Source: an uncultured Eubacteriales bacterium (GTDB lineage: Bacteria > Bacillota > Clostridia > Oscillospirales > Oscillospiraceae). From it: 43,164 nucleotides of DNA. The translations under genes and the position numbers were made by a program. The notes beneath the pieces were generated by a model, which saw only the letters and a program-made list of their open reading frames with translations, ran no database searches and had not been told where the DNA came from. The stretch covers positions 1 to 43,164 of the forward strand of contig ONGJ01000010.1 of NCBI GenBank assembly GCA_900317375.1. The letters are read 5' to 3'. Below, piece by piece: positions 1 to 43,164 of the stretch (the first letter of the stretch is position 1; every line of letters begins with the position of its first letter).

Positions 1-9
1 GCTGCCTTC

Positions 10-1362
10 TTACTTGAAATTCAGAACGACGACGACGTCGCTGTAAGTGTCGGAGAGGCGATACTCGGTGAGATGCTTTTCATAGTCTGAAGGAACCTTG
101 AGAATATGGACGGAGTAGCTGCCCGGCTCCACCTCGAACACGGCCATGCCGTTTTCATCGGTTTTGGCCATCATGCACTGGCTGTCCGAGCAGAACTGCA
201 CTGCCGCACCCTGGACGGGATCGCCTTTTTCATCTGCGACAAACACGCGATAGGCACCGGCATCGTTGGGCATAACGTTCTTCTCGGTGCCGTAGCCTGC
301 CGTGATGCCTGCCGTGCGGGTTCTGTAGACGCTCTGACTGCTGTCCGCGCCGGAAAGGTACTGATCCAGTCTGTACCCGTATTCATCCACATCGGCACCC
401 TCGGTAGGTTCGCCGAGAAACTTGCCGTCTCTTGAAATATAGAAGGTAGTGGGGTAGCACTGGATATCAAAGATCTCGTCTACGTTCTCGGGGGGACGGA
501 TCACCAGATAGGTAACGCCGCTCGCCTGCAGAACCTGCCTGGCAGCCTCAACGGCCTCATCCTCATCGCCGTCATAGAGCAGACCGACAACGGCACAGTC
601 GTCTGCGGCAATGCGGTTGTTGATGGCCTCCAGCTCGGGCAGCTCGTCCTGGCAGGGGCCGCACCAGCTGGCCCAGACGTTGAGAAGCGTGACCTCATGC
701 TGAGCGAACAGATCCTTGCTGCTGATCATATTGCCGTCGAGATCGGTGGTGACAAAGTCCAGACCCGACCCCGTCATGTTTTCAAAATGATCTCTGGGAC
801 GGCTGAAATCGGAGAGCTCGAGAATCTCGTCGGTACGGCTGAGAAGCTCTTCATACTCTGCTTCATACTCAGGGTCGGGGAAGCCGCTGGTGTCCTGATA
901 GAGCGGATCCTGATACAGATAGAAGGTATAGCCGTCAACCTCTGCAATCTGCGTAAGGCGGCTGGTGTCAATCACGCCTTCCTGACCGTAGGCGCTGTCA
1001 AGATAGCTGCACAGATCGCCGACCGTTTTGCCCGGACCGAGGGAGAAGATCACGAACAGAGACGCCATGGAGTTAAAGTAGCGCTGCATATCCTCCTCCG
1101 AATTCGGATCCAGTTCCTCCACCGCATCATAGGGCATGGCCAGATAGTTGACCTCGGTGCAGTACATGTCGAGACCGGGGGCAAGCTCCGAACCGTCGGA
1201 TACAGAGACATAGCCGGAAGTGTTCAGATAGGAATAGGGGATGTTCAGTGTGACGCCGGTTTCATTGAGCGCAACGGGCATGGTCTCCTCCGCAAAGGCG
1301 GGAACGCCCGTCAGCGCCGTCAGCATCAGTACGGCCAGAACAAGAGAAAGAATCTTTTTCAT
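10..1362 (-). CDS. Secreted thioredoxin/TlpA-like redox protein with C-terminal Cna-B-like domain
   Basis: 450 residues. Residues 1-25 form a Sec signal peptide (MKK start, hydrophobic core, A-F-A cut site) with no lipobox Cys. An unrecognised region covers about 30-195. Residues about 200-335 are a TlpA/AhpC-type thioredoxin fold with the redox motif WCGPC (Cys234, Cys237) and a cis-Pro region near CYPTTFYI. Residues about 365-450 look like a beta-sandwich of the Cna-B type (DEKGDPVQGAAV, TDENGMAVFEVEPGSY). TlpA-like proteins reduce or exchange disulfides outside the membrane; the partner here is unknown. The start is fixed by AAGGAGG 7 bases upstream. It is transcribed alone from a consensus promoter at 1398-1425 preceded by a palindrome shared with two other genes. 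The redox domain call is firm, the physiological role is not. Confidence 0.85.
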   Translation of the reverse strand: MKKILSLVLAVLMLTALTGVPAFAEETMPVALNETGVTLNIPYSYLNTSGYVSVSDGSELAPGLDMYCTEVNYLAMPYDAVEELDPNSEEDMQRYFNSMASLFVIFSLGPGKTVGDLCSYLDSAYGQEGVIDTSRLTQIAEVDGYTFYLYQDPLYQDTSGFPDPEYEAEYEELLSRTDEILELSDFSRPRDHFENMTGSGLDFVTTDLDGNMISSKDLFAQHEVTLLNVWASWCGPCQDELPELEAINNRIAADDCAVVGLLYDGDEDEAVEAARQVLQASGVTYLVIRPPENVDEIFDIQCYPTTFYISRDGKFLGEPTEGADVDEYGYRLDQYLSGADSSQSVYRTRTAGITAGYGTEKNVMPNDAGAYRVFVADEKGDPVQGAAVQFCSDSQCMMAKTDENGMAVFEVEPGSYSVHILKVPSDYEKHLTEYRLSDTYSDVVVVLNFK

Positions 1363-1397
1363 GAGAACCTCCTTTATATTAATAGTGCTTTTGTCTC

Positions 1398-1425
1398 ATT
1401 ATACCGACTGCCGGGGCAATGTCAA
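1398..1425 (-). promoter_or_regulatory. Sigma-A promoter of the TlpA-like gene
   Basis: On the minus strand the -35 is TTGACA (1420-1425) and the -10 is TATAAT (1398-1403), separated by 16 bp. It lies 36 bp upstream of the start codon and is directly preceded by the palindrome at 1430-1448. Confidence 0.85.
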
Positions 1426-1429
1426 CAAC

Positions 1430-1448
1430 TGTTTTCAGCTTGAAAACA
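1430..1448 (-). promoter_or_regulatory. Palindromic operator-like box upstream of the -35 (copy A)
   Basis: A 19-bp inverted repeat, TGTTTTC-N5-GAAAACA. Its inner edge (GAAAAC, minus-strand sense) ends 5 bp before the TTGACA -35. The same arrangement recurs at 3351-3367 and 21091-21107. No T-run follows it and the spacing to the -35 is constant, so a regulator-binding site is favoured over a terminator. The regulator is unknown. Confidence 0.6.
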
Positions 1449-1503
1449 TCGTTATCCGTTCCTGTACGGCCTTCCGTCCATGGCCTGCGCACCGGCTTTT
1501 TCT

Positions 1504-1534
1504 GAAAAAACGGGGCAGGCTGAAGGCCTGCCCC
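1504..1534 (-). terminator. Rho-independent terminator of the zinc-ribbon repeat gene
   Basis: Minus-strand hairpin with a 9-bp stem GGGGCAGGC/GCCTGCCCC, a 5-nt loop, then GTTTTTTC. It sits 36 bp after the stop codon at 1571. Confidence 0.85.
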
Positions 1535-1570
1535 AACGTCCTTTTGCCCGGCTGCTTTTTCAGCAGGCCC

Positions 1571-3283
1571 TTATTGCTCAGTACCAGTTTTTTCGGTGAT
1601 AATAGGAATAATCGTCGTCGTCATCGTCGTTGTCGTTGTCGACATCATACTGGGAGAACATGTCGCTGCTGTAGTCGTCGCTGTCCTGAGACTCTGTATC
1701 GCCGGTATCGTACTGATCCTGCATGTCGTTCTGATCATACTGATCCTGCATATCGTTCTGATCATACTGATCCTGCATATCGTTCTGATCATACTGATCC
1801 TGCATATCGTTCTGTGATCATACTGATCCTGCATATCGTTCTGATCATACTGGTTCTGCATGTCGTTCTGATCATACTGGTTCTGCATGTCGTTCTGATC
1901 ATACTGATCCTGCATATCGTTCTGATCATACTGGTTCTGCATATCGTTCTGATCGTACTGGTTCTGCATATCGTTCTGATCGTACTGGTTCTGCATGTTA
2001 TTCTGATCATACTGACTCAGCATGTCGGTGGTGCTGTCGTAGCCGTACTGACTCAGCATGGCCTCATACTGCCATGCTATGTAGGCATCGTCATCGTAAT
2101 ATTGATACCAGGCATCCCAGACATTGAATCCGCAGTAGGGGCAGTAATCCCCGTAGCAGATGCTGCTGCAGACCGGGCAGATCCACGAACCGTCGTAGAA
2201 CCATGTATAGAAGAACGCATCCGGGTCCTCAAGCACATAATCGCTGTACACATAGAGCCCGGCCTGGGTCGTGCAGACCGCACGGCTGCCGCCGCGGAAA
2301 ATGCAGTAGACATTCCAGCCGCTCATCGCCGTCGATACGTTGTCGATACGCAGCGTTGTGCTGCTGCCGCCGCTGACGGGAGAGGTCGGATACAGCGCGG
2401 CAAAGCTATTCAGAGAGTATTCCGTGCCTTCGGGAGCGACGAAAACCCACTCCAGAGAGGTATAGGCATTGGCATTGGCGACAAACAGGGCGGTGTCACC
2501 GGGTGAAAGGAGCTCCGAAGTCGGGTTCTTTGTCACGGCCAGAAAACCGGCAGGGAAGGGGACTGCTGCCGCAAAGGTATCGGACGGTGCCATGTTCCCG
2601 GTAAAGACCGCATAGCTGTAGGTGAAAACATTGACCTGCTTGGCATCGTCCGCCTTGAACCATTCAAAATGGGTGCCGCTCTTCTGGCTGTTTTCGAAGA
2701 CTCTGTCTCCGATGCAGCGGAAGTCATCCTCTGTGATCGCCTTTCCGTCCGGACCCATGTAGCTGCTGCTTGTGCCGGTGACGTGCTCGGTGGCCAGAAC
2801 ACCGTAGTCCAGCACGCCGGATTTCAGGAACACGGCGCTCTTGTCCAGATAGGCCTCATCGGCGGACACCGGATAGTAGCTTGTGACAAGATAGTACCAG
2901 CTGTCATTCTCCGCGCTGTACCGGGTTTCGGCGCTGTCGGTCAGAATGTTGGCGAAGGTCTCGCCCTCGGCGACGTTCAGTCTGCCGGGCTCCAGAGCAC
3001 GGCCGTCTTCACTTATCTCCCAGACTTTTGCCGCAGGTATGCAGTTGGCACCCTGAACCGAGGCAGCCAGAAGCTCCAGCCGTCCGTTGTGATCCAGATC
3101 CGTCACCGCGTAAAACCAGGTTCCGTCGTTCTCACTCTGCCGGCAGGAATCGAAGCTTTTGAAAATCAGATCGATCTGTGCCAGGGCGGTGTTTTCAGAT
3201 GCCCTGCTTGGAACGGCGAAACCCGTAGCGCAGAGAGATGCCAGAAGGATAAGCATCAGGGTGAAAGAACAGAGTTTTTTCAT
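1571..3283 (-). CDS. Secreted zinc-ribbon protein with 9-residue tandem repeats, frameshifted in the repeat array
   Basis: Starts at the ATG at 3283 with GGAGG 6-7 bases upstream; 570 residues as read. Residues 1-30 are a signal peptide (MKKLCSFTLMLILLASLC...). The middle contains a zinc ribbon near residues 367-385 (CPVC then CYGDYCPYC) preceding a run of QYDQNDMQN/D repeats encoded at 1711-2009. Unit 4 of the array (1792-1820) carries an extra dinucleotide, so the rest is read in another frame (Ile-Cys-Arg-Ile-rich) to a stop at 1571. Without the extra 2 bp the protein keeps the repeat and ends in an acidic tail (DNDNDDDDDD then YHRKNWY) with a stop at 1578, giving about 567 residues. That second version is surely the ancestral frame. 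No family was recognised and the function is unknown; a calcium-binding or surface role would be a guess. Confidence 0.75.
   Translation of the reverse strand: MKKLCSFTLMLILLASLCATGFAVPSRASENTALAQIDLIFKSFDSCRQSENDGTWFYAVTDLDHNGRLELLAASVQGANCIPAAKVWEISEDGRALEPGRLNVAEGETFANILTDSAETRYSAENDSWYYLVTSYYPVSADEAYLDKSAVFLKSGVLDYGVLATEHVTGTSSSYMGPDGKAITEDDFRCIGDRVFENSQKSGTHFEWFKADDAKQVNVFTYSYAVFTGNMAPSDTFAAAVPFPAGFLAVTKNPTSELLSPGDTALFVANANAYTSLEWVFVAPEGTEYSLNSFAALYPTSPVSGGSSTTLRIDNVSTAMSGWNVYCIFRGGSRAVCTTQAGLYVYSDYVLEDPDAFFYTWFYDGSWICPVCSSICYGDYCPYCGFNVWDAWYQYYDDDAYIAWQYEAMLSQYGYDSTTDMLSQYDQNNMQNQYDQNDMQNQYDQNDMQNQYDQNDMQDQYDQNDMQNQYDQNDMQNQYDQNDMQDQYDHRTICRISMIRTICRISMIRTICRISMIRTTCRISTIPAIQSLRTATTTAATCSPSMMSTTTTTMTTTIIPIITEKTGTEQ
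1711..2009 (-). repeat. Tandem array of eleven 27-bp units encoding QYDQNDMQN/D
   Basis: Eleven contiguous units of 27 bp plus 2 extra bases (299 bp in all), differing at only a few positions (mainly GAT/AAC giving D or N). Each unit encodes nine residues, so whole-unit slippage would keep the frame. The extra TG (plus strand, 1813-1816) in unit 4 does not. Confidence 0.95.
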
Positions 3284-3316
3284 AAGCGCCTCCTTGAATA
3301 TATAATATACATCATT

Positions 3317-3345
3317 ATTATGAGTAAAGATACCGGAGAAGTCAA
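3317..3345 (-). promoter_or_regulatory. Sigma-A promoter of the zinc-ribbon repeat gene
   Basis: Minus strand: -35 TTGACT (3340-3345), 17-bp spacer, -10 CATAAT (3317-3322), 34 bp before the start codon. The shared palindromic box lies 5 bp upstream of the -35. Confidence 0.75.
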
Positions 3346-3350
3346 GGGCG

Positions 3351-3367
3351 GGTTTCAGAATGAAAAC
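3351..3367 (-). promoter_or_regulatory. Palindromic operator-like box upstream of the -35 (copy B)
   Basis: Minus-strand sense GTTTTC-N5-GAAACC, with one base degenerate compared with copies A and C, exactly 5 bp upstream of TTGACT. The flanking GAT before the left arm is shared with copy A. Confidence 0.55.
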
Positions 3368-3397
3368 ATCAGGATGGGGTAAACTGTCATCCTCCTC

Positions 3398-3426
3398 TTG
3401 CTCTCGGCGGCAGAATGGCCTATAAT
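3398..3426 (+). promoter_or_regulatory. Promoter of the papain-family peptidase gene
   Basis: TTGCTC (3398-3403), 17-bp spacer, TATAAT (3421-3426). Because the -10 ends 37 bp before the ATG at 3464, any upstream in-frame start is untranscribed. It diverges from the promoter at 3317-3345. Confidence 0.7.
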
Positions 3427-3463
3427 CAGATATATCAATCTTTTCGAAAGGAAAGGACAGAAA

Positions 3464-5590
3464 ATGATCAGAAAACTCGTTTGCAGGATTCTTCTTCCGG
3501 TTCTGCTGCTTGCGCTCCTGCCGGGCCGTCCGGCATTTGCGGAGGCTGCCGCCGGAGAATCGGATGCCCTGGACTATCTCGGTCACGAACTGGAGGCCTC
3601 CGCGGACCATCTGATGAAGACAGGGGAGGACGTGGATGACATCTATACTGAATTGAAGTGGACTTCCGTGGCCGATACCTTCCCCGCAAAGTTTGACCTT
3701 CGGGACCGCGGGACGGTAACGCCGGTCCGCTCACAGAGCCCCTGGGGCACCTGCTGGAGCTTTGCGACTATCGCCGCAAGTGAGAACAGCATTCTCAATT
3801 CCCTCGGTCTGACGACGGATTCCTATCGTGAGAAGTACGGGGAAGAGCTGGACCTGTCCGAAAAGCATCTTGCCTGGTTTACCACCAAGGCGCTTCCGGC
3901 GCTTCAGGACTATCCTGAAGGGGAATATCCCTATGAGGCCTCACAGGCGGGAGAGGGCCTTCATTTTCTGGAAGGAACGGATATCGAGCCGCTGAATACC
4001 GGCGGAAATTATTTCCTGTCCTCTGCGAGCCTTGCCTCCGGCATCGGTATCCTCAAGGAAAAGTATGCCCCCTATGTCAACAGCGAGGGAAACGCCGAAA
4101 AGAGCGGGGACTGGAGTCTTCCGGAGGAAGACCGCTTTGCCGTCAGCTTCGAGCTGAAAAATGCCAACATGCTCCCGTCACCTGCCTCCTTTGACGCCGA
4201 GGGCAGCTACGTTTACCGCCCCGAGGCCACCGAGGCCATCAAGTCCGAGCTTCTGGCCGGCCGGGCAGTCGGCATCAGCTTCAAGGCAGACAAGTCCATG
4301 CCCGAGAAGACCCCCGAAGAGAAACGGGAAATGCTGGAAAAGGATCTGACAGATGTCACCGTGGCCACGGAAGAGGAAAAGGCCAGATATATTGACGTCC
4401 GTGCCGGCATTGTCGATACGGCAGATCTCTCTGAGGACGAACTGCGCGATCTCATCCGTCTGCGCCTGCGCATCAACGATATGCCGGAGGACAGCTATGA
4501 CCTTGCCGCCTTTGACCGCAATCAGCTGGTGACCGTTCTGATGAGCGGCGCCTTCGGCAAAAGCTATGATGAGATCGTCGAGTATGAAAACCAGGAACCG
4601 TATATGACCTTTATCGGCTCGGATCCGGTGATCTATGCCCAGTATACTTTCGAGCCTGTCAGCTCGAATCATGCGGTTACGGTCGTCGGCTGGGATGATA
4701 CCTTCCCGGCGGACAGCTGGCCGGAGGACCGTAGGCCCCCCGCCGACGGCGTATGGATCGTGAAGAACAGCTGGGATACCGACTGGGGCAATGAGGGCTA
4801 TTTCCTGCTCTCCTATTATGATATGTCCATGAATGCGATCGGCTCCTTCGAATATGTCACGACGGAGGAAAGCCGGCAGCTGGACTATCTGAACATTCTC
4901 AATTACGACAATATGCCTGCCGAGATCATCAGCTCCACGCTCTTTGACAGCCCGGTTTACGCCGCCAACCTCTTTACCGTTCAGGAAGACAGCGTGCTGG
5001 AATATATTTCCGCCATGACCGGCGATCTGAACACGGCGGTCACCGCCTCTGTCTATCTCCTGAATCCGGATGCGAAAGAGCCGACGGACGGTATTCTGCT
5101 CCATACCGTTACCGAGACCTTCCGCTTCGCCGGATATCACCGTCTGGCTTTGAATGACAATCTGCTGCTGCCGGCGGGAAGCCGGATTGCAGTCGTCGTT
5201 CTGGAGAGCGTTCCCGTCGAGGACGGCACACGCTATGCCCTCATCAATACCGGCAGCCTGAATGAAGCCGGCGCCGAAGCCTACAATGCGCTCTGTCAGA
5301 ATGAAGGAAAGAAGGTCAAACGCTATGCCAGGGGCATCGTCAACCCCGGCGAGAGCTTTGTAAGCTTCACATCCGGAGCGTGGACAGACTGGTACGATGC
5401 GGTCGCATCCTTCCAGAACAGGGGAAACAATGCCTATGTTGCCTATGACAATCTCCCGATCAAAGCCTACGTCTATCCCTGGTCACAGGTGGAAAAGATT
5501 CATGATCTGTCCAACCGGGTTCCTGCTCCCGGCGGCGAGGCTGCTGTCTGCCCGGAGGACGGATACACGCTTCTGGATGTTGCCGGCTGA
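3464..5590 (+). CDS. Secreted papain-family (C1A) cysteine peptidase with C-terminal lectin-like region
   Basis: 708 residues from the ATG at 3464, which has AAAGGA upstream. Residues 1-26 are a signal peptide ending AFA. The mature papain domain begins near residue 73 (FPAKFDLRD). The oxyanion Gln91 and catalytic Cys97 lie in QSPWGTCWSF, the catalytic His403 in SSNHAVTVVGW, and Asn435 in VKNSWDTDWG; an insertion of about 150 residues separates the Cys and His parts. After about 480 the sequence matches the lectin-like domain often found behind bacterial C1A peptidases. There is no LPXTG motif or C-terminal membrane anchor, so it is probably released or held by the lectin-like part. The downstream neighbour is a double-glycine-leader protein with its own promoter. 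The peptidase call is firm; substrates are unknown. Confidence 0.9.
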   Translation: MIRKLVCRILLPVLLLALLPGRPAFAEAAAGESDALDYLGHELEASADHLMKTGEDVDDIYTELKWTSVADTFPAKFDLRDRGTVTPVRSQSPWGTCWSFATIAASENSILNSLGLTTDSYREKYGEELDLSEKHLAWFTTKALPALQDYPEGEYPYEASQAGEGLHFLEGTDIEPLNTGGNYFLSSASLASGIGILKEKYAPYVNSEGNAEKSGDWSLPEEDRFAVSFELKNANMLPSPASFDAEGSYVYRPEATEAIKSELLAGRAVGISFKADKSMPEKTPEEKREMLEKDLTDVTVATEEEKARYIDVRAGIVDTADLSEDELRDLIRLRLRINDMPEDSYDLAAFDRNQLVTVLMSGAFGKSYDEIVEYENQEPYMTFIGSDPVIYAQYTFEPVSSNHAVTVVGWDDTFPADSWPEDRRPPADGVWIVKNSWDTDWGNEGYFLLSYYDMSMNAIGSFEYVTTEESRQLDYLNILNYDNMPAEIISSTLFDSPVYAANLFTVQEDSVLEYISAMTGDLNTAVTASVYLLNPDAKEPTDGILLHTVTETFRFAGYHRLALNDNLLLPAGSRIAVVVLESVPVEDGTRYALINTGSLNEAGAEAYNALCQNEGKKVKRYARGIVNPGESFVSFTSGAWTDWYDAVASFQNRGNNAYVAYDNLPIKAYVYPWSQVEKIHDLSNRVPAPGGEAAVCPEDGYTLLDVAG

Positions 5591-5644
5591 ATCTCGCTGG
5601 CAGCCGGCACGCAGACGACAGGGACAGGGAAGCGAAATGTGTGC

Positions 5645-5673
5645 TTGTTGTGTGACATTACATGTGGTACAAT
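5645..5673 (+). promoter_or_regulatory. Promoter of the double-glycine-leader protein
   Basis: TTGTTG (5645-5650), 17-bp spacer, TACAAT (5668-5673), followed 26 bp later by AGGAGG and the ATG at 5713. The gene therefore has its own transcript. Confidence 0.65.
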
Positions 5674-5712
5674 ACGGCCAAGATCCAAAATCAATAACAG
5701 GAGGATGCAAAA

Positions 5713-6048
5713 ATGAGCGAACTGAAGAAAAACGGACTTGAACAGCTGAGCGACGAGACCCTCAGCCAGGTCGCCGGCGGCATGTCCCGCAATCTGGCTG
5801 CGGCTTATGATGTCATGGCCAACAAATACGGTGTCGGCGAAGAGCGCCGCAGACGCCTGGAGGCTGCGGGCTACAACTACTGGGAAGTCCAGCACCTCGT
5901 CAACGGCCTTGCCTATGGCTATGACGCGGTTGCCAAGGACGTGATCGCCGGCAAGTACGGCAACAACCAGGTTCGTATCAACGCCCTTGCTGCGGCCGGC
6001 TACAATGCCAGCCTCGTTCAGGACATCGTAAACAATATGCTGGCGTAA
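5713..6048 (+). CDS. Double-glycine-leader peptide with two Cpl-7-like repeats
   Basis: 111 residues, ATG with AGGAGG at good spacing. Residues 1-23 look like a classical double-glycine export leader: LEQLSDETLSQVAGG, with Gly22-Gly23 as the expected cut. The remaining 88 residues contain two related repeats, about 29-66 and 71-110, each shaped V-M/I-A-x-K-Y-G-x-x-x-x-R-x-x-x-L-x-A-A-G-Y-N-x-x-x-V-Q-x-x-V-N. This pattern is that of the CW_7 (Cpl-7) cell-wall-binding repeat of phage lysozymes. The predicted product is thus a small secreted muropeptide-binding protein, exported by a C39-type ABC transporter not present in this window. There are no Cys residues and no modification enzyme beside it. 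A bacteriocin or signal role is possible but only inferred. Confidence 0.7.
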   Translation: MSELKKNGLEQLSDETLSQVAGGMSRNLAAAYDVMANKYGVGEERRRRLEAAGYNYWEVQHLVNGLAYGYDAVAKDVIAGKYGNNQVRINALAAAGYNASLVQDIVNNMLA

Positions 6049-6095
6049 GCCCGATTGGCTCTTTAAAAGGGCCGTTCGGACACAGCGCAGATCAG

Positions 6096-6126
6096 GACCG
6101 GGAGGGGAGACTCGCCCGGTCTTTTT
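6096..6126 (+). terminator. Terminator of the double-glycine-leader gene
   Basis: Stem GACCGGG/CCCGGTC (6096-6102 with 6115-6121), 12-nt loop, then TTTTT at 6122-6126; 48 bp after the stop codon. Confidence 0.8.
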
Positions 6127-6168
6127 CTTGTCCGGGCAGGCGTTGCCCGGCCTGACAAGAAAAAACAC

Positions 6169-6197
6169 TTGACAGGCACCCTCCCCTGTGCTATGAT
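6169..6197 (+). promoter_or_regulatory. Consensus promoter of the ylxM-ffh operon
   Basis: TTGACA (6169-6174), 17-bp spacer, TATGAT (6192-6197). The ATG at 6229 lies 32 bp downstream, which rules out the longer in-frame start at 6169. Confidence 0.9.
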
Positions 6198-6228
6198 GCC
6201 GGTGCTCTGGACGAAGGGGGGCGAGGGC

Positions 6229-6615
6229 ATGCCCGAAGACAGGCTGAGGCGGAGCATGCTGCTGGATTATTACGGCGAGCTTCTGACCCCGCGGCAGCGC
6301 GAGTGCTATGAACTCCATTATAATGATGACCTCTCCCTTTCCGAAATTGCCGAACAGTGCGGCATCAGCCGTCAGGGTGCATGGGACAATATCCGCCGCG
6401 CCGGCGAGGCGCTGGAGGAGATGGAAGAGAAAACAGGCCTGATTCGGCGCCTGTCCGAGACCGAGCGGCATCTGCGGCATCTGCGGCATCTGCTGAAAGA
6501 GATGAAGGCCTGCACGGCAGGCAGCAGGAATCTCGACGCGCTGCTGCAGGAGGCCGAACAGGAAGTAGCGGGTCTGCTGAAGACCTCAGACGGAGATGAG
6601 ACCGATGGCATTTGA
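6229..6615 (+). CDS. ylxM: YlxM-family helix-turn-helix protein
   Basis: 128 residues from the ATG at 6229, chosen because the operon promoter overlaps the earlier in-frame ATG. Residues about 15-65 carry a sigma-70 region-4-like HTH (LTPRQRECYELHYNDDLSLSEIAEQCGISRQGAWDNIRRA), followed by a long charged helix (EALEEMEEKTGL...). YlxM/p13 proteins lie directly upstream of ffh across the Bacillota and are proposed to modulate the signal recognition particle. Here the stop overlaps the ffh start by 11 bp, supporting translational coupling. The C-terminal region contains a short ERHLRHLRHLL repeat. The family assignment is strong; the biochemical role of the family is not well settled. Confidence 0.9.
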   Translation: MPEDRLRRSMLLDYYGELLTPRQRECYELHYNDDLSLSEIAEQCGISRQGAWDNIRRAGEALEEMEEKTGLIRRLSETERHLRHLRHLLKEMKACTAGSRNLDALLQEAEQEVAGLLKTSDGDETDGI

Positions 6616-7984
6616 GAATCTGTCCGACAAACTGAATGCGGCCTTTAAAAAGCTTCGCGGCAAGGGACGGCTGACAGCCGGCGATATCAAAGAGGTCATG
6701 CGCGAGGTGCGCCTGGCTTTGCTTGAGGCGGACGTCAGCTATAAGGTTGTCAAGGACTTTACCAAAACCGTGACGGAACGGGCCAGCGGCGCCGAGGTGC
6801 TTGAGGCGCTGTCGCCTGCCCAGATGGTGGTCAAGATCGTCAATGAAGAGCTCTGCTCTCTCATGGGCGGCGAGAATCAGAAGCTGAATATCTCCTCCAA
6901 AAGCCCCAGCGTGGTCATGCTGGTCGGCCTGCAGGGTGCAGGCAAGACCACCAACGGCGCCAAGCTTGCCGCCATGATGCGCAAGCAGGGAAAGCGCCCG
7001 CTGCTGGCAGCCTGCGACATCTACCGTCCTGCCGCCATCAAACAGCTGGAAACCGTAGGTGCTCAGCTGGATATCCCGGTGTTTCAGATGGGGCAGACCG
7101 ACCCGGTCGAGATTGCCAAAGCGGCCATTGAGCATGCAAAAAAGCACGGCAATGACCTGGTCTTCCTTGATACGGCCGGCCGCCTGCACATCGATGAAGA
7201 CCTGATGAACGAGCTCTGCGCCATCCGCGATGCGGTGGAGCCGGCCGAGATTCTCCTGGTCGTCGACGCCATGACCGGCCAGGACGCCGTCAACGCTGCC
7301 ACAGCCTTTGATGAAAAACTGGGCGTGACGGGCGTGATGCTCACCAAACTGGACGGCGACGCCCGCGGCGGTGCCGCACTGTCCATCCGCTCTGCGACGG
7401 GCAAGCCCATCAAGTTCATCGGTACCGGTGAAAAGCTCGACATGATCGAGGTCTTCCACCCTGACCGCATGGCCTCGCGCATCCTTGGCATGGGCGATGT
7501 GCTGACGCTGATCGAAAAGGCCGAACAGAGCTTTGATGAGAAAAAGGCGCGCGAGACGGCGGAAAGGCTGCTGCAGAACCGCTTCACGCTTTCCGATTAT
7601 CTGGATCAGATGAATCAGCTGCGCGGCATGGGGGATCTGGGCGATCTGGCAGGGATGATTCCGGGCATGGACCCCAAAGCCCTGAAAGGCGCCAAAATGG
7701 ATGAAAAGGCGCTTTCACGGCAGGAGGCGATCATTCTTTCCATGACCCAGGCCGAACGGGACAACCCCTCGATCCTGAACTCCAGCCGGAAAAAGCGCAT
7801 TGCCGCAGGCTCCGGTACCCAGGTGGTGGACATCAACCGCCTGCTGAAGCAGTACGAGGGCATGCAGCAGATGGTCAAACAGCTCTCCGGCAAGAATATG
7901 CGCAAGCTGCAGAAGAAGATGGGCCGCATGGGCGGCGGGGGCGGCTTCCCCGGCTTTGGCGGCGGCTTCCCCGGCAGATTCTGA
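6605..7984 (+). CDS. ffh: Signal recognition particle protein Ffh (SRP54)
   Basis: 459 residues. The start [10 protein letters not shown] at 6605 overlaps the end of ylxM. It has the N-terminal four-helix domain, then the GTPase G domain with the P-loop GLQGAGKTT (108-116), DTAGR and [10 protein letters not shown], and a C-terminal methionine-rich M domain that binds 4.5S RNA and signal sequences ([35 protein letters not shown]). The tail is Gly/Phe-rich ([17 protein letters not shown]), as in many Ffh proteins. Together with FtsY, Ffh targets nascent membrane and secreted proteins to the Sec translocon. The 4.5S RNA and ftsY genes were not seen in this window. Length is normal for the family. 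Confidence 0.98.
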
Positions 7985-8091
7985 GCCGGAACACAAATGG
8001 GTTTACAACGGCGGCAAAACCGCCCTGTAAAATAGAAAGCAAAACACAGCATCATCCGCCCTGGCGGAAGAAAAGCATGGAGGTGAAAAGA

Positions 8092-8328
8092 ATGGTTAAA
8101 ATCAGACTTCGCAGAGTGGGTGCCAAGAAGGCTCCCTTCTACCGCATCGTTGTTGCCGACTCACGCTCTCCGCGTGACGGACGCTTCATTGAGGAGCTCG
8201 GGACCTATAACCCGGCTGCGGATAGCGAAAAGCTGAAAGTCGATCTGGAGCGCGTCCAGTACTGGATTGCCAACGGCGCCCAGCCCACCGACACCGTACG
8301 CGGCCTGATCAAGAAGGTCGAAGCCTGA
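8092..8328 (+). CDS. rpsP: 30S ribosomal protein S16
   Basis: 78 residues. The ATG at 8092 is preceded by GGAGGT; a start 15 bases upstream would place the ribosome site inside the gene. The conserved S16 signature is present: [41 protein letters not shown]16 assembles early onto 16S rRNA in the small subunit. It lies in the standard ffh-rpsP-khpA-rimM-trmD order. A GC hairpin without a T-run (8003-8030) precedes it. Confidence 0.98.
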
Positions 8329-8345
8329 ACGAGTAAGGAGTTCCC

Positions 8346-8576
8346 ATGAAAGATCTACTGACCTACCTGGTACAGAGCCTTGTCGATCACCCCGACGAGG
8401 TGAGCGTGACCGAGCGCGTCGTTGACGATGAAACGGTTCTCGAGGTCCGGGTCGCCGACGGTGACATGGGCAAGGTCATCGGCCGTCAGGGAAGGATTGT
8501 CAAGCAGATTCGAATCCTGATGCGTACCGTCGCCCAGAGAAGGGGCGAGAAAGTCTCGGTCGAGGTTCTCGACTGA
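8346..8576 (+). CDS. khpA: KH-domain RNA-binding protein KhpA
   Basis: 76 residues, 17 bp after rpsP with a TAAGGAG ribosome site. A single KH domain with the GxxG loop in GKVIGRQGRIVKQIR. KhpA (YlqC), usually with its partner KhpB/EloR, binds RNA and affects cell elongation and division in Gram-positive bacteria. It is the normal gene between rpsP and rimM. A strong terminator follows at 8586-8647. Confidence 0.95.
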   Translation: MKDLLTYLVQSLVDHPDEVSVTERVVDDETVLEVRVADGDMGKVIGRQGRIVKQIRILMRTVAQRRGEKVSVEVLD

Positions 8577-8585
8577 GCCTGCAAG

Positions 8586-8647
8586 CGGAAAGACAGCGTT
8601 CATCCCTGCATGGGATTTGCGGGATGAACGGCGCTTTCCGATTTTTT
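8586..8647 (+). terminator. Terminator after khpA
   Basis: Long hairpin: outer stem CGGAAAG/CTTTCCG and inner stem GTTCATCC/GGATGAAC, followed by TTTTTT at 8642-8647. It separates ylxM-ffh-rpsP-khpA from rimM-trmD; no clear promoter for rimM was seen, so some readthrough is likely. Confidence 0.85.
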
Positions 8648-8665
8648 ATTTGAGGAAGAATCCGG

Positions 8666-9157
8666 ATGATTCAGGACTATATCGACGCCGGGCGCATTGT
8701 GAATACCCATGGCGTACGCGGAGAAGTGAAAATTGAGGTCTGGCTGGACAGTCCCGAAATGCTGGCGGCCTGCAGGCGGGTTTTCATCGGCGATGCCGAG
8801 CGGAGGATCCTTGCCTCCCGCGTGCATCAGGGCTTTTTGATCGCTGCGCTTGAGGGCATCGGCGATATGAACGCCGCCATGGCCCTGAAAGGCAGGACCG
8901 TCCGTATTTACCGCGGGGATGCCGGACTCCCGGAGGGGGGCTACTTCCTGCAGGATCTGCTGGGGGCCTCTGTCAGAAATGAGGACGGCACACCTGTCGG
9001 AACGCTGAGCGACATTCTCGAGCGTCCCGCGTCCAACATCTATGTCGTCACGGATGCCGGCGGGAGAGAACATCTGATCCCGGCGGTGCCGGCGTTTGTC
9101 CTTTCCTGTGACCCTGTTGCGGGCGAAATGACCGTCCGCCTCATCGGAGGCATGTAA
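8666..9157 (+). CDS. rimM: Ribosome maturation factor RimM
   Basis: 163 residues. The N-terminal RimM beta-barrel begins AGRIVNTHGVRGEVKIEVWLDSPE and the C-terminal PRC-barrel-like domain contains GGYFLQDLLGASVRNEDGTPVGTL and YVVTDAGGREHLIPAVPAFV. RimM helps late maturation of the 30S head and binds S19. The stop overlaps the trmD start by one base (TAATG), and the trmD ribosome site GGAGG lies inside rimM. Confidence 0.96.
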   Translation: MIQDYIDAGRIVNTHGVRGEVKIEVWLDSPEMLAACRRVFIGDAERRILASRVHQGFLIAALEGIGDMNAAMALKGRTVRIYRGDAGLPEGGYFLQDLLGASVRNEDGTPVGTLSDILERPASNIYVVTDAGGREHLIPAVPAFVLSCDPVAGEMTVRLIGGM

Positions 9158-10455
9158 TGCGTATCGACATTCTTACACTTTTTCCGGACAATATGGACCG
9201 CATGCTGCATGAAAGCATACTGGGCCGCGCCTGCCGGAAGGGCCTGCTGGATCTGCACTGCGTTCAGATCCGCGACTATACCGAAAACCGTCAGAACCAG
9301 GTGGACGACTATCCCTACGGCGGAGGCTTCGGCTGCATCATGATGGCCCAGCCGCTCAAAAGCTGTGTCGAGGCGGTGCTGGCTAGGGGTGAGATTCCGC
9401 GGGAGAAAACCTGCGTGATCGCCATGACACCGCAGGGGACCCCCTTCCGGCAGGAGACCGCCCGCCGTCTGCAGCGCGATTACGACCGCCTTGTTCTGGT
9501 CTGCGGCCACTATGAGGGGATGGACGAGCGCTTTCTTGAGGCCTGCGTGGATGAAGAGCTCTCTCTGGGCGACTTTGTCCTTACCGGCGGCGAAATCGCC
9601 GCCATGGCCGTCTGTGATTCGGTCTGTCGTCTGGTTCCGGGCGTCCTGTCTGACCCCGAGTGCTATATCGGCGAAAGCCACTGGGACGGCCTGCTCGAAT
9701 ACCCCCAGTACACCCGCCCCGAGGTGTGGGAGGGCAGGGAAGTGCCCGAGGTGCTCCTATCCGGCGACCATGAAAAGATTGCCCGCTGGCGCCGGGCGCA
9801 GCAGCTGCGCCGCACGTGCGAACGCCGGCCGGACCTGTTTGCCGCCTTCCGTGCCGAAAACGACGAGGACCGCCGCCTGATCGAGGAACTGAGAAAACAG
9901 GAGGGACGTCCCCGCATCACGAAGGAGCTTGCCTGCCGTCCGGCGAAAGAGGAGGATCTCCCGGTGATTCTTTCAATCGTCGACGAGGCGCGTGCCTTTC
10001 TGAAAGAAAAGCGGATAGATCAGTGGCAGGGCGCCTATCCCGAAGAAAGGGACTTTCTGCGCGACATGCTGCGCGGCGAATGTCATGTGGTCCTGCACGG
10101 CGATGAGATCACAGCCGTTTTTACGGTTTCCTCGGCGCACGAGCCGGAGTATGACGATATCCGCGACGGCAAGTGGACGCCCGATCTGGAGGCCTGTGTC
10201 CTGCACCGCTGCGCGGTCCGGGCCCGCTGGGCTGGCACGGGCATGTCAGACAGAATGCTGCGCTTTGCCGAGAAATGCAGCCTGGAAAACGGACGGCGCT
10301 GCCTGCGCACCGACACCCATCCGAAGAACAGGAGCATGCTGCGCCTGTTGAGTGATAACGGCTACCGCTACCGCGGCAACATCGACATCCACTGTGAGCC
10401 CGGCCACGAAAGCGTCCGCCGCTGTTACGAGAAAATCCTGAAAACCCACGCCTGA
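9157..10455 (+). CDS. trmD: tRNA (guanine37-N1)-methyltransferase TrmD fused to a GNAT acetyltransferase domain
   Basis: 432 residues against about 240-250 for ordinary TrmD. Residues 1-about 235 are a complete SPOUT methyltransferase: MRIDILTLFPDN, the trefoil-knot SAM site (CGHYEGMDER, GDFVLTGGEIAAM) and the C-terminal tRNA-binding part (QYTRPEVWEGREVPEVLLSGDHEKIARWRRAQ). After a charged linker (about 236-255) a GNAT domain follows: ACRPAKEEDLPVILSIVDEAR, the acetyl-CoA loop AVRARWAGTGMSDRML, and DTHPKNRSMLRLLSDNGY. TrmD puts m1G at position 37 to prevent frameshifting. The GNAT substrate is unknown; it may simply share the transcript or act on translation components. No stop or frameshift separates the two domains. 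Confidence 0.93.
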   Translation: MRIDILTLFPDNMDRMLHESILGRACRKGLLDLHCVQIRDYTENRQNQVDDYPYGGGFGCIMMAQPLKSCVEAVLARGEIPREKTCVIAMTPQGTPFRQETARRLQRDYDRLVLVCGHYEGMDERFLEACVDEELSLGDFVLTGGEIAAMAVCDSVCRLVPGVLSDPECYIGESHWDGLLEYPQYTRPEVWEGREVPEVLLSGDHEKIARWRRAQQLRRTCERRPDLFAAFRAENDEDRRLIEELRKQEGRPRITKELACRPAKEEDLPVILSIVDEARAFLKEKRIDQWQGAYPEERDFLRDMLRGECHVVLHGDEITAVFTVSSAHEPEYDDIRDGKWTPDLEACVLHRCAVRARWAGTGMSDRMLRFAEKCSLENGRRCLRTDTHPKNRSMLRLLSDNGYRYRGNIDIHCEPGHESVRRCYEKILKTHA

Positions 10456-10469
10456 AAGGAGACTGCCCC

Positions 10470-10643
10470 ATGAAACGTACCCAGGTTTTTACCTTTATCA
10501 TGGCCATTGTCTGGACCCTGATCGGCGGTTTTGTCATCTTCTACGCATCCCGCGGCGGCCTGAACGGAAAAGGTCTCCTGCTGATCATGCTGGCCGTCGT
10601 GGCGATCGCCCTGAACTGGATGCGATGGATTCGAACGCGATAA
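10470..10643 (+). CDS. Small two-helix membrane protein, unknown function
   Basis: 57 residues: ATG at 10470 with AAAGGAG 8 bases upstream, stop TAA at 10641-10643. The sequence starts MKRTQVFTFIMAIVWTLIGG and has two hydrophobic segments (about 7-25 and 36-50) separated by a short ASRGGLNGKG loop, ending in basic NWMRWIRTR. It lies 14 bp after trmD, and its last 19 bp overlap the start of rsmA in another frame, suggesting translational coupling. No family was recognised. Confidence 0.7.
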   Translation: MKRTQVFTFIMAIVWTLIGGFVIFYASRGGLNGKGLLLIMLAVVAIALNWMRWIRTR

Positions 10644-11500
10644 GCCGTCTGACGGACCCGGTCTTTATCCGCAGCCTGCTCGAGCGTCACGGCTTTCGTT
10701 TTTCCAAAGCGCTGGGACAGAACTTCCTGACGGACGCCTCCGTGCCGGCGAGGATTGCCGATGCGCTCTGTGCGGATGAAAGCTGTGCCGTACTCGAAGT
10801 CGGGCCCGGGATCGGCTGCCTGACCGCCGAGCTGGCAGAGCGTGCCGGCGCTGTCCTTTCGGTGGAACTGGACCGACGGCTCGAACCCGTTCTGAGCGAG
10901 ACGCTGGCCCCGTTTTCCAACACCGGGCTTCTGTTCGGTGATATCATGAAGCAGGACCTTGCCATCCTCGCGGACGGGCGGCTGACCGCGCCGACCCGTC
11001 TCTTCTGTGCCAATCTCCCCTACAACATCACGACCCCGGTCCTGACAAAGGTTCTGGAGTCGGGCGTCTTTGCCCGCAGCGTCGTCATGATCCAGCGCGA
11101 GGTGGCTGAGCGCCTCTGCGCCGCCCCGGGAGGGAAGGACTACGGCGCCTTCAGTCTCCTGGTCCAGTGGCATGCCGAGCCGGAGATGCTCTTCACTGTG
11201 CCGCCCCATGCCTTCGTGCCTCAGCCGAAGGTCACCTCGGCGGTCGTCCGTCTGACGCAGAGAAAAGAGCCGCCGTTTCCCGTAAAGGACGAGGCGCTCC
11301 TGTTCCGCACAGTCCGCGCGGCCTTTGGCCAAAGGCGCAAGACCCTTCTGAATGCCCTGACAGCCGGTTTTCCCGAGCTGGGAAGGGACGGCTGCCGCTC
11401 AGCTGCCGACAAAAGCGGCATTGATCCCGGCTGCCGCGGTGAGGTGCTGGGCCTGGCCGAATTTGCGCTTCTTTCCGATGCCATCGCCGATTATCTGTGA
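10625..11500 (+). CDS. rsmA: 16S rRNA dimethyladenosine transferase RsmA (KsgA)
   Basis: 291 residues. The Rossmann-fold methyltransferase has KALGQNFLTD, SAM motif EVGPGIGCLTAELAERA, acidic SVELDRRL, and the catalytic NLPYNITTPVL. RsmA dimethylates A1518 and A1519 in helix 45 of 16S rRNA as a late checkpoint in 30S assembly. The start overlaps the small membrane protein gene by 19 bp. Length is normal. No terminator was seen directly downstream before the ppdK promoter. Confidence 0.97.
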   Translation: MDSNAISRLTDPVFIRSLLERHGFRFSKALGQNFLTDASVPARIADALCADESCAVLEVGPGIGCLTAELAERAGAVLSVELDRRLEPVLSETLAPFSNTGLLFGDIMKQDLAILADGRLTAPTRLFCANLPYNITTPVLTKVLESGVFARSVVMIQREVAERLCAAPGGKDYGAFSLLVQWHAEPEMLFTVPPHAFVPQPKVTSAVVRLTQRKEPPFPVKDEALLFRTVRAAFGQRRKTLLNALTAGFPELGRDGCRSAADKSGIDPGCRGEVLGLAEFALLSDAIADYL

Positions 11501-11715
11501 AAGAATTCGCAAACTTTTAAAACAGAACATATTTTCAGGGGATGAACGGGTATATCTTGGTTAAAATGCAAGATTCAACAACGAATCTGGTGTTTTGGAG
11601 ACCTGCAATTTGTAAGGAAAATGCATTGCATTTTTCACCCTTTTTGTGTTACATTAAGCCTTGGCTTTTGAGTATCATTTTTATTGAATTTTGAAATGAG
11701 GAAAGGACTTTCACA
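11501..11715 (+). promoter_or_regulatory. AT-rich ppdK upstream region with promoter
   Basis: A notably AT-rich 215-bp gap. The best promoter is TTGCAT (11626-11631), 18-bp spacer, TACATT (11650-11655). A perfect 17-bp palindrome AAAATGCATTGCATTTT (11618-11634) covers the -35, and a half copy AAAATGCA lies at 11563-11570. The ribosome site is AAAGGA before the ATG at 11716. Confidence 0.55.
11618..11634. promoter_or_regulatory. Palindrome over the ppdK -35, candidate operator
   Basis: AAAATGCA-T-TGCATTTT, a perfect inverted repeat around one central base, overlapping the TTGCAT -35. A repressor bound here would occlude RNA polymerase. The regulator is unknown. Confidence 0.4.
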
Positions 11716-14589
<2,874 letters not shown>

Positions 14590-14605
14590 GAAACAGTCAC
14601 CGTAT

Positions 14606-14649
14606 AACGCAGAAAACACGCCTCGCATTTGAGGCGTGTTTTCTGCGTT
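14606..14649. terminator. Bidirectional terminator between ppdK and the convergent membrane gene
   Basis: A 19-bp perfect inverted repeat (14606-14624 with 14631-14649) around the loop GCATTT, with AAAA/TTTT tracts in both arms. It serves ppdK on the plus strand and the gene ending at 14660 on the minus strand. Confidence 0.85.
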
Positions 14650-14659
14650 GTTGGACTTT

Positions 14660-15253
14660 CTAGATCCTGTAAAGAAAGCGAAGCAGGAGGCAGATCAGGA
14701 AGGAGCCGAGCAGCATCGCGCAGGCCGACAGCTGCCAGCGGCCGCCTTTGGTGAAGCCGTAAAAGTCCTCCCAGCAGCGCTCCTTCGGACAGAAGAGCAC
14801 CTTCCATGTATACAGCAGCCCGTACAGGATGACCGGCAGCATGCCCGTAAGCGACAGCTCAGCACTCAGTTCGTGAAAGCGTTCCATGAAGCAGAACGAA
14901 AACACGGCCATCAGGGGCCCTGCGGCGTGATAATAGAAGCCTGCATGCTCCAGCTGGCTTTTGTAGCCCATCGTCGGCCCGAGAAAGACCATCACGGTTA
15001 AAAAGGTCACGGTCACCGCCGCTGTGGCGACGTATTTGAGCAGCCAGATGCCGAAGGGAAGGCCCTGTTCCGAAACATTCAGCGCCACCAGCAGGGCGGC
15101 CAGAGCGCTCAGCAGGTTCGAAAGAATCGTGAAATAGCGCAGGGCGTACAGTCCGTTTGCTGCTTTCCATTCTCCGTCCTTATGAAAGTTCAGAATAAAA
15201 CAGACCGTCGTGAACAGGAAAATGAGAAGATTTGTGACGCGAATCAGCAGCAT
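14660..15253 (-). CDS. Polytopic membrane protein, possibly Pr6Pr/AIG1-like
   Basis: 197 residues with about six hydrophobic segments: LLIFLFTTVCFIL, RYFTILSNLLSALAALLVAL, YVATAAVTVTFLTVMVFLG, AGPLMAVFSFCF, LPVILYGLLYTW, CAMLLGSFLICLLLRFLY. The RYFTILSNLL motif and a conserved HAAGP/PLM pattern recall the Pr6Pr (FAR-17a/AIG1-like) membrane proteins, whose function in bacteria is not established. It starts 2 bp after the stop of the symporter upstream, so the two are co-transcribed. Confidence 0.7.
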   Translation of the reverse strand: MLLIRVTNLLIFLFTTVCFILNFHKDGEWKAANGLYALRYFTILSNLLSALAALLVALNVSEQGLPFGIWLLKYVATAAVTVTFLTVMVFLGPTMGYKSQLEHAGFYYHAAGPLMAVFSFCFMERFHELSAELSLTGMLPVILYGLLYTWKVLFCPKERCWEDFYGFTKGGRWQLSACAMLLGSFLICLLLRFLYRI

Positions 15254-15255
15254 AT

Positions 15256-16647
15256 TCAGCCCTTCTCCGCCTGTGCACGCTGCTCCCCGAGCTCTTCATG
15301 GAGCTGATCCAGTGCCTTCCTGGTCAGCGGATATCCAAACTGCAGCAGCAGGAACATGCAAAGGTACATGACGAAGGGGACCAGTGTCGCGATGGAATAG
15401 ATGCCCTCGTTGACGCTCTGCGTCTGGGTGACCGTTCCCTGCGCGGTGCTGTAGCCCACCGCCGCCAGCGCCATCGATGCGCCGATGCCCGCCAGTGTCT
15501 GGCCCAGCTTGCGGAAAAACGAGAAGCAGGCATAGGTCGTTCCCTCGTCGCGGCGCTGATGCAGCTTTTCGTGGTAGTCGATGACGTCTGTCACCATGGC
15601 CCAGACCTCCAGCGTGAAAAAGCACAGGCCGAAACCGCTGAATACCACAACGCCGAGAAACAGCATCGCGTTGTCGGTGCGGATGAAATACAGCGCCAGA
15701 AAGGCCAGCGCTGCCGCGAGGCTGCCAAGTGCACAGATGCCTTTCTTGCTGTAGCGCCGGACAAGCTTTCCGACAAAGGGCATCAGGATCAGCATCGGCA
15801 GATACGTCGCCAGGGTTACCAGCGCGAACAGACCCGGTTTTTCAAAATAGTTTTTGAACAGATAGTTGAACACCGTCTGGGTATACATGGACCCTGCGAT
15901 CAGCAGCATCGAAGCCAGGCACAGCGCGACAAATGGCCTGTTTTTCATCAGCTTGCCGAAGGTCTTCAGAAAGCTCTCGTTTTCCTGGTTCTTCACCGGC
16001 GCGATATACTCCTTCGTCAGCCGGAAGAAGAGATAATAGATGACAACACTCAGCACGGCCAGAATCACGACGCCGCGAAACAGCTTGTTCTGGTCCAGAA
16101 TCTTGGCGCCGCCGGCGACCGTGGAATAGACGAACAGCGGCAGCACCATCTGGCTCAGAGCTGTCCCGATGCCTGCGCCGAGCGAGCGGATCACGGACAG
16201 TGTCGAGCGCTCGGTCTGGTCGGCCGTCATCACCGATGCCATTGAGCCATAGGGAATGTTGACCGCGGTGTACATCATGCCGTAGAGAATATAGGTGATG
16301 TACGCGTAGATCAGATAGCCCTTTTCCGAAAGCCCGGGCACCTTGTAGAATGTGGCAATGAAGGCCAGTGCCAGCGGCACGGAAAAATACAGCACGTAAG
16401 GCCGGAAGCGTCCGTACTTTGTCGGCTTGCGCGAGTCGATCAGCGCACCGCACATGGGGTCGTTGACCGCGTCCCAGATGCGCGCCACCATCATCAGCAC
16501 CGTGATGCTGGCCAGGGAAATATGCAGGATGTCCGTATAGAACATCTGCAGAAAGGCCCCGATGGTTCCGAAGGTCAGGACGCCCGCCATGTCGCCCATG
16601 GCATAACCCACATAGTTTCGAACCGGAAGTTTGCTTTCACTTTTCAT
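15256..16647 (-). CDS. GPH-family glycoside/pentoside/hexuronide:cation symporter
   Basis: 463 residues, about 12 transmembrane helices. N-terminal YVGYAMGDMAGVLTFGTIGAFLQMFYTDI and the signature VARIWDAVNDPMCGALIDSRKPTKYGRFRPYVLY are typical of the GPH (MelB/XynP-like) branch of the major facilitator fold. The middle contains IPYGSMASVMTADQTERSTLS. Such proteins import a sugar or glycoside with H+ or Na+. No glycosidase lies next to it, so the substrate cannot be inferred; the downstream partner is a small membrane protein. Its promoter is probably within 16674-16702. Confidence 0.9.
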   Translation of the reverse strand: MKSESKLPVRNYVGYAMGDMAGVLTFGTIGAFLQMFYTDILHISLASITVLMMVARIWDAVNDPMCGALIDSRKPTKYGRFRPYVLYFSVPLALAFIATFYKVPGLSEKGYLIYAYITYILYGMMYTAVNIPYGSMASVMTADQTERSTLSVIRSLGAGIGTALSQMVLPLFVYSTVAGGAKILDQNKLFRGVVILAVLSVVIYYLFFRLTKEYIAPVKNQENESFLKTFGKLMKNRPFVALCLASMLLIAGSMYTQTVFNYLFKNYFEKPGLFALVTLATYLPMLILMPFVGKLVRRYSKKGICALGSLAAALAFLALYFIRTDNAMLFLGVVVFSGFGLCFFTLEVWAMVTDVIDYHEKLHQRRDEGTTYACFSFFRKLGQTLAGIGASMALAAVGYSTAQGTVTQTQSVNEGIYSIATLVPFVMYLCMFLLLQFGYPLTRKALDQLHEELGEQRAQAEKG

Positions 16648-16673
16648 CTGTATATTCTCCAGGCTTCTAAATG

Positions 16674-16702
16674 ATTATAGGATTATAGAAAACTGACAAA
16701 AA
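16674..16702 (-). promoter_or_regulatory. Possible symporter promoter with duplicated -10
   Basis: On the minus strand TATAATCCTATAATC gives two -10 candidates (16682-16687 and 16674-16679). No good -35 is found at 16-18 bp; TTTTTG lies 17 bp upstream of the second. It overlaps the tail of the upstream terminator. Confidence 0.35.
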
Positions 16703-16731
16703 CCGGGGAAGCAGGACGGCTCTCCGGTTTT
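16698..16731 (-). terminator. Terminator of the SDR/ATP-grasp/phosphotriesterase cluster
   Basis: Minus-strand hairpin AAAACCGG/CCGGTTTT with a 17-nt loop region, followed by TTTTTG. It lies about 92 nt beyond the phosphotriesterase-family stop and just upstream of the symporter. Confidence 0.7.
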
Positions 16732-16822
16732 CGTCTTGTGCTGTCAACCGTAATAAAATGCAACATGTTCTTTTATCTCCGCGATTCTGTTCAAGTGATC
16801 AGCAGGGAGGAGACGGATTCTT

Positions 16823-17710
16823 TCATGCGTCTGCCCGACTTGGAACAGAAGCAAGTGCCTTCTCGGGGTTCTTTCTGAGCATGCGGTCAATCTCGTCCCC
16901 GGTGATGCCGCGTTTTTCCAGCATGGGGATGAACGATTCGAACAGGTAGGCATAACCATAGCCGCCGGCAGACCGGAGGTCGTCTTTCCTGCAGAGATCC
17001 ATAGACAGAAGCAGCTGGTCAAGACAGCCCCATCTCTTGATCTTGCGGACCGTATCCGCGCGGTATTCATCACCCCAGCCGGATTTCTTGCCTATCATAT
17101 CGAGACCGAGGTATAGCCCCATGCCGAGAAGCTTTTTCAAAGAAGGGTCGCTCAGGTAGAATTCAATATGCCCGATCACGATTCTTTCGGGCGCGATGCC
17201 GTGCAGAAGAAGATATTCCGCCTGCGGGATCTGCTGTTCCCCGTGGCTTGGATGGGTAGATACAGTGGCACCGGTCCTGCGTGCCGCGATACACATCCCT
17301 TCCCAGGATTTCAGTTCCTTTTCGCGCGGCCCCGGATAGGACCAGGCGATCTCGCCGATGACGCCTGCCTTCATGCCGCTGCCGTCAATGCCGACTGTCA
17401 GATCGCGTATCGGCTCTTCGGCAATGGCCTCCGGCGTCTGATGCAGGACGGCCGGATCGATGAAGTCCTCAAGGTAGTGTCCGGTCGACAGAATGATGTT
17501 GATCCCGGTCTCTTCTGTCAGTCTTTTTACATATTCCGGTGCTCTGCCCATGGACTGGTTGGTCATGTCCACAATATTGCGGACCCCGTACCTGTATGCA
17601 TCCATAAGATCCGCACACAGCAGATCAAACGACTCTGTTCCCATGTCGCCGGGCGAAAGGCCGAGCGACATGTGCTCATGCATCAGGGTGTAGCCGCTGC
17701 TCAAAGCCAT
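16823..17710 (-). CDS. Phosphotriesterase-family metal-dependent hydrolase
   Basis: 295 residues. The amidohydrolase-fold metal ligands can be followed: His11 and His13 in TLMHEHMSLG, the bridging position in AGVIGEIAWS (Glu, as in many PHP members, where true phosphotriesterase has a carbamylated Lys), His in STHPSHGEQ, His in VIGHIEFY, and Asp in LLSMDLCRKDD. Family members hydrolyse lactones or phosphoesters, so a lactonase-like activity is at least as likely as phosphotriesterase. The start ATG lies inside the end of the upstream acetyltransferase gene (10-bp overlap), so they are translationally coupled. It is the last gene of the cluster. Substrate unknown. Confidence 0.85.
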   Translation of the reverse strand: MALSSGYTLMHEHMSLGLSPGDMGTESFDLLCADLMDAYRYGVRNIVDMTNQSMGRAPEYVKRLTEETGINIILSTGHYLEDFIDPAVLHQTPEAIAEEPIRDLTVGIDGSGMKAGVIGEIAWSYPGPREKELKSWEGMCIAARRTGATVSTHPSHGEQQIPQAEYLLLHGIAPERIVIGHIEFYLSDPSLKKLLGMGLYLGLDMIGKKSGWGDEYRADTVRKIKRWGCLDQLLLSMDLCRKDDLRSAGGYGYAYLFESFIPMLEKRGITGDEIDRMLRKNPEKALASVPSRADA

Positions 17711-18252
17711 TTAACGAACCTCAGCTCATCCACATAGCTGCCGTCGTCGTTCTTCCGCTTGTGAGGGATCACGCCGTACTCCTGAAACCCCATACTGCGA
17801 AGATTGGCAGATGATACCTCGTTATCCGTTGCGGTGGCGGCCTCGAGCTGCTCATAACCAATCTCTTTTGCGGCAGCCGCAATGGCCAGCGTCAGTTTCT
17901 TCCCGAGTCCTCTTCCCTGCGCTTCTTTCAGCAGACCGCCGCCCACCGCAGAGCGGTGACGCATGCTCTTCCCCCATTCGCCCATGTCCGAAAGCTCATT
18001 GAGGCCAAGAAGTCTGCCGTCCCGGAAAGCGCCAAGGAGAAGTCTGCGCCTGTCGTTTTCAAAATTCAGAATGTATTCCGCGGCGTTTTCTGCGGTCAGT
18101 TCGGTCTCACCGGGGGCCCACGGAAAATAGGGGGATTCCTGCGTACCCTGTTCGACGAATCTGATCAGCGCATCCGCGTCTTCCGGCTTCAGACTTCTGA
18201 AAACGCAGGATTCACCCTTTTTGTCTGTTATTTCTTCCGGTCTGTAGATCAT
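17701..18252 (-). CDS. GNAT-family N-acetyltransferase
   Basis: 183 residues from the ATG at 18252, preferred over the ATG two codons upstream because GAGG then has proper spacing. GNAT fold: FRSLKPEDADALIRFVEQG at the start, the acetyl-CoA loop EAQGRGLGKKLTLAIAAAAKEIG, and SANLRSMGFQEYGVIPHKRK near the end. It resembles the general RimI/ribosomal-type acetyltransferases; the acceptor is unknown. It overlaps the following hydrolase gene by 10 bp and follows the GT2-DUF218 gene by 13 bp, so it belongs to the same transcript. Confidence 0.88.
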   Translation of the reverse strand: MIYRPEEITDKKGESCVFRSLKPEDADALIRFVEQGTQESPYFPWAPGETELTAENAAEYILNFENDRRRLLLGAFRDGRLLGLNELSDMGEWGKSMRHRSAVGGGLLKEAQGRGLGKKLTLAIAAAAKEIGYEQLEAATATDNEVSSANLRSMGFQEYGVIPHKRKNDDGSYVDELRFVKWL

Positions 18253-18265
18253 CTGCATCCCTCAC

Positions 18266-19711
18266 TTATTCTATGGTATCAAGGGCGAGCGGATCCCTGC
18301 CGCTGAGCCTCACGGTTTTGCGAAGCTCATGGAGGATGATGTCCCGGCCCGTTCGATCCTCAAACCAATTCTCCGGATGCGTATGCGGCCCATAGGCCGG
18401 AAGCCAGCGCAGATCCTCCCCGGCTAGAGCTGCTGTTTTTGCTGCCAGCAGCTTTGCTCTTGGGATATGAAATCCGCCGGTCAGGATGCCGATTCCGGAA
18501 AGCGCCTTTCCGGTTTCCGCTCTCAGCGTGCGGATGATCAGCGCAGAGAATTCCAGATTCTGTCCCGTGAACGTCGCTCTGTTTTCGAGGCTGATGTCCG
18601 ATGGGCTGACGCCGTGCTCCTTGAGCCAGGACGCCATGAATTCCGCTTCCGTCATGCTGCCGTAAGCACTGGGGTTGCCGCCGCTTACGATATACTGGAC
18701 ACCCGGATGCTGCTGACCGATCTCCCACGCGCGCCGGATCTTGTATTCGCAGAGGCGGCTGCCCAGTACCACGATAATGTCCAGCGGCTCGTCACGGTCA
18801 TCATATTCACCGAAGACAAGCCGGTTGACGGCGGGCAGATTCTCTGCCTTTTCCTCGGGGTGCTGCTCAAAACGGGCCAGCGTTCGTTCTACCTCGCGCG
18901 AAACATCATAGGCGATAAAGTCCAGCTTTTCCTCTTCCGTCGTGCCTGTTGACAGGGACAGAATGCAGTCCATTTTGGCCTCGTGCAGGCGGCTGACACA
19001 GGCAAAATACCCCGGGATATGCTTTGAGGACATGGAGCCGGCGCTGCGCTGGATATAATGGAACATGATCAGCGAGGAGGTCAGAATGCGCCCGCGGCAG
19101 CAGGAGAGATAACGGAAGTTGAACATCCGGTCCTCGCCGAAAGCCATCCCCTCGTCAAAGCGAAGATGCTTTTCCTCGAGCACGCTTCTCCGGTAAAATT
19201 TGTTGCAGCTGGAATAAACCATAAGCTGACGGATGCGCACATACTCGTCGGCGAAGGCAGACACATCGGGATAGACCCTGTCACGCACGGACCAGAGCTC
19301 CCGCACACCGGAGAGCGGGACCCGCTCGATCCCAAAGATGTACAGGTCCGTCCCTTTATCGAGCAGCGGCAGGCTGTCGGGGAGGAAGCCGTCCCGCATA
19401 CAGTCGTCGCAGTCCATAAAGGTCACATATTCGCCTGCGGCGGCATCGAGCCCGGCATTTCGCGCTGCGGAGGCCCCTTTATGCTCCCGGTACAGGATAT
19501 GAACATGATCCTGCATGCCCTCATACCGTGCCAGAAGCTCTGCCGTACCGTCGTCTGAGCCGTCGTCCGCCACAATCAGCTCACAGTCTGAAGGCAGCTG
19601 GGGCAGGATCGACTGCAGGCATTCGTCCAGGTATGCCCTGCAGTTGAAGGTGGGGATGATGATCGACAGCCGTATGCTGTCCGTGGTTTGTAAGGAATGA
19701 TTTGTTTTCAT
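18266..19711 (-). CDS. GT2 glycosyltransferase fused to a DUF218 (YdcF/SanA-like) domain
   Basis: 481 residues from the ATG at 19711; an in-frame GTG 24 bases upstream is possible, as neither has a strong ribosome site. Residues about 14-240 are a GT-A family 2 transferase: LSIIIPTFNCRAYLDECLQSIL, IVADDGSDDGT, GASAARNAGLDAAAGEYVTFMDCDD and DEGMAFGEDRMFNFRYL. Residues about 318-481 are a DUF218 domain: IVVLGSRLCEYK, YIVSGGNPSAYGSMTEAEFMASWLKEHGVSPSDISLENRA, GILTGGFHIPRAKLLA. GT2 enzymes add sugars from nucleotide-sugar donors to surface glycans; DUF218 proteins are envelope-associated and of unclear chemistry. The fusion lacks any membrane segment, so both domains should be cytosolic. The donor and acceptor are unknown. 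Confidence 0.88.
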   Translation of the reverse strand: MKTNHSLQTTDSIRLSIIIPTFNCRAYLDECLQSILPQLPSDCELIVADDGSDDGTAELLARYEGMQDHVHILYREHKGASAARNAGLDAAAGEYVTFMDCDDCMRDGFLPDSLPLLDKGTDLYIFGIERVPLSGVRELWSVRDRVYPDVSAFADEYVRIRQLMVYSSCNKFYRRSVLEEKHLRFDEGMAFGEDRMFNFRYLSCCRGRILTSSLIMFHYIQRSAGSMSSKHIPGYFACVSRLHEAKMDCILSLSTGTTEEEKLDFIAYDVSREVERTLARFEQHPEEKAENLPAVNRLVFGEYDDRDEPLDIIVVLGSRLCEYKIRRAWEIGQQHPGVQYIVSGGNPSAYGSMTEAEFMASWLKEHGVSPSDISLENRATFTGQNLEFSALIIRTLRAETGKALSGIGILTGGFHIPRAKLLAAKTAALAGEDLRWLPAYGPHTHPENWFEDRTGRDIILHELRKTVRLSGRDPLALDTIE

Positions 19712-19725
19712 ACTCAAAATCCGGC

Positions 19726-19746
19726 AAAACCGCACACTACGGTTTT
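19726..19746 (-). terminator. Intercistronic hairpin before the GT2-DUF218 gene
   Basis: Stem AAAACCG/CGGTTTT with a 7-nt loop, 15 bp upstream of the GT2 start and about 85 bp after the ATP-grasp stop. With no T-run after it, it is more likely a processing or attenuation hairpin than a full terminator. Confidence 0.35.
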
Positions 19747-19829
19747 CTCTCTAATCATGATCTGACTTCCGGCAAAGAGCCTTCTGCGTCCTTTGTCTCT
19801 GGCCGGTGGTTCTTCCCGCGCAGACGCTG

Positions 19830-20981
19830 TTACAGTATCAGAATACCCTGCATGTGGTTTTTCTCAAGGCTGCGCCCCCTGAAAAAATCGTCAATCACCT
19901 GTTCCGTCATATCCCCGAAAATCGGTGTGCAGCACGTCGTCTGGGACTCGTAATATCCCGGCGCAAAGTTGCACTCGATAAACACGGCCTTCCCGGCTTC
20001 GTCCACCATGAAATCCCAGCCGATCCACCGGAAATGCGGCAGCCTCGGGTGCATCCGCTTTACCTGCTCACGGATGTCGTCCATGCCCGGCAGCGACGCT
20101 TCGGCTTCCCTGAGCAGAGCAGGCATATCCTCCCACCGCGGGGGAAGAATGAAGGTTCCGTTATCCTTCAGATAGTCGCGCAGGACTCTCCGGGCGGGCC
20201 TGTTGTCGTCACCGATGGCAGCATAGTAGCCCTGCCTGCCGTAATGCACGATCTGGTCGCTCGCAGGGCTGACCCTGAGAAGCATGTAGGGGATATAGGT
20301 TCCTTCCTCCGTCAGCATGGACAGTGCTCTCACGGTCGTGGGGCCGCCTTCCGCGATTTTTCTGTACACAGGATGTTCGTTTACTTTCTCCTGCACAATA
20401 AAGTTCGCTCCGGCATCGTCAAGAATCTTCTCCACCTGCTTCCGCGTCAGCGCAGCGGGTGCAAGGGCTTTCACATCTTCTCCGCCGCAGGTGTAGATCG
20501 ACGGTTTGATCACAAGCCCGCCCGATTCGCGCAGGATGAGATCAACCGCTCTGTCCCGGCTGATCCTGTTCATGCTGCCGTCATAGTGCAGACCGGACAT
20601 GCAGCGGCAGATGCTGCGCGGCCTGTGAATATCCGGAAACAGGAGATCATAATAGCACTTATCCTGCGTTCCGTGCCGGAACTGCATGTTGTTGAGATAG
20701 GGGATCAGGTCGCAGAAATAGAAGTCACTCGGCACAAACAAGGGGTTGACCGCGTGATCACGCGAGCCCGCCATCTCAAACCAGTACTTTTCCGGCGCCA
20801 TCCCGTATTGCTTCCAGAAAGGCAGCAGTTCGCTTTCATACTGCGCATCATCGATGTGGAAGTCACGCGTAAGGGACTCGTAATGGAACAGATTATCCTC
20901 CCTCAGCGCCTTTCGCATATATTCTCTTTTGGCTTCCACCGCCCTGCTGATTGCCTGGCTGCTCTGGGTCTCATCGATCAT
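19830..20981 (-). CDS. Sugar-transfer-associated ATP-grasp protein
   Basis: 383 residues from the ATG at 20981, which has AGAGGG upstream; the promoter at 21057-21085 excludes longer starts. N-terminal helical part, then an ATP-grasp fold: GGLVIKPSIYTCGGEDV (ATP-binding lysine strand), NFIVQEKVNEHP, TTVRALSMLTEEGTYIPYMLLRV and the metal/ATP motif RWIGWDFMVDEAGKAVFIECNFAPG. This matches the ATP-grasp family found next to glycosyltransferases in polysaccharide loci. The usual chemistry is ATP-driven ligation through an acyl phosphate; the substrates of this family are unproven. The next gene is a glycosyltransferase, as expected. It has its own promoter with the shared palindromic box. Confidence 0.85.
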   Translation of the reverse strand: MIDETQSSQAISRAVEAKREYMRKALREDNLFHYESLTRDFHIDDAQYESELLPFWKQYGMAPEKYWFEMAGSRDHAVNPLFVPSDFYFCDLIPYLNNMQFRHGTQDKCYYDLLFPDIHRPRSICRCMSGLHYDGSMNRISRDRAVDLILRESGGLVIKPSIYTCGGEDVKALAPAALTRKQVEKILDDAGANFIVQEKVNEHPVYRKIAEGGPTTVRALSMLTEEGTYIPYMLLRVSPASDQIVHYGRQGYYAAIGDDNRPARRVLRDYLKDNGTFILPPRWEDMPALLREAEASLPGMDDIREQVKRMHPRLPHFRWIGWDFMVDEAGKAVFIECNFAPGYYESQTTCCTPIFGDMTEQVIDDFFRGRSLEKNHMQGILIL

Positions 20982-21056
20982 GGTACCATATCCCTCTTTC
21001 CCGGTTCTCTGTCGGCTCGCCCTTTGATACGGTTCCGCCGGAAAATCCGTACACTT

Positions 21057-21085
21057 ATTATGCGCAAAGCCGAACACAAAGTCAA
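21057..21085 (-). promoter_or_regulatory. Promoter of the ATP-grasp gene
   Basis: Minus strand: TTGACT (21080-21085), 17-bp spacer, CATAAT (21057-21062). The untranslated leader is about 70 nt. Same -35 and -10 hexamers as the promoter at 3317-3345. Confidence 0.75.
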
Positions 21086-21090
21086 TGGGT

Positions 21091-21107
21091 GTTTTCAGCT
21101 CGAAAAC
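21091..21107 (-). promoter_or_regulatory. Palindromic operator-like box upstream of the -35 (copy C)
   Basis: Minus-strand sense GTTTTC-N5-GAAAAC, 5 bp upstream of TTGACT. The inverted repeat extends outward to ATGGGTGTTTTC/GAAAACACCCAT (21085-21113). It could also end transcription from the SDR gene, but the spacing matches copies A and B. Confidence 0.6.
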
Positions 21108-21147
21108 ACCCATGCACTGCAGGTTTTCGCCCTTCCGGAGCGGAAGA

Positions 21148-22017
21148 TCATCTCCAGCCGCTGCCTTCAATGCCGGCGTCCTCCGGCATGCCCGGCAGAA
21201 TCAGGCCGCCGTCGACGCGAAGCGTGATGCCGGTGATATATTCTGCCTTTTCAGAACAGAGAAAGACGACGGCATTTCCGATATCTGACGGCAGCCCGCT
21301 TCTTCCCAGCGGGATCTTGGGCCCGAGGGCATCCCAGAAATCCACTTCCACCGCCTGCGGAGATTCGATGTACTCCTCTTTCCAGAAATAATCGGTCGGC
21401 TTGCCTTCCCGGATATCCAGCAGTTCCTGTTTCCCTCTGACGCGGACAGCGCCGGGCGCCACATTGTTCACGCGGATTCCGTAACCGCTGAGATCGAGGG
21501 CAAATGCTTCCGTCATTTTATTCAGCCCGGCCTTGATCCCGCAGTAAAGCCCGGCATTGGCATAGGCACGTTCCCCACGGGAAGAGGTGATGTTGATGAT
21601 GTTTCCGCGGATCCCGTTGTCGATCATGTATCTGGAGGCGTAATGCATCATCATCACATAGGCACGGAAATCCAGCCCGACCAGATAATCAAAATTGTCC
21701 TCGGTGATGTCCTGGATCGGACGCGGAATGTTGACGCCTGCATTGTTGACCAGCAGATCAAGGCCCTTCAGGTCTGCGATGGCATTGTCAAACAGCCACT
21801 TCGGCGCTTCCCGCTTGGAAAGATCAGCCGGGTAGCACCAAACCTCTGCCCCTTTTTCCCGAAGGATCGCCTCGGATGTTTCCACCGCCTTCAGCGGATC
21901 GTTCATTCCGGGATAATAGGAAAAGGCAATATCATAACCGGCTTCGGCAAGGCAGGCGGCGATCCCCCTGCCCATCCCGTATTCACCGCCGGTAATCAGG
22001 GCTTTTTTTCTGCTCAC
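21148..22017 (-). CDS. Short-chain dehydrogenase/reductase (SDR)
   Basis: 289 residues, GTG start with AAGGAG upstream. Classical SDR: cofactor loop TGGEYGMGRGIA, NNAG in DLLVNNAGVN, catalytic Ser in INITSSRGE, Tyr-x3-Lys in LYCGIKAG, and the C-terminal IRVNNVAPGAV and ITLRVDGGLILPG. It is somewhat longer than the usual 250 residues because of an insert (DIREGKPTDYFWKEEYIESPQAVEVDFWD) near the substrate lid. NAD(P)-dependent oxidation or reduction of an alcohol or sugar is expected; the substrate is unknown. It has its own consensus promoter and reads toward the ATP-grasp gene. Confidence 0.92.
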   Translation of the reverse strand: MSRKKALITGGEYGMGRGIAACLAEAGYDIAFSYYPGMNDPLKAVETSEAILREKGAEVWCYPADLSKREAPKWLFDNAIADLKGLDLLVNNAGVNIPRPIQDITEDNFDYLVGLDFRAYVMMMHYASRYMIDNGIRGNIINITSSRGERAYANAGLYCGIKAGLNKMTEAFALDLSGYGIRVNNVAPGAVRVRGKQELLDIREGKPTDYFWKEEYIESPQAVEVDFWDALGPKIPLGRSGLPSDIGNAVVFLCSEKAEYITGITLRVDGGLILPGMPEDAGIEGSGWR

Positions 22018-22078
22018 AGGCTCAGCTCCTTATGATCAGCGTTCCCGTTTACGGCATTGCTGACAGATTCTTATCTTT

Positions 22079-22107
22079 ATTATATGGCGGGAAAACAGAG
22101 TTGTCAA
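22079..22107 (-). promoter_or_regulatory. Consensus promoter of the SDR gene
   Basis: Minus strand TTGACA (22102-22107), 17-bp spacer, TATAAT (22079-22084), a perfect sigma-A promoter with a leader of about 55 nt. It is divergent from the decarboxylase promoter 60 bp away and lacks the palindromic box. Confidence 0.9.
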
Positions 22108-22164
22108 CGGCCGGATTGGCCCTGCCCCTTGCCGCATAGCACAAACGCGGACAGGCCGCCGGTA

Positions 22165-22193
22165 TTGAAGAAGGCACAGGAGTATGCTATAAT
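22165..22193 (+). promoter_or_regulatory. Promoter of the PLP-dependent decarboxylase gene
   Basis: TTGAAG (22165-22170), 17-bp spacer, TATAAT (22188-22193), 79 bp before the ATG at 22273. Confidence 0.8.
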
Positions 22194-22272
22194 GAACCCC
22201 GTTCTGAACCTGAAAACGGACGATCATAACAGAGGGGACAGAACAGGCACAGCGGAAACGGAGGGTGGGCCG

Positions 22273-23499
22273 ATGGATGAGAAAATCGAATGCAGAGAGA
22301 AAGCGGTGTGCTGTCATTCTTTGGATGAGCTGAAGACACCCTGCTTTATCATTGATACGAAAAAGCTTTGCGATCGGATAGAAGAATTCCGCAAATCGCT
22401 GCAATCCTGCTTTCAATCCCATATTCTTGCCTATTCCGTAAAGACGAATTCGCTTCCGTATCTTCTGAGTCTTGCCCGTGCACAGGGCCTGTATGCAGAA
22501 GTCGTATCGGATGATGAGTATGACCTTGCCAGAAAGATCGGCTTTCCGATCAACAGGATCATCTATAACGGGCCCATGAAAAGCAGAGAAACCTTCGTTG
22601 AGGCTGTCAGAGGCGGGGCCTGCGTAAACATTGAGACAAAAAGAGAACTGGACTGGCTTGACGATCTGGACGGGACACAGGACTGCAGCATCGGGATCCG
22701 GCTGAATATCGATCTGTGGAAACTCTGCCCGGGCAGCGCTTATGTGGGGAAAAACAGCCGCTTCGGCTTTGATGCGGAAAACGGGGAACTGCAGGATGCG
22801 CTGTCTGTCATACGCAGGAAAGGAATGCAGCTCAAAGGCATCCACCTGCACCGCACATCGACGACAAGAAGCATTGAGGTTTATGAAGTCATCTGCAGAT
22901 ATGCGGATAAAGTCATCAAGGATAACCGGCTGGATCTGTCTTATGTGGATATCGGCGGGGGTTTCTGCGAAAAAATGCCCGGGAATCCGGATTATCATGA
23001 TTATGCCTGTACAATCAAAAACAGCATGGACTGCGAAAATGTCACTGTCATTTTTGAGCCGGGGTATGCCCTGCTGGAAGAACCGATCGATTATTTGATG
23101 AGTATCATTGACAGGAAAACGGTCGGCGATGCGCGAATTCTCACCTGCGACGGTACCCGCATGGATATCGATCCCTTTTACAGAAAAGAAAACTACAGGT
23201 ACGAGATCCTTGGTGCTGCCGAAAGAAAAAAAGAACCCGTTCAGGAACTGTGCGGCTGTACCTGCATGGAAGGCGACAGGATTTTTACTGTCAGGGATGA
23301 ATCTGAGCTGTGTGTCGGTGATAGGATAAGACTGTACGGAGAAGGTGCCTATACGATGGCGCTGACGCCCAATTTCATCCGTTTCCAGCCTGCCGTATAT
23401 GCCTGTGACGGAACGCGCTATGATCTGGTGAGGAAAAAATGGGAAGCTTCAGAGATCCTGCAGAACTGCGTTTCTGTTTTCCCGCAGACGGGAGAATGA
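22273..23499 (+). CDS. PLP-dependent decarboxylase of the DAP/ornithine decarboxylase family
   Basis: 408 residues; the ATG at 22273 (GGAGGGTG upstream) is chosen because the promoter lies at 22165-22193. Fold-type III barrel: the PLP Lys57 in AYSVKTNSLPYLL, SRFGFD, KGIHLHRTSTTRS, the phosphate-binding glycine loop YVDIGGGFCEK and FEPGYALLEEP; then the C-terminal beta domain with ELCGCTCMEGDRI (active-site Cys-x-Asp region) and GAYTMALTPNFIRFQP. Substrate is a diamino or other basic amino acid in known relatives, but the sequence departs from LysA at several motifs, so biosynthetic lysA function is not assured. It faces the SDR/ATP-grasp cluster divergently and may share its pathway. Its AT-richer codons differ from the housekeeping genes. 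Confidence 0.85.
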   Translation: MDEKIECREKAVCCHSLDELKTPCFIIDTKKLCDRIEEFRKSLQSCFQSHILAYSVKTNSLPYLLSLARAQGLYAEVVSDDEYDLARKIGFPINRIIYNGPMKSRETFVEAVRGGACVNIETKRELDWLDDLDGTQDCSIGIRLNIDLWKLCPGSAYVGKNSRFGFDAENGELQDALSVIRRKGMQLKGIHLHRTSTTRSIEVYEVICRYADKVIKDNRLDLSYVDIGGGFCEKMPGNPDYHDYACTIKNSMDCENVTVIFEPGYALLEEPIDYLMSIIDRKTVGDARILTCDGTRMDIDPFYRKENYRYEILGAAERKKEPVQELCGCTCMEGDRIFTVRDESELCVGDRIRLYGEGAYTMALTPNFIRFQPAVYACDGTRYDLVRKKWEASEILQNCVSVFPQTGE

Positions 23500-23566
23500 T
23501 AAGAGAAGCCCGGTGCATAAGCGCGCGGGAAGTATCAGTCAGATGATAAAAGGACGGAGGGGGAAG

Positions 23567-25810
23567 ATGAACAGGTTATCAAAATGGCTCTGCTTTGTGC
23601 TGATTCTGTGCCTGATGAGCAGCCTGCTGCCAACGGCCCTGGCTGATCAGGGCGCGGCGGAAGAGGCGGACGTGCCCGTGGCGGCCGAAGTGATAGCACC
23701 GGCAAAAGAAGCGGCAGAGCAGCCTGAACCGGCGGGAACGGCAGCAGAGTTGCCTGAGCCGGCGGAAACGGCGGCAGAGATGCCCGAACCGGCAGATGAA
23801 GTCAGGGAAGCGGAAGCCGAAACGCCCGGGCAGGCGGCTGAAGAAGCGGCTGGGGCAGAGAACCCGGCACAGTGGACGGTGATGATCTATCTCTGCGGAA
23901 CGGATCTGGAGAGCATGGACGGCATGGCCACAACGAACCTTGAGATGATCGCCGAGACGGTGCCCGTCGACGGAGTCAACGTGCTGATTCAGACCGGCGG
24001 CACGAAGAGCTGGCAGGCGGAGGACGTCATCGGCATTGACATTGTCGTGGACAGACTCCAGCGCTGGAGCTGGGACGAAAACGGCTTTACCCTCGTGGAC
24101 GAGCAGGAGCTTGCCAGCATGGCAAAGCATACGACACTCTCGGATTTTATCCGCTGGAGCGCAGAAAATTATCCGGCTGAGCATTACATGCTGGATCTCT
24201 GGGATCACGGCGGCGGCAGCGCGAGCGGCCTGATCGTGGACGAACTGCACGAAGATGCGATGATGAGTCTGGAGGGGCTGCAGCGCGCGCTGAAAAACGG
24301 AGGGGTCCATTTCAGCCTGGTGATGATGGATGCCTGCCTGATGGCATGCCTGGAAACCGCCCAGGCAGTTGCGCCGTATGCAGACTATCTGGTGGCCTCG
24401 GAGGAAGCCCTGCCGGGACTGGGGAGCAACTATGAGGAATGGGTGCAGTGCCTGTATGATGAACCGGGCTGCGGTCCTGTCCGCCTTGGGAAAAACGTCT
24501 GCAACGCGACCCAGATCATGTATGCCGAGGGGGATGATGAAAGCTCCAACAAGGGTCTGACTTTTTCGCTGATCGACCTGAGCAAAACCGACAGCGTGGC
24601 GGATGCCTTCAACGATTACATGCAGGAGGTCGTCGGCCTGATTTCGGACCCTGCGGCTTTCGGAGACTATCTTTTTGCCGTCAGCACAACCGATCGCTAT
24701 ATGTTCCCCGAGATGTGGGATTTGTATGACATGGCCCGCAGAGGGATGAAAGGCGGCATTTCCAAAGAGACAGCACTGAAGCTGGAAAATGCCGTGGATG
24801 ACGCCGTCGTCTACAGTGTGCGCCAGGCCTATCACCCCTATTCCCACGGCCTTTCCGTCTATCTGCGCTACAGCGATGACGGCAGAGGCTGGCTGAACCG
24901 CCTGGCCCGCTGCTGCAGCAATCCGTGGCAGCTGGCCTTTCTGGATGCTGTCAACCTGAATTGGGACGCACCGGAATGGGTCTGCGACATCGTAGGCGAA
25001 ATCCCGCAGCTGAGGCCTGAACTGTACACGGTTGACTTTGACACCGAAACCGCGGAGGACCAGAGCCAGGCAATCCTGAACATCTATTCCGGCATAGACA
25101 GCGGCGGGTATATCCGCTACGAGCTTCAGCGCTATAACGAGCAGGATCAGTGCTGGTACACCCTCGGTGAGAACGAGGACGTTGACCTGATTGACGCTGC
25201 GGACGAGAAGACCAGCTTTGCAGCCCATTTTACCGGCAGGTGGCCGGCAATTGAGGGCGAATTCCTGAGCATCAGCAGCAAGGACATTGTAGGCAACAAG
25301 GTGCTGCTGCAGGCTCCCGTCAGAGTGTTCGGCGAGGAGAGCAAGCTGCGGATTCTTGCGGAGTATCCGGAGGATATGACCTTTCAGATGCCTGACAGTG
25401 CAGCGCAGGATGACGAAGCTGCGGAAGACACGGAGAACGAATATGCCGTGACCTACGAGCTGGAAGGCGTCTGGGACGGATATGATTCTTCCACGGGCCT
25501 TGTAGACCGCAACACCTGGTCCCTGGCTTCCCTGGTTGGTCTGGATTTTGACGTCTGCAGGCCGGTATACAGTGATTATCTGGATCAGGTCGGCGACATG
25601 AAGTACAGCGACCCGCTGGTCTTCGACCTGAATCTTGCCATAGAAGATTCGGTGCTTCCGGAAGGACAGTACAGACTGCGGTATACGATCAGCGATATGC
25701 TGGACAGGACCTATCATTCTGACTTTTTCTATCTGACCTGGGACGGCACACAGGCGGTCTTTGAAGACCTGGATCCCGTGTCTGCTGAGGAAGCCGGAGA
25801 GGCTGCGTGA
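23567..25810 (+). CDS. Secreted clostripain-family (C11) cysteine peptidase
   Basis: 747 residues from the ATG at 23567 (GGAGGGGG upstream). Signal peptide about 1-26 (WLCFVLILCLMSSLLPTALA). Residues about 35-105 are a low-complexity Ala/Glu/Pro linker with three 10-residue repeats. The caspase-like C11 domain begins near TVMIYLCGTDLES, with catalytic His214 in LDLWDHGGGSASG and Cys257 in MMDACLMACLETA. A roughly 300-residue C-terminal region is beta-rich and unassigned. C11 enzymes cleave after Arg or Lys and are secreted proteases of Clostridia and Bacteroides. It follows the decarboxylase gene by 67 bp with no terminator between, so co-transcription is possible. Confidence 0.92.
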   Translation: MNRLSKWLCFVLILCLMSSLLPTALADQGAAEEADVPVAAEVIAPAKEAAEQPEPAGTAAELPEPAETAAEMPEPADEVREAEAETPGQAAEEAAGAENPAQWTVMIYLCGTDLESMDGMATTNLEMIAETVPVDGVNVLIQTGGTKSWQAEDVIGIDIVVDRLQRWSWDENGFTLVDEQELASMAKHTTLSDFIRWSAENYPAEHYMLDLWDHGGGSASGLIVDELHEDAMMSLEGLQRALKNGGVHFSLVMMDACLMACLETAQAVAPYADYLVASEEALPGLGSNYEEWVQCLYDEPGCGPVRLGKNVCNATQIMYAEGDDESSNKGLTFSLIDLSKTDSVADAFNDYMQEVVGLISDPAAFGDYLFAVSTTDRYMFPEMWDLYDMARRGMKGGISKETALKLENAVDDAVVYSVRQAYHPYSHGLSVYLRYSDDGRGWLNRLARCCSNPWQLAFLDAVNLNWDAPEWVCDIVGEIPQLRPELYTVDFDTETAEDQSQAILNIYSGIDSGGYIRYELQRYNEQDQCWYTLGENEDVDLIDAADEKTSFAAHFTGRWPAIEGEFLSISSKDIVGNKVLLQAPVRVFGEESKLRILAEYPEDMTFQMPDSAAQDDEAAEDTENEYAVTYELEGVWDGYDSSTGLVDRNTWSLASLVGLDFDVCRPVYSDYLDQVGDMKYSDPLVFDLNLAIEDSVLPEGQYRLRYTISDMLDRTYHSDFFYLTWDGTQAVFEDLDPVSAEEAGEAA
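23711..23800 (+). repeat. Three 30-bp tandem repeats in the clostripain linker
   Basis: Three units of 30 bp encode AAEQPEPAGT, AAELPEPAET and AAEMPEPADE. The linker probably spaces the protease from the membrane or wall. Confidence 0.9.
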
Positions 25811-25845
25811 AAAGAAGAAAGAACAGAGACTTCCATATGCATAAG

Positions 25846-25883
25846 AAAACAGCCCGGAAAGAAAAACTTTCCGAGCTGTTTTT
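25846..25883. terminator. Bidirectional terminator between clostripain and tRNA-Leu
   Basis: Inverted repeat 25846-25861 / 25867-25882 (AAAACAGC...CGGAAAG with CTTTCCG...GCTGTTTT, one mismatch), loop AAAAA, TTTTT on the plus side and a T-run on the minus side. It ends the plus-strand peptidase and the minus-strand tRNA. Confidence 0.85.
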
Positions 25884-25885
25884 CA

Positions 25886-25970
25886 TGGTGCGAGAGATGA
25901 GACTTGAACTCACACGTCGGTTGACACACGCACCTCAAACGTGCCTGTCTACCTATTCCAGCACTCTCGC
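25886..25970 (-). tRNA. tRNA-Leu (anticodon GAG)
   Basis: 85 nt on the minus strand with encoded CCA. Acceptor stem GCGAGAG/CTCTCGC (7 bp), discriminator A, D-arm with GGAATAGGTAGAC, anticodon loop TTGAGGT giving GAG, long class II variable arm (TGTC/GACG), and T-arm GTGAG-TTCAAGT-CTCAT. It reads CUC/CUU codons. The promoter is at 25994-26022. Confidence 0.96.
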
Positions 25971-25993
25971 ATCTGCCCCTCAAGGCAAAAGCA

Positions 25994-26022
25994 ATTATAC
26001 ACAGCCCTGCTCCGCTTGTCAA
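25994..26022 (-). promoter_or_regulatory. Consensus promoter of tRNA-Leu
   Basis: Minus strand TTGACA (26017-26022), 17-bp spacer, TATAAT (25994-25999), 23 bp upstream of the mature tRNA 5' end. Confidence 0.9.
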
Positions 26023-26039
26023 GCAGGAATTTTATCGTG

Positions 26040-27317
26040 TCACGAAGCGGCCTTTTTCCTTCGGCGTTTCGGCAGGCCTTCCCGGATGGCGCCGATGAAG
26101 CAGAGCAACGTCAGTGCAAAAGCTGCGATCAGGGCCGCGGCGCCGTGATTCATCAGCAGCAGATACCGCATTTTCAGATAGGCATGATAGCCCAGCAGGG
26201 ACGCAAACTGGACCAGCAGGGCGACGGGAAAGCAGAGCGGTACGGCGAAGGCAAGGACCAGGGAAAAAATGTCCGCCGCATAGAAATATCGTTCATGCAT
26301 GTGCGGCAGAAAGAAGGGGATGCCGATCGCAAACAGCAGGCACAGCGCCAGGATAGCCTTGTCGTTCATCCGGTCCCGATAGACCCATGACACCGCCAGC
26401 AGGTTCAGCATATAAAATGCGGCGAGGCAGATGCCGACGGTGGCCGCGGCCGCGGGGTTGTGGATGTCCGTGAATACCGAAAACACGGAAGGGGAGTTGT
26501 AGTTCAGCCCGCTGCCGATGCTGCCCGTCTGGCTGAAATAGAGCGTGACGGTTTCCCAGAGCGGTCTCCCTGCGCACACGGCCGGCAGAACCAGAATCAG
26601 ATACGTCACCGGAAAGAGCAGCACGTGTTTCCATTTTATTTTCCCGGTCATCAGAAAAACGGCATAGACCGGCAGCACGAACACCGCCTGCAGCTTAAAG
26701 CCGAACGCGACCGCAGCCAGAATCACCGATTCTGCCGGGCGCCCGTCCAGTGCGCACCAGACCCCCAGCACCAGCGGCGCCGCATACAGGCTGTCGCACT
26801 GCCCCCACACCGCGCTGTTGAGAAAGACCGTCGGCAGGAAGAACGCCGTAAAATAAGCGGCGATCAAGCGGCGATTTTTTTTTGTAAAGCGGCGGCACAG
26901 CAGCATCACGCCCCAGGCGAGCAGCAGATCCGACGCCGTGCTCAGCAGCTTGATGAAATAAAGATCCTTCAGCGGCAGCAGCGAGAACAGCGCCAGAAAA
27001 TACAGATAGGGGATATTATAGTTGCCGATCTCGTATTTCAGCGCGGCAAAGCCGCCGTGCTGCCGGAAGAATTCGACCCAGCGCGCAAGAAAGTTCTGAT
27101 AGTCCAGGGTTTCATAGCTGAACACGGCGCCCCGCAGACCGAGGCCGAGCACGAGAAGCACCGTGCTGACCACCCAGGCAGCCCGGGTTTTCAGCAGGCC
27201 GCTGTGCTGCAGCAGCAGGAGGGCGCAGACCCCCTCGATCATCAGGATCAGCACCACCGCGAGGGGCGGGGATGCAAGGCGAAGGGGGGCGGGCGACGCG
27301 AGGATGGGAACAGTCAT
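26040..27317 (-). CDS. Polytopic GT-C type mannosyltransferase-like membrane protein
   Basis: 425 residues from the ATG at 27317 (GAGGT upstream). About ten transmembrane segments. An extracytoplasmic loop after the first helices contains YETLDYQNFLARWVEFFRQHGGFAALKYEIGNYNIPYLYFLAL, and later come FLNSAVWGQCDSLYAAPLVLGVW, GFKLQAVFVLPVYAVF and FLPHMHERYFYAADIF. This pattern is that of Gpi18-like (COG5542) integral membrane glycosyltransferases using polyprenyl-phosphate sugars. The acidic DY pair after helix 1 is the expected catalytic site. It is divergent from rpoB and ends upstream of tRNA-Leu. The acceptor is unknown. A basic KRRRKK tail lies at the C-terminus. Confidence 0.82.
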   Translation of the reverse strand: MTVPILASPAPLRLASPPLAVVLILMIEGVCALLLLQHSGLLKTRAAWVVSTVLLVLGLGLRGAVFSYETLDYQNFLARWVEFFRQHGGFAALKYEIGNYNIPYLYFLALFSLLPLKDLYFIKLLSTASDLLLAWGVMLLCRRFTKKNRRLIAAYFTAFFLPTVFLNSAVWGQCDSLYAAPLVLGVWCALDGRPAESVILAAVAFGFKLQAVFVLPVYAVFLMTGKIKWKHVLLFPVTYLILVLPAVCAGRPLWETVTLYFSQTGSIGSGLNYNSPSVFSVFTDIHNPAAAATVGICLAAFYMLNLLAVSWVYRDRMNDKAILALCLLFAIGIPFFLPHMHERYFYAADIFSLVLAFAVPLCFPVALLVQFASLLGYHAYLKMRYLLLMNHGAAALIAAFALTLLCFIGAIREGLPKRRRKKAAS

Positions 27318-27413
27318 AGGGCTTACCTCAAAAAAGAAAACGGCCGGAGCAGGGCTCCCGCCAGAGGATTTTTTTCGGAAAACGCAAAAAAGCGCTTTCT
27401 TAACAAAAAAAGC

Positions 27414-27443
27414 TTGACAAATGCCAAGCGCCGATGCTAAAAT
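27414..27443 (+). promoter_or_regulatory. rpoBC promoter
   Basis: TTGACA (27414-27419), 18-bp spacer, TAAAAT (27438-27443), preceded by A-tracts at 27384-27411 that could act as an UP element. The leader to rpoB is about 130 nt. Confidence 0.75.
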
Positions 27444-27520
27444 ACCTTGCTTATTGTGCGTGGAGGAGGGGGACACCTGTCCACCTTGAAAACAGTATAG
27501 CATGATCGGCAAGTAAAATC

Positions 27521-27560
27521 AACGCAGGGTGTGCAAAAAGTGACAACTCACCCCGGCGTT
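27521..27560 (+). promoter_or_regulatory. Leader hairpin just upstream of rpoB
   Basis: AACGC-A-GGGTG pairs with CACCC-CG-GCGTT (small internal bulge) around a 17-nt loop, ending 8 bp before the GAGGAG ribosome site. It may affect rpoB translation or be a processing site. Confidence 0.35.
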
Positions 27561-27582
27561 CGTGAATGAGGAGAGAGTGCCA

Positions 27583-30500
27583 ATGCCTACGGATGTTCTT
27601 TACGGGAAAACGCTCCGCAAAAGCTTTGCCCGCACACAGGAAATCATGGACATGCCGAATCTGCTCGAGATTCAGAAGAGCTCTTATGCTTGGTTTCTGA
27701 ATACCGGGCTGAAAGAGGTTTTCCGGGATGTGGATTCCGTCACGGACTATTCCGGCAACCTGGAGCTGAGCTTCATCGACTACTCCATGAATGACGCGCC
27801 GAAGTACTCGGAGGAAGAGTGCAAGGCCCGCGACGCCACCTATGCCCGCCCGCTGAAGGTGCGGGTCCGTCTGCGCAACAAGGAGACGGAGGAGATCAAG
27901 GAACAGGAAATCTTCATGGGCGATTTCCCTGTCATGACCGAGGGCGGCACCTTTATCATCAACGGTGCGGAACGCGTCATCGTCTCCCAGATTGTCCGTT
28001 CCCCCGGCGTTTACTTCGGCCGTGATGTTGACAAATCGCTGCTCAGCATCTATTCCTCCACGGTGATTCCGTATCACGGTGCCTGGCTGGAGTATGAGAC
28101 CGACGGAAACGACCTTTTCAACGTCCGTATCGACAAGAACCGCAAGCTTCCCATCACTTGGTTCCTGAAGGCGATGGGGGCCTATAAGGAGGACAGCCCC
28201 TCCACCTGGCTCAGCTGTGTTGCCGAGAAGACCACCGGCGCCGTCACCAATGAGCGACTGAAGGAAATCTACGGCGAGGATGAGCGCATGCTCGCCACGC
28301 TGGAAAAGGATACCACCCAGGACCGCGACGAGTGCCTGATTGAGATTTACCGCAAACTCCGCCCGGGCGATCCTCCCACGGTCGAGTCGGCCGAGACTCT
28401 TCTGGACGGTCTCTTCTATGACCGCCGCCGCTATGAGCTCTCCAATGTCGGCCGCTACAAGTTTAATAAGAAGCTCGCGCTGTATCCGCGCATTGTCGGC
28501 TATGAGCTGGCCTGCATGGCGCTGGATCCCGCCACCGGCGAGATCATCGCCGAGGAGGGCGAGGTCCTTACCCGCGAAAAGGCCCGCCTGATCGACGAGG
28601 CCGGCATCGTCTCGCTGGATATCGTTGCCGACGGGAAAAAGGTCCGCATCTTCTCCAACGGCATGGTCGACATGGCGCATTATGTTGACTTTGACCCGGC
28701 AGAGCTCGGCATCCGCGAAAAGGTCCGCGGCATCCTCCTGCGCGAGCTGACCGAACAGTTCACAGGCGACGCTTTGAAGGATGCGATCCGCGAGCATATC
28801 GAGGACCTGATCCCCAAGCATATCATTGCCGACGACATCTTCGCCTCGGTCAACTACCTCAACTGCCTGGCCCACGGCATCGGCGAACCGGACGATATCG
28901 ACCATCTGGGCAACCGCCGCGTACGCTGCGTGGGCGAGCTGCTGCAGAATCAGTTCCGCATCGGCTTCTCGCGCATGGAGCGCGTGATCCGCGAGCGCAT
29001 GACCCTGCAGGATCTCGACATCGTCACACCCCAGAGCCTCATCAACATCCGCCCGGTCACGGCCGCGATCAAGGAGTTCTTCGGCTCTTCGCCGCTGAGC
29101 CAGTTCATGGACCAGACCAACCCCCTGTCCGAGCTGACCCATAAGCGCCGCATGTCGGCCCTCGGCCCCGGTGGTCTCTCCAGAGAGAGGGCGAGCTTTG
29201 ACGTCCGTGACGTCCACTACAGCCACTACGGCCGTCTCTGCCCCATTGAGACGCCGGAAGGTCCGAACATCGGCCTGATCAACTATCTCGCCTCCTATGC
29301 CCGTGCCAATGAGTACGGCTTCCTCGTGGCCCCCTACCGCCGCGTCGAGAAGGGCACCTGCCGCCTGACGGACGAGATCACCTATATGACCGCCGATCAG
29401 GAGGACCAGTATATCGTCGCCCAGGCCTCCGAGCCCGTGGACGAGAACGGCTGCCTGAAGAATCCGCGTATTACCTGCCGTCACCGCAACGACACCATCG
29501 AGGTCAACAGGGAAGAGGTCGACTATATCGACGTCAGCCCCAAGATGATGGTCTCCATCGCAACGGCCATGATTCCCTTCCTGGAGAACGACGACGCCAA
29601 CCGTGCCCTGATGGGCGCAAACATGCAGCGTCAGGCCGTTCCCCTGATGACCACCCAGGCCCCGATCGTCGCCACCGGCATCGAGCACAAATGCGCGGTC
29701 GACTCGGGCGTCTGCGTCCTCTCTGAGGGCGAGGGCACGGTTACCCGTGTGGATGCCGAGCATATTGTCGTCCGCTATGACGGCGGCGAGACCAAGGACT
29801 ACCGCCTCATCAAGTTCGCCCGCTCCAACCAGGGCACCTGCATCAACCAGCGCCCGATCGTCTCCGTCGGCGACCGCGTGGCGGAGGGCGACGTCCTTGC
29901 GGACGGCCCCAGCACCGCTGACGGCGAGATTTCCCTCGGCAAGAACATCCTGGTCGGCTACATGAACTGGGAAGGCTACAACTACGAGGACGCCATCCTG
30001 CTCAACGAGCGCCTTGTCATGGAGGACGTGTTCACCTCCATCCATGTCGAGGAGTACGAGTGCGATTCCCGTGATACCAAGCTTGGCCCCGAGGAGATCA
30101 CCCGCGATATTCCCGGCGTCGGTGACGATGCGCTCAAGTATCTGGACGAGCGCGGCATCATCATGGTCGGCGCCGAGGTTACCGCCGGCGACATCCTCGT
30201 CGGCAAGGTCACGCCGAAGGGCGAGACCGATCTCACCGCGGAAGAGCGCCTCCTGCGCGCCATCTTCGGTGAGAAGGCCCGCGAGGTCCGCGATACCTCG
30301 CTGAAGGTGCCCCACGGTGAAAGCGGCATCGTCGTCGATGTCAATGTCTTCACCCGTGAGGGCGGCGACGAGATGAATCCCGGCGTCAACCAGGTCGTCC
30401 GCGTCTACATCGCGCAGAAGCGCAAGATCTCTGTCGGCGACAAGATGGCCGGCCGCCACGGCAACAAGGGCGTCGTTTCGCGCATTCTCCCGCGTGAGGA

Positions 30501-31337
30501 TATGCCCTATCTGCCCGACGGCACGCCGCTGGACATCGTCCTGAACCCCCTGGGCGTTCCCTCGCGTATGAACATCGGTCAGGTCCTCGAGGTTCACCTC
30601 GGCTATGCGGCCCAGGCCCTCGGCTGGAAGGTGGCGACGCCGATCTTCAACGGCGCCAACGAGCTGACCATCCGCGAGACGCTCAAGCAGGCCGGTCTCC
30701 GCGAGGACGGCAAGAGCGTCATGTATGACGGCCGTACCGGCGAAAAGTTCGATAACGACGTCACGGTGGGCTGGGTCTACTTCCTCAAGCTCCACCACCT
30801 GGTCGACGATAAGATCCACGCCCGTTCCACCGGCCCCTACAGCCTTGTGACCCAGCAGCCTCTGGGCGGCAAGGCCCAGTTCGGCGGCCAGCGCTTCGGC
30901 GAAATGGAGGTCTGGGCGCTCGAGGCCTACGGAGCCGCCTACACCCTGCAGGAGATCCTGACGGTCAAGTCGGACGACGTGACCGGCCGTGTCAAGACCT
31001 ACGAGGCCATCGTCAAGGGCAACAATATCCCGCAGCCGGGTATTCCCGAGAGCTTCAAGGTCCTCATCAAGGAACTGCAGAGCCTGTGCCTGGATGTGCG
31101 TGTCCTGGACGAAGAGGGCAACGAGATCGAGCTGAAGGACGAGGATGACGACGATTACGTCCCCGTCGATATCCGCGAGGAAATGGTCTACCAGTCCAGC
31201 GATGACGAGATCGTTTCCGAGGGCTACTCGATCGACGACGTTCCGGCAGAGGAGCTCGGGGCGGATCTCGAATACAGCGACGACTACAGCGATGATTACA
31301 GCGAAAACGCTGCCGAAAACGCAGAGGAGGATGAGTG

Positions 31338-31338
<1 letters not shown>
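27583..31338 (+). CDS. rpoB: RNA polymerase beta subunit RpoB
   Basis: 1251 residues. The ATG at 27583 has GAGGAG upstream; an in-frame GTG at 27562 is less likely. The catalytic and rifampicin-pocket region is standard: [36 protein letters not shown]. Other landmarks are [20 protein letters not shown], the GYNYEDAI motif and [17 protein letters not shown]-like [15 protein letters not shown] near the C-terminal half, and [40 protein letters not shown] at the end. The C-terminus has a long acidic tail with [10 protein letters not shown] repeats. It overlaps rpoC by one base. Unusually, no ribosomal protein genes precede it. Confidence 0.99.
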
Positions 31339-35078
<3,740 letters not shown>

Positions 35079-35099
35079 GCATCCCCATAACACAAAAAA

Positions 35100-35133
35100 T
35101 ACAGAGACGGGAGATGCCTCTCCCGTCTCTGTA
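35100..35133. terminator. Terminator after rpoC
   Basis: A 15-bp perfect stem (35100-35114 with 35119-35133) around TGCC, with an A-run before it and only CTTTCC after it. Strong hairpin with a weak U-tract in the rpoC direction. Confidence 0.7.
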
Positions 35134-35163
35134 CTTTCCGATTCCTCTTATCGGAGGTTTTCC

Positions 35164-35934
35164 ATGCTGATACGAACGATTCTCCGTTTTGCCGCCCCGC
35201 TTCCGAAAATCGAAAGCTTTTCCCGCTATCTCTTCATCGGCCCGCACCCGGACGATATCGAGATCGGCGCCGGCGCCACCGCTGCCCGTCTGGCGGCGGA
35301 GGGGAAGGAGATCTGCTTTCTGATCTGTGCCGACGGACGCTACGGCACGGACGAACTGGATATGACCCTGAAGCCGGAGGAGCTTGCAGAGCTCCGGCGC
35401 TGGGAGGCCGGCGACTCTGCCGCCTTTCTCGGCGTGAAGGACCTTCGCTTTCTCAATCTCTGTGACGGCGGCTTCTATTCCGCCGAGGACCTGAGCGGCG
35501 AGATCGCCCGTGTGATCGGGGACTTTCGGCCGGATGTCATTTTCGCACCGGATCCCGACGTATCCTCCGAGTGCCACCCGGACCATCTGAACGTCGGGCG
35601 AACGGCCAAAACCCTTGCCCTCTTCTCCGGGAACCCCGGCATTATGGAGCGTTTTGGGGCGCCCGATGCGCCGGTACAGGCGCTGGCGCTGTATATGACC
35701 GCCCGCGCCAACTGTTTTGTCGATACCTCCGGCTATCTGGACAAACAGCTTTCGGCGATCTTCGACTTCCATAAAAGCCAGTTTCCGACCGACTGTGCCG
35801 CCGGAAAGGCCATCCGGCTCTACCTGAGGCTGCGCGCCGCCGATTTCGGACTGCGGAGTCTGCACCGCACGGCCGAGGGCTTCCGCGTCCTCGGCAGGAC
35901 CCAGATGCACTGCCTCCCGGAGGCCGGCTTCTGA
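35164..35934 (+). CDS. LmbE/PIG-L family deacetylase
   Basis: 256 residues; ATG at 35164 with CGGAGG upstream. The zinc-binding motifs of the family are present: GPHPDDIEIGAG (His-Pro-Asp-Asp) and the third ligand in SECHPDHLNVGRT. Members remove N-acetyl groups from GlcNAc-containing lipids, thiols or glycans (PIG-L, MshB, BshB). The gene sits 30 bp behind the rpoC hairpin and 94 bp ahead of an acyltransferase and a PAP2 phosphatase, which suggests a lipid- or glycan-linked substrate. There is no signal peptide, so it acts in the cytosol. Exact substrate unknown. Confidence 0.9.
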   Translation: MLIRTILRFAAPLPKIESFSRYLFIGPHPDDIEIGAGATAARLAAEGKEICFLICADGRYGTDELDMTLKPEELAELRRWEAGDSAAFLGVKDLRFLNLCDGGFYSAEDLSGEIARVIGDFRPDVIFAPDPDVSSECHPDHLNVGRTAKTLALFSGNPGIMERFGAPDAPVQALALYMTARANCFVDTSGYLDKQLSAIFDFHKSQFPTDCAAGKAIRLYLRLRAADFGLRSLHRTAEGFRVLGRTQMHCLPEAGF

Positions 35935-35989
35935 TCCGCTGCGAGGTACTTATTCACAGATTATTGATTCTCTGACCCTTTTTTCGCGC

Positions 35990-35995
35990 TATAAT
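35990..35995 (+). promoter_or_regulatory. Possible -10 for the acyltransferase-PAP2 pair
   Basis: TATAAT, 33 bp before the ATG at 36029. The only -35-like hexamer, TTGATT (35964-35969), is 20 bp away, so this is a weak candidate. Confidence 0.35.
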
Positions 35996-36028
35996 TCTAT
36001 CTATTCTGATCGTCATGAGGCAGAAGGC

Positions 36029-36823
36029 ATGAGCGTCCTGAGTAATCTGAATGACAAAAAAACACCCGTCCTCTATCGGGTCATCCGCTGGTTCGTGTGG
36101 CAGCTTTCCCCGAAATACCGCCTCGAGGGGACGGAAAACCTGCCGGACGAGCCCTGCGTCATCGTCGGCAACCACAGCCAGATGTTCGGCCCCATCGCCG
36201 GGGAACTCTATATCCCCGGAAAGCACGATGTCTGGTGCGCAGGCGAAATGATGCACCTGAAGGAGGTGCCGGCCTATGCCTACCGCGACTTCTGGTCCGG
36301 AAAACCCAAGACGGTCCGCTGGCTGTTTAAAATCTCCAGCTATCTGGTTGCCCCGCTGTGCGTGCTGATTTTCAACAGCGCCCATACCGTGGGGGTTTAT
36401 CACGACACCCGCCTCATCTCGACATTCCGCCGCTCGATGGAGCGGCTGGACGAGGGCAGCAGCATGGTGATCTTTCCGGAATGCTATGATGAGCACAACA
36501 ACATCGTGCATGCCTTTCAGGATAAGTTTGTCGACCTAGCCCGGTTTTATTACAAGAAATCCGGCAAGACGCTGCAGTTTGTGCCGCTTTATGTTGCACC
36601 GTATCTGAGCAGGCTGTATTTCGGCACGCCGGTCCGCTTCAATCCCGAGGCCGACATCCGCAGCGAGCGCGCACGGATCTGCAATGCCCTGATGGACGAC
36701 ATCACGCGCATGGCCGTTTCCCTGCCCGAGCACACCGTCGTGCCCTATCCCAACATCCCCAAAAAGGATTACCCCAAGAATATCCCCTTAGAGGTATTTT
36801 CGCATGAAGAAAAAACCGTATGA
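36029..36823 (+). CDS. PlsC-like acyltransferase
   Basis: 264 residues. It has the layout of a 1-acylglycerol-3-phosphate acyltransferase: VIVGNHSQMFGPIAGELYIPGK at the first block (motif I), WCAGEMMHLKEVPAY, the FPE block in MVIFPECYDEHNN, and FVPLYVAPYLSRLYFGTPVRF. The usual HX4D is replaced by His-Ser-Gln-Met-Phe-Gly, so the catalytic Asp is missing at its normal place; related Clostridial proteins share this NHSQM form as far as I recall. A lipid acyl transfer role is probable but not certain. Its last 20 bp overlap the PAP2 gene. Confidence 0.78.
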   Translation: MSVLSNLNDKKTPVLYRVIRWFVWQLSPKYRLEGTENLPDEPCVIVGNHSQMFGPIAGELYIPGKHDVWCAGEMMHLKEVPAYAYRDFWSGKPKTVRWLFKISSYLVAPLCVLIFNSAHTVGVYHDTRLISTFRRSMERLDEGSSMVIFPECYDEHNNIVHAFQDKFVDLARFYYKKSGKTLQFVPLYVAPYLSRLYFGTPVRFNPEADIRSERARICNALMDDITRMAVSLPEHTVVPYPNIPKKDYPKNIPLEVFSHEEKTV

Positions 36824-37493
36824 TTACAGCGGCTTTTCCCTGAGCAGGCTCAACGAGCCGCGATTTTCCCATATCAAGCTTCTCGGCGGCTGGATCTTTT
36901 ACTTCGCCATGTATTTCATAACGGAGAACCTGATCCCGCCGGAGAAATGCCATCCCATCCACTGTGCCCTTGACGATCTCATCCCCTTTAACGAGTTTTT
37001 TGTCATATTTTACGTCGGCTGGTACCTCCTCGTATTTGGCTCGCTGGCCTATACGCTGTTCTACGATCCGCCGAAATTCCGAAAGCTCCAGACCTTCATC
37101 ATCATCACCCAGGTCATTGCCATGACCTGCTACATCGTCTACCCCAGCCGGCAGGACCTGCGTCCCGCGGTTTTTGAAAGAGACAACATTCTGACTGCCC
37201 TCGTGGCCTTTATCTATTCCTTTGACACCAATACCGGCGTCTGCCCCTCCCTGCATGTGGGCTATTCCCTGGGCATTCTCTCGGTCGCCCTCAAGGACCG
37301 GGAACTGGGAAAGGGCCGGAAGGCGCTGCTGAGCTTTTTCGTGCTGATGATCTGCCTGTCCGTCTGCTTTATCAAACAGCATTCCGCCCTGGATGTTTTC
37401 TGGGCGCTTCCCATGTGCTTCGTCGCCGAATGCCTGGTGTACGGCAGGGATTACTGGCTCCCGCGCATCGAAAAGCGGAAAGCCGGAAGTTAA
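36804..37493 (+). CDS. PAP2-superfamily membrane phosphatase
   Basis: 229 residues with about six membrane segments (YFAMYFITENLI, FFVIFYVGWYLLVFGSLAYTL, FIIITQVIAMTCYIVY, GYSLGILSVAL, FFVLMICLSVCF, VFWALPMCFVA). Phosphatase motifs: CPSLHVGYSLG and KQHSALDVF supply the two catalytic His residues and Asp; the first PAP2 motif (KxxxxxxRP) is degenerate (PSRQDLRPA). Such proteins dephosphorylate phosphatidic acid or polyprenyl diphosphate, or transfer head groups as in inositol-phosphoceramide synthase. Start overlaps the acyltransferase by 20 bp, indicating a joint lipid role. Confidence 0.82.
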   Translation: MKKKPYDYSGFSLSRLNEPRFSHIKLLGGWIFYFAMYFITENLIPPEKCHPIHCALDDLIPFNEFFVIFYVGWYLLVFGSLAYTLFYDPPKFRKLQTFIIITQVIAMTCYIVYPSRQDLRPAVFERDNILTALVAFIYSFDTNTGVCPSLHVGYSLGILSVALKDRELGKGRKALLSFFVLMICLSVCFIKQHSALDVFWALPMCFVAECLVYGRDYWLPRIEKRKAGS

Positions 37494-37498
37494 GAGTG

Positions 37499-37528
37499 GA
37501 AAGCCTTCTCTTTGCAGAGAGGGCTTTC
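37499..37528 (+). terminator. Hairpin after the PAP2 gene
   Basis: GAAAGCC-T-TCTCT pairs with AGAGA-G-GGCTTTC around TTGC, 5 bp after the stop. There is no T-run, so termination is partial at best. Confidence 0.45.
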
Positions 37529-37531
37529 TGC

Positions 37532-37560
37532 TTGACGGGAAAGAAAGAGCATGGTACTCT
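37532..37560 (+). promoter_or_regulatory. Promoter of the ABC exporter operon
   Basis: TTGACG (37532-37537), 17-bp spacer, TACTCT (37555-37560), 45 bp before the ATG at 37606. Confidence 0.55.
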
Positions 37561-37605
37561 GTGGCTGAGAGGAAAATGCCGTCACAGGATTCCGGAGAGG
37601 ATGCT

Positions 37606-38307
37606 ATGAGCTATATTACATTTGAGAATGTCTGCAAGGATTATCCCGCCGGCGATTCCGTCGTGCACGCGGCGGATCATGTCTCCTTCGGCATCGAAAA
37701 GGGCGAGCTGTGCGTCATCCTGGGGCACAGCGGCGCAGGCAAAACCACCGTGCTGAACCTGCTGGGGGGCATGGACAGGGCCAGCTCCGGCCGGATTACG
37801 GTCGGGGACCGGGTCGTCACGGACATGAACGACCGCCGGCTCACCGAGTACCGCCGGCTGGACGTGGGCTTTGTGTTCCAGTTTTATAACCTGATGCACA
37901 ACCTGACCGCCCTCGAGAATGTGGAGCTCGCACAGCAGGTCTGCCCGAATGCGCTGAATCCTGCCGAGGTCATGCGGCAGGTCGGCCTGGGCGACCGGAT
38001 GAACAACTTTCCGGCGCAGCTCTCCGGCGGCGAGCAGCAGCGTGTCTCCATCGCCCGGGCCCTGTGCAAGAACCCCGCTCTGCTGCTCTGTGACGAGCCC
38101 ACCGGCGCGCTGGACAGCAAAACCGGCGAGCAGGTGCTCGAGCTCCTGACGCGCCTCTGCCGGGATTACAGCACGACGGTGGTCATTATCACGCACAACG
38201 CCGCCATTGCACCGCTCGGAAACCGGATCATCCGGCTGAAAAACGGCACGGTGCAGGAGGTGACCGTCAACGAACATCCCATCCGCGTTGAGGAAATCCA
38301 ATGGTGA
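37606..38307 (+). CDS. MacB/LolD-type ABC transporter ATP-binding protein
   Basis: 233 residues from the ATG at 37606 with GGAGAGG upstream. Complete ATPase: Walker [10 protein letters not shown] (40-48), Q-loop FQFYNLM, signature [15 protein letters not shown], Walker [13 protein letters not shown], switch His in IITHN. It is of the short MacB/LolD type that pairs with FtsX-like permeases for export or mechanotransmission rather than import. It overlaps the permease by 7 bp. The adaptor and then a SCIFF peptide gene follow, so peptide export is a possible job. Confidence 0.95.
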
Positions 38308-40616
38308 CCGGATCGCCGCTTTTCAGAAAGCTGCTGCGGGACATGCGCGAAAACGCCATGCAGTTTCTTGCCATGATCCTGCTCTGCTTCCTGGGTACCT
38401 GGGTCTTTTCCGGCCTGGACGGCACCTGGCGCCTGATGGATCTGACGGTCGAGACCTATTTTGAAGAATGCCGGCTGGCGGACTTCTGGGTCAACGCCGC
38501 CTCCCTTTCCCGGCTGGATCTTGAGCGGATCGCGCACGTGGACGGGGTGGCGCAGGTCCAGCCCCGTACCTCCATGCTTGTGGATGTGGAGGATCTGGGG
38601 GAGGACGTCGAGGCCGCCCTGGAAATCTACGAAGGGGATTTTCTCATCAACCGGCCCTGTCTGCGCGCCGGATCTCTGCTCACGCCCGGCGACACGAAGG
38701 GCTGCCTGATGGAGGAGCAGTTTGCCGCAGCCCATGGCCTCGCACCCGGGGATTCTGTCACGCTGAAGCTGGGCGGCCAGCGGCTGCGCTTTCTCATACG
38801 TGGTACGGTGCTCTCGGCGGAGTATACCGTCACGAGCAGGGACGCCACGCCGGACCCGGAGCATTACGGCTTTATCATACTCTCGCATGCCGCCGTGCCG
38901 ATGCTGCCGTACACGAACGCGCTCGTCAAAATGGAACCCGGGGCGGATGCCGGCGCGGTCGAGGCTGCGCTGGAAAAGGCCGTGCCCGGTGCGCTGGTCG
39001 TGTCGGCTGCCTCGCACCGCAGCATCTCCTCTGCACGGAGCTATGCCGTCATGTTCCAGGGGATGACCTATGTGTTCCCCGTGGTTGCGTTCTCGGTGGC
39101 GGCGCTGATCGTGGTGTCCACGCTCGGGCGCATGATCGACAAGGAGCGCCTGGAGATCGGCACGCTGAAGGCTTTGGGCTATACCAACCGCCAGATCCGG
39201 CGGCACTACCTCTGGTATGCGCTGCTGCCCTCGTCGGTGGGCTCCTTCATCGGCCTGTATGTCGGCTGGTACACGCTGCCGGATGTGCTCTGGACCATGA
39301 TGGTCCACAACTCACGCTATCCTTACATGCTGCGTCCGCCGGTGAGTCTGCCCTCCTATATCATGACCCTTTTGTCGGTGCTGCTGTCGGTGCTGATCTG
39401 CATGCGGACGCTGCGCAGCTCGCTTTCCGAGCAGACGGCCGAGCTCATGCGGCCCAAGCCGCCGCGGGGCGGCACCCGCATGCTGCTCGAGCGCTGGCCG
39501 GCCCTCTGGCGGCGCTTTTCCTTCAACAGCAAGATGATCATCCGCAACCTTCTGCGGAACAAGGGCCGTACCTTCATCCTGCTGGTAGGCATCATCTGCT
39601 GCAACATGCTGATCATCGCAACCTTCGGCCTGCAGGAATCCATCACCTGGTTCATGCGCCAGTATTACGGCGGGACGTTGGCCTACGAGCTGCGTGTTGA
39701 CCTGAAGGATGCGCAGGCCGGTACGCTGGAAAGCTACCGAAACCGTCTGCATGCCGAGGTCCTGGAGGGCATCATGGAAAAGAGCGTGTCTCTCCGCGGC
39801 GGCCATGCCAACCGCGCCTGCCTGCTTACCGTGCTGAAGGAGGACCAGACGCTCATCCGGCTTTCTGCGGACCAGACGGTTCTGCCTCTGCCGGACCGGG
39901 GCGCGGTGATCAGCCGGAAGCTGGCCTCCGTCATCGGCGTCGAACCCGGCGACACCGTCGACATGCTCCTGGTCGGCGAGACCGAACCGATCAAGATCGA
40001 AATCCGCGGCTTTGCCGAAACCAATGCCGGGCAGGGGCTGTTCATGAGCGAGAAGGCCTGGAACAGCCTGCGGAAGGGCGATTTTGCCGTCACGTCGCTG
40101 CTGATGCTCCGGCCCGATGAGATGACGCTGCATCAAATTGATGAGATGGACGAGACGGACCGGGTCCGCTATCTGGAAAACCAGTTCCTAGACGGCATGA
40201 CGGTTCTGGATGCGACGGCGACGGCCTTCTCGATTCTCACCGCTGCGGCGCTGGGTCTGGCCTTTGTCATCTGCTACAACATGGGTCTGATGAACTTCAC
40301 CGAACGGGTGCGGGACTATGCCACGCTCAAGGTGCTGGGCTACCATCAGCGTGAGATCCGTTCGCTGATGCTGCGCGAGAGCAGCCTGACCGCGATCCTG
40401 GGGGTGCTGCTGGGCATCGCGCCGGGGATCGCGCTGGTGACAATCATTCTGAAGACCTGCGAGTATGAATCCATGGTGTTCGTGAGCCATGTCAGCATCC
40501 GCTCGGTGTGCATGGCAAGTGTGATCACCTTTTTCTTCACGCTGTTCGTGGAATGGCTGCTGACGCGCAAGGTACGCGGCATCGACATGGTCGAGGCCCT
40601 GAAAAGTGTAGAGTAA
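38301..40616 (+). CDS. FtsX-like ABC transporter permease
   Basis: 771 residues, a duplicated FtsX/MacB permease. An N-terminal helix (FLAMILLCFLGTWVFSGL) is followed by a large extracytoplasmic domain (about 40-245), then three helices (VFPVVAFSVAALIVVS; LLPSSVGSFIGLYVGW; IMTLLSVLLSVLICM). The second half begins RMIIRNLLRNKGRTFILL-like (KMIIRNLLRNKGRTFILLVGIICCNMLIIATF), with another external domain and three helices (SILTAAALGLAFVICYN; AILGVLLGIAPGIALV; ASVITFFFTLFVEWLL). FtsX-repeat motifs such as ERVRDYATLKVLGYHQREI are present. It forms the membrane part of the exporter with the upstream ATPase. Cargo unknown. Confidence 0.92.
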   Translation: MVTGSPLFRKLLRDMRENAMQFLAMILLCFLGTWVFSGLDGTWRLMDLTVETYFEECRLADFWVNAASLSRLDLERIAHVDGVAQVQPRTSMLVDVEDLGEDVEAALEIYEGDFLINRPCLRAGSLLTPGDTKGCLMEEQFAAAHGLAPGDSVTLKLGGQRLRFLIRGTVLSAEYTVTSRDATPDPEHYGFIILSHAAVPMLPYTNALVKMEPGADAGAVEAALEKAVPGALVVSAASHRSISSARSYAVMFQGMTYVFPVVAFSVAALIVVSTLGRMIDKERLEIGTLKALGYTNRQIRRHYLWYALLPSSVGSFIGLYVGWYTLPDVLWTMMVHNSRYPYMLRPPVSLPSYIMTLLSVLLSVLICMRTLRSSLSEQTAELMRPKPPRGGTRMLLERWPALWRRFSFNSKMIIRNLLRNKGRTFILLVGIICCNMLIIATFGLQESITWFMRQYYGGTLAYELRVDLKDAQAGTLESYRNRLHAEVLEGIMEKSVSLRGGHANRACLLTVLKEDQTLIRLSADQTVLPLPDRGAVISRKLASVIGVEPGDTVDMLLVGETEPIKIEIRGFAETNAGQGLFMSEKAWNSLRKGDFAVTSLLMLRPDEMTLHQIDEMDETDRVRYLENQFLDGMTVLDATATAFSILTAAALGLAFVICYNMGLMNFTERVRDYATLKVLGYHQREIRSLMLRESSLTAILGVLLGIAPGIALVTIILKTCEYESMVFVSHVSIRSVCMASVITFFFTLFVEWLLTRKVRGIDMVEALKSVE

Positions 40617-40632
40617 CAGAAGGAGCAATTCG

Positions 40633-41694
40633 ATGAAAAGAGTATTCAGTATTCTGATCTGTGCGGTGCTGCTTGCATCCCTGCCGGCCGCCCCGGCATC
40701 CGCGGAGACCGACCTGTCCGCGTATTCCATCTCCAACGGCACCGTACAGGCCTCCCGCTTCGAGGACCTGACCGCTCCCTGCTCGGGCACGCTGCTGCCC
40801 TTTGACTGGAGCGCCGGGGACACGGTGGAAGCAGGCGATGTTCTGTTTCAGATGATGACCACGCGCGTTACGGCTCCGGTAAACGGCAGCGTGAGCGCTC
40901 TGTTCGTCGAGGAGGGGGACAGCGCCGATGCGGCGATGGCCACCTACGGCACGGTGCTCGCGATCGAGCCGGAGTATATCTCCCGGATGCATGCCTCGTA
41001 CCTCACCGCGTACGAAAACCAGGACTGCCTGCATGTCCATGTCGGCCAGCCTCTCTGGTTCAAATTCGGCAGCGAGGAGGGGACCGGCATCGTGATTTCC
41101 ACCGCGGACGAGTATTATGAGGTGGAGATTCATACCGGGGATTACAACATCGGCAGGAAGATCGGGCTGTACAAGGACGAGGATTACAGCTATGACTGCC
41201 GTGTGGGCGAGGGCATCGTGTATCGGCGTGACGACGTGACGGTGCCTGCCTCCGGCGTGGTGACCGCGCTGAAGGTCGGCCGCGGCGAGACGGTGAAAAA
41301 GGGCGATACGCTCTTCGAACTGCTGGGCCCGGATGCGGACCTGGGCGCCGTGCCGGAGGTGAGCTCGCCGGCGGCAGGCGTGATCTCCGCCGTCGCTGCG
41401 GCATCCGGCCAGCAGGTATGGAAGGGACAGCTGCTGGCCCGCATCAGCCGGACCGATTCCCTCGAGATCGTGGCGGATGTGGATGAGATGGACCTGAACG
41501 GCCTGAAGGTGGGTGACCGGGTGCCGGTAACCCTGGACACGAAAGAGAACGAGATCCTGACCGGTACCGTCACCGAGATCTCCGGCCTCGGCGTGACCCG
41601 GCAGAACGCCGCCTATTACACGGTGCACCTCTCCGTGGATGCCGACAGCCTGATGCTCGGCCAGAGCGCTTCGGTCTATCTCCCCAAAGCCTGA
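40633..41694 (+). CDS. HlyD/MacA-type adaptor, secreted
   Basis: 353 residues, ATG with AAGGAG upstream. Signal peptide 1-25 (VFSILICAVLLASLPAAPASA). Two biotinyl-lipoyl-like hairpins follow (PCSGTLLPFDWSAGDTVEAGDVLFQM...VTAPVNGSVSALFVEEGDS; VPASGVVTALKVGRGETVKKGDTLFEL...SSPAAGVISAVAAASGQQVWKGQLLARI) and a beta-barrel (DVDEMDLNGLKVGDRVPVTLDTKE). It is the membrane-fusion component of the MacAB-like exporter; in a Gram-positive cell it should work in the membrane-wall space without TolC. It lies 16 bp after the permease, so it is in the same operon. Confidence 0.9.
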   Translation: MKRVFSILICAVLLASLPAAPASAETDLSAYSISNGTVQASRFEDLTAPCSGTLLPFDWSAGDTVEAGDVLFQMMTTRVTAPVNGSVSALFVEEGDSADAAMATYGTVLAIEPEYISRMHASYLTAYENQDCLHVHVGQPLWFKFGSEEGTGIVISTADEYYEVEIHTGDYNIGRKIGLYKDEDYSYDCRVGEGIVYRRDDVTVPASGVVTALKVGRGETVKKGDTLFELLGPDADLGAVPEVSSPAAGVISAVAAASGQQVWKGQLLARISRTDSLEIVADVDEMDLNGLKVGDRVPVTLDTKENEILTGTVTEISGLGVTRQNAAYYTVHLSVDADSLMLGQSASVYLPKA

Positions 41695-41712
41695 GGCACT
41701 CGAAATGAGACC

Positions 41713-41741
41713 TTGACTTCATCCGCTTTCTATGGTATAAA
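41713..41741 (+). promoter_or_regulatory. Promoter of the SCIFF precursor gene
   Basis: TTGACT (41713-41718), 17-bp spacer, TATAAA (41736-41741). The SCIFF gene is thus separately transcribed from the exporter operon, with GGGAGG 9 bases before its ATG at 41770. Confidence 0.85.
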
Positions 41742-41769
41742 AGATTAAATTCATCGGGAGGATTTGAAC

Positions 41770-41928
41770 ATGGAACGCAAACATATTGTGACGCTCAATA
41801 CGCGCAATCTCTGCGAAAGCGCGAAAAACGGCGGCTGCGGCGAGTGCCAGACTTCCTGCCAGTCCGCATGCAAGACCAGCTGCGGCATCGCCAACCAGAA
41901 GTGCGAGAACACCGAAGCTGAGAAGTAA
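41770..41928 (+). CDS. scfA: SCIFF ranthipeptide precursor
   Basis: 52 residues. The sequence HIVTLNTRNLC...GGCGECQTSCQSACKTSC...NQKCE matches the six-cysteines-in-forty-five-residues family. Cys residues are at 23, 26, 30, 34, 38 and 45, with an additional Cys at 15. In this family a radical SAM enzyme links Cys sulfurs to other residues, giving a thioether ranthipeptide; roles in signalling have been proposed. The next gene encodes the maturase, as in nearly all Clostridia. A terminator-like hairpin separates them, which would keep precursor levels high over the enzyme. Confidence 0.95.
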   Translation: MERKHIVTLNTRNLCESAKNGGCGECQTSCQSACKTSCGIANQKCENTEAEK

Positions 41929-41944
41929 GCTTTCAAAAGAAGGA

Positions 41945-41968
41945 ATGCCGCCGGAAGGCGGCATTTTT
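41945..41968 (+). terminator. Attenuating terminator between SCIFF precursor and maturase
   Basis: Stem ATGCCGCC/GGCGGCAT with loop GGAA, then TTTTT. It sits 16 bp after the scfA stop and 21 bp before the maturase ATG, where partial readthrough is needed for the second gene. Confidence 0.8.
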
Positions 41969-41989
41969 CTTAAATCGGGGAGGATCGGA

Positions 41990-43164
41990 ATGATTCATCA
42001 GTATCAGCTGAACGGATATCACATCGTGCTGGACGTGTGCTCGGGCGCCGTCCATCTGGTGGACGGGCTCGCCTATGACATGATTGCCCTTTACGAGTCG
42101 AAAAGCCGGGAAGAGATCACGGCGGAGATGCTGGCAAAATATCGTGTGGAGGGCCTGACGGAGAGCGAGGCCGACGCCTGCTATGACGAGATCACGGCAC
42201 TGAAGGACGCAGGCCAGCTCTTTACGCCTGACCGCTTTGAGCCGATGGCCGGACGCTTTAAAGAGAAAAGCGGCGATGTCATCAAGGCGCTCTGCCTGCA
42301 CGTGGCGCACACCTGCAATCTGAACTGCAGCTACTGCTTTGCCAGCCAGGGCAGGTATCACGGCGAACGCGCCGTCATGAGCCCGGAGGTCGGCAGACAG
42401 GCGCTGGATTTTCTGATCGCGCATTCCGGCTCCCGGCGAAACCTGGAGGTCGATTTCTTCGGCGGCGAGCCGCTGATGAACTTTGATACGGTGAAGGAGC
42501 TGGTCGCCTACGCGCGTAAGCGCGAGAAGGAGACCGGCAAGAACTTCCGCTTCACCCTGACGACCAACGGCATGCTGATTGACGATGATGTCATCGACTT
42601 TGCTAACCGCGAGATGAGCAACGTGGTGCTCAGTCTGGACGGACGGAAGGAAGTGCACGACCGCTTTCGCGTGGACTATGCCGGAAACGGAAGCTGGGAG
42701 AGGATCGTCCCGAAGTTTCAGAGGCTGGTCAGGGCCCGCGGCGGGAAAAACTATTACATGCGGGGGACCTTTACGCACCATAACCCGGACTTTGTAAAGG
42801 ACATCCGCCAGATGCTGGACCTCGGCTTTACCGAACTGAGCATGGAGCCTGTAGTCTGCGCGCCGGGTGACCCCTCGGCGCTCACCCCCGCGGACATCGA
42901 AATCGTGAAGCAGCAGTATGAAGAGCTGGCCGACCTGATGCTCCAACGGGACAGAGAGGGGAGACCCTTTACCTTCTACCACTACATGCTGGACCTCGCC
43001 GGCGGCCCCTGCATCTACAAACGCATTTCGGGCTGCGGCTCGGGAACGGAATACATGGCGGTCACGCCCTGGGGCGACCTGTACCCCTGCCACCAGTTCG
43101 TGGGGGAAGAGCGCTTCCGCCTCGGCGATGTCTTTCACGGTCTGGATAACCCGGCGGTCAGGGA
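41990..43164 (+). CDS. scfB: Radical SAM SCIFF peptide maturase (partial, cut by window end)
   Basis: 391 residues visible from the ATG at 41990 (GGGAGGA upstream); the frame is still open at 43164 and family members are about 450 long. The N-terminal 80 residues form a PqqD-like recognition element (MIHQYQLNGYHIVLDVCSGAVHLVDG). The radical SAM cluster motif CxxxCxxC is Cys109, Cys113 and Cys116 in HTCNLNCSYCFA, followed by FFGGEPLMNF. The SPASM region starts near GGPCIYKRISGCGSGTEYMAV and LYPCHQF, whose Cys residues bind auxiliary iron-sulfur clusters. It installs the Cys thioether links in the SCIFF precursor just upstream. Confidence 0.95.
   Translation, partial: MIHQYQLNGYHIVLDVCSGAVHLVDGLAYDMIALYESKSREEITAEMLAKYRVEGLTESEADACYDEITALKDAGQLFTPDRFEPMAGRFKEKSGDVIKALCLHVAHTCNLNCSYCFASQGRYHGERAVMSPEVGRQALDFLIAHSGSRRNLEVDFFGGEPLMNFDTVKELVAYARKREKETGKNFRFTLTTNGMLIDDDVIDFANREMSNVVLSLDGRKEVHDRFRVDYAGNGSWERIVPKFQRLVRARGGKNYYMRGTFTHHNPDFVKDIRQMLDLGFTELSMEPVVCAPGDPSALTPADIEIVKQQYEELADLMLQRDREGRPFTFYHYMLDLAGGPCIYKRISGCGSGTEYMAVTPWGDLYPCHQFVGEERFRLGDVFHGLDNPAVR

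Follow-up and report, generated by a model that had tools for sequence, protein, structure and literature searches.

At positions 5713 to 6048 of the window, by which we mean the whole 43,164-nucleotide stretch of DNA analyzed here, lies a gene for a small protein that consists of a double-glycine (GG) leader and two CW_7 repeats and nothing more. The explanation that we consider best, with a probability of about 0.6, is that the protein belongs to a co-regulated set of non-catalytic wall-binding miniproteins that are exported by C39 transporters and act at the producer's own envelope. In this model, an NHLM-type ABC exporter with a C39 peptidase would very probably cut the 23-residue leader after Gly23 and export the remainder, a product of about 88 residues. 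This product would comprise two three-helix CW_7 repeats with no catalytic domain and would, again very probably, bind GlcNAc-MurNAc-dipeptide in peptidoglycan through two sites. A shared promoter element would drive its production alongside that of other GG-leader proteins, above all LysM miniproteins, and together with these miniproteins the product may well form a coat bound to the producer's own envelope, act there as a spacer or modulate wall enzymes. That the protein is cut, exported, bound to the wall and co-regulated, and especially that it acts at the producer's own wall, we infer from features that are apparent in the sequence, namely the leader, the repeats, their conserved ligand residues, the exporter linkage of relatives and the shared element. 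The features of the gene are as follows.

5648..5673, plus strand: promoter-like element TTG-TGTGACA-N5-TGTGnTACAAT, of the extended -10 form, 39 nt before the ATG
5699..5704, plus strand: ribosome-binding site AGGAGG (by-eye reading)
5713..6048, plus strand: GG-CW_7 coding sequence, ATG start, 111 amino acids
5713..5781, plus strand: double-glycine leader, residues 1-23, with predicted C39 cleavage after Gly23
5803..5907, plus strand: CW_7 repeat 1, with Arg45 and Gln60 (47.1 bits)
5923..6042, plus strand: CW_7 repeat 2, with Arg88 and Gln103 (52.1 bits)
about 6094..6130, plus strand: terminator-like hairpin followed by a T-run, which closes the single-gene unit (RNA fold)

The interval 5713-6048 is coding sequence only, with the promoter-like element (5648-5673) and the hairpin (about 6094-6130) outside it. 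The hairpin has a predicted folding energy of -25.8 kcal/mol (z -2.28) and is not among the terminators listed by a pattern scan.

An earlier note, made from the sequence alone, had read the protein as a GG leader joined to two CW_7 repeats, and both halves of this reading are borne out by profile search and by homologues. The Pfam CW_7 model (PF08230) matches the window protein in two stretches at 90.5 bits (E 5.5e-26), well above the cut-off of 25, and each repeat exceeds this cut-off by itself. CW_7 is the only domain that Pfam finds, with no catalytic domain among its matches, and the PHROGs matches of the protein are endolysins, reached via the CW_7 repeats. The mature part is predicted to have 88 residues, a mass of 9,656 Da (9.66 kDa), a charge of +0.6 and no cysteine; across 18 GG-CW_7 sequences the charge of the mature part ranges from -1.5 to +2.5. 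The nearest solved structures are CW_7 chains of the Cpl-7 lysozyme, 5i8l (E 7.2e-17) and 4cvd (E 2.1e-5). Mutation of the CW_7 Arg and Gln of Cpl-7 is described as weakening muropeptide binding (PMC5705596). These contact residues are present in both repeats of the window protein (Arg45 and Gln60, Arg88 and Gln103) and are maintained among relatives: Arg45 is kept in 18 and Gln60 in all of 19 aligned GG-CW_7 sequences, and Arg88 and Gln103 in all 18 aligned sequences that possess the second repeat.

Substrates of C39 exporters carry GG at positions -2 and -1 and hydrophobic residues at -4, -7 and -12. The window leader, 23 residues ending LSDETLSQVAGG, has this form, and all 19 aligned sequences, which come from 18 loci and include the window, keep the GG leader, with L17, G22 and G23 invariant and positions -12, -7 and -4 hydrophobic throughout. 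TIGR01847, a generic bacteriocin-leader model, scores the window leader at 12.7 and 13.8 bits, below its cut-off of 15.7, so it is the conservation and position of the leader and its linkage to exporters, not this model, that underlie our assignment; a paralogue in the same genome, 45% identical to the window protein, passes it at 16.8 bits. For the window protein NCBIfam returned only leader-type matches, all of them sub-threshold, among them a Nif11 leader model at 13.8 bits (cut-off 32.3), and listed no NHLP leader. The protein differs from NHLP/Nif11 RiPP precursors in that no such leader was matched above cut-off and the mature part is conserved, not hypervariable.

The GG-CW_7 family that we followed comprises 19 loci in gut or rumen genomes of Oscillospiraceae type, the window and the paralogue included (L009, L014-L024, L042-L047 and the window); the hosts are rumen or gut Ruminococcaceae, Oscillospiraceae, Eubacteriales, Clostridiales and one member of the Lachnospiraceae. 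Most relatives are 59-73% identical to the window protein. Among the variants, the paralogue (L009, on contig C68 of the 3.08-Mb genome G000 to which the window belongs) has a degenerate first repeat of 13.9 bits, L047 has a single repeat, L019 and L020 carry tandem duplicates, and L024 is truncated at a contig end. Seven close pairs of relatives gave dN/dS values of 0.16-0.34 (purpose-written Nei-Gojobori script; more divergent pairs approach saturation, among them that of window and L042 with pN/pS 0.93), values that indicate a gene under purifying selection. A scan of genome contigs yielded 11 loci. Of 300 sampled genomes of the same family, 11 have a CW_7 match and seven the GG-leader form (G000, G004, G084, G109, G174, G264 and G292); the CW_7 proteins of G041, G145, G258 and G282 have no GG leader, and those of G145 and G282 are endolysins. 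In the phylum sample, 7 of 398 genomes match at E 1e-8. One of the seven is the window's own genome; five of the other matches read as lysin-type proteins (G391, G480, G493, G522 and G635), a sixth is weak (G446, locus L164, where the pattern did not recover a CW_7 protein), and among the matches of this sample that could be read no GG-CW_7 form was seen beyond the window's own genome.

That CW_7 is a module of phage lysins raises two alternatives. One is that the gene is the degraded tail of an endolysin in which a GG arose by chance. CW_7 matches occur in 75 phage records, and the 15 listed are indeed endolysin or lysis-enzyme genes. However, a pattern that recovers 17 of the 19 true members detected no GG leader among the best 80 of at least 512 viral CW_7 loci (a miss or two is possible), and 79 of these 80 have open frames of at least 200 amino acids. 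The recurrence of one architecture at 19 loci, the purifying selection, the unchanging leader residues and the exporter linkage also stand against decay or chance, and we rejected this reading as hardly credible. The other is that CW_7 and LysM modules occupy the wall sites of endolysins and lysozyme and so protect the producer from lysis from without. In phage endolysins, among them those of G145, G282 and the best 80 viral loci, CW_7 serves as the binding module; the muropeptide-contact residues are kept, and the cargo set described below mirrors the binding modules of lysins (LysM, SH3-like) but has none of their catalytic parts, all of which would suit such a decoy. Against it, PADLOC gave no anti-phage defence match for the GG-CW_7 protein, nor for a LysM companion, STAS or membrane-fusion protein, no defence genes were recognised nearby, and the dN/dS values show no arms-race diversification; we therefore regard a shield as unlikely. 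Two PADLOC models, mad3 and mad8, did match the exporter, in its ATPase region, a result that we took as generic.

Linkage to C39 exporters, a co-occurrence that the earlier note had proposed to check, is found at 12 of the 19 loci, where an NHLM-type C39 pair, ABC1 and ABC2, lies within about 6.5 kb (L014, L015, L016, L019-L023, L042 and L044-L046); a short membrane-fusion protein is also present at 11 of these, and the ABC1 frame of L014 is broken. The remaining seven loci, one of which is the truncated L024, show no exporter. The NCBIfam NHLM_micro ABC1 model gave 931.2 bits for L015 and 925.3 for L046 (cut-off 853.3) and the ABC2 model 732.1 bits for L046 (cut-off 709.4); the 138-residue membrane-fusion protein of L015 scored 22.8 bits with the HlyD-like model TIGR03794 (cut-off 156.2). 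Genes between GG-CW_7 and the exporter, which were partly profile-scanned, read as STAS, GG proteins, an HTH regulator, a secreted protein and the membrane-fusion protein. The arrangement is illustrated by locus L044, a single co-directional run (coordinates of that locus).

9079-9408: GG-CW_7
9494-9697: first GG-LysM
9751-10014: second GG-LysM
10246-10545: STAS
10586-11002: short membrane-fusion protein
11018-13210: ABC1, with ABC2 next

Neither GG-CW_7 gene of the window's genome adjoins an exporter. This genome has four C39 exporters, three of them above the NHLM cut-off, and those on contigs C69 (929.6 bits with the NHLM ABC1 model) and C83 (930.1 bits) are the likeliest candidates for export of the window protein; identity to the linked ABC1 proteins is 79-84% for C69, 76-82% for C83, 62-64% for C48 and 41-44% for C101. 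Among the 300 genomes, 34 have an NHLM ABC1 above cut-off, including all seven with GG-CW_7 (p 1.3e-7, ignoring kinship, the seven genomes representing two genera). Two surroundings in the same genome may be recorded here. Before the C69 exporter stand an alanine racemase-like gene (by eye) and a response regulator (L012:10917-12985, minus strand). Beside the C101 exporter (L011:7596-9938, minus strand) are a GG peptide that reads as Nif11-like and a 644-residue gene that possibly encodes a radical-SAM enzyme, both by eye, an ordinary RiPP-type arrangement.

The promoter-like element connects the window gene with further GG-leader genes. In the form TGTGACA-N5-TGTGCTACAAT it was first spotted upstream of aligned GG-LysM copies of the same genome and then before the window gene, where TGTGACA-N5-TGTGnTACAAT matches at 5651-5673 with no mismatch; no other site occurs in the window with three mismatches or fewer (0.04 expected from shuffles), and a consensus sigma-70 scan did not list it. 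At up to two mismatches the window's genome has 24 sites, against none for a reversed-pattern control, and 21 of the 24 stand before GG-leader genes (15 called by pattern and six by eye, one of the latter an interrupted LysM copy). Two others precede other genes (L212 and L214) and one runs into a contig end (L206). The 21 comprise eight sites before LysM genes (one interrupted), one before a CW_7 gene (the window gene, L203), one before a gene of a 149-residue GG family and eleven before other short GG genes; they are not independent, six standing before near-identical GG-LysM copies and two before one gene. LysM exceeds its cut-off in seven GG proteins of this genome. About half of the sites precede GG proteins in which no wall-binding domain was recognised, and the commonest recognisable cargo behind the element is LysM, CW_7 or SH3-like. 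In a second species of the same genus (G174), all eight sites at up to one mismatch precede GG-leader genes: three LysM genes and one CW_7 gene above Pfam cut-offs, one SH3_3 gene below its cut-off, one SH3-like by eye, one of the 149-residue kind and one without a match.

Two observations on these short GG genes stand apart. Six of the own-genome GG-LysM copies (L050, L051, L052, L057, L058 and L059) are scattered on contigs C136, C160, C38, C50, C114 and C130, and their DNA, with some 100 upstream bases counted in, is 88-94% identical. In L052 and L057 the sequence breaks off at codon 77 and gives way to a foreign tail; L055, a seventh copy, has an inner stop. The copies look like a recently dispersed gene cassette. 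At L199, L205, L215, L216, L217, L219 and L220, several short element-linked GG proteins have paired cysteines and are zinc-ribbon-like; the window gene is not one of these.

Across the family, the element stands at up to four mismatches before 12 of 20 GG-CW_7 genes (19 loci), compared with 0.8% of 3,000 random 130-base stretches, and it exceeds four mismatches before the other eight, which include L009, L016, L021, L023, L042 and L046. Before the exporter genes tested it is absent or poor (more than four mismatches). At up to one mismatch, 36 of the 300 genomes have at least one match, and the reversed pattern gave one match each in nine genomes. Only one of 15 such loci inspected downstream precedes a GG gene (L239, GG-CW_7), so isolated matches in other genomes are mostly background. 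Since G004, G084 and G292 carry GG-CW_7 yet have no site at up to one mismatch, and eight of 20 GG-CW_7 genes are without the element, it appears to mark a regulon of this genus and not of the whole family, its function being surmised from its position before GG genes. A LytTR regulator, expected as the binder from the 12-base TGTG repeat, was rejected: none of the four response regulators tested has a LytTR match, and three have a Trans_reg_C match.

The neighbours of GG-CW_7 genes recur in part. GG-LysM genes lie nearby at 10 of the 19 loci (LysM above cut-off in those scanned), and an exporter is present in all nine genomes whose LysM match spans the leader, among the matches listed (in G156 and G224 the span was judged by match position only). 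Genes of M15 D-Ala-D-Ala dipeptidase type lie near GG-CW_7 at four loci (Pfam on L016 only).

L016:4903-5604: M15-type gene
L019:4722-5255: M15-type gene
L020:5145-5804: M15-type gene
L046:7141-7800: M15-type gene
1571-3283 of the window, minus strand: Sec-type secreted protein, possible partner (BLAST to proteins near GG-CW_7)

The protein at 1571-3283 has no Pfam match and is 36-37% identical over about 370-380 residues to secreted proteins at L018, L023 and L046; it may be a partner of GG-CW_7. Its region (1571-3610, minus strand) has QYDQNDMQ-type repeats near the end, which run on in another frame (ORF 1578-1805, minus strand) as if frame shifts had occurred inside the repeats. The upstream neighbour of the window gene (3464-5590, plus strand) encodes a secreted C1 peptidase with a Lectin_like domain, which in the neighbour-cluster table is not common to other GG-CW_7 loci. 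A third GG-leader family of 143-149 residues (L016:6803-7234 and L021:6781-7212, both minus strand; L213; L256) has no Pfam match where scanned and resembles a stretch of a 938-residue secreted protein at L046.

Partner-switch genes, SpoIIE phosphatase or STAS, occur near 7 of the 19 loci, with SpoIIE-type phosphatases near L009, L044, L045 and L046 and STAS proteins near L014, L015, L023, L044 and L045 (Pfam on five, BLAST cluster for the rest). Response regulators lie near some loci, and the paralogue L009 starts within the end of a HAMP-SpoIIE phosphatase gene. Such neighbours would suit a signal or sensor ligand, a secreted module that captures muropeptides or reports the state of the wall to a receptor. 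However, the regulators could equally well control the export set, and the neighbour clusters revealed no receptor family common to the loci; we think a signalling role quite improbable.

The earlier note had listed a bacteriocin-like factor, a sensor ligand and an adhesin as possible roles. A wall-targeted antagonist would bind the peptidoglycan of others and block wall synthesis or recruit killing partners. Class II bacteriocins usually take the GG leader and C39 route, the generic bacteriocin-leader model fits the paralogue, and one GG protein of the set has a weak Bacteriocin_IIc match in its leader. The bacteriocin option is nevertheless weakened because inspection of neighbour clusters common to at least three loci recognised no immunity-like protein, the sequence is conserved rather than hypervariable, and the folded product of 88 residues is near-neutral and has no catalytic or pore-forming part; we judge it rather improbable. 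Inspection of shared neighbour clusters and gene starts recognised no peptide-modifying enzyme either. Among the listed roles, the surface or adhesin-like one fits best. The exporter linkage, the LysM companions and the shared promoter element go beyond the earlier note. Its further statement that no such class had been described held in the open-access literature, most subscription papers lying outside, where we found no description of CW_7 joined with a double-glycine leader or of GG-LysM export.

The preferred reading, action at the producer's own envelope, can be taken a tentative step further. Possibly a single element drives dozens of scattered GG genes for single peptidoglycan-binding modules, and these CW_7, LysM and SH3-like modules, exported by NHLM transporters, form a removable coat that controls whether lysins, lysozyme and autolysins can reach the producer wall. 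The exporter in question has long been assumed to serve modified peptides, and annotation routinely assigns NHLM exporters and GG leaders to bacteriocin or RiPP machinery; the modules linked to the exporter here are folded, unmodified and wall-binding, and have a promoter element in common. The proteins of the set are small, soluble and easily produced. Some "bacteriocin export" of gut Clostridia may thus be surface decoration.

Several known systems can be compared with GG-CW_7. The CW_7 region of the Cpl-7 endolysin (PF08230; 5i8l, 4cvd) likewise has two repeats of the same fold family, and its mutation-tested Arg and Gln (PMC5705596) are kept; in contrast to Cpl-7, GG-CW_7 has no catalytic domain, a GG leader replaces the N-terminal enzyme, and the gene is cellular, lies beside exporters in relatives and encodes a near-neutral product. 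The NHLM/NHLP export system (TIGR03796, TIGR03797, TIGR03794) is matched by an ABC1 with C39 peptidase and an ABC2 above curated cut-offs. The NHLM exporter has been tied to hypervariable modified peptides (PMC2887384), whereas the cargo here is a conserved folded wall-binding domain with a leader of neither NHLP nor Nif11 type, and the membrane-fusion protein, of about 140 residues, falls far below the TIGR03794 cut-off. What is new is the linkage of a conserved, folded, Cys-free cargo to an NHLM exporter, together with the promoter-like element. Class II bacteriocins are short cationic mature peptides with an immunity gene; GG-CW_7 shares their leader type and export route and differs in size, charge, folded wall-binding domain and lack of a recognised immunity gene. 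The small GG-motif proteins EbfG1-4 of Synechococcus elongatus and their C39 peptidase transporter PteB are described as having a non-antimicrobial surface or biofilm role (PMC4997328). They belong to another phylum, the description drawn on here reports no wall-binding domain, and the likeness is one of description only; as described, they set a precedent for GG proteins that serve at the surface instead of killing.
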